The notes under the pieces are model-generated. The model made no database searches. It was not told the origin of the DNA and saw nothing but the letters and a program-made list of their open reading frames with translations. A DNA stretch of 64,000 nt from the NCBI GenBank assembly GCA_015178975.1, contig WHVD01000185.1, positions 1-64,000 of the forward strand, given 5' to 3'. Below, piece after piece: positions 1 through 64,000 of this stretch (positions within the stretch are counted from its first letter, which is position 1; each line of letters opens with the position of its first letter). Source of the DNA: Hysterangium stoloniferum (lineage: Eukaryota > Basidiomycota > Agaricomycetes > Hysterangiales > Hysterangiaceae). The position numbers and the translations under genes are program-made.

Positions 1-225
1 TGGAATGACAAGACCCTTCTTTTAACCATGCATTGGAACCTGCTGCAATGGTGTCACCAAGTAGGTGATATGGAACACTAAATGAGCAACTGATTTTGTG
101 AGTGTTCATTCCAGATCTGTTGTGTTAAGTGAGATGGACTTGAAATGGGGCAACTTCAAAGCTAGAGAGTTCTTTACCTTTATCTGCAAACAAATACTAC
201 TCACCGAAAATGTTTTTTTTCTCTA

Positions 226-933
226 CAGCTGTTTGCATTACGTAAGGCGTGCGCTTGTATTAGTTTTTGCAGAACGCGTCCCAACTTGCGAACGCAATAT
301 CTCCATGAATACACCACCAAATCACATAAAGACTAGATAGTTTGTCTTGTAATTAAATATACTAGTTCTTTCCAATATTACTTTCAAAAAATTCTCCTCA
401 CATAACATTTGTCTTTATGCTAGTGTACATGCAGCTCACGAACTCATTTGCAGGCTGTATAATGGACTGTAGAACCTGAACTCGTAATATAGTGTTGATA
501 TAATATATATCTAGTGTTACCAACCTTCCCCTTTTACTGACTGTCCTGTGGAATGTGTAAAGTCAAGTTGACCATGTTTTGGCACCTCCTCCTGGCGAAC
601 TCATTTATACAGGAACCACTGGCCGATCTACCTCTCCTGTGGAGCATGTTGTAGCTAATATGTGTATTTAGTGCCTAATGTACATTTTTTGTGACAGATG
701 TGATCCCAGCATGCCCAGCAATGTTCCTGCCCTGCCTGGGAAATGGATCACTCGAGAGTAAGCTGAGACCTGTAGATATATCAGAAGGAAATGATATAAA
801 ACAGTCATTAAATGTAAATACCATGTGGGAGAACATTTGAGATACTATAATCAGATGCCAAAGTCTCCCACTGCACTCCTATGGGCACCAGTCATCCATC
901 CACTCTTACACAACTCACGCACTCTCAAAGTGC
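226..933 (+). repeat. Left terminal inverted repeat, ~710 bp
   Basis: It begins CAGCTGTTTGCATTA and matches the reverse complement of 3776-4487 with only scattered substitutions and small indels. Homology fades just inside, around the string CGCACTCTCAAAG at 916-930, which is also where the internal gene stops. Confidence 0.85.
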
Positions 934-934
934 A

Positions 935-3700
935 TCAAAAGTGTCTTAACAATACATGTAGTATTTCTGCATGCCTTTGAGTTGGAGATAAAGCACTGTA
1001 TGATGTCATTGTCAGTGAAAATGAAAGGTTGACAACAAAATGAGGAACATAGCACCAGTTCCACCTGCAGAAGTTGTAGTAGCTGAATATGTAGCAGGGA
1101 ATGACTCGCCCATGCATGAGGAACAGCTCATAATAAAATTTTCCTGCCCAATGGAAACCCAGTAGTGGCCAATCAGCTGGCCAGATAGGAATGTGACGAA
1201 AGGCTCGTTCAAGATCCAGGCAATAATATGCAATAGGGCGATTACAAACGGTTGGTCCAGATAACCTGCCAAGAAAAAGGCCGATGCATCTCGGTTGAGG
1301 GTAGAAGATACACAGGGCAGGGTAGAGGCATCATCTGGATATGCATTGACACAGGGATCAGAGTTGGGGCATAGCGGGGGATTCCCTTGAGGGGGGAAGA
1401 GATGAGCATTGATAAAGTAATGGGGTGAAAATCGTTGTAGCGTTGAGGAAACATTTATGCAAAACATGAGAACAGATAGCCAGCAATGGATAATGCAAAG
1501 GAAAGAAATGATTTAGACAGCCTTTGATAACCTGTGGGAAATGGTTCTGCCAGTGATGGCCTTGAAAGCTCGGCGCATGAGCTTAATAGTATGGTTACCA
1601 TCATCCTTACAAGTGGCAGATTCTTGGGCAGCACTGAGAGCTCCCAACTCATCTACTGACACCACCTTTCTGGGTGTCTCTGGTGGTGGGGCTATGCCTC
1701 GTCAAACAGAATGGAACAATTTAGGGTTCCATTTGAATGCCGAAGCAGGATGCTCGACGATGTGGGATATCGTGGCATGAGATTCATAACCCTTCCCTAA
1801 ACATTTCACGCCTGATGAAAACATTAGGATTTCATCGTAGTTAGCACCTGTGATAGGGGAGAGTTCATTCGAACGTATAGGTATTGAAAGTCCATAAAGA
1901 CGTTCTGTAGTGGCGAATGGTGTTTCGTCTGCTGATGGCTCATGCTCTACCAGGATTGGGGGTGCAAAGAAAGCATTGGGTCCAATATGGCAGATAACCA
2001 AGTGGGGTTTCGTAAGGGTGTATGTGTTTCTGCAAAGATGATCAGTTAAAAAAAGAAACGACGTATAACAATAGGGGTGCATACCACTCTTGGCGAGTTC
2101 AAGCTCGAGTGTAACAAGAGGTGTAATGGGGCATGCAAAATCAACGACACTTTGGGACATTCCTTTTCTAGCCGTCTCTGGCATAGGTGCAGGATCATCT
2201 GAGGATCTATTTTGCTCTCCATCGTGGTTCTCAGGAGATTTTGATACCAGGGTAACACGTCGCTGATGCACAGGAGGTGCATCATTTAGACTGTTATCTC
2301 CAGCCACGTTCTTGTCCTGGAATATTTCTGTGACCTTTGCGGAAGCTCGGCAGTTGGCTTGAGCAGTCTGTGGAGGAAGAGGCGGCAATGGTGTCATGCT
2401 TCCTGCAGCAAAATTAGCTTGTGCATCCTCAACCACTCTCTCTACATTCCGGATCCAAATAGTCATTCAATCCAGGCGATTATCTGCAGCTATCTGCTCA
2501 TTTCTTATTGCATGGCACACTGTTGGTAAAGAACTTTTGGCTACATGCGGGGAGTTATTAGTTTGCCGGTTCTATCATGATGTAAACATACCAATGTGAA
2601 CAGCAGCATCACTTTCCCAAGATTCTTTTGTATCTTTTGACAGCCTTGTACTATCCCCCTCTGTGGAATGACTAAGCTCTGGAGCGACCGAAGATAGATC
2701 AGTGGTTGATTTGTTGCCGAGTAAGTTACCGTAGCTCCCTAAGGCGGAACTCTTGTATAACCGGACACCTTTGTCTGCAGAAAAATCAGTCAGACTAGAG
2801 ACTCAAGTCAAAGAAGTGATTAAATTACCCAACGATTGCTTGATGCTTTGTTTAAGTCCTGTGATACCGGTGGACTCTTTTGTTGAACAGGGGAACATAT
2901 CACTCACGAATAAGCACGGAGGATCTGAATGAAGTTTGATTCATCTTGTCACCAGACCAAACAAAAATCATAGCAAGGAAAGCTAACCTTCCACCATAGG
3001 TGTTAACAATCCTGCAGCGCCTACCCTACCCTCTGACACAGGAGTAGTGATGTTTACCTCCTCGTTCACCTTGAGCTTCGTAAGATCGACAAGCACACGA
3101 CTTTTACGATTTTCTTTATTCTGTCGTGTGACTTCATGTATGACAGCATTATCCATGTCATTCTCAATCTGCTTCCCTTTATGTGCAGCTGCGAAAACGG
3201 CGGGTATTGGCTGCGCACAGGAACACATCGACCAGAGCTTGTGCGTGAATTGACCACACTATTTCCTTCGATGTGAATGAACTGGCCATCAAGACGGAAG
3301 TGCGATTGCTCGTGTCGGCGGCGATAGAGGGGTTATACTGAGCAGTAGGTGCAACCTTGAGGGAGTTTGTGGTCAATGTGAAGCTGTTCTAGAGGTAGGA
3401 GATAGAGATGATGTCCCAGTATTAAAGCTTGGTACTTTACGAGTGACATGTACAGACATGAAAAGTTAGCAATTGCGTAGTGAATAAAGCAAGAGAAACC
3501 AGACGTTTGAAAGGTTGGATGAGTGTGGAAGTTTTCTCTGTGGTAGAATAGTCTTTGCACTTTGTGTTCTCTGATGACCATGGATGCTCTCCCGGCGTGT
3601 ATGTATATTAGCGTTCTCTTTGCCAGGGAGTATGCACGAGTTCTCTTTGTCTGTTGTGACGTTTGCATGCCACGTTGCAGCAGTGGCAACACTCTTTAGC
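935..3700 (-). pseudogene. Broken multi-exon gene with DIRS/Ngaro-like reverse transcriptase block
   Basis: Exon structure can be rebuilt on the minus strand. One exon ends at 2988. A GT-AG intron runs 2987-2775. The next exon is 2774-2592. A second GT-AG intron runs 2591-2442. A long exon follows from 2441 to about 1530. Both introns are phase 1 and keep the frame open. The long exon is broken by one TGA at 1702-1704, after which the same frame continues with protein-like sequence (DELGALSAAQ...). Further down, at about 1250-1130, a different frame reads LERAFRHIPIWP followed by DWPLLGFHWAGKFYYEL, the palm-region signature of DIRS/Ngaro-type reverse transcriptases; the frame then decays to a stop at 935. 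The N-terminal part (about 3100-3700) is Lys/Asn/Ser-rich and unrecognised. No tyrosine recombinase is visible. Confidence 0.5.
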
Positions 3701-3775
3701 AAACTTGCAGGAGGGGAAAAGCCAGTGGGTGCTCCAGATTGATCACCCCAAGGAGGAGTGACTTCAATAAGCCGT

Positions 3776-4487
3776 GATGCGTCCTTTGAGAGTGCGGGAA
3801 TTGTGTAAGAGTGGATGGATGACCGGTGCCCATAGGGAGTGCAGTGGGAGACTTTGGCATCTGATTATAGTATCTCAAATGTTCTCCCACATGGTATTTA
3901 CATTAATGACTGTTTATATCATTTCCTTCTGATATATCTACAGGTCTCAGCTTACTCTCGAGTGATCCATTTCCCAGGCAGGGCAGGAACATTGCTGGCA
4001 TGCTGGATCACATCTGTCACAAAAAAATGTACATTAGGCACTAAATACACATATTAGCTACAACATGCTCCACAGGAGAGGTAGATCGGCCAGTGGTTCC
4101 TGTATAAATGAGTTCGCCAGGAGGAGGTGCCAAAACATGGTCAACTTGACTTTACACATTCCACAGAACAGTCAGTAAAAGGGGGAAGGTTGGTAACACT
4201 AGATATATATTTATATAAACACTATATTACGATTCAGGTTCTACAGTCCATTATACAGCCTGCAAATGAGTTCATGAGCTGCATGTACACTAGCATAAAG
4301 ACAAATGTTATGTGAGAAGAATTTTTTGAAAGTAATATTGGAAAGCACTAGTATATTTAATTACAAGACAAACTATCTAGCCTTTATGTGATTTGGTGGT
4401 GTATTCGTGGAGATATCGCATTCGCAAGTTGGACGCGTTCTGCAAAAAACTAATACAAGCGTGCACCTTACATAATGCAAACAGCTG
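3776..4487 (-). repeat. Right terminal inverted repeat, ~710 bp
   Basis: Reverse complement of 226-933. It ends GCAAACAGCTG followed by TA. Its inner part lies immediately upstream of the internal minus-strand gene and would therefore carry that gene's promoter. Confidence 0.85.
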
Positions 4488-5302
4488 TAATAGGACAAAA
4501 CAACTTCATACTACTGGGGAGTTCTAGCTCCAGAACATCTGTAGATATTTTGGGAGTCTTAACATACAGTAACCCAACAAAACATCTGGGTGTTTGGTGA
4601 ATTGGAAAGTGGGGTTCACAACTCCAGAAATAAAATAAAAATCAGGAATATCAGAAATAAGAGGTATACATCTGACCCATATGATGACAAAGCATGACAT
4701 CATAGCTTTCCTTATCAGGGGGGTAAAAAATGAACAATGGACATGGTGCATCCAGACACTTTTTTTGCTCTTGTAATTAACTGCCAGTTTTTACCAGTTT
4801 CAGTATTTAGTGTACCCCCCTTAGCCTTTAGCACTGCAGCAACCCTTCTAGGCATGCTCTCAAGGCATTTCTCCCTTGGAATACCCCATTCAACCTCCCA
4901 GAGCTTCAACATGCTCTTGGGTGCCTCAGGGTATGTTCCAAGCCTTCTCTTCAACTCCCACCATAAGTGTTCTATTGGATTCAGGTCTGGAGACTGTGCA
5001 GGCCAGTCTAAAACCTGCACCTGATGGTCCTTGAACCAATCCTTGGCCAACTTGCGAGTACATACAGTAGGCAACAAAACCATTCAGATGTTTCTTTGTT
5101 TTGGAAAGATCCTTTAGCATTAGCCCAAAATAAATTCTAAAAATTCTGAATAAATTATGATAGATGCTCTAATATAACTAAATGTTGATTACATAACCAT
5201 GATGTCATATGTCCATTTATGGTGATGTAATAATAGGATTAATGAGGCATGTACATCTGAACAGTTTTGTTGCTTGTATTTTATAAACCCCTATATACTA
5301 AA

Positions 5303-7085
5303 CTAGTACTTGGTATACCCTCCCTTGGCCTTAATTACAGCTTCTACTCTTCTAGGCATACTCTCTATCAAGTTCTAACACACTTCCTTTGGTATCTTTT
5401 CCCATTCCACTTGACAGTGCTCCCAAAGCTCCTCCACTCCACTAGGTGGTGTTTCATAGTCAGCTAGCCTCCTTTTCAAGTGCCCCCAGAGATGCTCTAT
5501 GGGGTTTAGATCTGGAGACTATGCTGGCCACTTCATAACATTGTAGCTATGGTCATCAAACCACTTTCAAGCCAGTTTGCTGGTGTGCTTTGGATCATTA
5601 TCCTGCTGGAAGATGATATCAGATGGAGTTTTCTTGTAAAACTCAAGAGATTGCTGAAGTTCACCCTCCAAGATAGAGCAGTAAAGCTGTCAATCCATCT
5701 TCCCTTCAATATTAGTGGCATATCCAATGCCTTCCCAAAGCATGCAACCCCACATCATCACACTACCACCACCAAACTTCAATGTTTCCTCCACCTGCCT
5801 ATCAGTCAACCCCTCCCCCACCTTTTTCCACACCCACTTCCTTCCATCTGACCCAAGACAATTGATTTTGGTCTCATCAGAGAATACAACTCTCTTCCAG
5901 TCCTCCAGAGTGTACTCCTGATATCTCTCTGCCCACTGTAGCCTCTCCCTCCTGTGAGATTGTCACAGAAAAGGGCACTTCTTCTTCACCACAGGCCTTA
6001 GGCCAGCTTTGCATAAGGCATGACAAACAGTTTGGGAGGAGAGGGATTGATTTGTGACATCCTGAAGAGACTTAATAACTTGCACTGCATTATCAGCTTT
6101 CTGCCTGCAAATGAGATGCTTAGCATAGCTGATATTGGCAGATGTAAGTTTAGTTGGATGACCACCAGAGGACTTGGGTGTTACAACCGTGTCACAACCT
6201 GACAGTCCCCAAGGATATCACCACCTATCGATGTTTCAAGTTATTGCTCAAGTCATCGCATCAGAAACCGTCGGTCGCCCGATGCTGACATATGCTTTTG
6301 CGGTGATCAAACCCCGTTTACACCATCAAAATATACTTGTACTATCTGGTTATACTCTGATATGTCCCTTTTATTATAATGATCTGTTCAACTCTATGTT
6401 TCACAAATGCCTATATATACTTGTAATCCTCAGACTATTTCCTTTTCTTGTAATTCCACTCTCGGTTAATCACAGCCTCCAAACTTATTGTAGCCTTCCC
6501 ATTCCTAGTCAAGTTTATTTGTCAATAATGTTTTCCACTCTTCCCTTAGTTAGTATTTTCTAGATGCCGAATACTTGTAATGAACCTGCTGTAGTTGTAG
6601 TTACTAGGCAATCAGAATATCGACTCAGAACACCCACATACATCTCTAGAAGTCTTATACTAAGTATCCTGCTCTCTGCCTTCATGTGCACTCACCCACT
6701 CTCGGTCCCTGACCCCTTGGCCCGACACTTGACTTATCCTTTGGTCCCAATCAGTAACTCACCGAGAGGTACTCATTAGGACTAGTCTTTGCCCGTCCAA
6801 AATTTAAGGACACCCAACGGTTATTTGTGAGGGTGCAGCATATACATAAGCTGAAGCCAAGTCCTTCCGATCAGTCCCCATCGGCCTACTGACATTAGTC
6901 AGTTTTCAGTTCTTAACATTGGGAGCCTCAGGACAGTATTCAGAGTGTATTTTTGAGATAGTTTCAATGCTAACACCAGTGGTCTGATGAATAGAGTGCC
7001 CAGAGACATTAGAGAGGAGCAGAGTAATGATGTGTTCACAAATAGTAGGGGAACAGTGTGCACGGTGAACTGTGGGGACAAGCAT
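5303..7085 (-). pseudogene. Tc1-III DDE transposase, split by a solo LTR
   Basis: Tc1/mariner transposase of the cut-and-paste DDE superfamily. Reading from 7085, the N-terminus has a helix-turn-helix-like stretch (HIITLLLSNVSGHSIHQTTG) up to the LTR at 6918. It resumes below 6173 with GGHPTKL, then VVFSDETKINCLGSDG (first Asp), IIFQQDNDPKH (second Asp) and SPDLNPIEHLWGHLKRRL (third acidic block), and closes with AKGGYTKY and a stop at 5303. At least four in-frame stops are present (for example after CPFL and in WPA*SPDLNP), so no active enzyme is made. Confidence 0.8.
6179..6918 (+). mobile_element. Solo LTR, family A (copy 1), TSD TTGGG
   Basis: 740 bp from TGTTACAACC to TTCTTAACA with the 5-bp duplication TTGGG at 6174-6178 and 6919-6923. 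Near its 3' end it carries the motif GGTGCAGC...ATAAGCTGAAGCC that also occurs in LTR families B, D and H. It sits inside the Tc1-III transposase, giving a three-level nest. Confidence 0.93.
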
Positions 7086-8497
7086 GTTAAAAGGCCTTGT
7101 ATATATACTTGAACATGAACAAATCATGTGACTTTTGGGTTTAAGGTTCAGGTTTAAGTTGTGGAAGTAAAGTCATGTGATCATGAATATTTTTAGACCA
7201 CTTCTTTGCTCTGTGAATCTTGGCAACAAAACCATTTGGATGTACAAGCTGCATTCATGGTATTATTGCATGGCCATAAATGGACATATGACATCATGGT
7301 TATGTAATCAACATTTTGTGATATCAGAGCATCTATCAGAATTTATTCAGAAATGTTAGAATTTGTTTTGGGCCAATGCTAAAGGATCTTTTCAAAACAA
7401 AGAAACATCCAAATGGTTTTGTTGCCTACTGTATGTTTAGGGTCATTGTCCTACTGGAAGACAAACTTTTCCCTGTCCATCCCATAATACTCCACTGTTT
7501 TGAAGATATATGTAGTCCTCCAATATGTCCCTGTACATCTCCCCATCCATCCTCCCATCTACCTTGCACATGTACCCCACACCATGTGCTGTCATGCATC
7601 CCCAAATCATCATATTCCCCCCTCCAAATTTGATAGTTCCATTGATATGCTGCTGAGTGCATGCAGAACCTCATCTTCTCCACACCCACAACCTCCCATC
7701 AGAGCCCAAATGATTGATTTTGGTCTCATCTGAGAAGATAACCCTAAGCCAGTCCTCCTCAGTCCAATGCTGGTACTTGACAGCAAACTCATATTGAGCC
7801 TTGATGTGTCAAGAGGCAAGAAGGGGTCTTTTGGCCTTCACCACAGCCTTCAAATTCTCTTTCTTCAATGCATTGTGAATTGTCTGTGTGCAGACATTGA
7901 GGGAGAGGTGGGACTTGGCCTGGGAGGCATTATCAATCTGTCCAGAGGTCATGGAATGAGCCAGATGGTGATGATCCCTGGGGGAGAGCTTGGGAGGACA
8001 ACCTTTGGAAGGTGTTGGAAGTGGACCAGGGAGTTGGGAGTGAATTTCTGATATTGTAGAGTGTCCAATATGGTGTTTAGAAGCAATTGTTCTGCAGGAG
8101 TGACCCTCCTGGAGAAGAGAAATGATAGAGTCTTGTTTCAGCAGAGTGCTTCTTCATAATGTGGTGGGAGGGTGAAATGAGGCAAAGGGTCATATAAATG
8201 TGTTATTTAAACATGTGGTCGTGACCTTGTTGAACCTAACCAGAAATTCCCACAGTAATATGAACTTTAGTTGAGTTTCATGTATCAGTTGACAGAGCAA
8301 AAAAAGTGTCTGGATGCACCATGTCCATTGTTCATTTTTTACTCTTCTGATAAGGAAAGCTATGATGTCATACTTATGTCATCATATAGGTCAGATGTAT
8401 ACCTCTTACTTCTGATTTTTATCCATTTTATTTCTGGAACTGTGAACCCCTTTTTCCAATTTCACCAAACATCCAGATGCTTTTTTGAATCATTGTA

Positions 8498-9525
8498 TAA
8501 GGGCAAAGCACACTTTGTACTGTATAGATATATTGCTGACTACATGACCTTTACGTACCCAAATATGTACCTAATTCAATCTCAGAATCAAACATCTGAG
8601 ACAACATGGGAATCTTGCAGCTTCTACATATGGCTCACAGACTCCAACAACATCTAGTTTTAGTTTCTACCAACTCAACCTCTGCTGGCATACACCTGTC
8701 ATCTAAACAAACTTCTCTAGGTAGGCTATAGCTAGTAGAATGTCAATGCACTCTCAGTGATAGGCTGGTCCACTTATTCAGATGCATTGCACTGAGGTTC
8801 TCGTGTCTGATAGCCTATCACAGACACATCATCAAGATGGAATGCTATACTCATAAAGTCACAGACAACGCAAGTCTCCTCTGGTTCAGGAATATCACAT
8901 TCATTCCAAGAGTAAGGAATAAAAGAATATGGACTCCACTATTTCCAATCTCATGTCACTGTGGACACACTGGTGATGGCAATGAGGAGGCAGCTCAGAG
9001 GTTTACCAATAACTACATTCACTATGATCAATATCATAATTGGTCTATATTGGTTGTCAATATGAAGGAAGGGTTAGTAACCTTGGAAATAAGCCATTCA
9101 TTTGTGATGAATGTGATATGATTCAGATTCAACTGTCATTGTGACCTCAATCAGAACTGTATGTGAACTTGTTTTGATATTTGGATAACCTCTTACATAC
9201 ATATTAAAATAACTCCTCTATCTATATATACATGTATAAATAGTATTTGCAATCCAATCTGAATATGGTATTACATCACATTGCATTTAAACTTACAGTA
9301 CTTCTCTCTACAGAAAAACCACCATTCCCTTTCTATTTTTAGCACATTGAATAACAACTTTACTTATGGATGACAGAAGCTCTAAAAATGTCAAATACTA
9401 TGTGTGAAATGCTCTATATTGTGTTATATGTTCTTAAAATGCAAATTATATATACAGAAACTCTGTTTATTTGCATTAAAATATGAGATTCTTGAGTGTC
9501 TGGTTCACTGCCTTCACTAAATTCT
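8498..9525 (+). pseudogene. Degenerate PHD-finger segment between Tc1-I and G1
   Basis: At 8885-9135 the sequence is a diverged copy of the PHD-finger gene at 25930-26400. The frame reads CHCGHTGDGN...YIHYDQYHNWS, where the second cysteine pair of the finger (CDEC in the other copy) has become YDQY and the frame then breaks. The piece at 8880-8930 (about 50 bp) recurs at 25041-25092 in the same orientation, whereas the finger itself is inverted there. The remainder, 8498-8880 and 9150-9525, is AT-rich and shows no gene or repeat I can name. Confidence 0.5.
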
Positions 9526-10313
9526 TGTTAAGGGTACATACACGGCGGGTTTCCAGAGAAACCTGCGGGAAATCTGGTAGGACTTGGCTTCAGCTTATAG
9601 GCTGCGCCCTTGTGAGATCGTGTTGTCCAATTTCAAACAGGTGGACAGGAAACCCAGGGAGTCCGGGTGGAGTTCATGGGTTGAGGGGTCGTAGGTCGGA
9701 GGTTGAGGGGTCATAGGTCAGAGGTCATGGGTCAAGAGGTCAGGGAGTCGACATAAATAAGTCAGAGGTTGAGAGATAGATGCATCGGAGCCAGAGCTGT
9801 GTAATTCAAAGAGGAGTTTAGAGCAGAAAATGTACTAGATTACTGGGGAGAATCTAAGCTGATTTTCTGACTGGATTGTATGTACAACATCTGCCAGACT
9901 ATATAGACTGTGGAATAAATAACATACCAAATCCAGTAATAATGAAAATGAAACTAGGAAACATAAAACGAGATAAGTAAACACCAAATTTGGTGTTAGG
10001 AATGGAACAAGACAGAGCGGAGTCCGAATTGTGACAGGTCATTTGACTAAAATGGGAATGGGGCTCAGTTAGAGGGATGACAGGTTTTCTGAGCGGGGTC
10101 CAGTGACTGATGCATGGGATGGGGTTGGACATGGACAGGGACAGAGTCCAGCAGGTATTCTGGTGACTGATACACAATGTAACGAAGTTGAACATGGACA
10201 AGTCTGACGTATGGAGTCTGGTGGGAATTCCAGTAAACTGACAATTGGTGCATATAGGGCACAGGTGTGTATAGGTTAGTGCCCAGAGTCTGGCAGGAAT
10301 TCTGGTTGTAACA
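9526..10313 (-). repeat. 3' LTR of G1 (family B)
   Basis: 788 bp, TGTTAAGGG...GTTGTAACA on the plus strand (sense of the element is minus). It contains the TATA-like CTATATAGTC and the downstream AGTCAGAAAAT string of the family. The purine-rich tract that primes plus-strand DNA lies just inside: GTACCCTCCCTTTAT on plus (10314-10328) is AAAGGGAGGGTAC on minus. Confidence 0.93.
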
Positions 10314-10462
10314 GTACCCTCCCTTTATGCTGAAGTCCCAAAGAGGCTCTAGACCTTGATAAGGTTTTGTTGGCTATGTGCATGTGTCAAAAATCATGTC
10401 AGTTACATGTATGTGTCAAAGGGTCACATGATCTGGAAGGTAAGGTTCAGACACAACGAGCA

Positions 10463-10470
10463 TATATAAA
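10463..10470 (+). promoter_or_regulatory. TATA box of the antisense accessory gene in G1
   Basis: TATATAAA, followed by AAATTGAAAAAAT, 48-55 bp upstream of the ATG at 10518. The same TATATAAAAAATTGAAAAAAT block occurs about 50 bp upstream of the equivalent gene in G2 (58426-58432, minus). Conservation between two copies that have lost their coding frames supports a real promoter. Confidence 0.65.
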
Positions 10471-10751
10471 AAATTGAAAAAATGAATTTTCTCTTCTTTA
10501 TTACCCCCATCATCACTATGGGACCAAAACCAACGCCGTGAAGACCAATGCCAACTGTCAGGCCCCCCATAGGCAACCAATACTGGGTGTTAGGGTAGGT
10601 ACATGGTGGGTTTCTGGAGAAACCCGTGGGATATCCAGTAGGACTTGGCTTCAGCTTATAGGCTGCACCCTCGCGAGATTGTGTTGTCCAATTTCAGACA
10701 GGCAGACAGAAATCCCAGGCAGTCTGGGTGGGGTTTGTGGGTTGAGGGGTC

Positions 10752-10870
10752 GTAGGTCGGAGGTCATGGGTTGAGAGGTCATGGGTTGAGAGGTCATGGG
10801 TTGAGAGGTCATGGGTTGAGAGGTCATGGGTTGAGAGGTCATGGGTTGAGAGGTCATGGGTTGAGAGGTT
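10752..10870 (+). repeat. 15-bp tandem repeat in LTR-B
   Basis: About seven to eight tandem copies of GAGGTCATGGGTTGA. Other LTR-B copies have only one to three related units (GGTCGTAGGTCGGAGGTC and similar) at this place, so the array expanded in this copy by slippage. Confidence 0.9.
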
Positions 10871-11300
10871 GTGAGTTGAGATAGATAAGAGAGATAGATG
10901 TGCCAGAGCCTGTGGGCTCCAACTAGCATGAGCGGTGTAATTCAAGTAGGAGTTTAGAGTGGAAAATGTATTAGATTACTGGGGGGGAATCTAAGCCGAT
11001 TTTCTGACTGGATTGTATGTACAACATCTGCCAGACTATATAGACCATGGAATGAATGACATACCAAATCCAGTAATAATGAAACAAAACTAGCAAAACA
11101 TAAAATGGGAATAGTAAACACCAAATTTGGTGTTAGGAATGGGATGGAATGGAGCGGAGTCCAAATCGTGACAAATCATAAACCATAATGGGAAACAGAG
11201 TGGGAGCAGAGTCCAAATCGTGACAGGTCATTTGACTAAAATGGGAACGGGGCTCAGTTAGAGGCTTGACAGGTATTCTGAGCGGGGTCCAGTGACTGAT

Positions 11301-13381
11301 TGTAAGGTATCCAGCTATTTACTCTCTCAAATAGTTAACAAATGTTGACATGGCAAGGGATTCAAGAAATAAACAAATAAAGGTCCAGTAATTTAAATAC
11401 TTATAGATTAATTAGCTGTGCTATTAAGCTTAAACAACTAAGTCAATATTTGTTTGGTCTCTTGACAAATTCAGATGAACTTGTAGTGACATACTCTACG
11501 AAAGTTAAGTTCTCCTTGAGAATAAAGGTTCGGGAGCTGAATGTATGTGCAATAAGTCGGTGGAAACTTGTCGTAAGCCTTCGCTTTCTTGTAGCCTTTT
11601 AGTTTACTATTTATAAAGATTTAACAAGCTGTTAAATAATTTATAAATAGAGAGATTGTCCGAGAGTCGAATATCCAAGCGTTTATTTAAAGATCAATTA
11701 ACTGTGCTGTTAAAATGGGCTCTTGAATAATCTAAACGGGCAGGGATTTCAGTAATAAGAATTTAGATTTACTTAAGTGATTAGTAAGCCTAAAGGTTTC
11801 CGGGAAGCTGAGGGAACTTAGATGAATTAGCTAAGTTCAAGAGTGCTGACAAAGAGTTCAAGATTCTGCAAGTGTAGGTGCTTGCAGTTAGTATATCAGA
11901 CTAAGGCTATTATTGTCCTTAGGATGATTAGATAAGCTTATGAGCTGGTGCTGTTGATAGTAGTAAAGTAAAGTTGATTTTATTCAAGATTTAGGCCTCC
12001 TTTTATACATGTAGAGAGTTCTGCTTAATAATATCTAAATAACTAATTAGGAAACTTTTAGAAGCTTCCAAGAAGTTTCCATAATTCCACTATGATATCA
12101 TACTCCTCACCTGACTTGAAGATCTGAGCCAGTCAAGTCATAAAATAAGTCCGGGATGTGTTAGGATACACACACAGGCCGGGTTTCTGGAGAAACCCGC
12201 GGGATATCCAGTAGGACTTGGCTTCAGCTTATAGGCTGCGCCCTTGCTAGATCGTGTTGTCCAATTTCAAACAGGCGGACGGGAATCCCGGGGAGTCCAG
12301 GCGGGGTTCGTGGGTCGTAAGTCGTAGGTTGTAGGTTGTGAGTCATGAGTCGAGTTGGTTGAGAGAGATAGAATGCGCCGGAGCCCGTGGGCTCTGACTA
12401 GTGCGAGCGGTCTGATGAGAGTAGGGTTTTAGAGAGGAAAATGCTATTAGATTACTGGGGGAATCTAAGCTAATTTTCTGACTGGATTGTATGTACAACA
12501 TCTGCCCGTTTATATAGACCATGGAGTGAATGACATACTAATCCGGTAATAATGAAAACGAAACTAACAAAACATAAACGGGAATAGTAAATACCAAATT
12601 TGGTGTTAGGAACAGAACGGAACGGAGCGGAGTCCGAATCGTGACAAAGCATAACCCATAATGGGAAACAGAGCGGGAGCGGAGTCCTAATTGTGACAGG
12701 TCATTTGACTAAAACAGGAACGGGGCTCGATTAGAGTGGTGATGGGATTCTGAGCAGGATCCGGTGACTGATGCGTGGGATGAAGACAGACATAGACAGA
12801 GACGGAGTCTGGGGGAAGTCCGGTGACTGATATGTGTTGTAATGAGGTTGAACATAACAAGTCTTGACGTAACGGAGTCCGGGCGGGAAATCCTATAAAC
12901 AGACAATTGGTGCTTGTAGCGCGTGGGGGCGTATGGGTTAGTGCCTGGAGTCTGGCGGGATTGTCCGGTCGTAACAGGATGGCTGAAAGTGGAAGGAAAA
13001 TAGGCCAGTGGCCGAAACGGAAATAAACCCGGCTGGGTGGCTGTGAAAACTATTCACGATGATTTGTGACCATGTCATCATGTCGTCGTCACATGATGTC
13101 ATGTGATCACGCGATAATAATGCGCATATATCTAGTAATATAATGTAATAAAAACCCAGTTGCCCAAAACTAGATAACCCCAGCTTTATTATAATTATAT
13201 TTTGACCGCTGTAGGCTTCAATTATGTAATGTGATGTCATTTGAAGCCTCGAGTATGTGAAGTTAAAAGGAAATAGCCATATTCTTTGAATAATAAATAA
13301 AATAAAATAAAATAAATAGAAATAGAAATAAATCTGGGAAAATTAAGGGAAAATTCATGAAGATATACTGGATACATCACA
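11301..13381 (+). mobile_element. Solo LTR, family C (copy 1), TSD CTGAT
   Basis: TGTAAGGTATCC...GGATACATCACA with CTGAT at 11296-11300 and 13382-13386. It carries a nested LTR-B at 12159-12976, leaving about 1.26 kb, the same length as copy 2 at 39315-40573, whose sequence it follows closely. Confidence 0.93.
12159..12976 (+). mobile_element. Solo LTR-B nested in LTR-C, TSD GGATG
   Basis: TGTTAGGATACAC...GGTCGTAACA with GGATG at 12154-12158 and 12977-12981. This is level four of the nest G1 > LTR-B > LTR-C > LTR-B, so family B was active both before and after family C inserted here. Confidence 0.93.
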
Positions 13382-15763
13382 CTGATGTGTGGGACAGAGT
13401 CAGACATAGACAGGGACGGAGTCTGGTGGGTATTCTGGTGACTGATACACAATGTAATGAGGTTGAATGTAGACAAGTCTGATGTATGGAGTCCAGCGGG
13501 AATTCCAGTAAACTGACAATTGGTGCGTATAGGGTGCATAAGTTAGTGCCCGGAGTCCAGCGGGAATTCTGGTCATAACACCAGGTGCCTCTCACCACTG
13601 CCCAAATTTTGGCACAGTGGGAGGAACAGCGACGTCAACGAGAAGAGGCGGAGAGGGAGGCGAAGGAGGTCGAGGAGGCATTAGACAGAGAATACCAGGT
13701 GGCATTGGCCACAGAGAAAGCAGCTGAGGAGAAAAGGAAGAAAGATGAGGAGGAGGCTGTGCGGGTTGCCATGGAGAAAGCCCAGGTGGCTGTGGAGAGG
13801 GCCACAGTTGCTGCAGGCAAAGTAAGTCCCATAGATATGACTTGTCATTTTAACTGATTTGGTATTTTCAGCACAAGGTGACAGAGGTTGAATTGGAGTT
13901 TCAGGGGGAGCTGGAGAGCCCCCAAAAGGTAAGTCTCAGGTCTGTGGGACATCTGGGGAGCTAACCAAATCAACAGAAGGCAAGGAAAGTGGCACCAGTC
14001 CACCTACCAACACAGAATGACCTGTGGTGTTCCAGTTGTAATGACTAGAACACAGAAAGTCCAGGCGGGGACCAGGCTGCTTCCAGTGTGCACACCTCAA
14101 AGCGAGGTGCTCACTGGTTCACGAGCAGCCCATGGGTCCATGGCGTGGGACATCAGCGGGTCAGATAGGATTTCTGGTTTGGATGAGGTTTTGGGATGGA
14201 TCACTGAGGGCATAGAGGCCCAAAACAAGTTGCTCTGGAAGAGCAACAAGGTGCAGATTGTGGTGGTTAATGAACTCTGCAGGCTCCGCTTGGAGTATTT
14301 CAAGTTCCTGGTGGAGTTCAGTGGCTATGTTTATGAGGAGCCACAGATCGGGAGTTCCAAAGATGCTGGTTCAGATGAGGATGGGATGCCCGTGGAGATA
14401 GTGGAGCTTTCTGAGGAGATGAATGAGGTGGAGAAAGCTGAGGTGGGGAAAAAGGACAGCCCCATAAATGTAGATTGAATAAAATAAATTTTGATAATAA
14501 ATTTTCTTGAAAATAAAAGTAAAGCTTGAAAAAACATAAGAATCAAAGTCCGCAGAAAATCCACTTAAGGACTTGAAAGACATGTCAGAACCTGTAAAGC
14601 AAAGAGAGACATAGGGTGACAGGGAATAATGAAAATGAGTCCAAACGTAACACAGGGTCTGCAGAGTGTGGTCAGAGAGATGATAGTGGTCCAGGTTTGA
14701 GTGGGTAAGCTGTATGAAAGTCAGTAACGATTTCTGTGGCATTACCAAGTTCCATGGCCAAAATCCATGAAGTCTCTTCATCAGTGCCCTCGTAACCCAC
14801 CCACTTGACCAAGTAAAGCAGTTTACAAGTGCATCAATGCTTATCAATTTTCAAATCTAAAATTTGTGAGATTTCAAACTTGGGTTTTCCATCAATAATG
14901 ACCAGAGGGGGCGGAGATTGCACGCAATCCAGAATAGTGTTAGCAGTACAAGGTTCTAACATAGAAACATGAAATACTGTGTACCACGCACATGCTATCC
15001 GGAAGCTGTAGAGTCCAGGAAACTGAACCTACTTGTGCAATTATTTCAAATGGACCTAAATATTTTTCAGCAAGCTTTTTTGATGGATGGGTAGTCCGAA
15101 AGAGTTGAGCTTTGACAAAAACACGATTGCCAATCTTGAAGTTGGGTGGCAGAACCCGGTGTTTGTCCGCTGAAAGTTGATATTGCTCTTGGGCGGACTT
15201 TATTGCAGTCCAGAGTTCCTCATGGAGCTCATGGAGGTCCATGGTGAACTCTTGAGCACAGGCGGAGGTGAGGTTTTGTTCTGGATGTACTGTAATATTT
15301 GGATTATATCCTTTATTTGCAAAGAATGGGGAAACACCAGTAGTGGCCAAAGGTGCATTGTTGTAAGCAAATTCTGCAAGTGGTAACAAGGATTTCCAAT
15401 TGTCCTGTTGATAATTACAATATATGTGGAGATATTGTTCCAATGTCTGATTGATGCATTTGGTTTGTCCATCGCCTTCTGGGTGGTGTCTGGATGTGAA
15501 ATGTAGTTTCATGTCCAAGGATTTCCCGAGGGATCTAAAAAAGTGAGATACGAACTCTGATCCTCAGTTGGAAGTTACATGGGATGGAACTCCATGCTTG
15601 GAAAATATGTGGATAATAAAAAGTTTTGCTAACTGCATGGATGTAATTGTATCATATGTAGGGATGAATATACCTTGTTTTGAGAATCTGTCAACAATAA
15701 CTAGAATGGCAGAAAAACCTTTGGAGTCCAGTAGGTGTTCAATGAAATCCATAGAGATAGAAT

Positions 15764-15765
15764 TT
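15764..15765. other. Insertion point marker: LTR-B in integrase core
   Basis: Zero-length marker. The host frame runs ...HPWNS before the LTR and ISMDF after it, so removing 15765-16586 plus one GAATT copy restores continuity of the integrase reading frame. Confidence 0.7.
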
Positions 15766-16586
15766 GTTAGGATACACACTCAGGCTGGGTTTCCGGAGAA
15801 ACCCGCGGGATATCCGGTAGGACTTGGCTTCAGCTTATAGGCTGCGCCCTCGCTAGATCGTGTTTGTCCAATTTCAGACAGGCGGACGGGAATCCCGGGG
15901 AGTCTGGGCGGGGGTTCGTGGGTCGTGAGTTGTAGGTCGTGAGTCGAGAGTCGTGAATCGAGATAGTCGAGAGAGATAGATGCGCCGGAGCCCGTGGGCT
16001 CCGACTAGTGCGAGTGGTCTGATAAGAGTAGGGTTTTTAGAGAGGAAAATGTATTAGATTACTGGGGGGAATCTAAGCTAATTTTCTGACTGGATTGTAT
16101 GTACAACATCTGCCAGTTTATATAGACCGTGGAATGCATGACATACCGAATCCAGTAATAATGAGACGAAACGAGCAAAACATAGAACAGGAATAGTAAA
16201 CACCAAATTGGTGTTAGGAACGGGACGGAACGGAGCGGAGTCCGAATCGTGACAAAGCATAACCCATAACGGGAAACGGAGCGGGAGCGGAGTCCTAAAT
16301 CGTGACAGGTCATTTGACTAAAACGGGAACGGGGCTCGATTAGAGCGGTGACGGGATTCTAAGCGGGGACCGGTGACTGATGCGTGGGACGAAGACAGAC
16401 ATAGACAGAGACGGGGTCCGGGGGAAGTCCGGTGACTGATATGTGTCTTAATGAGGTCGAACGTAACGAGTCTTGACGTGACGGAGTCCGGGCGGGAAAT
16501 CCTATAAACAGACGATTGGTGCTTGTAGCGCGTGGGGGCGTACGAGTTGGTGCCCGGAGTCCGGCGGGATTTGTCCGGTCGTAACA
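15765..16586 (+). mobile_element. Solo LTR-B inside G1 integrase, TSD GAATT
   Basis: TGTTAGGATACACAC...GGTCGTAACA, 822 bp, with GAATT at 15760-15764 and 16587-16591. It is a family-B LTR inserted into a family-B element. It is GC-richer than most other copies and keeps many CG dinucleotides, which suggests a younger insertion. Confidence 0.94.
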
Positions 16587-17167
16587 GAATTCCACGGATG
16601 TTCTGGTACTGGGTGTTGTTTCAAAAGGCTGTATGGCTTGTGTCGCTGAGATTTCAAGTGTGGACAAGTAGTGCAAGATTTACAATAGTGCTTAACAAAT
16701 CCACGGAGCCCGGGCCAAGTATATTCTCTTCTTATTAATGATAGAGTTTTGTTGTACCCGAAATGTCTGGAGAGTGGGTGATCATGTTTGTACTGAAGGA
16801 TCCTGAGGCAGAGGCCATTGGAGTCCAGTATATAGATACAATTGTCAAGTCTAATGAAACCATGCTGATCAAGAGACCACTGGGGTTGACCGGGGTCCAT
16901 GGGATTGTCAAGGTGTGCTTTAGTTATCAGGTCTAGTGGAATTGCCAATATAATATCTTGATGTAGCTTCTCAATATCCATAATGATAATTCCATGGACA
17001 ATGGGATGGATGAGGAAAGTTGCGTGGACTGATGTGGTAAGTTGCTGATTCGTGAAAATAGGTTTCAGGTTATGCAGGTTTACCGTGGCATAGTCATTGC
17101 TCCCCTCTTTAGGGTAGACATCCCATCGTCTAGTTAAAGCATTGAGTTTGCCACCGAGATGGCTGGG

Positions 17168-18382
17168 TCAAAAGTGGATAGTCATATTGAAAGCAGATAG
17201 GTATTCAGACCAGCGGGCCTGCCAATGGGTCAAAAGTTTTGTAGTAGAAACATATTCCAGGTTTTTGTGATCTGTTACAACATCAATCAGAGTTCCTGAG
17301 CCTTCCAAATAGTGTCGCCATGTTTTGAAAGCTGAAAAAATTGCCAGAAGTTCCTTATCATGAATGTCATAATTGAGCTCTGCTCTGGTGAAAGTCCAGG
17401 ACAGAAAAGCCATGGGGTGGACTTCTCTGTCGGAGTCCTGGATAGACAGAATGGCTCCAAGCACATAGTCTGAGGCATCCATTTCAACAATGAGCGGGAA
17501 GTCTGGTTTCCAATGCAACAGAATTGGAGCTGATGAAAAAGAATTTTTTAAAAGATTGAAAGCTTTTTGACACTTATCGTTAAAATTCCACAGAGTATCC
17601 TTACACGTAAGATGGGTAAGGGGAACTGTGATGTCAGAATATCCATGGATAAACCATCTGTAAAAATTGGCAAAGCTGAGGAACGATTGTATATCTTTAA
17701 CTTTTCAGGATTCCAGCCAATCTTTGATGACTTGTACTTTAGTTTTGTCCATGCAGAGTCCATCAGGTCCCATTATCAAGCCCAGGTATTCCATGGAGTC
17801 TGTGTCAAAAGTACATTTTTTACCATTCACGAATAAACCATGTTGTCTGAGTCTCCAGAGAGCTTCATGGACTTGTTTGTTGTGTTCTGCGGGATTTTCA
17901 GAGTAGATAAGAATGTCATCCAAGTAAACAATGATGCATACATTGAGCATGTTGGAGAAAATGTCGTTGATAAAATGCTGAAAAACAGATGGAGCATTGG
18001 TGAGTCCAAAGGGCATCACCAACCACTCAAAGGCCCCATAGCAGGTTCTAAAAGTGGTTTTCCATTCGTCACCTGCGGAGATCCAGAGCAAGTGATAGGC
18101 ATGTTTGAGATCTATTTTGGTGTAAATCCGGGCATTCTGTGGAGCATCGAGCAGATCAGATATAAGTGGAAGTGGATACTTATCCATTTTTGTGACAGCA
18201 TTGAGTCCTCTGAAATCAACACATAGTCTAAGGGATCCATCCTTTTTTCTGACAAACAGAACAGGTGCTCCAAAAGGAGACTTAGAGGGTCTGATAAAAC
18301 CTATAGACAAATGTACATCCAGGAAATTGTGGATTGCAGAAAGTTCCATGGATGAGAGTGGGTAAATATGTCCTATGGGTGG
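17168..18382 (-). pseudogene. G1 reverse transcriptase and RNase H
   Basis: RT palm and fingers run from [20 protein letters not shown] through [13 protein letters not shown], the first catalytic block [13 protein letters not shown], and the active-site box [12 protein letters not shown] near 17900. The RNase H part carries FPLIVEMDASDYVLGAILS (first Asp), ELNYDIHDKELLAI (Glu) and DVVTDHKNLEY (Asp). Order and length match Ty3/Gypsy pol. Two stops break it: a TAG at the protease-RT junction where G2 has CAG ([13 protein letters not shown] against [14 protein letters not shown]), and a TGA at about 17705. The rest of the frame is open. Confidence 0.9.
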
Positions 18383-19299
18383 CTAGGTGCCTTCTTTGAG
18401 GTTCATTTTTAAGTTGTACTCTCTGTGGGGCAGAAGCCAGTCAGCTTTCCGCTTACTAAAAACATCCACAAAGTCATGATATTTCTCCAGGAGGCCTTCT
18501 AGGTCAGCAGCTTGCTCAGATTTGGATACCGGGGTTGAAAAATGACCAGTTGCTTCATCAATTTTTAAGTTGATAGTGAATGCCTGGGACCCATCCATTT
18601 TTGTAGCCCTAATAAAAGCTGCAGCATTAATCAGAGAAATAGATGGAGGTGCCATGGGTTCCGGAGAAGGCATGGGTGCCATAGGGATCACAGGAGTCCT
18701 TGAGACTGCAGGTGCCACGAAGGCCATGGGTGCTGTGGAGGCTGTGTTGGGCATAGTTTCCTTGGCTGCCGCACGTGTCCGGAAAGTTATACTGTTAGCT
18801 ATCCAGTCAATCAATGGATTGTAGTGGGTAAGCCAGTTGTGTCCTAGGGCCACCGAGCAACTAGAGTCTAACTGGGTCACATAGAAAGTGACCAACTGAG
18901 ATGTTCCACACAGGAAACAGATGGATAAATCACAAGCTTGGGTGACAACCAAATTACTTGTGCCATTGAAAAGGTGGAGGCCGACGGGATTTATCAGATA
19001 AGTTGACAACAGATTTTTTTGCCTGAATTTTGTATCTAAAAAACAATGAGTCGAGCCGGAATCTATAAGAGCTGGAAAAATGAATTTCAGAATCATATTA
19101 GATATAAGTTTAATAAAAAACAAATCAGAATGTGAAAGAGTGGATGTGTTGAGACAGGTAAACTCTTGAATGCGTGGAGAGGCAATGCAACCCCCAACCC
19201 ATGTGGAGTCCATGGGGTTGCTCACTCTTTTTTTGAGTCGGAAGCCAGTTTGTCCTTTGACGGGGTTTCTGTGGAGGCCTTGGCTGTTTGACCCTTTGC
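18383..19299 (-). pseudogene. G1 aspartic protease and RT connection
   Basis: Retropepsin motif [16 protein letters not shown] about 50 residues into the open stretch starting at 19225, followed by the second conserved region VALGHNWLTHYNP. A Pro/Ala/Met-rich linker (PMAPMPSPEPMAPPS) and a conserved segment with KADWLLPHREYNL lead into RT. The protease would process Gag-Pol. Its upstream join to gag is interrupted by LTR-E copy 1 (TSD AGAGT at 19300-19304). Confidence 0.87.
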
Positions 19300-19558
19300 A
19301 GAGTTGTTATGTATTTTTAAAGGTTTTTCTATTTTTCGCAAATTTTCCCAAAATGAAATTCTTAACAAAGGCTTTAAATGTGCTTATATCGCGATTATAA
19401 AATTGTACAATATTCTCTCAATTTATATTGAATTTATGCAATTTATTTTGTATTTTTATCTTATAAATTGAGGGAGCTATGAAAATTCTACTTTTATTCT
19501 TTTTTAACTATATATCTTCAAACCAGCCACCTGGCGCCTATGACACAACACACGGGAA

Positions 19559-19715
19559 TATTTGTCACAACGAGTGACCGTCGTCACAATGAGTGACCGT
19601 CATCACAATGAGTGACCGTCATCACAATGAGTGACCGTCGTCACAACGAGTGACAGTCACAAGGGCGCGCGACAGTCACAAAAGGCGCACGACAGTCACA
19701 AGGCGCGACGGGTGT
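19559..19715 (+). repeat. ~20-bp tandem repeats in LTR-E (GTCACAAYGAGTGACCGTC)
   Basis: About five units of GTCACAAYGAGTGACCGTC followed by about three diverged GACAGTCACAAGGCGCGC units. GTCAC and GTGAC inside each unit form short inverted repeats. LTR-E copy 2 has the corresponding, decayed array at about 36140-36245 (ACAACAAGTGACAGTGGTT, four units). The position upstream of the likely promoter fits a U3 enhancer-like array. Confidence 0.8.
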
Positions 19716-19882
19716 CACACGTGCACTAGCATTATATCAAATTATGTCATTTGGGAATATTATGTCATATATTATGTCATCATATATGCTATAACAGAGA
19801 ATGGCGGAAATGTCTAAAACATTCCAAGTAAAATAGCTAAAATAGGATAGAAATAAAGTTCAATAATTTAACACCACATCTG

Positions 19883-20438
19883 TGTTAAGTGCCATGTCGG
19901 GAACTTATTCCGGAACTATCGGGAAGTCACCGGAAGTCGGAAACTTGTAGATAGGGTTAGGACGTCAGCTTCAGCTTATGTGCTGCGCCTCTACGCAAAT
20001 GCTCAATGTCCTTAATTTCAGAAGTAAAACTTACGACGGAAGATATGGATATTCAGAGTTCCGAAGAGTTCCGAATATCGAGCATACAGAAAGACGGGAG
20101 GATGATATCAGATCTAAGGTAAAGTACAAATTCGCGGAAACTAATATAAGTCTACTCGTTATTGTACTACAAACTAAGACCACCATAATAAGATGGAAAC
20201 GGAAATGTTCTTAAAACGGAAATACAATAAGACATATTAGGGAGACAATATTCTGAAATGGGAATACAACAGACAAACGAGTGAATACTTGTCAATGGAC
20301 AAATTACTAAATGCAGAACAAGGGAGGATGTGGATGATACGGTAACTATGATGTTCCATAGTCGGAGATCGGAAGTCGGAAGTTGGAGGTTGGAGGTCGG
20401 AAGTCGGATATTGAAACATCCAGGAATGGGTCATAACA
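19883..20438 (+). mobile_element. Solo LTR, family D (copy 1), TSD ATCTG
   Basis: TGTTAAGTGCCATGTCGGG...GGGTCATAACA, 556 bp, with ATCTG at 19878-19882 and 20439-20443. It carries GGCTTCAGCTTATGTGCTGCGCC-type sequence (the shared LTR motif, reverse orientation) at about 19965-19990. Confidence 0.93.
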
Positions 20439-20468
20439 ATCTGTGTGTCACTGCAGCAAGCAGTTTAT

Positions 20469-20781
20469 TGCCACCTCTTAGTTGAGCATCTGGCACCTAG
20501 GATTCCCTGTCACCTCTTGTTGAGTAATTTGACAGTAATTCTACCAATCAGGATTCCCTGCCACCTCTTGTTGAGTAATTTGGCATTAATCCTTTGTACT
20601 ACAGTCACCTCTTGTTGAGTAATTTGACTGCTTGTTACATATTTGTAATTTGTAATTTAAAGACTTCAGTCACCTCTTGTTGAGTAATTTGACTGATTAT
20701 CACATTGCAAATAATCTTTGTTACATTTCTTGTTATTTGTAATCTAAAACCTCAGTCACCTCTTGTTGAGTAATTTGACTG
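20469..20781 (+). repeat. Six hairpin repeats with invariant 17-nt loop and co-varying stems
   Basis: Six units share the core CCTCTTGTTGAGTAATT (one variant in unit 1), each flanked by complementary arms. Units: 20469-20495 TGCCA/TGGCA; 20507-20535 CTGTCA/TGACAG; 20559-20585 TGCCA/TGGCA; 20602-20630, 20667-20695 and 20753-20781 CAGTCA/TGACTG. The arms change between units but stay complementary, while the loop does not change. Spacers are AT-rich and partly related (ACAAATAAT). I do not recognise the family. Confidence 0.85.
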
Positions 20782-21510
20782 ATTATTACATTACAAATAA
20801 TCCCTGTTCCCTTGCTCATTTATTGTGAATCAGTAAAGCATATTCACTTAAATAAATACTGAGAATATCCTTGCAAGATCCTAAGACTACATTAAGATCC
20901 TGATAAGTTAGTATCACAGTAGACCCTGTAGGTTAGTGTAAATAAAGCATATATTAGCCAAATAGTGTTTTATTCTATATCTAATCTTTTGACCTGTTTA
21001 TAAATATTTTTACTGTTTGATAAATAGTATAATATATATATAAACTAGCTAGCATTGAAGTTAAATCTAGCTTTGGAATCAGTAAATTGTTATTCTTATT
21101 TTAGTAGTTGTTATCACAGAAAAAGAAGCAGCTCTCAAAACCTTCTTTGCGAAGTAGGGTGCATATATTCAAGTAAACTCTTGACTTCAGGGGTTCTAAG
21201 TCTATCAAGGCTGCCACTGATTAATATTAAATACTTAAATTATTTTACCTTGCAGTGAATTGAGTATTTGCACATTTTGATTGAGCATTGAACTCCTTTT
21301 TCAGAAAATGAGTATTAAAGTAAGCCTAATACATTACAAGAGTTTGCTTTTGCCAGTGGACATTCCAGGACTTGATGACCAGGTTTTCCACACAAGAGAC
21401 AGAGGTTATTGTCCATATGATGTTGTCTTTCCTGTGGGGTCAATTTGCCATCAGGTCTGAGTTTGCCTGTGAGGTTGGGTTTTCCGGTTTGCTTGCCGGA
21501 CTGTTGACCT

Positions 21511-21564
<54 letters not shown>
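21511..21564 (-). repeat. (AAC)n microsatellite encoding poly-Asn in gag
   Basis: Seventeen to eighteen uninterrupted TTG triplets on the plus strand, that is AAC codons in the gag sense. The homologous place in G2 (about 52920) has only five Asn codons. Confidence 0.95.
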
Positions 21565-22267
21565 GAAGACTTTTTATCGTTCTTCTTGTCGGATTGTGTG
21601 GAGTTCTGGTTGCTGGTTGACAAATTGTTGTTGTTGTTTTTATTGGCCATGGACTTGTTCACTTTGTCTGCAGAGGTCTCACGGGCAACTTCCGTGTGAC
21701 GTTCCCAATAACATGTGTCCATGTTTTGAGCCTTGAGGCACATACAGGACAGGGTTTTTGGCTTGCCATCTTCTCCTTTCAAGACTTTGTCTTTAAGGCG
21801 GGATGGCAGACCGGGATAGAATTGGTGGCGGAGAGTGGGATCGCCCCACTGACAATGAGCTGCAAGATTATTGAATTGGACGATATAGTTTGTGATGCAC
21901 TGTGTGTCCTTCATATGAAGATTTGTGAGACTGTTCTCGGCTTCTCTGGTTGGGTCATATGGGGCCAAAGTTGGTTTGAAGCTCCTCAACAAAAACATCC
22001 CAATCTTCAAGCCAGAGCGGCTCTTCCTCAGAAAGTCCACTAAAAGCCAGTTCGAACCATTTCAATGTGGATCCCGACAAGTATGAAAGTGCATAGTTGA
22101 CTTTTCGGGAGTCTATGGAGAATGCAGCAGATTGATTGTGGAAATTGAAGCGACATTGCATGAGGAAAGTAGAGAACTTGTTTGGGTTGGAACCCATGAA
22201 GGGTTCTGGAGCATTGACTTTTGACTGCAGAGGTTCTGGATCTTTCTTTTTGCCTTCTCCGAGCATA

Positions 22268-23846
22268 CAGTGGCCCAAAAAAGCATCCGGATGTTTGGTG
22301 AAATTGGAAAGATGGGTTTACAGCTCCAGAAATAAAATAGATAAAATTCTGAATAAATCAGAGGTAGGAGGTACACATCTAACCTACATGATGACATAAG
22401 CATGACATCATATCTTTCCTTATCAGGAAAGTAGGAAATTAATAATGGACATGGTGCATCCGGACACTTTTTTTGCTCTTGTAATTAATTACTAGTTTTT
22501 ACCAGTTTCAGTATTTAGTGTACCCCCCCTTGGCCTTTAGTACTGCAGCAACCCTTCTAGGCATGCTCTTGATCAATTCAAGGTTTCTCCCTTGGAATAC
22601 CCTCCCATTCCACCTCCACTCTCTCCCAGTGCTCCAATATGCTCTTGGGTGCCTCAGGGTATGTTCCAAGCCTTCTCTTCAACTCCCACCATAAGTGTTC
22701 TATTGGATTCAGGTCTGGACACTGTGCAGGCCAGTCTAAAACCTCCACCTGATGGTCCTTGAACCAATCCTTGGCCAACTTGCAAATGTGTTTAGGGTCA
22801 TTGTCCTGCTGGAAGACAAACCTTTCCCTGTCCATCCCATAATACTCCACTGTTTTGAAGATATAGTCCTCCAATATGTCCTTGTACATCTCCCCATCCA
22901 TCCTCCCATCTCTCTTGCACATGTACCCCACACCATGTGCTGTCATACATCCCCAAATCATTAGACTCTCCCCTCCAAATTTGATAGTTCCATTGATATG
23001 CTGCTGAGTGAGTGCAGAACCTGGTCTTTTCCATACCCACAACCTCCCATCAGAGCCCAAACAATTGATTTTGGTCTCATCTGAGAAGATAACCCTAAAC
23101 CAGTCCTCCTCAGTCCAATGCTGGTACTTGATAGCAAACTCATATCAAGCCTTGATGTGTCGACAGGCAAGAAGAGGTCTTTTGGCCTTCACCACACCTT
23201 CAAATTCTCTTTCTTCAATGCATTTCTAATTGTCTGTGTGCAGACATTGAGGGAGAGGTGGGACTTGGCTTGGGAGGCATTATCAACCTGTCCAGAGGTG
23301 ATAGAACAAGCCAGGTGGTGATGATCCCTGGGGGAGAGTTTGGGAGGACAACCTCTGGAAGGTGTTGGAAGTGGACCAGGGAGTTGGGAGTGAATTTCTG
23401 ATACTGTAGAGTGCCCAATATGAAGTTTAGAAGCAATTGTTCTGCAGGAGTGACCCTCCTGGAGAAGAGAAATGACAAAGAGCCTTGTTTCAGTAGAGTG
23501 CTTCTTCATCATGTGGTGGGGGGGTGAATTGAGGCAAAGGTTCATGTAAATGTGTTATTTAAACATGTGGTCACATAACATTGTTGAACCTAACCAGAAA
23601 TTCCCACAGTTATATGAACCTTAGTTGAGTTGACAGAGCAAAAAAAATGTCCGGATGCACTATGTCCATTGTTCATTTCCTACTTCCCTGATAAGGAAAG
23701 CTATGATGTCATGATTATGTCATCATGTAGGTCAGATGTATACCTCTTACCTCTGATTTATTCAGAATTTTATCTATTTTATTTCTGGAGCTGCAAACCC
23801 ATCTTTCCAATTTCACCAAACATCCGGACACTTTTTTGGGTCACTG
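22268..23846 (-). mobile_element. Tc1-I element copy b, complete, TA target duplication
   Basis: Best copy of the family: 1,579 bp, ends CAGTGGCCCAAAAAAGC and its inverse TTTTTTGGGTCACTG, TA at 22266-22267 and 23847-23848, inserted in G1 gag. The TIR region is about 190 bp and contains the ATTTCTGGAGCTG and ATGATGTCAT blocks found in all copies. Confidence 0.93.
22513..23509 (-). pseudogene. Tc1-I DDE transposase (copy b)
   Basis: From the ATG at 23509 the product starts MKKHSTETRLFVISLLQEGH with a helix-turn-helix DNA-binding segment (CRTIASKLHIGHSTVSEIHS) and a second one (QAKSHLSLNVCTQTIRNALK). The catalytic Asp blocks are IFSDETKINCLGSDG, FVFQQDNDPKH and CPDLNPIEHLWWELKRRLG. A frameshift near 23190, a TGA in RHIKA*YEFA where other copies keep Gln, and a frameshift near 22580 inactivate it. 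About 330 residues in total, normal for Tc1. Confidence 0.88.
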
Positions 23847-24158
23847 TATGATTCATCAACCTTTCTAAAGTGATTGCTAAATACTCAGAGGCAGGAGCCG
23901 AAAGCGGCAGTCGATCGTTAGATGGAGGATTTTTGACACCTTTGCCCTTTTTGGGGGCCACGGACTCATCCTCATGCTCAGATTTGTCCTGGTTTTCCGG
24001 GACTTCTTCAATATGGGCTTCTTCCATGGCTTCCAGCTAATTTGCGAGTGTCTGGCTGGTATACAAAGTTAATGGGGAATAAGAGTCAATGGTCCAGGTA
24101 ATGATGCCTGTGTGTGCGCTTTTCTTCTTGGTGGCATATTGAACAATCTGTGAGTCTT

Positions 24159-24169
24159 AGTCAGAAAAT
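24159..24169 (-). promoter_or_regulatory. Self-priming primer-binding site of G1
   Basis: Directly after the 5' LTR (2-nt spacer) the minus strand reads ATTTTCTGACT. This is the exact complement of AGTCAGAAAAT at 24503-24513 inside the same LTR, which lies about 27-33 nt downstream of a TATATA box (24540-24546) and hence where the transcript should begin. An 11-nt match between the RNA 5' end and the PBS is the arrangement known for Tf1-type self-priming elements. No tRNA-like TGG start is seen. Confidence 0.75.
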
Positions 24170-24171
24170 AC

Positions 24172-24953
24172 TGTTAAGGGTACGTACATGGCAGGTTTCC
24201 AGAGAAACCCACGGGAAATCCGGTAGGACTTAGCTTCAGCTTATAGGCTGCACCCTCATGAGATCGTGTTGTTCAATTTCAAACAGGTGGATGGGAAACC
24301 CAGGGGGTCCAGGTGGAGTATGTGGGTCGAGGGGTCATGGTCAGAGGTCATGGGTTGAGAGGTCAGGGAGTTGACATAAATAAGTCAGAGGTTAAGAGAT
24401 AGATGCATTGGAGCCCATGGGCTCTGACTAGCAAGAGCAGTGTAATTCAAAGAGGTGTTTAGAGCAGAAAATGTACTAGATTACTGGGGAGAATCTAAAC
24501 TGATTTTCTGACTGGATTGTATGTACAACATCTGCCAGACTATATAGACTGTGGAATGAATAACATACCAAATCCAGTAATAATGAAAATGAAACTAGCA
24601 AACATAAAACGAGATTAGTAAACACCAAATTTGGTGTTAGGAACGGAATGGGATGGAGCAGAGTCCAAATCATGACAGGTCATTTGACTAAAATGGGAAT
24701 GGGGCCCAGTTAGAGGGATGACGGGTTTTCCAAGTGGGGTCTGGTGACTGATGTGTGGGACAGGGTCAGACATAGACAGGGACGGAGTCCAGCGGGTATT
24801 CCGGTGACTGATACATGACGTAACAAAGTCAAATGTGGACAAGTCTGACATATGGAGTCTGGTGGGAATTCCGGTAAACTGACAATTAGTGCATATAGGG
24901 TGCAGGTGCATATAAGTTAGTGCCCGGAGTCTGGTGTGAATTCCGTTTGTAAC
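24172..24953 (-). repeat. 5' LTR of G1 (family B)
   Basis: 782 bp, TGTTAAGGGTACG...CGTTTGTAACA on plus, followed by the TSD ATTCT at 24954-24958. It has the TATA element and predicted start site described for the PBS, and the shared GGACTTAGCTTCAGCTTATAG motif at about 24225-24250. Confidence 0.93.
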
Positions 24954-26003
24954 AATTCTGGCCCATGCTATATGAAAGTATGAGTATTAATCTATATCAG
25001 TTTTAAAAATTGATAGTAACATACTTGATATTCAGTCTGCTCTGGTTCAGGAATATCACATTCATTCCAAGAGTAGGGAACAAAAGGATATGGACTCCAT
25101 TTATTCTAATGATTACCTGTATCCAATCCCCATTGTTGAAAGCTGGCAGGCCCTGCTGCTTTTGAAATCTCAAACATTTCTTGCTCAAATAATGCAATGG
25201 CTCATCTATAGCAGGGAAAGGTGGTACCTGGCTATGCTGTATATGCCATGAGTGCTTCAGTAGGTCTTGTAATAGTTATGTATGTTTAGGAAGATCCTCA
25301 AAAGGTGGGCCATCAGGGGATAATTGGGTGTAGGACTGTTTGAGGACAAGAAGAGTCATTGCATGGGCTGCAAGGACTCTTTGGATCCATTTATCCTTGT
25401 TCCTTGTACCAGAGTCTGGGTTCATATGCAGCCAATAAAGTGTCATGGAAATTTGTATGGAAGAGATATTTCCAGAAAACAATATAAGTTGGTTTTTAAG
25501 GTAAGTGGATTCAGCCTTCAACTCTGAAATAGCCTTCCCAGTGCACAGGTAATCCAAAGCAGGAGATTCTTCCCTTCTAATGTGTTTTGGTGTCTTCACC
25601 AGCTTGTTAAGTAATGGAAGATGAGGTTTCAGAAGAGCATCAAATATTGGAGATGAGGGTTAATGAAGGTAATCCAAGATCTTGTCATCCTCCAGTGATA
25701 ATGAGCACACCAAATCCCATTTTCCCAACTATAAAGTCAAACTTCAGTTATTTTAATAACTACTAACATGCATTAAGACAATTGAAGGTCAATTTGGATT
25801 TGGAAACTTACAAGAGGTGCTTGTGCAAAGGTTGAGTAGATGGTTATTTAGCTGTTGAGCTGTTGAGCTATTTAAAACACATCTGCAAGAGGTTATTCAA
25901 ATATCAAACAAGTTCACATACCATTCTGATTGAGGTCACAATACCAGTTGAATCTGAACCATATCACATTCATCACAAATGAATGGCTTTTTTCCAAGGT
26001 TAC

Positions 26004-26219
26004 TGTAATCCTGGTGCCCCCAGTCTTACGCACGGACCCTTTAGTTTTACGTGATTACATAATCACCGTGTTGTACGGTATAAGTAGCCAGGAAGTTTTC
26101 AGAACCTTAGATCTTACCGTACGCTGCACTTGCCTGTATCTTGTTCTGCTCTGGACAATACACCGTGGTCCTGTCAACTTGTGTGACCGCCAGTGATCCC
26201 AATTGACGACGGGATTACA
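26004..26219 (+). mobile_element. Solo LTR, family G (copy 1), TSD GTTAC
   Basis: 216 bp, TGTAATCCTGGTGCC...GACGGGATTACA with GTTAC at 25999-26003 and 26220-26224. Ends are 8-bp inverted repeats (TGTAATCC/GGATTACA). Copy 2 lies in reverse at 42953-43219. It retains several CG dinucleotides, unlike its neighbourhood. Confidence 0.9.
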
Positions 26220-26448
26220 GTTACTAGCTCTTCCTTCATGTTGGCAAGTAATATGAGACCAATTATGACATTCATCACAGTGAATGTAGTCATTGGTAAA
26301 CCCTTGAGCTGCTTCCCCATTACCATCACCAGTATGTCCACAGTGACATGAGATTGGAAATAGTGAAGCATTAGAACTTATCCCAGGAATCTCAGGTATT
26401 GGAGATAAGGCAGGCATAAACACAGATTTTTGGAGTCTTTTGGGCTTT

Positions 26449-27224
26449 TGTTAGGATCCCCATCATTTTGGACCCCTGTGAGCTGTTTTTAGTCTTGTAA
26501 CCCTCCATTGTCCTACTATTGGTACCCCACTCACAGTAGCACTGCCTGAAGTGCCCCCAACACTTGTTTTGTTGTATCCCAGCACCTTAGCCTTCCATCC
26601 CATCTCCATTCCACTCACTCCTCCATCTCCATTCCACTCACTCCCCCATCTCCATTCCACATATATATCTCATTGGCCATCTCACACCTTTTAGTATACT
26701 TGCTATGTTTTATTTAGTCTTGTTTACATCCCCATTTCCTTCCCCCACTTCCTTCTGACCCATCATCACTCTCACTTCTCTGATCAGACTCCAATTATCT
26801 GTCTCCCTGCAGTATAAAGTTCTTTCATGTATGCTACTGTTTCCTCAGTTTGAAAATCAACTTAGATTACCCTCTTCTAGTTCCCAGTCCTATTACTCCT
26901 ATTCTAATACCCCCAAAGGTGTCTTTGGCAAGCTACAACCCTTTGCCTCACAACTCTTAGTAATTTGGCCCTCTGGTCAATTGTGCTAAGTGCTGATATC
27001 ATTTTCTATCATACTATCCACTCTGTTTGAAATACTGGAGCACCCTAACAGTTTGTATGAGGGTGCAACACATACATAAGTTGAAGCCAAGCTCCACTAC
27101 ATTTTATAGAGTCAGACCTCCTGATGAGTATGATCTCTATCATCAGCCCCCCAATTGACTTAGTTACTATCATCAGCCACTCCAACTAGAGCCCCCCTCC
27201 TCCTTTTTAGCTTAGATCTTAACA
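26449..27224 (+). mobile_element. Solo LTR, family H, TSD GCTTT
   Basis: 776 bp, TGTTAGGATCCCCATC...GATCTTAACA with GCTTT at 26444-26448 and 27225-27229. It is related to family A near its 3' end, with GAGGGTGCAACACATACATAAG and TTGAAGCCAAG. A TATAAAG box is at about 26812. Two short tandem units (CCATCTCCATTCCACTCACTC) occur at 26605-26655. Confidence 0.9.
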
Positions 27225-27716
27225 GCTTTGCATTGTGAATGACTACAAAGGTATCTTTGAGAATGCTTCTGTTGGGGATAGGATGTCTCATCATCCTTGT
27301 CAGATTGAATTGATATATGAGATTGATTGCCATTTTGTCTCTTGAGTGTGCTAGGTGCATTTCAAGTGATTTGAATTTGCTTTGGGGTCATATGAGGAAT
27401 GTCTTGTGGCAATATACAAATATAATCTTGAATATCAAGCCTACTGGGGTTTGTAAGCCAAAAGTGTTTCTCTGATGGAAATAGAGAAAAGATAGTAGCA
27501 TTTAGAGTGGCTTGAGGCAGTGTTGCTGAAGAATTGTAGTTTACAAGAATATGGTGATTAGCCAAGACTTTTTTTTGTATTTTCTGAAACTCTTCCTGAG
27601 CTTTAATTCCATCTTGTAACACATATATAATAGCACTAGTATATGAAGATATGCCTGAATCTGTCTGAATCTTCTCTTCAAGGTATTGTGATATGGTACC
27701 TTTTTGTATTTGTACT

Positions 27717-28884
27717 GAACATACCCTGAGGCACCCAAGAGCATGTTGGAGCTCTGGAAGAGCATGGAGGTGGAATGGGAGGGTATTCCAAGGGAGAAAT
27801 GCCTTGAATTGATCAAGAGCATGCCTAGAATGGTTGCTGCAGTGTGCTAAAGGCTAAGGGGATACACTAAATATTGAAACTGGTAGTTAATTACAAGAGC
27901 AAAAAAGGGTCCAGATGCACCATGTTGTTAAGAGTGTGTGTGGAGCTTATCAGAGGGTTTCCGGAGAAACCCATGGGAAAGCCGGTAGGACTTGGCTTCA
28001 GCTTATAGGCTGCACCCTTGCAAGATCATGACGTCCAATTTCAGATGGGCAGACAGGAATAGTTGGTGGTCGAGGGGTCGGGTGGTGATGAGTTGGAGGT
28101 CAAATGATAGATGGGCCAGAGCCTGTGGGCTCTGACAAGGTAAATAGTGGTGTGTTCAAAGAGGAGATTAGAGCGGAAAATATACTGAGATTACTGGGGG
28201 AATCTAAGCTGATTTTCTGACTGGATTGTATGTACAACATCTGCCAGACTATATAGACTGTGGAATGTATAACATACCAAATCCAGTAATAATGAAAATG
28301 AAACTAGCAAACATAAAACGAGATTAGTAAACAAATTTGGTGTTAGGAACAGAACAGAGCAGAGCGGAGTCCAAAATGTGACAGGTTGTTAGACCATAAT
28401 GGGAATGGGGTGGGAGCAGAGTCTGAAGTGTGACAGGTCATTTGACCATAATGGGAACGGGGCTCAGTTAGAGAGCTGTCAGTTTTCTGAGAGGAGTCCA
28501 GTGACTGGTATGTGGGACAGGGTCGGAGATAGACAGATGCAGGTTCCAGCGGGTATTCCAGTGACTGATACATGAAGTAACAAAGGTTGAGCACGGACAG
28601 GTCTGATGTACAGAGCCTGGCAGGTATTCCAGTAAACTGATGACTGGTGTATGTAGGGTGTGAGTGTGTATAGGGTAGTGCCCAGAGTCCGGTGGGTTTT
28701 CTGGTCATAACACATGTCCATTGTTCATTTTTTACTCTCCTGATAAGGAAAGCTATGATGTTATGCTTATGTCATCTCAGATGTATACCTCTTACTTATG
28801 ACTTCTTCTGATTTTTATCTATTTTATTTCTGTGAACCCCTCTTTCCAATTTCACCAAACATCTGGATGCTTTTTGAGTTACTG
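27717..28884 (+). mobile_element. Tc1-I fragment (3' end), interrupted by LTR-B
   Basis: Carries the last ~45 codons of the transposase on plus (EAPKSMLELWKS, then VEWEGIPREKCLELIKSMPR) and the right TIR ending TTTTTGAGTTACTG at 28884 with TA. The left side is truncated at about 27717 against the PHD gene. The LTR-B insertion 27926-28712 splits the TIR. Confidence 0.85.
27926..28712 (+). mobile_element. Solo LTR-B, TSD CATGT
   Basis: TGTTAAGAGTGTG...CTGGTCATAACA, 787 bp, with CATGT at 27921-27925 and 28713-28717. Confidence 0.94.
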
Positions 28885-28898
28885 TATCTGATTCAAAA

Positions 28899-29107
28899 AG
28901 GGTGATCACAAAACTGTCCCAATAATTGGTGATTTTTAAATATTCACTGTGACACCAATGTCAATCAATATTATGTAATATTTGGGAATATAAAAGCTAG
29001 TATGCTAAGGCATCTGTGAGAATATCTTCACTATTTTAGGAAATTTATTTGATAAGTTATAAAACATTTGGTGGGAATTACCAAGGCATTGGGACAGTTT
29101 TGTGAGC
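28899..29107 (+). mobile_element. Candidate Tc1-type MITE
   Basis: About 210 bp with inverted ends built on CACAAAACTGTCCCAAT (left, about 28907) and ATTGGGACAGTTTTGTG (right, about 29088-29104); the right end reads on as AGCCACTG, a typical CAGTGG mariner end in reverse. The left outer end is degraded and no TA pair could be fixed. No coding capacity. Confidence 0.5.
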
Positions 29108-29112
29108 CACTG

Positions 29113-29554
29113 TGCTTCAGGATGTACATAACTAGACCCCAGTTTCAATCCCTTAGGTTTTCCACTAAATACAAGTATGATATTTTCAACTCATTAGAAC
29201 TTCTATCCTTCTACTCCTTATCCTTATCTTATCTCTCTTTCCTTCTTTGTGTTTTGGTAGCCTTGTTAGTGTTGCCCTAACAGTTACCTGGTTATGACCT
29301 GAAAGGTATGTACAAGCTATACTCAATTATTTAATACAGAATAATGAATTCATTATTGACAGGAAGTCCTTTTTAAATCCAAATTATATCAATCCATCTA
29401 TATTCAATTCCCAAGCCCAATCTCACACTGTTCCTGATTATATTGCTTCCAAACCACCAAAGCCCAACATTACCATTACTACTCCTTCAGTTCCTTTACC
29501 AAAATTACCACCAAAGCCCAATATTACCATTACTACTCACTCCCTCAGTTCCTT
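29113..29554. other. Unassigned AT-rich stretch with a 40-bp duplication
   Basis: No open frame or element end recognised. Two diverged tandem copies of CAAAGCCCAAYATTACCATTACTACTC...CAGTTCCTTTAC lie at about 29458-29555, directly next to the left end of Tc1-II. Confidence 0.4.
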
Positions 29555-29556
29555 TA

Positions 29557-30650
29557 CAGTAAGCAAAAAAAGGGTTGCAATGTTCAGTAAATTTTAACTC
29601 AAATGCTTATAACTCCAGAAATAAATTAGCTAAAATTAGGAAAAAATATAAGTTAGAAAGCCCTGTTTCTGAACTTTGACATGATAAGCATGTTTGTTCA
29701 AAAATATTCACTCATTGTTGAGATATTAAATATTTTGTACAGGAGTATCATTGAAACCCTTTTTTTGCTTTTGTTCTGTATATGAAAGGGCAGGTTGTAC
29801 TGGTGTTTCTGATCCATTGTTAGATTGTAATTGATTTTGTAATCATGTGACATGTTCAAAACATTCAACACATGACAAACAGACCACAACAGTCTTGTTG
29901 ATTCCAGCATACAGCCTCCTCTATTTCTCAATGCAAATACATCCTCTCCCTCTTGGATTCTGGTCATTCTGCTCACCAGATTTCATCATCCACTAGTCTA
30001 CACATCAGTACCATCTCCAGACTTCACAAAAAACACCATCCTTACCTGAAGAAGTCCACTGGTGGACATCCTTCCAAGCTTTCTGAGGTTGATAGTCACT
30101 ATACCCAGTATCTCATCACCTCAGGGAAGGCTGAAAATGCCTCTCAGATCACCCAGATCCTTCAGAACACTACCAACCAGTCTCTCATATCCCAGACAAC
30201 TCATAACCCTGAAGTTAGCTGATATGAAAGCTGTGGTAAAGGCCAAGAAGCCCTTCCTTACCAAGAGGCATAGGAAGGAGAGGATGGATTTTGCTCTGGC
30301 TCATTTGGATTGGATTATAGAGGACTGGAAGACTGTTGTATGGTCTGATGAGACCAAAATGAATAGGCTGGGGTCAGATGGGAAGAGGTGGGCTTGGAAG
30401 AAGGCAGAGGAGGGTCTGAGTGATAGGCTTGTGAAGGAGACTGTAACGTTTGGGGGTGGATCTCTGATGATGTGGGGCTACATGCTGTGGGAGGGAGTTG
30501 GGTATGTATACAAGATTGATAGGAGGATGGATGGAGAGTTATATACCAATATTCTGCAAGATGAACTCCAGAGAAGGCAAGAATCCCTCCACTATCATCT
30601 TCCAGCAGGATAATGATCCCAAGCACAAGTCCAAGAAAGCTACAGGTCTC
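29557..30650 (+). mobile_element. Tc1-II element, left half (cut by the inversion)
   Basis: Starts CAGTAAGCAAAAAAAGGG after TA (29555-29556). The first ~225 bp are the long TIR and themselves end in an inverted copy (CCCTTTTTTTGCTTTT at about 29757-29772). The transposase 5' part follows on plus. Homology to Tc1 stops near 30645-30650, in the codons just after QQDNDPKHKSKKATG, where chromovirus G3 sequence begins. The missing right half is at 37606-38078 in opposite orientation. Confidence 0.88.
29950..30650 (+). pseudogene. Tc1-II transposase, N-terminal two thirds
   Basis: A helix-turn-helix segment (GHSAHQISSSTSLHISTISR), GGHPSKLSEVDSHYTQYL, then after a frameshift near 30200 KKPFLTKRHRKERMDFA, first catalytic Asp in VVWSDETKMNRLGSDG, GGGSLMMWGYMLWEGVGYVY, a second frameshift near 30570 and the second Asp in IIFQQDNDPKH. 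The third acidic block lies in the inverted right half (SPDLNPIEYLWDHLKK, 38075-38030 minus). Confidence 0.82.
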
Positions 30651-30654
30651 ACTG

Positions 30655-32212
30655 GTGTGGAGGTTCCTTATGAATCCGCAAAGGGATATAGCATCCTAGT
30701 GGGACTTGCACCGCAAGAGATTGAGAAGTATGTTAGAGGGTACGAGTCAGATAACTACTTTTCGAGGATAAGAGAAGGACTTAGCAAGGAGACCAACTGG
30801 TCCAATCCACAACACCCCCAATATTCATCAAGTAACGAGGGCTTATTATATTTCAAGGATCACCTTGGGAATCTACCATTGTGCATACCTAAGAGTGAGC
30901 ATGTGGATCTGATTAAAGAAATACACGAAAAAATAATCGAAGGAGCACACACTGGGTACCATAAGACTTATAACAGAATAGCGGGAGGATACTATTGGCC
31001 AAAAATGTCAAGAGAAATACTAAGGTTTGTTCTCAGTTGCGACATATGTCAGAAAAGCAAGGTTAAAAGACATGCGCCTTACGGTATGTTACAGCCAATT
31101 CCAATTCCAAATCAACCTTTCGAAGTTATATCTATGGATTTCATCCCCGAGCTACCTGATAGTCAAGGATATGATAACATATTAGTTATTGTAGACAAAT
31201 TAACTAAATATGCTATAATTGTACCTTGTCATACGACCAACACTGCCGAGGAAATAGCTTGTTTATTCTTCAAGCACATAATTGCTACCTTTGGTATTCC
31301 TAGGCAAATTATATCAGACAGAGATCGGAAATGGATCGGAACCTTTTGGGAATTGATGTGCCAACACTTACAAGTCAAACAAAGCCTTACCACATCTTAC
31401 CATCCCCAAGCAGATGGCCAGACAGAGATTATGAATCAGACATTAGGAGTCGCCTTGCGTACATTGGGCCAAATCTAGATGATTGGGTGAGTCTGTTAGA
31501 TGCATTCGCAATGTCATACAATACTAGCACACATTCAGTTACCGGATTTCCACCCTCATTTTTGCTATGGGTTTTACCCCACAATGGAGATGGGATTCCT
31601 AAGTCCCCCTAAAAATCACGTGAGTCGAGAATCCACCAATGGGTCACAAATTACCCAGAACGAGATTGCAGATCGTATGGTCAAGGAGTTCACTGCATAT
31701 AGACAGCAAGCCCAGGATGCCTTGGTTGTAGGGCAGGTTTTTCAGCGAAGAAATTACAATAAGGGGCGTTTACTGTGAGAATTCGAGGTTGGGATTTGGT
31801 TCTGATCAATCCACATTCATTAAACTTACTCAGGCACCTTAAAGGAAGGGGACAGAAGTTTTTAATGAAGTATGATGGACCGTTTGAGATCTTGCAAAAG
31901 ATCAGCACAGTCACCTATCGACTTCGCATGCCTGCATCTTACGGTATTCATCCTGTTATCAATATTGCACACCTGGAGCCTTACTATAACTCTCCTAGCG
32001 AGTTTGGTCAATGCATATCTAAGGGCTTGAATCGTGAGGATTTCAACAAACTACCAGAATACGAAGTGGAAGCTATTTTAGACAATAAATGGGTTCGGTC
32101 CCGCCATGGAAGACATCAAAAGTTGTTTTGGGTGAGATTTCAGGGATATTCAGCAAACTTCGACGAATGGTTGTCTCACCATAATTTGAAGAATGCCCCA
32201 GATGTACTCTAA
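30655..32212 (+). pseudogene. G3 integrase and chromodomain (in the inverted segment)
   Basis: Chromovirus integrase. A pre-HHCC segment starts SAKGYSILVGLAPQEIEKYV, the zinc domain has HEKIIEGAHTGYHKTYNRI with CDICQKSKVKRH, and the core has VISMDFIPELPD (first Asp), IISDRDRKWIG (second Asp) and HPQADGQTEIMNQTLG (Glu), all catalytic residues present. Frameshifts near 31440, 31600 and 31775 divide the rest, which continues with KFLMKYDGPFEILQKIS and closes with a chromodomain (PEYEVEAILDNKW ... FWVRFQGYSANFDEWLSHHN) and a stop at 32212. The 5' half of this same pol gene is on the minus strand at 38079-44750. Confidence 0.88.
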
Positions 32213-32284
32213 GACTGGGAATGTCGCAATTCCCCCACAACATATTAAAATCCCAAGAAAATTGCAAGACAGTCCAATGTTGTG

Positions 32285-32290
32285 TATATA
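32285..32290 (+). promoter_or_regulatory. TATA box upstream of the G3 accessory ORF
   Basis: GTGTATATAAGGG lies between the pol stop (32212) and the ATG at 32371, about 80 bp upstream, followed by a CT- and CA-rich leader. The ORF may therefore have its own transcript. Confidence 0.5.
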
Positions 32291-32370
32291 AGGGAGCTTC
32301 ATCCTCTATCACACATAACCAAACCACAAAAACAGCCTATCTAGTTTCGCAACACCACTATCCTTACAAC

Positions 32371-33249
32371 ATGTCAATGTTTCACATTCCTCCCCCTAAC
32401 AAATTCGACTTTTACATGGATCGGACTGGTTCCTCTCCTGTACAGGGCAAGGTCAACCTCCCTTGCACTTCGTTTGCAACTGCCAGCCTTTTCAACTACG
32501 ACCCTGTCCCTTCCGATTTCATTCCCTTCACTCTTAATGGAACCACTCTCTGGTTACTCAACCCATGCAAATGTGAAGCACTGTTTAATAGACATTTCGA
32601 CAATTGTTGCTTTGTCATTACCACAGTGCACAATCATAACCCGGCCAGCGTTGACCCAATCCTGACATTCTATATATCCGATGCTAAGTATTATGAACTT
32701 AGTATGCCTCCTGCACCTATGGGAGAATATAAGGATTTAATTTACAACCCATTGAAGGTCAGCCTCCTGCTGAATGATCTGAAAGCCCTCATATAAGATT
32801 ATCAGGATTGTGGACTCCAACTCGAGGCGTGGACAGCCAAGGCAATGAAATGCACAGAGCACATTGGTTTGACCTGCTCTTGGAATTTCCCCAAGCCCCA
32901 GTGACGCTTGCCTTATGCACTTGACGAGAACTTTAGTTTGAAGGACCAGGAAGACGTGGAGCTATGGACCTTTAAGAATCTTTGGGGAATCGATGATGGA
33001 AGTGATGACTTCGACAATGAGTATTTGGACCTTGTCAATCACAGCCTCATTGGGTTGTATCGTTTCTTTAGGGGCATGCCAGATGAGCCGTCCAGCCTTG
33101 GTTCGCACAGACAGGGGAATTTCTATCCTACCCCACCTTCTACTCCATCTAGCAGCAACACCACATTTAGTTCCAACGATGCCAATTTAATTCCCCTTAC
33201 TCTGGATCCATGTTGTCGCCTACCATGCAACCAACTCTTCATCCAGTGA
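32371..33249 (+). pseudogene. G3 accessory ORF downstream of pol (unknown function)
   Basis: A single reading frame of about 290 codons from the ATG at 32371 (MSMFHIPPPNKFDFYMDRTG) to 33249. It is broken by TAA at 32794-32796 and TGA near 32903, with protein-like sequence continuing across both (DYQDCGLQLEAWTAKAMKC, then DENFSLKDQEDVELWTFKN). It is Cys-containing in the middle (NPCKCEALFNRHFDNCC), acidic near residue 210 (DDGSDDFDNEYLDL) and Pro/Ser-rich at the C-terminus (PTPPSTPSSSNTT). No family recognised. Same strand as pol, unlike the accessory gene of G1 and G2. Confidence 0.6.
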
Positions 33250-33361
33250 AAGCCTTCATGTTGTGATTAATGGGGGAAGTGATGATTCCAACTTTAGCCT
33301 CCCTGAGTTGATCTCAGACATGGAAAGATGACTAAGACTGCACCGTGACAAGGGGGGATTT

Positions 33362-34078
33362 TGTCATGTAACAGGTAGATTTGATATCAATTACTCAAGC
33401 TGCTAACTAAATTGTCACACTACAGTCCATTCGTTTGGTTTTCATTCTCTCATCAGACAGAGTCAATTGTTATGATGCATGTATTCAACATACGAACATT
33501 ACCAGGTATCTGAGCTATTAATGTTGATACATGTAGTTAGGATACCTGTTTGTGAATGGACAGTAAAGATTCAAAATGCATATCATTTCTTAGCTAAAAT
33601 TAATCTGAGACAATCGTAACAATCATGCACAGCCACACTATATTTCGATCATGTGCAGTTATTATGTAGCAACCGTAGTTTGTATGCAGTAATGCGCAGT
33701 TGTACAGCACCATGCCTATGTATTTAAATGGCTGAGCTGAATCATGAAAATATAGCCTTTTGAACCCCCTAAACTAGACAACTTTGTCACATTTGCATTT
33801 GCGCATCTTATTCCACCTGTTCCAGGTTTACAGGATATTACCTTTGCTCAGGTTAATGAGAATCACTCTTATCACTAATGTGACTTATCTTAGTTACACA
33901 CTCCAAACGAAAGCTATTCATTCGTTTTCCGATATTTCATTTTATCTTTAACTACTATTAAACAAGAACCATAAACTAATAGTCTACTGACACACTCAGC
34001 CCTTTCATATATAACAAGTTGATGTCTTTAAGTTACTGCTAAGTACCTAAGGACTCTCAGCCTAAGAGATACATCACA
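33362..34078 (+). repeat. 3' LTR of G3 (in the inverted segment), TSD GTGGG
   Basis: 717 bp, TGTCATGTAACAGG...GAGATACATCACA, preceded by the polypurine tract AAGGGGGGATT (33350-33360) and followed by GTGGG at 34079-34083. The partner 5' LTR at 44861-45577 is also 717 bp, is in reverse, and is followed by CCCAC, the complement of GTGGG. Confidence 0.95.
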
Positions 34079-34103
34079 GTGGGTTATTGGGGAAGATGTA
34101 TCC

Positions 34104-34849
34104 TGTTAAGAACTGAAAACTGACTAATGTCGGTAGGCCGACAGGGACCAATCAGAAGGACTTAGCTTCAGCTTACAGTATATGCTGCACCCTCGCAAGT
34201 AACCGTCAGGTGTCCTTAAATTTTGGACAGGCAAAGACTAGTCCTAACGAGTACCTCACAGTGAGTTACTGATTGGGACCAAAGGATAAGTCAAGTGTCA
34301 GGCCAAGGGGGTTGGGGACCAAGAGTGGGTGAGCACACACGAAGGCGGAGAGTGGGATACTTAGAGTAAGACATCTAGAGATGTATGTGAGTGTTCTGAG
34401 TCGATATTCTGATTGCCTAGTAACTACAACTACAGCAGGTTCATATACAAGTTATCGGCATCTAGAAAAATTAACTAAGGGAAGAGTGGAAACATTATTT
34501 GACAAATAAACTAGACTTTGAATGGGAAGGTTACAATAAGTTCAGAGGCTGTGATTAACCAAGAGTGGGATTACGAGAAAAGGAAATAGTCCAAGGGTTA
34601 CAAGTATATATAGGCATATATGAAACATAGAGTAGAACAGATCATCATAATAAAAAGGGACGTATCAGAGTATAACCAGATAGTACAAGTATATTTTGAT
34701 GGGGGTGGAAACGGGGTTTGATCACTGTGAAAGCATACATCAGCATCAGGAGACTGACGGTTTCTGATGCGATGACTTGATTGATAACTTGAAATGTTGA
34801 TAGGCAGCAATAACCTTGGGGACCATAGGGTTGTGACATGGTCATAACA
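34104..34849 (-). mobile_element. Solo LTR, family A (copy 2), TSD TATCC
   Basis: 746 bp; on plus TGTTAAGAACTG...TGGTCATAACA, which is the reverse of copy 1 at 6179. TATCC at 34099-34103 and 34850-34854. Confidence 0.94.
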
Positions 34850-35122
34850 TATCCCACCATTGTGATACATAATCCCATTTTTACAATGAATAAGTGTGGA
34901 CAATACATATGTAGATTGCATGTCACATGATGTAAATTCCATCCACAGTCACAACCACATTTCATTTGCTTTTGAATACCAGCATCTCTAGTCTGAGGCT
35001 GAATAACAATATCACAGTCAGGATTTTTTCAATGTATGATACCCAAACATTTACACTTTGTATGCTTTCCACCATCTAAAGTTAAAGAATTTGTATTTTA
35101 TATCATGATGTTTATCCCCACC

Positions 35123-35633
35123 TAGTACTATGGAGGGTGTTTATAATTACTATAATCTCAAATATTTACTAATAAAAGTCTTATTTTTACAAAACTCCAT
35201 CTTTAAATAGTGATATCTATTCTGAAACAATTATATCATCAAAAAACAATCATCAGAAATAGTTCTCCATATTACATCTTATACAACCCATAGTTATTTA
35301 ACAAATTCCATTGTATATAATTTCCTTTCTTTTACAGATGCCTACTAATACTTTTATTAGTACTTTGTTTTTTAAAAGTTGTAATGTAGTTATTTCCATG
35401 TAAAATATTATTGGAAATTTTTCATACCACAGCTGTCTTTATTAAGTAAAACCCCCTATATATTCTGGGTATGTCAAACCAAGTAGAAATCTGTTTGGAT
35501 TAACAGATCCATTCTGAAGTAATACATATGTATTTAGAGGTGCCAATGATATACATATACATGGAATGGACTATCTAAAGGTATCTATTTTTTAAAAGTA
35601 TTAGTGTTTCAAACTACTAATTTTTTTTATTGT
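35123..35633 (+). repeat. ~510-bp repeat, inverted copy of 47310-47817
   Basis: Non-coding AT-rich sequence matching the reverse complement of 47310-47817 at roughly 80 percent by eye, with nearly identical stretches such as AATACATATGTATTTAGAGG and AAAAGTATTAGTGTTTC. Because it lies in the inverted segment, the pair would be in direct orientation in the ancestral order. Confidence 0.75.
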
Positions 35634-35884
35634 CTACTTGTGTCCTGAAAGATTCTTTAGTTTGTAATGTATGAGAGAGTTTAAAACTTTTTGAAAGTTT
35701 TAAAAAACAAATTATGTTTGAATCACATCCCAGATGTTTAAATGACCTTTAGGGTATATTAGAATTTGGTATACTTAATAGTTTTCAGATATCCTCCTAT
35801 GGTTGCCCAGTGAGCAGATAATTTGTTGAGGACTTCATATTCAGAATGTGTAAACTGATATAACCATTCACCATTGGGCCATCC

Positions 35885-36714
35885 TGTTATGTATTTTTTA
35901 AGGTTTTTTCTATTTTTCACAATTTCCCCAAAATGAAATTCTTAACAAAGGCTCTTAAATGTATTTATATCATGAAGATAAAAATTGTACAATATTCTCT
36001 TGATTTATATTGAAATTATGCAATTTATTTTGTATTTTTATCTTACATAAATTGAGTGAGCTATGGAATTTCTACCTTTTATTCTTTTTTAACTAATGTA
36101 TCTTCAAACTGGCCACCTAGCACGATGTGTGGGAATATTTGTCACAACAAGTGACAGTGGTTACAACAAGTGACAGTGGTTACAACAAGTGACAGTGGTT
36201 GCAACAAGTGACAGTCACAAAATGTGATGACTTGTCACAAACACGAAGAATAGTGTGACACGTGTGCAGTGACTCATGACATGTGGGAACATTATGTCAT
36301 CAATTATGTCATCATATATATGTATAAGTGTTTTATTCTATATCTAATCTTTTGACCTGTTTAAAAATATTTTTACTGTTTGATAAACAGTATAATATAT
36401 ATATATAAACTAGCTAGAATTGAAGTTGAATCTAGTTTTGGAATCAGTGAATTGTTATTCATATTTTAGTAATTATTTTCACAGAAAAAGAACAGCTTGA
36501 AAAGCAGCTCTCAAAACCTTCTTTGTGAAGTAGGGTGCATATATTCAAGTAAACTCTTGACTTCAGGGGTTCTAAGTCTATTCAGGCTGCCACTGATTAA
36601 TATCAAATACTTAAATTATTTTACCTTGCAGTGAATTGAGTATTTGCACAATTTGATAGAGCATTGGACTCCTTTTTCCAGAAGATAGTATTAAAATAAG
36701 GCTAATACATCACA
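35885..36714 (+). mobile_element. Solo LTR, family E (copy 2), TSD CATCC
   Basis: 830 bp, TGTTATGTATTTTTTAAGG...GCTAATACATCACA with CATCC at 35880-35884 and 36715-36719. It lacks the hairpin array and neighbouring ~640 bp present in copy 1. Confidence 0.93.
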
Positions 36715-36787
36715 CATCCATCCCAGTCTTGAACTTCTCTATTTTCCATTGGTCCAATAGATGATTGTAAAGTCTTGAGATGGTTCC

Positions 36788-37555
36788 TGTTAGGGTACGT
36801 ACATGGGGGGTCTCTGGAGAAACCTGCTGAATATCCGGTAGGACTTGGCTTCAGGTTATAGGCTGCACCCTCGCTAGATCGTGTTGTCCAATTTCAGACA
36901 GGTGGACAGGAATCCCGGGGAGTCCAGGTGGGGGTCGTGGGTTGAGGGATCATAGGTCAGAGGTTGTGGGTCGTGAGTCGAGATAGGTAAGAGAGATAGA
37001 TGTGTCGGAACCTGTGGGCTCCGACTAGTGTGAGCAGTGTAATTCAAGTAGGAGTTTAGAGCGGAAAATGTATTAGATTACTGGGGGGAATTTAAGCTGA
37101 TTTTCTGACTGGATTGTATGTACAACATCTGCCAGTTTAAATAGACCATGGAGTGAATGACATACCAAATCCAGTAATGATGAAACGAAATGAGCAAAAC
37201 ATAAAACAGGAATAGTAAACACCAAATTTGGTGTTACGAATGGGATGGAATGGAGTGGAGTCCAAATCGTGACAAATCATAAACCATAATGGGAAATGGA
37301 GCGAGAGTGGAGTCCAAATCATGACAGGTCATTTGACTAAAATGGGAACAGGGCTCCGTTAGAGAGGTGATGGGTTTTACAAGCAGGGTCCAGTGGGTTT
37401 TCTGGTGACTGAAACACAACGTAACAAAGTCGAACGTAGACAAGTCTGACATACAGAGTCCAGCAGGAATTCCAGTAAACTGATAATGGGTGTGTATAGG
37501 GTGCAGGTGTGTATAAGTTAGTGCCCAGAGTCTGGCAGGATTTCCGGTCATAACA
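36788..37555 (+). mobile_element. Solo LTR-B, TSD GTTCC
   Basis: 768 bp, TGTTAGGGTACG...CGGTCATAACA with GTTCC at 36783-36787 and 37556-37560. Confidence 0.94.
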
Positions 37556-37605
37556 GTTCCCAGACATGAAGTTAGGAGATGGTGATAATTTCTCTAATTT
37601 TGGTA

Positions 37606-38078
37606 CAGTAAGCAAAAAAAGGGTTGCAATGTTCAGTAAATTTTAACTCAAATGCTTATAACTCCAGAAATAAATTAGCTAAAATTAGGAAGAAATATAA
37701 GTTAGAAAGCCCTGTTTCTGAACTTTGACATGATAAGCAAGTTTGTTCAAAAATATTCACTCATTGTTGAGATATTAAATATTGTGTACAGGAGTATCAT
37801 TGCAACCCTTTTTTTGCTTTCATTTTATAAACATAAAGCTATGCATTCTAGTACTTGGTATGACCTCCTTTAGCCTTGACCACTGCTGCAACCCTCCTAA
37901 GCATACTTTCAATCAAATTCTGGCACATTTTTGGCATTATTTTATCCCACTCTACTTGTACCCCCTCCCACAACTCCAATATCCCTCCTAGGGTCCTCTT
38001 GTACTTTCCCAGCTACTTTTTCAGATGATCCCAGAGATATTCAATAGGATTGAGGTCAGGGGACTCAGACCGATGTTG
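37606..38078 (-). mobile_element. Tc1-II element, right half (in the inverted segment)
   Basis: Starts CAGTAAGCAAAAAAAGGG after TA (37604-37605), identical in its first ~215 bp to 29557 onward, and runs inward to the transposase C-terminus on minus (SPDLNPIEYLWDHLKK, stop, LGKYKR, VEWDKIMPKM, RRVAAVVKAKGG). It ends at about 38078 where G3 RNase H sequence begins. Confidence 0.87.
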
Positions 38079-41000
38079 TCATGACTCTGACTCATTTGGT
38101 TCAAGGTAACTAATTGTTCCTCAAATTTTGGACCCATCTCCTCGTAAAAGTTACCAATAGAATCTTCCTTAAGTTCAGACAGGATAACAACTGGGGTGTT
38201 GTCTGAGATCGGACCATTCTCTGGAGGTGGTTCACGAGGCAATCGGGAAATAGGATCCACATTAGAATGGACTCTACCTGCCCTATGAACAATGCGCAAA
38301 TCAGGGTATGCAGCGAAAATGGTTCCCCATGTGAGTAGTCTTCTATTTATATTTTGATAAGTTTTACTCCAAATCAATGCTGCATGATCTGTTATAGCCC
38401 ATATCTTTTCACCTTCAAGGTAAGGCTGAAATTTGATCAATCCATCCTTGAGTGCTAATGCTTCACGCTCTGTAGGTGAGTAATTTTTTTCTGCAGGTTT
38501 CAATGTCCTAGACCAGTATGCTATGACCCGTTCAACATATACCACTGTATCTCCAAAGGAATTCCCCCAGTTTCCATTGATAGGCAAAACTTCGTCTTTA
38601 GCTATCTGTGAAACTAACTGTAGTATTGGCTGTCCTGTAGTATATGCCAAATATAATTTATCATGAATCTTAGTACCTAATAAATCTCAGATTTGAATAG
38701 GTTGAATTTGCTGTAAGATGGCTGTGACACCGAAATCACATGCACCACTATATATGCGGTAACCTAGCCCTGTCATTGCATAAGCTCGGACAGGTGCATA
38801 GGTTAAAGCCTGTTTCACTAGTGCAAAAGTATGCTCCTGAGCCTTACCCCATACCCAAGATGTTCCTTTCTTGAGCAATTCAAATAATGGAGTCACTATC
38901 CATGCATAATATGGTATGTAGGCCGAAAAATACACCATCATTCCCAAAAAGGTTTGTAATTCTTTTACTGTTGTAGGTTCTTTGAGCTGAATGATAGCAT
39001 CAATTTTCTCTCAATGAGTTGATAAGCCCAGACGAGAAACCTTTTGTCCTAAGAGTAATAGAGATTGATAGGCGAAGTGACATTTCTTTGGAGACAATGT
39101 CAATTTAGACTTGATGATAGCCTTCAATATTACATCTATATGTTTGACATGTTCATCAAAGGATTTTGAAAAAATAACAATATCATCAATGTAGACTAAT
39201 GCAAAAATCCAAAGGTATGGAGCTAAGACGTTTTGCATTACTCGTTGAAAGACTGCAGGGCCATTCTGAAAGCTGAAAGGCATACGCAAGAATTGATACA
39301 ATCCTCGATGTGTTTGTAAGGTATCCGGCTATTTACTCTCTCAAATAATTAACAAATGTTGACATGGCAAGGGATTCAAGAAATAAACAAATAAAGGTCC
39401 AGTAATTTAAATACTGATAGCTTAATTAGCTGTGCTATTAAGCTTAAACAACTAAAGTCAATATTTGTTTGGTCTCTTGACAAATTCAGATGAACGTGTA
39501 GTGACGTGCTCTATGAAAGTTAAGTTCTCCTTGAGAATAAAGGTTCGGGAGCTGAATGTATGCGCAATAAGTTGGTGGAAACTTGTCGTAAGCCTTCGCT
39601 TTCTTGTAGCTTTTTAGTTTACTATTTATAAAGGTTTAACAAGCTGTTAAATAATTTATAAATAGAGAGATTGTCCGAGAGTCGAATATCAAGCATTTGT
39701 TTAAAGATCGATTAACTGTGCTGTTAAAATGGGCTCTTGAATAACCTAAACGGGCAGGGATTTCAGTAATAAGAATTTAGATTTACTTAAGTGATTAGTA
39801 AGCCTAAAGGTTTCCGGGAAGCTGAGGGAACTTAGATGAATTAGCTATATAAGTTCAAAAGTTCTGACAAAGAGTTCAAGATGCTGCAAGTGTAGGTGCT
39901 TGCAGTTAGATATCAGACTAAGGCTATTTTTGTCCTTAGGATGATTAGATAAGCTTTGAGCTGGTGCTGTTGATAGTAGTAAAATAGATTAATTTATTCA
40001 GTGATTTAGGCCTCCTTTTATACATGTAGAGAGTTTTGCTTAATAATATCTAAATAACTAATTAGGAAACTTTTAGAAGCTTCTAAGAAGTTTCCATAAA
40101 TCCGCTATGATATCATACTCCTCACCTGACTCAAAGATCCGAACCGAAGATCCGAACCGGTCGAGTCAGAAAATAAACCCGGGATGGCCAAGGGTGGAAG
40201 CAAAATAAGCCGGGTGGCCGAAACAGAAATAAACCCAGCTGGGCGGCTGCAAAAACTACTCATGATGATTTGTGAACACGTCGTCACGTGATGTCATGTG
40301 ATCACGTGATAATAATGCGCATATATGTAGTAATATAATATAATAAAACCTGGCCACCTAAAATTAGATAACCCAGCTTTATTATATTTATATTTCGACC
40401 GCTCTAGGCTTCGATTACATAATGTGATGTCATTCGAAGCTTTGAGTATTCGAAGTTGAAAGGAAACAGCCTAATTCTTGAAATAATAAACAAAATAAAA
40501 TAGAATAAAATAAATTGAAATAAATTCGGGAAAATTAAGGGAAAAATTGTGAAAATCAACTGGATACATCACAGTGTTCTAAATGCAGTTTTTTCTTTAT
40601 CCTTAACTGCCATTTCAAGTTGAGTAAACCCTGCAAGGGCATCTAATGTGGACAGCCACTGTGCCCCTGAAAGTGCTTGTAGTATATCATCTTGACGTGG
40701 TAAGGGAAATTCATCAGGTATAACTTGAGCATTCAACCACCTAAAATCAATGACCATACGAGGTTTACCCTGTCAGTAAGCAATAAAAGCTGGGGCACCC
40801 CAGGGGCTTTGAGATGGCTCAATAACCTTCAATGTAAGCCACTTATCCATCTGTTCATCAATAATTTTCCTTTTGGCTGGTGAAGCAATAAATGGGGCCA
40901 TAGAAATCTCCCGGGACCCCTCCCTTAATGGGACTTCAACCTTTTCTGGATAATATCCTAACCAACCATCCAATCCAAATGCTAAAATATTTTCTTCAAT

Positions 41001-41513
41001 TACTTCGTGTAATCTTTCTTTTTGTTCTGCTGTTAGTTTGTCATTAACGTCTACTTCAACCCACATCTGTTGACTAATAACCTCATCCGGAGGCATTTCT
41101 GCTGTTTTAGGTCCTCCTTGTAATTCCGACTCACCTAGTGGTTCAGGAGTGGTCGTTGTCCTGTCATTGGACAGGCTATTGCTAATAGTTTTAACTAATA
41201 AGGCATGTGCACTGAATTTATTGAGCTCATCTGTAGTAAGACTGTCTGGATGACTCAACCAGGTTGCTGGATTGTGTGCATAGCCAATAATCTGTCTGGA
41301 ATGAAGGTGAACGGGGAACTTAGAAAAGTTGGAAACAGGCAGTTTCGAGGTATCCTTAGTTATTAGTGAGTCAGGTATTCCATATATATCTTCTTCCATT
41401 CTGTTTGATAATATTATTTTTTCGACGAAAATCTCATTGCTGCCTTCAGGAAAGTTAAACCTTATTTTAATGCTTTTCATTGATTCCAGCGGAATTGTGA
41501 CATCCTCTAAGGA
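38079..41513 (-). pseudogene. G3 reverse transcriptase and RNase H, split by LTR-C
   Basis: Ty3/Gypsy pol in one continuous frame. From 41480: a protease-RT linker, then KVIEPSQSPWGAPAFIAY, a TGA, QGKPRMVIDFRWLNAQVIP, and WLSTLDALAGFTQLEMAV (first catalytic Asp). LTR-C copy 2 (39315-40573) follows, then RGLYQFLRMPFSFQNGPAVF and the box ALVYIDDIVIFSKSFDEHV. The RT connection starts FLGMMVYFSAYIPYYAWIV, and RNase H has NYSPTEREALALKDGL and IWAITDHAALIWSK. The gene stops at 38079 where Tc1-II begins; its integrase is at 30655 on the other strand. Stops are TGA, at Arg positions of related pol proteins where the family context is recognisable (for example VAYRQGKPR). Confidence 0.88.
39315..40573 (+). 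mobile_element. Solo LTR, family C (copy 2), TSD GTGTT
   Basis: 1,259 bp, TGTAAGGTATCCGG...GGATACATCACA with GTGTT at 39310-39314 and 40574-40578, within the G3 RT frame between AFRT and RGLYQF. Confidence 0.95.
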
Positions 41514-42029
41514 TCACACTGACCGATCCACAGACTCTGAATATAATTTTCTTTTAATCTTTTGTGAGTGCTTGTGAGTCCTTCCTTTATCAATGGTTCT
41601 TGCAAGATCCGTCATTGCCCTAATCTTAAAGGCCCGTCCTGCAGAATCTCTCAGATTCTCACCTATAGATGTTTCAACCTTGATCATTCTTCCTGAGTCA
41701 CCAAATCTCAACATGGTACCCTGTTCATTTCTAATGACAGAAATGGCATACTGGTCAGCAAAGTCATTGCCAAGGATGAACAGCGTTGTCATGCCTTTCA
41801 CTATATAGGCTTCTACCTCAAGTTGTACCGGACCATTGTTGGTGTCAAAGAAAATAGATAAACTGACGTATCTGGATATAGTGGCTGCACCTGTGACTTG
41901 AAGTAAGTTGACATGCTGACCAATTTTAACCTTGGGTTTGGGAGTCAGATTAGAGAGTGTGGTATGGGATATCAGGGTAATATCAGCTCCTGAGTCGATA
42001 ATTATTTTCAACTCATCTCATTTATAGTT
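41514..42029 (-). pseudogene. G3 aspartic protease
   Basis: Retropepsin with catalytic motif KIIIDSGADITLISH at its start and the second structural region TTLFILGNDFADQYAIS about 90 residues later. It is in the same frame as gag and RT, joined across TGA codons at 42018 and 41514. About 165 residues. Confidence 0.88.
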
Positions 42030-44750
42030 ACTAACCCATCCAACAGTGCTAATAGCTTGAGCACCCAAAAACGAGCAACTGGGTGGTTGGGCCATAATAT
42101 GTGGCAATTTCATGATATTGTATATTTGGGTTACAGCCTGGTTAACACATGCCTTCGTCTTGAGGATTCCCTGTTCCCAGTTCTGACATAGCAAGGTGGA
42201 CAACCTCGGTTTCACCACCACATCCTCTTTGGTGGACCTTCGCTGATTAGGAAAATGTGCAATTGTCTGTTGATTTGCACAAGCATGGAGAGCAGATACT
42301 GTAGTCTCTATGGCTGTCTCGTCATCATCAGAAGTTTCTTCTTGGAAATTGGTTGGTGTCTCCCCTTCATCATTACTACTATCACTCAAATACACTTGCT
42401 CATATTCATTAAAAGCTTGGTAGTCCTCTTCCATATACCTGGCTAGATTGGCTCTTACCTGTCGAGTTCCTTGCCATGCATGCTTGCATTCATTATCCCA
42501 ATGTTTACCACTACCACAATGCCAACAGGGCCTAGCTCCTTTCATCTCAGGTGTCTTCCCCTTTGATATTGTAGAATCATCTCTTGGGAACAATGGCTTT
42601 CCCAAATGGGGACTACTACCTATAAGGTGAGCTCTTGTTATTCGGTGTGGATTGGGATTACTCATTCCGGGAGAGTAGTTTCAACCAGAGGAATTGCTGC
42701 GAGAATCTCTTGCTATTTGCTCCAAATATCTAATACGTTTATCTATCGATGACCCAGGAGACAAGAAAGGTTCTTCCTCTAAACTATCTTCATGATATTT
42801 TATGGCAGCTGAGAATCCACTTAGGTTACGACACCTGTGAGGATCTAAAATCGTCATCCAAAATTTAGGTGCATTGTTCATTACCTCCATCATAATTTTG
42901 GTGTCCGACATTGTATAAACCAGATTTAACAGTTCGGTTTTACAAATATAGTTGTAATCCCGTCGTCAATTGGGATCACTGGTGGTCACACGAGTTGACA
43001 GGACCACGGTGTATTGTCCAGAACAAGACAAGATACAGGCAAGTGCAGTGTACGGTAAGGTAAGAGGAATAAAACTACCTAGGCTTTATATGTGGTGATC
43101 ACGTGGTAGAACAAAAGGCGGAGTGGAACAAAGGAGTGGAACAAAGGAGTGGAACAAAGGAGTGGAACAAGGGAGTGGAACAAAGGGACAATGAGTAAGA
43201 CTGGGGCGCCAGGCTTACAATAGTAGTTCATAGGGCTTTCATGTAAGTGTCCCATTTCTCGATAATGAGCTCTATTTGTCCAACTCTTCTGCTTATCTAG
43301 CCAACCTCAGTTCATATAAAAAGAACATATTGTATCCCGTAAGGTTCCCCAGTTTTGGCTCGCAGTACATCTTTCTTGATTACTCAATGACCAATACCAG
43401 ATCCACATCTTTCTCCAATCGGATTGGCACTATTTGTCCTAACTGTATATAGATATGACTGCTGCATTCAGGTAAGTTATTGATCTTATTTATCCATTTG
43501 GCTAAAGTATCTGAATTTCCATCCCATTTAGGAATGATATCGTGTTTCAACTTTAGATCAAAATGCTCTTGATCCAAATGTTCTTGTGGTTTATCCAGTA
43601 AGGATGGTTTTGCCATTTGAGCCTTATAGAACGATAACTGACTACATGGTCTATTACCCTTATAGTTACTATCTCCACTACTACTAGAACTATCCGAAGG
43701 TGGATTCCCTCCTGGTGCATTCCCTTGATACGGAGGGTTACTAAGTGGGTCCCGATGATTTTGTGTTGGTAAGTCTGGCTGATTCAGTTGTAAAAACATT
43801 TCGGATAATCAATTCGTGTTGGTCATCAAGGTCGGATGGGTAGTGTACACTCCCGGAGTGTAGGATTCAAGGTGAGGTCCGAATTGCAACTCAGATATCC
43901 TTCTACATGTATCTCCTAACTCTGTTGTTTTAGATTCACATTTTTCTATAAATGGATTGTCGTCAGACACCCTGCCAATTCACTTGATTTGCTGCTTGGC
44001 TGGTGTAGAGGAATGTATTCCCTCTATTCCCGATGGCTTAGGTTCACTAACGAGCTTGCTAGGCTTGGATCGACTTGGGATGAGTGCGCCGTTCTGGAAA
44101 AGGAATCCGAGTAAGTTTTCGACATCCTCTCTATACATGACTGCTATTAACTCAAAGTCATTTGCATTCCATGCCTCCAAGGGGTCATTGTTCACTCCCC
44201 ATTCAGGCAAACTCGGTAGTTCTATCCCTTTCTCTCACAAATAACTTTCTGAATGATCCAAATATTTTATCAGCAGTCGACTCAACTGTTGGAATCGTAT
44301 CAGATCTGCAAAGTACAACGTTTCCATGTCTGGGGAGTTGGATTCTATTGGAATACCTAGTAAGAAAATCTCTAATCTATCCAAGATGTCCTTAACTAAG
44401 GATTCAGCGTGTCTAGGTAACAGGACAACTGACGGTCTTTTAGCCTTTGGCATGACTTCATGCCCAATGTTCAAAAGTAGCTCGCATTGTCGTTTGGTGA
44501 GTCCATCGCCCACAATGGTTCTTCGAAGCCGTGCTGGATTAATTAACAAGTAGGTCGCATTTCCAGGACCTACCAAAAGCTTCTCATCTCCCCAGCCTCT
44601 GGGAAGACCGGTGAAATTGGTGAGTGGGGTCATTGGAATAGTCAAGTTCAGATGTCTCAACTGATCCTCCAGAGTGCAGACTGGGCTTTTGTCCTGTGAT
44701 CGAGCCGTTCTTCTGTCTTCGGGACTATGGGAGGACTTGTGGGACATCAC
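42018..44750 (-). pseudogene. G3 gag with CCHC knuckle, split by LTR-G
   Basis: A single frame from 44750 carries an N-terminal region (LEDQLRHLNLTIPMTPL ... RLRRTIVGDGLTKRQCELL), a capsid-like part (43799-43380, HDIIPKWDGNSDTLAKWINK) and, after LTR-G copy 2 (42953-43219), WMTILDPHRCRNLSGFSAAI and a zinc knuckle CWHCGSGKHWDNEC near 42545. Stops at 44235, 43980, about 43806 and 42681 are TGA, and 43380 is TAA. Confidence 0.82.
42953..43219 (-). mobile_element. Solo LTR, family G (copy 2), TSD ATAGT
   Basis: 267 bp; on plus TGTAATCCCGTCGTC...GGCGCCAGGCTTACA with ATAGT at 42948-42952 and 43220-43224. It is about 50 bp longer than copy 1 because of a 13-bp tandem array (AGTGGAACAAAGG, five units, 43122-43190). 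Confidence 0.92.
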
Positions 44751-44860
44751 CAGTGGTTTATCTTCTTATGGTATATCTCGTTCATTTGTTCTTGCCTGCA
44801 AATAACAAAAATGCTAAAATTAACAGTCTGACTGACAAGTTCTCATTGTCTCCACCAATT

Positions 44861-45577
44861 TGTGATGTATCTCTTAGGCTGAGAGTCCTTAGGTACTTAG
44901 CAGTAACTTAAAGACATCAACTTGTTATATATGAAAGGGCTGAGTGTGTCAGTAGACTATTAGTTTAGGGTTCTTGTTTAATAGTAGTTAAAGATAAAAT
45001 GAAATATCGGAAAATGAACGAATAGCTTTCATTTGGAGTGCATAACTAAGATAAGTCACATTAGTGATAAGAGTGATTCTCATTAACCTGAGAAAGGTAA
45101 TATCCTGTAAACCTGGAACAGGTGGAATAAGATGCGCAAATGCAAATGTGACAAAGTTGTCTAGTTTAGGGGGTTCAAAAGGCTATATTTTCGTGATTCA
45201 GCTCAGCCATTTAAATACATAGGCATGGTGCTGCACAACTGCGCATTACTGCATACAAACTATGGTTTCTACATAATAACTGCGCATGATTGAAATATAG
45301 TGTGGCTGCACATGATTGTTATGATTGTCTCAGATTAATTTTAGCTAAGAAATGATATGCATTTTGAATCTTTACTGTCCATTCACAAACAGGTATCCTA
45401 ACTACATGTATCAAACATTAATAGCTCAGATACCTGGTAATGTTCGTATGTTGAATACATGCATCATAACAATTGACTCTGTTTGATGAGAGAATGAAAA
45501 CCAAACGAATGGACTGTAGCCTGACAATTTAGTTAGCAGCTTGAGTAATTGATATCAAATATACCTGTTACATGACA
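44861..45577 (-). repeat. 5' LTR of G3, TSD GTGGG
   Basis: 717 bp, minus-strand TGTCATGTAACAGG...ACATCACA, with CCCAC (= GTGGG on minus) at 45578-45582. Immediately inside on minus is AATTGGTGGAGACAATGAG (44860 downward), a candidate tRNA-type primer-binding site starting at TGG. Confidence 0.94.
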
Positions 45578-45689
45578 CCCACTCATAAACTCCGTCTTCT
45601 TGCCAATGAATGATCTCAGCTCCACAAAATATTTCAGCAACATCCAAAAATGGGCTCACTACAATTAGCTGTTGGCATTCCTGGATTTT

Positions 45690-47000
45690 TGTTAAGTGCT
45701 GTGTCAGAACCTATTCTGGAACTATTGGAAAGTCACCAGAAAGTCAGAAACTATCAGATAGGGTTAGGACGTCGGCTTCAGCTTATGTGCTGCACCTCTA
45801 TGCAAATGCTCAGGAGTCCTTAATTTCAAAGATGAAAACTTACACTGGAAGATATGGATATTCAGAGTTCCAAAGAGTTCTGAATATCAAGCATACAGAA
45901 AGACAGAAATTGGAATAAGCTAAGTCAATATCAGATCTAAAGTAAAGTACAATTCATGGAAATGTTACGACCGTGTCGCAACCCTATCAGTCCCGAGGTT
46001 ATCGCCACTTATCAACAATTCAAATTCGAGTCACCACTTCGGAAACCCTCGGCCCCGAAGCTGACGTATGTTTTCGCGATGATCAAACTCCGTTTACGCC
46101 CACATCAAAATAACTCGTATTGTCTGGTTAAACTTTTGATACATCCCTTTTACTATGTTGATCCGTTCAATCTTATGTTTCACATATGCCTATCTATATT
46201 TGTAGTTCTTGAACTATTTCCTTTTATCGTAATTCCGTTCTCAGTTATCATCGGCCTCCGAACTAATCATAAACCTCCTGTTCCTAGTCAAGCTTATTGT
46301 TAATACCGTTTTCCGCCTTCCTCCCCATTAGTATTTCCTAGACACCTGTTACTTGTATATGAACCCACTGTAGTTGTAGTTAATAGGCAATCAGAATATC
46401 GACTTAGAATCCCCCCATATGTCTGTAACAACCTCATACTAAGAATTTCCTCTTCCGCCTTCGCGTGCGCTCGCCCACTCCCGGGCCCGACCCCCTGGCC
46501 CGACACTCGACTTACCCTTCGGTCCCGATCGGTATCTCACCGAAAGGAACTCCTTAGGATTAGTCTTCGTCCATCCAAAATTTAAAGACACCCTGTGGAT
46601 ATTTGCAAGGGTGCAGCACATAAGCTGAAGCCGAGTCCTTCCGATCGGTCCCTGTCGGCCACCGACATTAGTCAGTTTTCAGTTCTTAACAGGAAACTAA
46701 TATAGATCATCTCATTATTGTACTACAAATTTAGGATAATAATAAGATGAAATTGGAAGTATTCCAAAATGGGAATACAATAAGATGGACTAGGGAAAAT
46801 ATTCTGAAATGGAACTACAATAAGTAAACAAGTGAATACTTGTTAGTCAACAAATTACTAAATGTGGAACAAAGGTGAGATCCAGAAGTACAGGAACTAT
46901 GAATGTTCCATAGTCAGAAGTCAGGGGTCAGATATTGAGGTGGAGGTCAGATGTTTTGGATGATATTGGATATTGAAGTATCCAGGAATGGGTTGTAATA
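45690..47000 (+). mobile_element. Solo LTR, family D (copy 2) containing LTR-A, TSD ATTTT
   Basis: TGTTAAGTGCTGTGTCAG...GGGTTGTAATA (final CA mutated to TA) with ATTTT at 45685-45689 and 47001-47005. LTR-A copy 3 is nested at 45963-46691. Confidence 0.9.
45963..46691 (+). mobile_element. Solo LTR, family A (copy 3), TSD GGAAA
   Basis: 729 bp, TGTTACGACCGTGTCG...GTTCTTAACA with GGAAA at 45958-45962 and 46692-46696. Confidence 0.94.
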
Positions 47001-47309
47001 ATTTTCTGGTCCAGGTAAATCTATCACAGAGATATCCCAATTCTATTAAATGTTGATTGTGTTCAGTATGAGGAGAAAATTGTTTACAAGAGAAATAAGA
47101 TTATTGGAGGGACTGCAGAATCAGGATTGGAACAGTTCGCTGAGTTTGGATCTCATCATCCTGATTTTTTACATTATAGTGAGGTTGGACCAACTTGTTA
47201 AGTTCCAGATCTCAGGGTAGATTTTCTGGTGGATATTCTGGACACTTCCCAGAATATGTCCATGGAGTTCTTGAGAATTAGTCCAGGAGTTTCTGGGGAT
47301 TAGACAATA

Positions 47310-47817
47310 AAAAAAATTAGTAGTTTGAAACACTAATACTTTTAAAAAATAGATACCTTTAGATAGTCTATTCCATGCATACAGTATGTATATCATTGGC
47401 ACCTCTAAATACATATGTATTACTTTGGACTGGATCTGTCAATCTGAACAGATTTCTACTTGATTCAACATACCCAGAATATATAGGTGATTTCACCCAA
47501 CTAAGAAAGCCACAGGACAGAAAATTTCCAATGACATCTCACATATTTTACTAGGAAATAACTACAGTTTAGCTTTTAAAAAATAAATTATTAACAAAAG
47601 TATTAGCAAGTATTTACATAACTCGGAAAACTATATACAATAGGTTCTATTAATTGACTCTGAATTGTTTAGGATATAATATGGAGAATTGTTTCTCATG
47701 GTTGGTGGTCAACAATATAATAGTCTCAGAATAGATACTGCTATTTAAAGATGAAGTTTTGTAGCAATATTGCTTTTATTAATAAATGATATTATAATGA
47801 TTACGGACAACCTCCAT
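47310..47817 (-). repeat. ~510-bp repeat, inverted copy of 35123-35633
   Basis: See 35123-35633. This copy lies immediately upstream of the transposase-like remnant at 47960, and the other ends near the PHD/Cys-rich remnant, so the pair could be the ends of one disrupted large element. Confidence 0.75.
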
Positions 47818-47959
47818 AGTATCATCTGTATATTCTTGACATCTTTATTGTTGGGTTCCAGTTCTCTTCTCAGCAGCTAATGGCACCACTTCCAATCATT
47901 ATCAAATACATTTTCTAATGCTGTTTCAAAGTATTGCCTCTTAATGTCAGAAGCAGGGA

Positions 47960-49350
47960 CACCAATTAACTGATGAAATGTTTGCATGTATTGTTGATTT
48001 CAGTCAAGCTCAGACAAATGGCTTTGTGGAGGCCTTTATTCAGTTTTTGTCAACAATGGAAGGCAATGCATGAAATAATGAGGAATTAACTAAGGCAGCA
48101 AACTCACTTTTGAAAGGATGCTATCAGCATTTTCATACTGGCATCACTCATCTCAAAGGGATCAGTGGTGTGGTACAACCCCAGCTACAGGACACTTTTG
48201 AATCATGTGCTCTAAGTTTGTTAGCTATCAATGCAGAGGCCTTTAAAGTATATGCTGCAGCACTTATACATGACTTTCCAGGTGTTAAAACTGGATGGAT
48301 TGATGGCAGCAGGACAGATCTTCCCAAATGCTTTTTAAGCCATTTAGAACCATGAAAGAAGAACTCTGGGAGCAACTACCAGATACTATGAATGCTGAGG
48401 AAGCCATGCATTTTAGACTTTACAGTAGGCTTGGTCATAATTTAGGACTTATAGAAGGCCTAGATTATTTTCATTTGTGAATCTTCTAAAGATGTAGGGC
48501 ATTTCCAAACAATCAGGAATACCAGTGGCATATGGTACTATGAAACCTTGGACTAAGAATGCTCATTGGTTAGGACAAACTAAAGTCCAACTGAAATCCA
48601 ACTTCTAAAAGATTTCAAAGTGATGGTCATCCACCAGATACTGCTAAGGCACTTATCCTTGGTACTAAAGGCAAGAAAAAGAAATCTGTTTTTATTCCAG
48701 GATACCAGTGGAAGAAAAACTCCTGTTGGTTGGATACTTCTCTTGAACTCATATATCAGATAGTTTACCACCATTTGCCACCATTACATCAAAATCTTTC
48801 ACAACTGGATACTCAGTTATTACTCTCATTTTTATACATATTTTTAAAGAGCATTTGATTACTGTTGGTGAGGTATTCAATGGTCAATAAAGCAGATTGA
48901 TTTCTACCAAACATGATCAGTTACATGAACAACTCTTCAAAAGAAGTTTATTAAAGCAATTAATGAGCCCAATGTTCTTGTGGGTTGGTTTGAGAGGGCT
49001 ATTCAAGAGTTTCATAGCCATTCTGTGATAATGTAACACTTCTATTTCTTGAAGCCCAAATAATCCAACTCCATTATCAACTCACCAGCTTGCCAAACAC
49101 ACAAACAATTCACTATCTTCAACTCAAACACTACCAGATGGCAAATGGCAATTTGCAATCATGGTTATACTTACAGGTTTTTCCAAGCTCAGATCATATA
49201 GTTACTTGTTGGAAATCATGTCAAGGTGAACAGATATGCAAGAGTACACCCTCTATAATGGAAATCTGGATACACATTCCTATCAAGGTTGTTTTATCCC
49301 TGGATTATGAGGGCTTGACAGAGACATGGTGTCTGCCTAAAAAGCTCAAA
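47960..49350 (+). pseudogene. Remnant of a large fungal transposase-like protein with cysteine-protease-like box
   Basis: Decayed frames keep a recognisable order: FACIVDFSQAQTNGFVEAFI, KAANSLLKGCYQHFHTGITH, LSLLAINAEAFKVYAAALI, then NAEEAMHFRLYSRLGHNLGL, DGHPPDTAKALILGTKGKKK, QWKKNSCWLDTSLELIYQIVY and, after more stops, SMVNKAD-like and QMANGNLQSWLY segments. From family knowledge, this order resembles high-copy proteins of agaricomycete DNA transposons; NSCWLDTSLE resembles the catalytic-Cys box of ubiquitin-specific-type peptidases. I cannot assign a named superfamily. At least ten stops, so inactive. Confidence 0.5.
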
Positions 49351-50855
49351 TGATTTTAGAATTTAAACCATCTTGAAGGTCTCCACTACAACCTTGTAGG
49401 CAAATTCATCTATTCACCATCTGCTCAACACTTTACATCAAGGTTCCATAATGGCAATGCTACATACATATCTATGAGCATGATGGTTTACAACATTCAG
49501 GATCCTCCAAGCCTTCTCTTCAACTCCTACCATAAGTGTTCTATTGGATTCAGGTCTGGAGATTGTGCAGGCCAGTCTAAAACCTCCACCTGATGGTCCT
49601 TGAACCAATGCTTGGCCAACTTGCCAGTATGTTTAGGGTCATTGTCCTGCTGGAAGACAAACCTTTCCCTGTCCATCCCATAATACTCCACTGTTTTGAA
49701 GATATAGTCCTCCAATATGTACCTGTACATCTCCCCATCCATCCTCCCATCTACATACCTTGCATATGTACCCCACACCATATGCCATCATACATCCCTA
49801 AATCATCAGATTCCCCCCTTCAAATTTGATAGTTCCATTGATATGCTGCTGAGTGAGTGCAGAACCTGGTCTTCTCCACACCCACAACCTCCCATCAGAG
49901 CCCAAATGATTGATTTTGGTCTCATCTGAGAAAATAACCCTAAACCAGTCCTCCTCAGTCCAAAGCTGGTACTTGACACAAAACTCACATTGAGCCTTGA
50001 TGTGTCAAGAGGCAAGAAGGGGTCTTTTGGCCTTCCCCACAGCCTTCAAATTCCCATTCTTCAACACATTGTGAATTGTCTGTGTGCAGACATTGAGGGA
50101 GAGGTGGGACTTAGCCTGGGAAGCATTATCAACTTGTCCAGAGGTGATAGAACAAACCAGGTGGTGATTATCCCTGGGGGAGAGCTTGGGAGACTATTAA
50201 GGGTGTGTACACGGAGGGTTTCCAGAGAAACCCAAGGGAAATCTGGTAGGACTTGGCTTCAGCTTATAGGCTGCACCCTCGTGAGATTGTCTTGTCCAAT
50301 TTCAAACAGGCAGATGGGAATCCTGGGGAGTCCGGGTGGGGTTTGTAGGTCGAGATGTCAGGGAGTCGAGATAGATAGGTCAGAGGTCAAGTGATAGATG
50401 CATTGGAGGCTCCGACTAGTAAGAGCAGTGTGATTCAAAGAGGAATTTAGAGCAGAAAATATACTAAGATTACTGGGGAGAATCTAAGCTGATTTTCTGA
50501 CTGGATTGTATGTACAACATCTGCCAGACTATATAGACTGTGGAATGAATAACATGCCAAATCCAGTAATAATGAAAACTAAACAAACAAACATAAAATG
50601 AGATAAGTAAACACCAAACTTGGTGTTAGGAACGGGATGGAATGGAGTGGAGTCCGAATCGTGACAGGTTATAAAACCATAACAGGAACAGAGCAGGAGC
50701 AGAGTCCAAATCATGACAGGTCATTTGACTATAATGGGAATGGGGCTCAGTTAGAGGGATGATGGGTTTTCCAAGCAGGGTCCAGTGACTGATGCATGGG
50801 ACATGGTCAGAGATAGACAGGGACAGAGTCTGGTGGGTATTTCGGTGACTGATAC

Positions 50856-51727
50856 TGTTAGGATATGTACAGGGTGGGTCTCCAGAGAAACCCGCGGGAT
50901 ATCTGGTAGGACTTGGCTTCAGCTTATAGGCTGCGCCCTCCCTAGATCGTGTTGTCCAATTTCAGACAGGCGGACAGGAATCCTGGGGAGTCCAGGCAGG
51001 GGTCGTGGGTCAAGGGGTCGTAGGTCGGAGGTCGTGGGTTGAAAGTCAAGATTGGTGAGAGAGATAGATGTGCTGGAGCCCGTGGGCTCCGACTAGTGTG
51101 AGCGGTGTGATTCAAGTAGGAGTTTAGAGCGGAAAATGTATTAGATTACTGGGGGGAATCTAAGCTGATTTTCTGACTGGATTGTATGTACAACATCTGC
51201 CAGTTTAAATAGACCGTGGAGTGAATGTCATATTGAATCCAGTAATGATGAAATGAAATGAGCCAAACATAAAATGGGAATAGTAAACACCAAATTGGTG
51301 TTAGGAATGGGACGGAACGGAGCGGAGTCTGAATAGTGACAAATCATAAACCATAACAGGAAATGGAGCAGGAGTGGAGTCCAAATCGTGACTAAAATGG
51401 GAACGGGCTCTGTTAGAGGGATGATGGGTTTTCTGAGTGGGGTCCGGTGACTGACGCGTGGGATGAGGTCGGAAATAGACAGAGACAGAGTCCGGTGGGT
51501 TTTCTGGTGACTGAAACACAATGTAATGAAGTCAAATGTAGACAAGTCTGACGTACGGAGTCCGGTGGGTTTTCTGGTGACTGAAACACAATGTAATGAA
51601 GTCAAATGTAGACAAGTCTGACGTACGGAGTCCAGTGGGAATTCCAGTAAACTGATAATGGGTGCATATAGGGTGCGGGTGCATATACGTTAGTGCCCGG
51701 AGTCTGGCAGGATTTCCGGTCATAACA
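50856..51727 (+). mobile_element. Inner solo LTR-B, TSD GATAC
   Basis: TGTTAGGATATGTAC...CCGGTCATAACA with GATAC at 50851-50855 and 51728-51732. It carries a perfect 70-bp tandem duplication at 51491-51630. Confidence 0.94.
51491..51630 (+). repeat. Perfect 70-bp tandem duplication in LTR-B
   Basis: Two identical 70-bp units starting TCCGGTGGGTTTTCTGG at 51491 and 51561. Absence of any difference means a recent duplication (or an assembly artefact). Confidence 0.93.
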
Positions 51728-52387
51728 GATACACAAAGTAATGAATGTCGAACGTGGACAAGTTTGATGTACAGAGTCTGGCAGGAATTCCAGTAAACTG
51801 ATAATTGGTGCATAGAGGGTGTGGGTGCATATATATTAGTGCCCGGAGTCCGGCGGGAATTCCAGTTGTAACAGAGACAACCTCTGGAAGGTGTTGGAAG
51901 TGGACCAGGGAGTTGGGAGTGAATTTCTGATACTGTAGAGTGCCCAATATGGTGTTTAGAAGCAATTGTTCTGCAGGAGTGACCCTCCTGGAGAAGAGAA
52001 ATAACAGAGAGTCTTGTTTCAGCAGAATACTTCTTCATAATATGGTGGGAGGGTGAAATGAGGCAAAGGTTCATATAAATGTGTTATTTAAACATGTGGT
52101 CACATGACCTTGTTGAACCTAACCAGATATTTCCACAGTCATACATGTATGAACCTTAGTTGAGTTTCATGTATCAGTTGACAGAGCAAAAAAAGTGTCT
52201 GGATGCACCATGTCCATTGTTCATTTTTTACTCTCCTGATAAGGAAAGCTATGATGTCATGCTTATATCATCATATAGGTTAGATGTATACCTCTTACTT
52301 CAGATTTTCTCAGATTTGTATCTATTTTATTTCTGGAGCTGTGAACCCCTCTTTCCAATTTCACCAAACACCCAAAAAGTCACTGTA

Positions 52388-52800
52388 TCTTGTTATTCTA
52401 ATAATTTGTATGGCCTCCCTTAGTCTTTATTATAGCATCAAGTTTTCTTGAAATACCTTCTATAAGTTTCTGATACTCCTGAGGCTCAATCTTTGGCTAT
52501 TCTACTTCCACCCTCTCCTATAACTCCTAAACTTCCTTTGGTGGTGAAGGATATTTTTGTAGCTGTTTCTTCATGTGATTCCAAAGATGTTCTATGGGAT
52601 TGAGATTAGGAGACTGTGCTGGCTAGCCTGATACCTGAATCTGATTTTCAGAAAGCCATTTTTGTGCCATCTTGGATGTGTGCTTTGGGTCATTGTCTTG
52701 CTGGAATCTCCAAACCTCTAATACTGGGACAAATTCTGATCCAGGATCTCCACATATTGTGCAGAATCCTTCCTTCCTTCAATATCTGCAAGCCTTCCCA
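52388..52800 (-). mobile_element. Tc1-IV fragment (transposase C-terminal third)
   Basis: Minus strand reads QQDNDPKHTSKMAQKWLSEN, then SPNLNPIEHLWNHMKKQLQK, EYQKLIEGISRKLDAI and TKGGHTNY at its end near 52400, a fourth Tc1 family. It is broken at about 52790-52800 where G2 gag begins. Confidence 0.75.
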
Positions 52801-52834
52801 CTCCATTCCAACCTATACAGTCCCAGACCATGCT

Positions 52835-53183
52835 CAACAAACCCAACAATAACACCCCATCCACCAGCAACCAAAACTCCACACAATCCAATCGGAAGAA
52901 CAATAAAAAGTCTTCTAACAACAACAACAATGGTCAGCAGTCCAGCAAGCAAACCAGAAAACCTGACCTTACAGGCAAGTTCGGACCCGATGGCAAACTG
53001 ACCCCACAAGAAAGACAATGTCGTATGGACAATAGCCTTTGTCTCTTGTGTGGAAAAACCAGTCATCGAGTCCCAGAATGTCTGTTGGCAAAAGCAAAGT
53101 CTGCAAAAGGTCGAACAGCCAAGACTTCCTCCATGGACTCCCCATCGAAGGACAAACTGGCTTCTGACTCAAAAAAAGAGTAA
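52835..53183 (+). pseudogene. G2 gag C-terminus with zinc knuckle
   Basis: About 115 codons homologous to the end of G1 gag: Asn/Ser-rich start (STSNQNSTQSNRKNNKKSS), short poly-Asn, KLTPQERQCRMDNSLCLLCG and the CCHC knuckle CLLCGKTSHRVPEC, ending in a Lys/Ser-rich tail. The upstream gag is missing. Confidence 0.85.
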
Positions 53184-53738
53184 GCAACCCCACAGACTCC
53201 ATGTGGGTTGGGGGTTGCATTATCTCTCCACACATTCATGAGTTTACCTGTCTCAACACATCCACTTTTGAACTCTGACTTGTTTTTTATTAAACTTATG
53301 TCTAATATGATCCCAAAATTCATTTTTTCAGCACTCTTAGATTCTGGCTCAACTCATTGTTTTTTAGATACAGAATTCATGCAAAAAAATCTGTTGTCAA
53401 CTTATCCAATAAATCCGGTCAGACTCCAACTTTTCGATGGCACAAGCAATTCGGTTATCACCCAAGCTTGCAATTTATCCATCTGGTTCCCATGTGGAAC
53501 ATCTCAGTTGGTCACTTTCTATGTGACCCAGTTAGACTCAAGTTGCTCGGTTGTCCTAGGACATAACTGGCTTACCTTATACAATCCATTGATTGACTGG
53601 GTATCAAACAGTATAACTTTCCAGACACCTGCAGTGCCCGAGATAACTGTATCTGACATGGCCTCCATGGCATCCATGGCCTTCCTGGCACCTGTGGCCT
53701 CAGTGGCCCCTGTGATCCCTACAGCACCCATGGCTTCC
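53184..53738 (+). pseudogene. G2 aspartic protease
   Basis: Retropepsin motif [16 protein letters not shown], then [19 protein letters not shown] as in G1. The Ala/Met/Pro linker is cut by LTR-D copy 3 at 53739; the linker resumes at 54300 (SPEPTAPPSISLINAAAFI). Confidence 0.87.
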
Positions 53739-54299
53739 TGTTAAGTGCCGTGTCGGGAACTTATTCCGGAACTATCGGAAGTCACCGGAAGTCGGGAACT
53801 CGTAGATAGGGTCAGGACGTCGGCTTCAGCTTATGTGCTGCGCCTCTACGCAAACGCTCGATGTCCTTAATTTCAGAAGTAAAATTGAAGATGGAAGATA
53901 TGGATATTCAGAGTTCCGAAGAGTTCCGAATATCGAGCGTACAGAAAGACGGGAGGAGGAATAAGAAACTAAGTCGATATCAGATCTAAAGTAAAGTACA
54001 AATTCGTGGAAACTAATATAGTCTACTCGTTATTGTACTACAAACTAAGACCATAATAAGACGGAAACGGAAATGATCTCAAAATGGAAATACAATAAGA
54101 CATATTAGGGAGACAATATTCCGAAATGGGAATACAACAAACAAACGAGTGTGTACTTGTCAACGGACAAATTACCAAATGCAGAACAAGGGAGAATACG
54201 GATGATACGGTAACTATGATGTTCCGTAGTTGGAGATCAGAAGTCGGAAGTCAGATATCAGATATCAGGTATTGAAACATCCAGGAACGGGTTGTAACA
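53739..54299 (+). mobile_element. Solo LTR, family D (copy 3), TSD CTTCC
   Basis: 561 bp, TGTTAAGTGCCGTGTCGGG...GGGTTGTAACA with CTTCC at 53734-53738 and 54300-54304. It is rich in CG dinucleotides compared with D copy 2, suggesting it is younger. Confidence 0.95.
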
Positions 54300-55633
54300 C
54301 TTCCCCAGAACCCACGGCACCTCCATCTATTTCTCTTATTAATGCTGCAGCATTTATTAGGGCTACAAATATGGATGGATCCCAGGTGTTCACTATCAAT
54401 TTAAAAATTGATGAAGCAACCGGTCATTTTTCAACTCTGGCATCTGAGCAAACTGCTGATCTAGAAGGCATCCTGGGGAAATACCATGATTTTGCAGACA
54501 TTTTCAGTAAGCATAAAGCTGACTGGCTTCCACCCCACAGAGAGTACAACTTAAAAATCGACCTTGAAGAAGGTGCCCAGCCATTCCTTGGACATATTTA
54601 CCCACTTTCCTCTATGGAACTTTCCACAATCTGGGATTTCCTGGATAAACATCTGTCCATAGGTTTTATCAGACCCTTGAAGGCTCCTTATGGAGCACCT
54701 GTTCTGTTTGTCAAGAAGAAGGATGGATCCCTTAGACTATGTGTTGATTTCAGAGGACTCAATGCTGTCACAAAAAAGGATAAGTATCCACTCCCACTTA
54801 TATCTGACATGCTTGACATATGTGTCATTGTTTACTTGGACAACATTCTTATCTACTCTGAGGATCCCGTGGTACATGACAAACAAGTCCATGAAGTTCT
54901 CCAAAGACTCAGACAACATGGTTTATTCGCAAATGGTAAAAAATGTACTTTTGACACAGACTCCGTGGAATATCTGGGTTTCATAATGGGACCCAATGGA
55001 CTCCATATGGATGAAACCAAAGTACAAGTCATTAAAGATTGGCTGGAACCCAGAAAAGTCAAAGATATACAGTCTTTCCTCGGCTTTGCCAATTTTTACC
55101 AATGGTTTATCCGTGGATATTCCAAAATCACAGTCCCCCTTACTCATCTTACTCACAAGGGCACTCTGTGGACTTTTGATGATAAGTGTCAAAAAGCTTT
55201 CAATCTTTTAAAAGATTCTTTTTCTTCAGCTCCACTTCTGTCACATTGGAAACTGGACTTTCCACTCATTGTTGAGATAGATGCCTTGGACTACACACTT
55301 GGAGCCATTCTGTCTATCCAGGACTCAAATGGAGAAGTCCACCCTGTGGCTTTTCTGTCCCAGTCTTTCACCGGAGCAGAGCTCAATTATGACATTCATG
55401 ACAAGGAACTCCTAGCAATTTTTGCAGCTTTTAAATCGTGGCAACACTATTTGGAAGGTTTGGGAATTCCGATTGACATTGTAACCGATCACAAGAAGCT
55501 GGAATACTTTTCAACCACGAAACTTTTAACCCACCAGCAGGCCTGCTGGTCCGAATACCTATCAGCCTTCAATAGGATTATCCATTTTCGACCCAGTCAC
55601 CTTGGCAGCAAATCCAATGCTTTAACTAGATGA
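54300..55633 (+). pseudogene. G2 RT and RNase H with an internal in-frame RT deletion
   Basis: A long open frame (the stretch around it is 467 codons) with GFIRPLKAPYGAPVLFVKKK and [20 protein letters not shown]. It then jumps from LPLISDML directly to DICVIVYLDNILIYSEDPVV. Compared with G1 about 75 residues are missing without a frame change, including the first catalytic Asp block, and the active-site box is YLDN instead of YLDD. RNase H is well kept (FPLIVEIDALDYTLGAILS, ELNYDIHDKELLAI, DIVTDHKKLEY). The enzyme cannot work although the frame is open. Confidence 0.9.
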
Positions 55634-57245
55634 TGGGACATCTATTCTAAAGAGGGGAGCAATGACTATGCCACAGTAAACCCGCATAACTTGAAACCCA
55701 TCTTCACAAATCAGCAGCTTACCATATCAGTCCACATGACTTTCCTCATCCATCCCATCATCTGTGGAATTATCATTATGGATATTGAGAAGTTACATCA
55801 AGATATTCTATTGGCAATTCCACTAGACCCAATAACTAAAGCACACCTTGACAACCCCATGGACCCCAGCCAACCCTGGTGGTCTCTCAACCAGCATGGT
55901 TTCATTAGACTTGACAATCACATATACATACTGGACTCCACCTCAGGATCCTCCAGTACAAACATGACCATCCACTCTCGGGACATTTTGGGTTCAACAA
56001 AACTCTATCAATTATAACAAGAGAATATACTTGGCCCGGACTCCAAGACTTCATCAAGCACTATTGTAAATGTTGCAGTACTTGTCCACGCTCTAAATCA
56101 CAGCATCACAAGCCATACAGCCTTCTGAAACAACTCCCGGTACCGGACCACCCGTGGAATTCAATCTCTATGGATTTCATTGAACGCCTACTGGACTCTG
56201 ATAGCTTTTCCCCCATACTAGTTGTTGTTGACAGATTCTCAAAACAAGGTATATTCATTCCTATACATGATACCATTATGTCCATGCAGTTAGCAAAACT
56301 TTTTATTATCCACATATTTTCCAAGCATGGAGTTCCATCCCACATAACTTCTGATTGAGGATCAGAGTTTGTATCTCACTTCTTTAGATCCCTCAGGAAA
56401 TCCTTGGACATGAAGTTACACTTCACATCTGGATATCACCCAGAAGCCAACAGACAAACTGAATGTGTCAATCAGACATTGGAACAATATCTCCACATAT
56501 ACATATTGCAACTATCAACAGGACAATTGGAAATCCCTGTTACCACTTGCAGAATTTGCTTACAACAATGCACCTTTGGCCACTACTGGTGTTTCCCCAT
56601 TCTTTGCAAATAAAGGATATAATCCAAATATTACAGTACACCCAGAATGGAATCTTGCCTCTGCCCGCACTCAAGAGTTCATCATGGACCTCCATGAGCT
56701 CCATGAGGAACCTTGGACTGCAATAATATCTGCCCAAGAGCAATATCAGTGTTCAGTGGACAAAAACCAGATTCTGCCACCGAACTTCAAAATTGGTGAT
56801 TGTGTTTTTGTCAAAGCTCAATTCTTTTGGACTACCTGTCCATCAAAGAAACTTGCTGAAAAATATTTAGGTCCATTTGAGTTAATAGCACAAGTAGGTT
56901 CAGTTTCATGGACCCTATGGCTTCTGGATAGCATGCACGCAGTACACCCAGTATTTCATGTTTCTATGCTAGAGCCGTGTACTGCTAACACTATCCCAGA
57001 TCATGTGCAATCTCCGCCTCCTCCTCATTATTGATGGAGAACCTGAGTTTGAAATCTCACAAATTTTAGACTCAAAAATAGATAAGCATTGATGCACTTG
57101 TAAACTGCTTTACTTGGTCAAGTGGGTAGGTTACGAGGGCACAGATGAAGAGACTTCATGGATTTTGGCCACAGAACTCAGTAATGCCCCAGAGATCATC
57201 ACTGACTTTCACACAGTATACCCACTCAAATCTGGACCACTATCC
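55634..57245 (+). pseudogene. G2 integrase and chromodomain
   Basis: HHCC domain with a frameshift near 55950 (HYCKCCSTCPRSKS), core SISMDFIERLLDSDSF (first Asp), HITSD*GSEFVSHF (second Asp kept, next Arg codon is TGA, the same stop as in G1) and NRQTECVNQTLEQ (Glu kept). A second frameshift is near 56510. The GPF-like region is KYLGPFELIAQVGSVSW and the chromodomain LYLVKWVGYEGTDEETSWI lies at about 57110-57170 in another frame after a TGA. Confidence 0.86.
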
Positions 57246-57477
57246 TCTCTCTAGCCACAATCCGTGGACCCCGTGTATATGTTGGATTCACTTCATTTTT
57301 TCCCTGTCACCCTATGTCTCTCTTTGCTTTTACAGGTTTTCTGACATGCCTTCAAGTCTTAGTGGATCTTCCCACAGGCCTTTACACTTTTTATTTTATT
57401 TTAAAAAAAAAAAATATTATTACTTTTCAATCTACATTTATGGGGCTATGTTTCTGCCCAACTTCTTTAGGCTCCTT

Positions 57478-58376
57478 TCAGAGTTCTTCCACCTCCTTGG
57501 GTACCCCATCCTCATCCTCACTGGGTTCCTTGGAACTCCTGATCTGCAGTTCTGCATATACATACCTGCCATACTCCGCCAAGAATGCCCAGAACTCCCT
57601 GTGGAGTCCCTGGAGCATCTCCAGCACAGTTCCCTGCACCTGGTTGCTCTCTTCTATCAACTGGTTCTGGGCCTCTATGCCCATGGCTATCTGTCCCAAA
57701 ACATCCTCCAAGCCCCCCAGCCTGTCTGAACCACCCACATCCCATGCCATGGACCCTGTGGGCTCATGAACCAATGAGCACCTCACTTTGAGGTGCACGC
57801 ATGGCCAACAGCCCAGTCCCCACCCAGACTTCTGATGACAGTCAGTGTTCTGGATGTTACAACCAGAGCACCATGGATCGTCTTTTTCCTCCAAGCGAAC
57901 TGGAGCCATTTTCCTTGCCTTCTGTTGATGTGGTCAGTCCCCGGAAAACCCCACGGACTGAGACTTACCTTTTGAGGGCTCTCCAGCTCCCCCTCAGACT
58001 CCGACTCAGCCTCTACTGCTTTGCACTAAGAGCAGAGTCAGTCAAACTGACTATGCAAATTATTGGGACTTACCTTTCCCATGGCAACTGTGGCCCTCTC
58101 CACAGCTGCCTTGGCACATTCTGCAGCAACCTGCACCACCTTCTCATCTCTTTTCCTCTCCTCCTTGGCCTCCTTCTCCGCAACCAGTGCTGCCTAATAA
58201 TCCCTCTCCAAGTCCTCCTCAGCCTCTTTGGCCTTTTTTTCCACTTCCTCCCTTTGTCGACACTGCTCATCCCGCTGCACCAAGATTTGGGCAGCAGTGA
58301 GCGGAGCCCAATATGGGGAGCCTGTGGAGGGCCTGGCAGTAGGCATTGGCCTGCGAGGTGTTGGTTTTGGACTCAT
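57478..58376 (-). pseudogene. Antisense accessory gene of G2: coiled coil + Zn2Cys6-type cysteine pattern
   Basis: Best copy. Exon 1 is 58376-58074, intron 58073-58026 (48 nt), exon 2 58025-57969, intron 57968-57922 (47 nt), exon 3 57921-57478; both introns GTAAGT...AG, phase 0. 267 codons, interrupted only by TAG at 58194-58196. Domains: basic Pro-rich start (MSPKPTPRRPMPTARP), Glu/Lys coiled coil (residues ~35-100), acidic exon 2 (EAESESEGELESPQK), then a cluster with spacing CX2CX6CX9CX2CX6C (CSGC ... CWPCVHLKVRC), which fits the fungal Zn2Cys6 DNA-binding pattern CX2CX6CX5-12CX2CX6-8C. After it comes a helical C-terminal part shared with G1 (SMAWDVGGSDRLGGLEDVLG) and an acidic tail. Role unknown; a DNA- or chromatin-binding regulator of the element is an inference. 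Confidence 0.78.
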
Positions 58377-58425
58377 AATGATGGGGAAAATAAGAAATAG
58401 AAGAAATTTTATTTTTTCAATTTTT

Positions 58426-58432
58426 TATATAG
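58426..58432 (-). promoter_or_regulatory. TATA box of the antisense accessory gene in G2
   Basis: On minus CCTATATAAAAAATTGAAAAA, about 50 bp upstream of the ATG at 58376; matched by the G1 box at 10463-10470. Confidence 0.65.
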
Positions 58433-58673
58433 GCTCATCACGAACCTTACCTTCCAGATCATGTGACTCTTTGACACATACATGTAACTGACATGACTCT
58501 CTGACACATGCATGTTGTTAGATTTGGAAATACAATATCTATTAGAATGTCCAAGCTGTTATAAGTCCCTAGTTGGCATCAGTCCAGATGTGACTGTATA
58601 AGTCCCAAGGTAGCATCAGAAGGACTTATATAGAATATGTATATATAATCCATAATATCTCACTAGACCAATA

Positions 58674-58747
58674 GGTCCAGTAGCTCAGTGGTTAAGAGCA
58701 CTGCTTATATAAAGCCAGAGGTCCTTGGTTCAATCCCAGGCTGGGTC
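58674..58747 (+). ncRNA. tRNA-like unit in TRIM LTR1
   Basis: 74 nt that fold as a tRNA: acceptor GGTCCAG/CTGGGTC (two wobble pairs), D arm GCTC...GAGC, T arm CTTGG-TTCAATC-CCAGG. Pol III A box TAGCTCAGTGGTTAAGAGC and B box GGTTCAATCCC are present. The anticodon arm (CTGCTTATATAAAGCCAG) pairs poorly and has an 8-nt loop, so it is tRNA-like rather than a confident functional tRNA. Confidence 0.7.
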
Positions 58748-58994
58748 AATTCTTTTCTATACCTTTAACAGGTTATGGGCCCCGTCAGCGCTGCTGCATA
58801 TAGGGTGAATAGATTAGATATTGATTTCAGGGGAAGTGTTAGATTTGGAAATACAATATCTATTAGAATGTCCAAGCTGTTATAAGTCCCTAGTTGGCAT
58901 CAGTCCAGATGTGACTGTATAAGTCCCAAGGTAGCATCAGAAGGACTTATATAGAATATGTATATATAATCCATAATATCTCACTAGACCAATA

Positions 58995-59068
58995 GGTCCA
59001 GTAGCTCAGTGGTTAAGAGCACTGCTTATATAAAGCCAGAGGTCCTTGGTTCAATCCCAGGCTGGGTC
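58995..59068 (+). ncRNA. tRNA-like unit in TRIM LTR2
   Basis: Identical to 58674-58747, shifted by 321 bp, as expected for the second LTR. Confidence 0.7.
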
Positions 59069-59837
59069 AATTCTTTTCTATACCTTTAACACATGTAACC
59101 AACAAACTTTATCAAGTTCTAGAGCCTCTTTGGGACTTCAGTATAAAGGGAGGGTACTGTTACAACTGGAAAACCTGCCGGACTCTGGGCACTACCCTAT
59201 GGACACCCACACCCTTTACGCACTAGTTATCAGTTAATCAGAATACCCGCTGGGACCCAGATGTCAGACCTGTCCATGCCTGACCTTCGTTATCTCATGT
59301 ACCAGTCACCAGAATACCTGCCCAGACCCTGCACACATCATCCCTGTCTATCCCCGACCCTGTCCCATGTGTCAGTCACCAGACTCCACTCAGAAAATCC
59401 ATCAGCTCTCTAACTGAGCCCCATTCCTGTTATGGTCAAATGACCTGACACGTTTCAGACTCCGCTCCCACCCCATTCCCATTATGTCTAACGACCTGTC
59501 ACACTTCAGACTCCGCTCCACTCCATTCTGTTCCTAATACCAATTTGGTGTTTACTTATCTCATTTCATGATTACTAGTTTGGATTTCATTATTACTGGA
59601 TTTGGTATGACATACATTCCACAGTCTATATAGTCTGGCAGATGTTGTACATACAATCCAGTCAGAAAATCAGCTTAGATTCCCCCCAGTAATCTCATTA
59701 TATTTCCACTCTATCCCTCTCTTTGAAACACACCTGTTATGACTGGAATACCTGCCAGACTCCAGGCACTACTCTATCTGCACCTGCACCCTTCATGCAC
59801 CAGTTATCAGTTTACCAGAATACCTGCTGGAACCCAG

Positions 59838-60299
59838 TGAAGAGTGGTGGAAGTTCTGACCATTCTATATACGAAGAAATGAGTAGAAAGGAAGAATATT
59901 GACCTATTTGGTGCAATATAAGAGGAAGTGAGAGAGAGAGCACGAGATGACGCAGTAGTCAAAGAGTGCAATGGATTGAGTGGAGGCCTCGACTGTTACA
60001 GTTTGAGCCCAGAAGTGTTAGATAGTTCAGATATTGCTACCTATGTAGTTACCCTGATCATTGCTTGTAGTAGACCTAGTTTATGTCTTACAAGTGGTGG
60101 TTCTTGGGTAAAAGTGTGTCTGAGTTCTATTTGGTGCCAAGTGCACCCACAAGTATACACAAAGCTTCAAACTAATGAAATGGTATGATATTCGAAGAAT
60201 ATAAAGGATAGAAAAATATGAATAAAATGTGTAAAATATAAATAAAATAAAAGGAGTGTTTTACCACAATGAAACTGTGGTAAAAGCATACTCCTCACA
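59838..60299 (+). mobile_element. Solo LTR, family F, TSD CCCAG
   Basis: 462 bp, TGAAGAGTGGTGG...ATACTCCTCACA with CCCAG at 59833-59837 and 60300-60304. It is unrelated to the other LTR families. AATAAAATG and similar A-rich signals precede a hairpin at 60258-60284. Confidence 0.85.
60258..60284 (+). terminator. Perfect 10-bp hairpin near the end of LTR-F
   Basis: TTTTACCACA and TGTGGTAAAA separated by ATGAAAC. Located after several AATAAA-like strings; possibly a 3'-end or structural signal. The function is inferred from position only. Confidence 0.45.
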
Positions 60300-60673
60300 C
60301 CCAGACATCAGACCTGTCCATGCCTGACCTTCATTATCTCATGTACCAGTCACTGGAATACCCACCTGGACCCACACACATCATCCCTGTCTATCCCCGA
60401 CCCTGTCCCACACATCAGTCACTGGACTCTGCTTGGAAAACCTCTCAACTCTCTAACTGAGCCCCGTTCCCATTATGGTCAAATGACCTGTCACATTTCA
60501 GACTCTGCTCCCGCCCCATTCCCATTATGGTCTAATGACCTATCACATTTCGGACTCCACTCCACTCCATTCCGTTCCTAACACCAAAATTAGTGTTTAC
60601 TCATCTTGTTTCATGATTACTAGTTTGGATTTCATTATTACTGGATTTGGTATGACATACATTCCACAGTCTA

Positions 60674-60804
60674 CAGTAAGCAAAAAAAGGGTTGCAATGT
60701 TTAGTAAATTTTGACTTGAATGCTTATAACTCCAGAAATAAATTAGCTAAAATTAGGAGAAAATATAGGTTAGAAAGCCCTGTTTCTGAACTTTAATATG
60801 ATAA
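60674..60804 (+). mobile_element. Tc1-II terminal fragment
   Basis: First ~130 bp of the Tc1-II TIR (CAGTAAGCAAAAAAAGGG...CTGAACTTTAATATGATAA) after TA at 60672-60673; the rest is missing. Confidence 0.85.
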
Positions 60805-61689
60805 CCATTCCTGTTATGGTCAAATGACCTGACACGTTTCAGACTCCGCTCCCACCCCATTCCCATTATGTCTAACGACCTGTCACATTTCAGACTCCAC
60901 TCCACTCCATTCTGTTCCTAATACCAATTTGGTGTTTACTTATCTCATTTCATGATTACTAGTTTGGATTTCATTATTACTGGATTTGGTATGACATACA
61001 TTCCACAGTCTATATAGTCTGGCAGATGTTGCATATACAATCAAGTCAGCAAATCAGCTTAGATTTCCCCCAGTAATCTCAGTACATTTTCCACTCTAAT
61101 CTCCTCTTTGAAAGATACCACTATTTACCTCATTGGGGCCCATGGGCTCCAACCTATCTATCACTCAACCCCTCGACCTCTGCGGGATTCCCACAGTCAA
61201 CCCTCCGACCTCTCAACCCACCAACTACTCCTGGACTCCCCGGGATTCCCGTCCACCCATCTGAAATCAGATGACATGATCTCGCAAGGGTGCAGCCTAT
61301 AAGGTGAAGCCAAGTCCTACCAGCTTTCCCACAGGTTTCTCCAGAAACCCTCCAATAAGCTCTGCACGCACTCCTTAACAACACTGCTATTTACCTTGTC
61401 AGAGCCCATGGGCTCTGACCTATCTATCACTCAACCTCTGACCCATCACCGCCTGACCTCTCAACCTCCATGGGATTCCCGCAGTCAACCCTCCAACCTC
61501 TCAACCCACCAACTACTCCCAGACTCCCCGGATTCCCGTCCACCTGTCTGAAATTGGACAACATGATCTTGTGGGGGTGCAGCCTATAAGCTGAAGCCAA
61601 GTCCTACTAGCTTTCCTGCAGGTTTCTTTGGAAACCCTCCGATAAGCTCCACATGTACTCCTTAACACATTGGCTTAGTGGTTTCCAGC

Positions 61690-63165
61690 TGTTAAGGGTA
61701 TGTACACGGCAGGTTTCCAGAGAAACCCATGTGAAATCTGGTAGGACTTGGCTTCAGCTTATAGTGTTACGACCGTGTCGTAACCCATGTCGCAACCCGA
61801 TGGTCCCCAAGAATACTACCGCCTATCGATGTTCCAAGTTATTGATCAAGTCATTATTTCGGCAACCTTCGGAACACCGACACTGACGTATACCTTCACG
61901 GCCATCAAACCCCATTTACGCCCCTGTCAAAATATACTCTACCATCTGGTTATGCTTTGATATGTCCCCTTTCATTATGATGATCCATTTTACTCTATGT
62001 TTCACATATGCCCATATATACTCGTAGCCCGTGGACTATTCCCTTTTCTCGTAATCCTGCTCTCAGCTAAATCTCGGCTTCTGATCTTATCGTAACCTTC
62101 CGGTTTCTAGTCAAGTCTATTCGTCAAATAGTGTTTCTGCTCTTCCCTTAGTTAGTAGTTTCTAGACGCCGATAACTCGTATATACATAAGACTCGCTGT
62201 AATGTAGTTATTGGACAATCAGAATATCAACTTAGAATATCAACTTAGATCGACTTAGATACCCTCTAATTTCCGACTCCATTATCTATTCACGACCACC
62301 ACGTTCTGACTCCATCCGATTTACGATTCAACCTACATTTACGACTTCAACCTCTAATCTCCAACACTCTCAGTCTCCGACACTCTCAGTCTCCGACACT
62401 CTCAGTCTCCGACTCTTGGTCTCTGACCCCTCAGCCCTACCCTCAACTTATCCTTCAGTTTCCGATCAGTAGTTCACCGAGAGGTTTACCTGACAGGACT
62501 AGTTTCTGCCTACCCGAAATTTAAGGACACCCGACGGTAACTTGCGAGGGTGCAGCACATAAGCTGAAGCCAAGTCCTTCCAATCGGTCCCCGTCGGCCT
62601 GCCGACATCTGTCAGTTTCTGCTCTTAACAGTACAACATCTGCCAGACTATATAGACTGTGGAATGAATAACATACCAAATCCAGTAATAATGAAAATGA
62701 AACTAGCAAACATAAAACGAGATAAGTAAACACCAAATCTGGTGTTAGGAATGGAACGGGATGGAGTGGAGTCCAAATTGTGACAGGTCATAAACCATAA
62801 CAGGAAATGGAGTGGGAGTGGGGTCCAAATCATGACAGGTCATAAACCATAATGGGAAATGGAGTGGGAGTGGAGTCCGAATCATGACAGGTCATTGACT
62901 AAAATGGGAACAGGGCTCAGTTAGAGGGATGATGGGTTTTCCGAGCAGGGTCTGGTGACTGATGTGTGGGACGAGGTCGGACATAGACAGGGACAGAGTC
63001 CAGCAGGTATTCTGGTGACTGATACATGATGTAACGAAGTCGAACATGGACAAGTCTAATGTACAGAGTCCAGTGGGAATTCCAGTAAACTGACAATTGG
63101 TGTGTATAGGGTGCGGGTGCGTATAAGTTAGTGCCCAGAGTCCAGTGGGAATTCCAGTCATAACA
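61690..63165 (+). mobile_element. Solo LTR-B containing LTR-A, near-TSD CCAGC/CCAAC
   Basis: TGTTAAGGGTATG...CCAGTCATAACA. The flanking 5-mers differ by one transition. LTR-A copy 4 (61765-62630) replaces part of it: sequence stops at GCTTCAGCTTATAG and resumes at GTACAACATCTGCC, which in intact copies are about 300 bp apart. Confidence 0.82.
61765..62630 (+). mobile_element. LTR-A (copy 4), no TSD
   Basis: 866 bp, TGTTACGACCGTGTCG...GCTCTTAACA. Flanks TATAG and GTACA do not match. It is longer than other A copies, with tandem TCTCAGTCTCCGACAC units (about 62363-62410) and a duplicated TCAACTTAGA block. Confidence 0.88.
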
Positions 63166-63425
63166 CCAACATAAAGTACACTCCAATACTCTGAAGACCC
63201 TACTTGATCATGAGTTTAATCCCCACCCATACCAATAGTTTGAAGCCCAAATAAGTGGCAAAATAACTTGTATTTGGCATTAAGAGGGATCATAAAAATT
63301 ACTTAATATCTAGTTGGCCCACACACAACATTGGCTACTGGCCTTCAACAGGTCATAGGGGAGTTACTACTGACCTTCGGGTCAGAGTTTACTTTATGTT
63401 GGAAACCACTAAGCCAATGTAATAT

Positions 63426-64000
63426 AGAGAACTCTCCCATAGTTGACGAGAAGAGATAAACATTAGAAGTGTACTGATGGGCACGGTAGCCGCCTCGCAG
63501 AGAACATGGTTGGTCCCGGGGACCTTGCGCGAAGAGCGGAGGGATAGTAGAAGGAATACATTTCGTTCTGTAAATCAGAGAGAAAGCAATTTGCGACCGA
63601 CTTGACCTACCTTAAACCATAAACATAAGATATAAGCTTTGCGGTACAACGTACCATAGCAAGTGACAAATAAGGATCCTAGACGGAACGAACCCGTTGG
63701 TTTCAAAGTAACCTGCATCGTTTGGAGAAGACACCATGCGAGAGGAGGAATTGTTCCCTTTGGGCCAAGGGAAGCATTGATTACTACTTTTTCGTCACTT
63801 TCACGTATACGCAATCGAGGATTGCAATATTGCTACGCAAAGCTGGGAACTAGGTGAAGAAAAAATGTGGGCAAGTTATAGTTTACTGCAATGAGAAATC
63901 TCAGCGGGATATGCATGGCTTGACTTTGGGGGATTCCCATTCCTCTCCAGGAAGCATAGGTTGCTTCCAGTGCACTATCCTATGGCCTCCGCCTATTTCA
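63426..64000. other. Unassigned right edge
   Basis: More balanced base composition than the rest (for example GGGCACGGTAGCCGCCTCGCAG near 63478-63500). I see no open frame longer than about 80 codons with protein-like content, no element ends and no RNA gene. It may be unique host sequence. Confidence 0.4.

Follow-up and report, generated by a model that had tools for sequence, protein, structure and literature searches.

An antisense, intron-bearing accessory gene with a zinc-cluster-like cysteine motif in chromodomain Ty3/Gypsy elements of the fungus Hysterangium stoloniferum

Introduction

The antisense accessory genes carried by LTR retrotransposons are known, and functionally unexplained. 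The locus considered here, from Hysterangium stoloniferum, a basidiomycete described as ectomycorrhizal (PMC7550596), raises the question of whether a frame running against pol near the 3' LTR of such an element is a genuine gene and, if so, what its protein could do. It lies in the window, i.e. the whole stretch of 64,000 nucleotides that was analysed, which is contig C96 of the examined genome (111 Mb, 554 contigs). A sequence-only reading of the window had described two copies of this gene, referred to as G1 and G2, and had presented it as an antisense, intron-containing accessory gene of chromoviruses with a Zn2Cys6-type cysteine pattern.

Organisation of the antisense gene

The G2 gene is encoded by the minus strand, with its ATG at 58376, and is made of three exons separated by two phase-0 introns. 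Its parts, listed from the promoter side, and those of G1 are the following:

58442..58460, minus strand: conserved 19-mer GATCTGGAAGGTAAGGTTC, upstream of the TATA-like box
58421..58431, minus strand: TATA-like box of the antisense gene, TATATAAAAAA, whose surrounding region is kept among 35 copies
58074..58376, minus strand: exon 1 (303 nt), short basic N-terminus followed by a long charged helical segment
58026..58073, minus strand: intron 1 (48 nt), GTAAGT...TTAG with a branch-like CTGAC
57969..58025, minus strand: exon 2 (57 nt, 19 codons), acidic, with SPQK at its end
57922..57968, minus strand: intron 2 (47 nt), GTAAGT...CAG with a branch-like CTGAC
57427..57921, minus strand: exon 3, with a KKARK-type basic start, the six-cysteine cluster, then a long helix and an acidic tail, and with SPINVD as its conserved end
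57778..57870, minus strand: C-X2-C-X6-C-X9-C-X2-C-X6-C cluster, each cysteine being 91-100% conserved in 55 copies
10518..14478, plus strand: G1 copy of the antisense gene, broken by stops, frameshifts and an insertion in exon 1
13822-13871, plus strand: G1 intron 1 (50 nt, placed by eye)
13872-13928, plus strand: G1 exon 2
13929-13976, plus strand: G1 intron 2 (48 nt, placed by eye)
13977-14478, plus strand: G1 exon 3

The exon borders, the two phase-0 introns and the cysteine spacing that the sequence-only reading gave for G2 were all recovered on the sequence. Its 267-codon product did not stand, since codon 61, inside exon 1, is an in-frame TAG (58196-58194) and the TGA at 57480-57478 on which it ended is premature, the family frame being about 17 codons longer and closing at the TGA at 57429-57427. 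As for G1, its identification as the same gene is borne out by the two introns and the C-terminal part that it shares with G2, but its pseudogene state had been missed: besides the stops and frameshifts, an insertion of about 3 kb with LTR-like ends (about 10587-13583) splits its exon 1. Both window copies of the gene are broken.

An 800-bp LTR family (TGTTA...TAACA by eye) was also noticed at 9519-10313 and in several other places of the window, partly in reversed orientation, and it includes the insertion with LTR-like ends in G1 exon 1.

The carrier element and the position of the gene

The carrier of the antisense gene is a chromodomain Ty3/Gypsy element, i.e. a chromovirus. In the window, the element gives Pfam matches to RVP_2, RVT_1, RT_RNaseH and SH3_Tf2-1, and its pieces are distributed around the gene as follows:

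53208..53744, plus strand: protease piece of pol (RVP_2, Pfam)
54230..55633, plus strand: reverse transcriptase / RNase H piece of pol (Pfam)
56465..57034, plus strand: SH3_Tf2-1 piece of pol (Pfam)
57035..57251, plus strand: chromodomain end of pol, its start being approximate and its end taken from the match, about 180 nt from the stop of the antisense family frame
58516-59091: later insertion between the antisense gene and the LTR, containing two 255-bp repeats
59151..59733, minus strand (the gene strand): LTR sequence at the 3' end of the element, separated from the gene by the later insertion

The young element at locus L055, whose two LTRs are 99.3% identical (97.3% in the element at L057), adds Pfam matches to gag and to Chromo, the latter with 30.4 bits against a cut-off of 25.1. 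Of these two young elements, one encodes gag (436 aa) and pol (1250 aa) in distinct frames and the other has one frame of 1289 aa.

The position of the gene was scored in 51 loci with enough flanking sequence, four of which overlap others. An antisense chromodomain match was found in 41 of them, lying 170-283 nt beyond the 3' end of the gene in 32 loci, at other distances in eight and on the other side in one, while the 10 remaining loci had no chromodomain match within the stretch examined. On the opposite flank, LTR-like sequence is present upstream on the gene strand in 45 of the 51 loci, and the LTR end precedes the ATG by about 200 bp in 25 of the first 30 loci. Taken together, the positions of the chromodomain and of the LTR place the gene tail-to-tail with pol, with its start just inside the 3' LTR, in agreement with the earlier placement of the gene, antisense, between pol and the 3' LTR.

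Two observations on other repeats of the window can be added. The 255-bp direct repeats (58516-58770 and 58837-59091) are identical and each holds, by eye, a tRNA-like stretch, so that they are possibly SINEs. Besides, part of a Tc3-type transposase (HTH_Tnp_Tc3_2) is found at 30062-30613 on the plus strand.

Copy number and age of the copies

The antisense gene recurs in the genome far beyond chance. A DNA search returned at least 43 matching stretches, including that of the window itself and some copies in two parts, with identities of 77-85% for the matches other than the window's own, and at least 248 matches were obtained at the protein level. In the same line, when two mismatches are allowed, GATCTGGAAGGTAAGGTTC is present at 696 sites of the genome and its reversed control at 9; when one mismatch is allowed, a C-terminal 17-mer is present at 516 sites and its control at 0. 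A young group comprises at least 39 further copies that are 95-97% alike to one of its members, as scored on 40 of 742 candidates.

For the comparison of copies, 73 loci were taken, 13 were dropped for incomplete coverage and repeats were removed, leaving 55 distinct copies. Seven of these are open throughout, with products of 282-295 residues, and one of the seven, L026, ends outside the family frame; the search for open-frame homologues put forward with the first description thus returned open copies, all in the same genome.

The CpG observed/expected ratio was determined in a sample of ten copies (L056, L055, L061, L062, L063, L017, L022, L001, L005 and L002), and amounts to 0.07-0.19 in five old copies and 0.88-0.96 in three young ones, two others lying between (0.27 and 0.52). 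Such a CpG loss in the old copies fits the many Arg-to-Gln, Arg-to-Trp and Arg-to-stop differences, and points to a strong methylation-like CpG decay acting on the transposons of this fungus.

Conservation of the introns

All of the first 30 loci have stretches of intron length at both sites, a few of them with a damaged splice site or a shortened intron. In the larger set, intron 1 keeps GT-AG in 52 of 54 copies and its branch-like motif in 52, and intron 2 keeps them in 50 and 51 of 55 copies, respectively. The intron lengths cover all three residues modulo 3, and exon 2 measures 57 nt in 48 of the 55 copies; in L069, a long T-run lies within intron 1 and the adjoining exon ends are unchanged. 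No clean intron loss, which would be a sign of retro-processing, was detected among the 55 copies, the absence of intron 1 from L036 being accompanied by that of part of exon 1, the two having been lost together. Being the complement of the strand that carries the gene, the genomic RNA retains the introns unspliced when it serves as the template of reverse transcription, which explains their persistence. An intron-bearing gene can accordingly survive many rounds of retrotransposition merely by virtue of its opposite orientation.

Coding strand and selection

The distribution of changes among the copies follows the codons of the antisense frame. Diversity in exons 1 and 3 reaches about 0.37 at codon position 3 versus 0.18-0.22 at positions 1 and 2, and in exon 2 it is 0.31 at position 3 versus 0.13-0.15 at the two others; inside the introns, away from the splice sites, it amounts to 0.30-0.35. 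The median pairwise dN/dS of the gene frame is 0.233 (1470 of 1485 pairs from 55 copies), that of the other five frames ranging from 0.338 to 1.252, and the chromodomain end of pol, given the same treatment, yields 0.271 (536 of 561 pairs from 34 copies). When the comparison of dN/dS among copies, which had been proposed as a check, is restricted to the reported pairs in which both copies are stop-free and dS exceeds 0.6, the values are 0.15-0.31. The gene frame also contains the fewest stops of the six frames, with 5.5 per 1000 codons versus 11-47 in the five others.

The age of the changes could be approached through the number of copies sharing them. Those present in at least five copies fall 135, 122 and 272 times on codon positions 1, 2 and 3, those present in two to four copies 83, 70 and 109 times, and those present in a single copy 132, 132 and 130 times. 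Singletons spread evenly over the codon, together with shared changes biased to position 3, are what is expected of dead copies derived from constrained lineages. A majority of the singletons, 270 of 394, are transversions, so that their number is probably inflated by misaligned stretches. On a tree of the copies, the changes per site at codon positions 1, 2 and 3 amount to 1.22, 1.24 and 2.76 for the internal branches, with 2.51 in the introns, and to 2.92, 2.79 and 4.43 for the terminal branches, with 3.93 in the introns; the third-position bias that is still visible on the terminal branches indicates that these are not purely neutral. In the light of these data, the antisense gene is a genuine, intron-bearing accessory gene under purifying selection on its protein, and the position-3 excess, the dN/dS of the gene frame and the context of the element uphold the central proposal of the sequence-only reading, namely an antisense, intron-containing accessory gene of a chromovirus.

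The protein and its cysteine cluster

From end to end, the predicted protein starts with a short basic N-terminus and a long charged helical segment, continues with the acidic exon 2 part, a KKARK-like stretch and the six cysteines, and finishes with a second long helix and an acidic tail that leads to a conserved terminus. Conservation of the cysteines in the 55 copies is, in order, 98, 96, 98, 95, 100 and 91%, for a mean of 69% over exon 3. Fungal Zn2Cys6 clusters follow the rule C-X2-C-X6-C-X5-12-C-X2-C-X6-8-C, with the basic residues belonging in the first CX2CX6C. The spacing of the antisense protein satisfies this rule, and 21 of 23 exon-3 products hit Zn_clus (PF00172) at E<=10, with a best E of 4.1e-4, the next Pfam family, Thioredoxin_4, being hit by 3 of 23. 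The Zn_clus scores of the L017 (17.3 bits), window (15.5), L062 (14.1) and L061 (10.4) products are all under the curated cut-off of 21 bits, and the L056 product gave no Zn_clus match in Pfam.

The arrangement of the two cysteine triads is itself peculiar. When cut into half-pieces, four of eight match Zn_clus, namely the two halves of L017, the first half from L062 and the second half from the window copy, and the matching halves do so in swapped order, the first triad aligning with the second half of the profile and the second triad with its first half; the first half-piece of the window copy scores better with the unrelated DUF5773. In line with such a swap, the first triad, CSGCNDxNTEC, is not basic and a basic LKxR is found in the second one. 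The cluster may therefore be read as a rearranged zinc cluster, a lead for which tandem host genes are a conceivable source. A scan of the genome with PF00172 gave 52 matches, all over the cut-off and corresponding to ordinary and tandem zinc clusters, none of which was recognised at an antisense-gene locus. Separately, some host genes with apparent tandem zinc clusters, which are unusual, were noticed at L079 (G000:C56:44300-46300), with similar ones on contigs C115, C209 and C309.

Structural comparisons also bear on the question. When the exon-3 profile was compared with the PDB, talin helices came first (E 0.043 and 0.17), followed by LEU3 (2er8; E 0.36), which is the sole PDB match spanning the cysteines and is aligned on all six of them with identical spacing; a PDB search with a single sequence gave no match. 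The AlphaFold2 model computed from a single sequence is confident only for the helix at residues 66-129, after the cluster, with pLDDT below 50 over residues 1-64, which hold the cysteines, and Foldseek found no fold match for this model in the PDB. The Zn2Cys6-type pattern first reported is thus retained as to its spacing, which lies within the rule and equals that of LEU3, but not as to formal assignment, the four scores given above staying below the family cut-off and the triads, where they match, being swapped, so that Zn2Cys6 membership is suggestive only.

Protein searches were also performed outside the set of copies. None of 2268 candidates matched the L017 product at E<=0.001, and the exon-3 profile had a single match at E<=0.01 among 1659 candidates, P0001. 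This H. stoloniferum protein of 201 aa is a public copy of the antisense gene, whose gene model leaves out the first cysteine triad. In IMG/VR, 13 pattern matches were obtained, none of them being confirmed as a relative.

Promoter region and candidate target sites

The TATA and the upstream promoter blocks are conserved among the copies, and the promoter region contains a 27-nt direct repeat with CGG in each copy. In the young LTR of L055, five CGG-N3-CCG sites were counted versus 0.38 expected, in a post hoc test on one LTR, five sites of one type and spacing or another being attained in 22 of 1000 shuffles. CGG-N3-CCG in the LTR is a possible target of the antisense protein; the word CGGAGT is present inside the element too. 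More broadly, the L055 LTR (about 777-1597) contains 34 CGG and 16 CCG and repeated CGGAGTCCG-type words.

Possible function of the antisense protein

Selection on the protein, a promoter-like sequence, a basic stretch resembling those used for nuclear entry, helices suited to pairing and a zinc-cluster-like domain would, when considered together, most simply describe a nuclear regulator. In our preferred reading, to which about even credence can be given, the accessory gene would be spliced by the host and driven by a promoter located immediately internal to the 3' LTR, its product being a trans-acting nuclear regulator of the element family. The antisense mRNA would be made, spliced by the host machinery and translated, and the protein would re-enter the nucleus, pair with itself and bind DNA. 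It would then act in trans on the family, most likely by adjusting the transcription that starts in the CGG-rich LTRs, at its own promoter or at both. A more specific and speculative version, which we consider rather doubtful in its entirety, is that the lineage captured a zinc-cluster-type gene in reversed orientation, together with its introns, and turned it into its own transcription factor acting on the CGG-N3-CCG sites of the LTR; the antisense gene would then form an autoregulatory arm following a logic like that of HBZ, independently evolved and using a rearranged Zn2Cys6 domain.

The same gene could also encode a protein serving the RNA or the particle, as a Rev-like export factor, as a helper of the nucleocapsid or by restraining copy number in a dominant-negative manner, the cysteines then building a structural zinc fold. 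This reading, a tentative one that deserves to be kept in mind, would accommodate the scores below the Zn2Cys6 cut-off, the basic residues in the second triad and the Arg/Glu-rich, helical exon 1 of the young copies, and retroviral accessory proteins have been discussed as models for antisense ORFs (PMC7264820); it agrees less well with Zn_clus being by far the commonest Pfam match (21 products versus 3) and with LEU3 being the only PDB structure aligned over the cysteines. Alternatively, the antisense transcript itself might act by pairing with the genomic RNA, leading to silencing through dsRNA or to promoter interference, as has been proposed for plant antisense ORFs (PMC7264820). Its expected overlap with the 3' kilobase of the genomic RNA and the strong conservation of the promoter blocks would suit such a role, but selection is exerted on amino acids, as reflected by the position-3 excess and the low dN/dS, and the frame is kept despite the varying intron length, which makes a role of the transcript improbable as the full explanation, although it may add to that of the protein.

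Two further readings were weighed. One of them, disfavoured to the point of being hardly credible, holds that the sense strand codes for an env-like extra ORF of which the antisense frame is a shadow. Long sense ORFs do overlap the gene, both in the window and in young copies, and the opposite frame at offset 2, which shares third positions with the gene frame, has a median dN/dS of 0.338, but it bears 2-5 stops in each of the 14 copies that were selected for a stop-free gene frame, and its stop density across the 55 copies is 14.9 per 1000 codons, against 5.5 in the gene frame. At offset 0, the opposite frame comes close to being open in several young copies (0-5 stops, and none in three of 14), but its dN/dS is 0.886. 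Moreover, the changes in intron length would disrupt a sense frame, and the splice sites, the branch motifs and, by eye, the TATA and an AATAAA-rich 3' end indicate the antisense strand. The other reading, that of a captured host gene travelling as a passenger devoid of function for the element, is very improbable. The introns would suggest capture from DNA or from antisense RNA, and the host has ordinary zinc-cluster genes, some of them with tandem clusters; against it, no free host copy was recognised among the 51 loci, and the constraint is common to many lineages and resembles that acting on the end of pol. A nuclear regulator of the element family remains our preferred reading.

Comparison with known systems

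The statement of the sequence-only reading that no named system resembles this one has to be withdrawn, given the brtn gene of Boty and the antisense genes of the plant elements Grande, RIRE2, Retand and PvRetro13. Such additional ORFs, lying antisense to gag-pol in the interval from pol to the 3' LTR (aORF-3R), have been described in maize Grande, rice RIRE2, Silene Retand, bean PvRetro13 and the fungal Boty (PMC7264820). The gene of H. stoloniferum agrees with this class in its position and in its occurrence in many copies, with a conservation like that of the end of pol. One close system is that of the Boty-like elements of Botrytis cinerea, which combine a chromodomain with the antisense gene brtn (PMC4227169, PMC8365987, PMC5987419): Boty is likewise a fungal Ty3/Gypsy element with a chromodomain (PMC4227169), and its gene likewise lies antisense between pol and the 3' LTR (PMC7264820). 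Boty differs by its ascomycete host, and the passages of these sources that deal with brtn mention neither a cysteine cluster nor introns. The name brtn-106 suggests a product of about 106 aa. No Botrytis protein was returned by the protein searches with the L017 product and the exon-3 profile, whose sensitivity is limited.

Among the plant systems, gene23 of Grande and the genes of RIRE2 and PvRetro13 are also antisense accessory genes, gene23 having its own upstream promoter and a nuclear product (PMC7264820). They differ in belonging to plants and, according to the passages devoted to them in that source, are mostly devoid of clear similarity to known proteins, with no zinc-cluster motif reported. 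In Retand, an antisense gene with the TRP28 domain (PF04195) occurs in 97% of the clusters, and DNA binding and a regulatory role have been suggested for it (PMC11963269); it differs in being carried by non-chromovirus plant elements and in its domain, and the word intron is absent from the main text of that study. The same source also names HTLV-1 HBZ (PMC11963269). Another comparison is offered by the group I introns whose antisense homing-endonuclease genes are cut by spliceosomal introns (PMC9548176), where a mobile element, an antisense gene and spliceosomal introns are likewise associated, the element and the protein being wholly different.

A literature search, with subscription journals mostly outside its reach, turned up no fungal LTR element whose antisense gene has introns or a zinc-cluster-like motif, and neither antisense nor zinc appears in the main text of a survey of fungal LTR elements (PMC3248453). 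Two introns, a zinc-cluster-like motif and measured selection are unreported in the searchable literature for the antisense gene of a fungal element. Within a single genome, the family offers hundreds of copies whose ages are graded, its two introns would mark the expressed strand beyond doubt in RNA, and the plausible biochemical domain together with the short conserved promoter and LTR motifs makes the role of an antisense gene directly testable in a fungus.

At the level of the protein, the fungal Zn2Cys6 regulators (PF00172, with LEU3) resemble the antisense product in their six cysteines, in the spacing of LEU3 and in the helix that follows the cluster, whereas the antisense protein, in the copies whose scores are given above, stays below the family cut-off, has its basic residues in the second triad and is borne by a retrotransposon. 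HTLV-1 HBZ is a bZIP protein made from a spliced antisense transcript. It is comparable as a nuclear regulator encoded by an antisense gene of a retroelement, and differs in its vertebrate retroviral origin, its bZIP nature and its promoter, located within the 3' LTR. An antisense accessory gene of an LTR retrotransposon is thus already known in kind, and the make-up found in H. stoloniferum has no counterpart in the literature searched.
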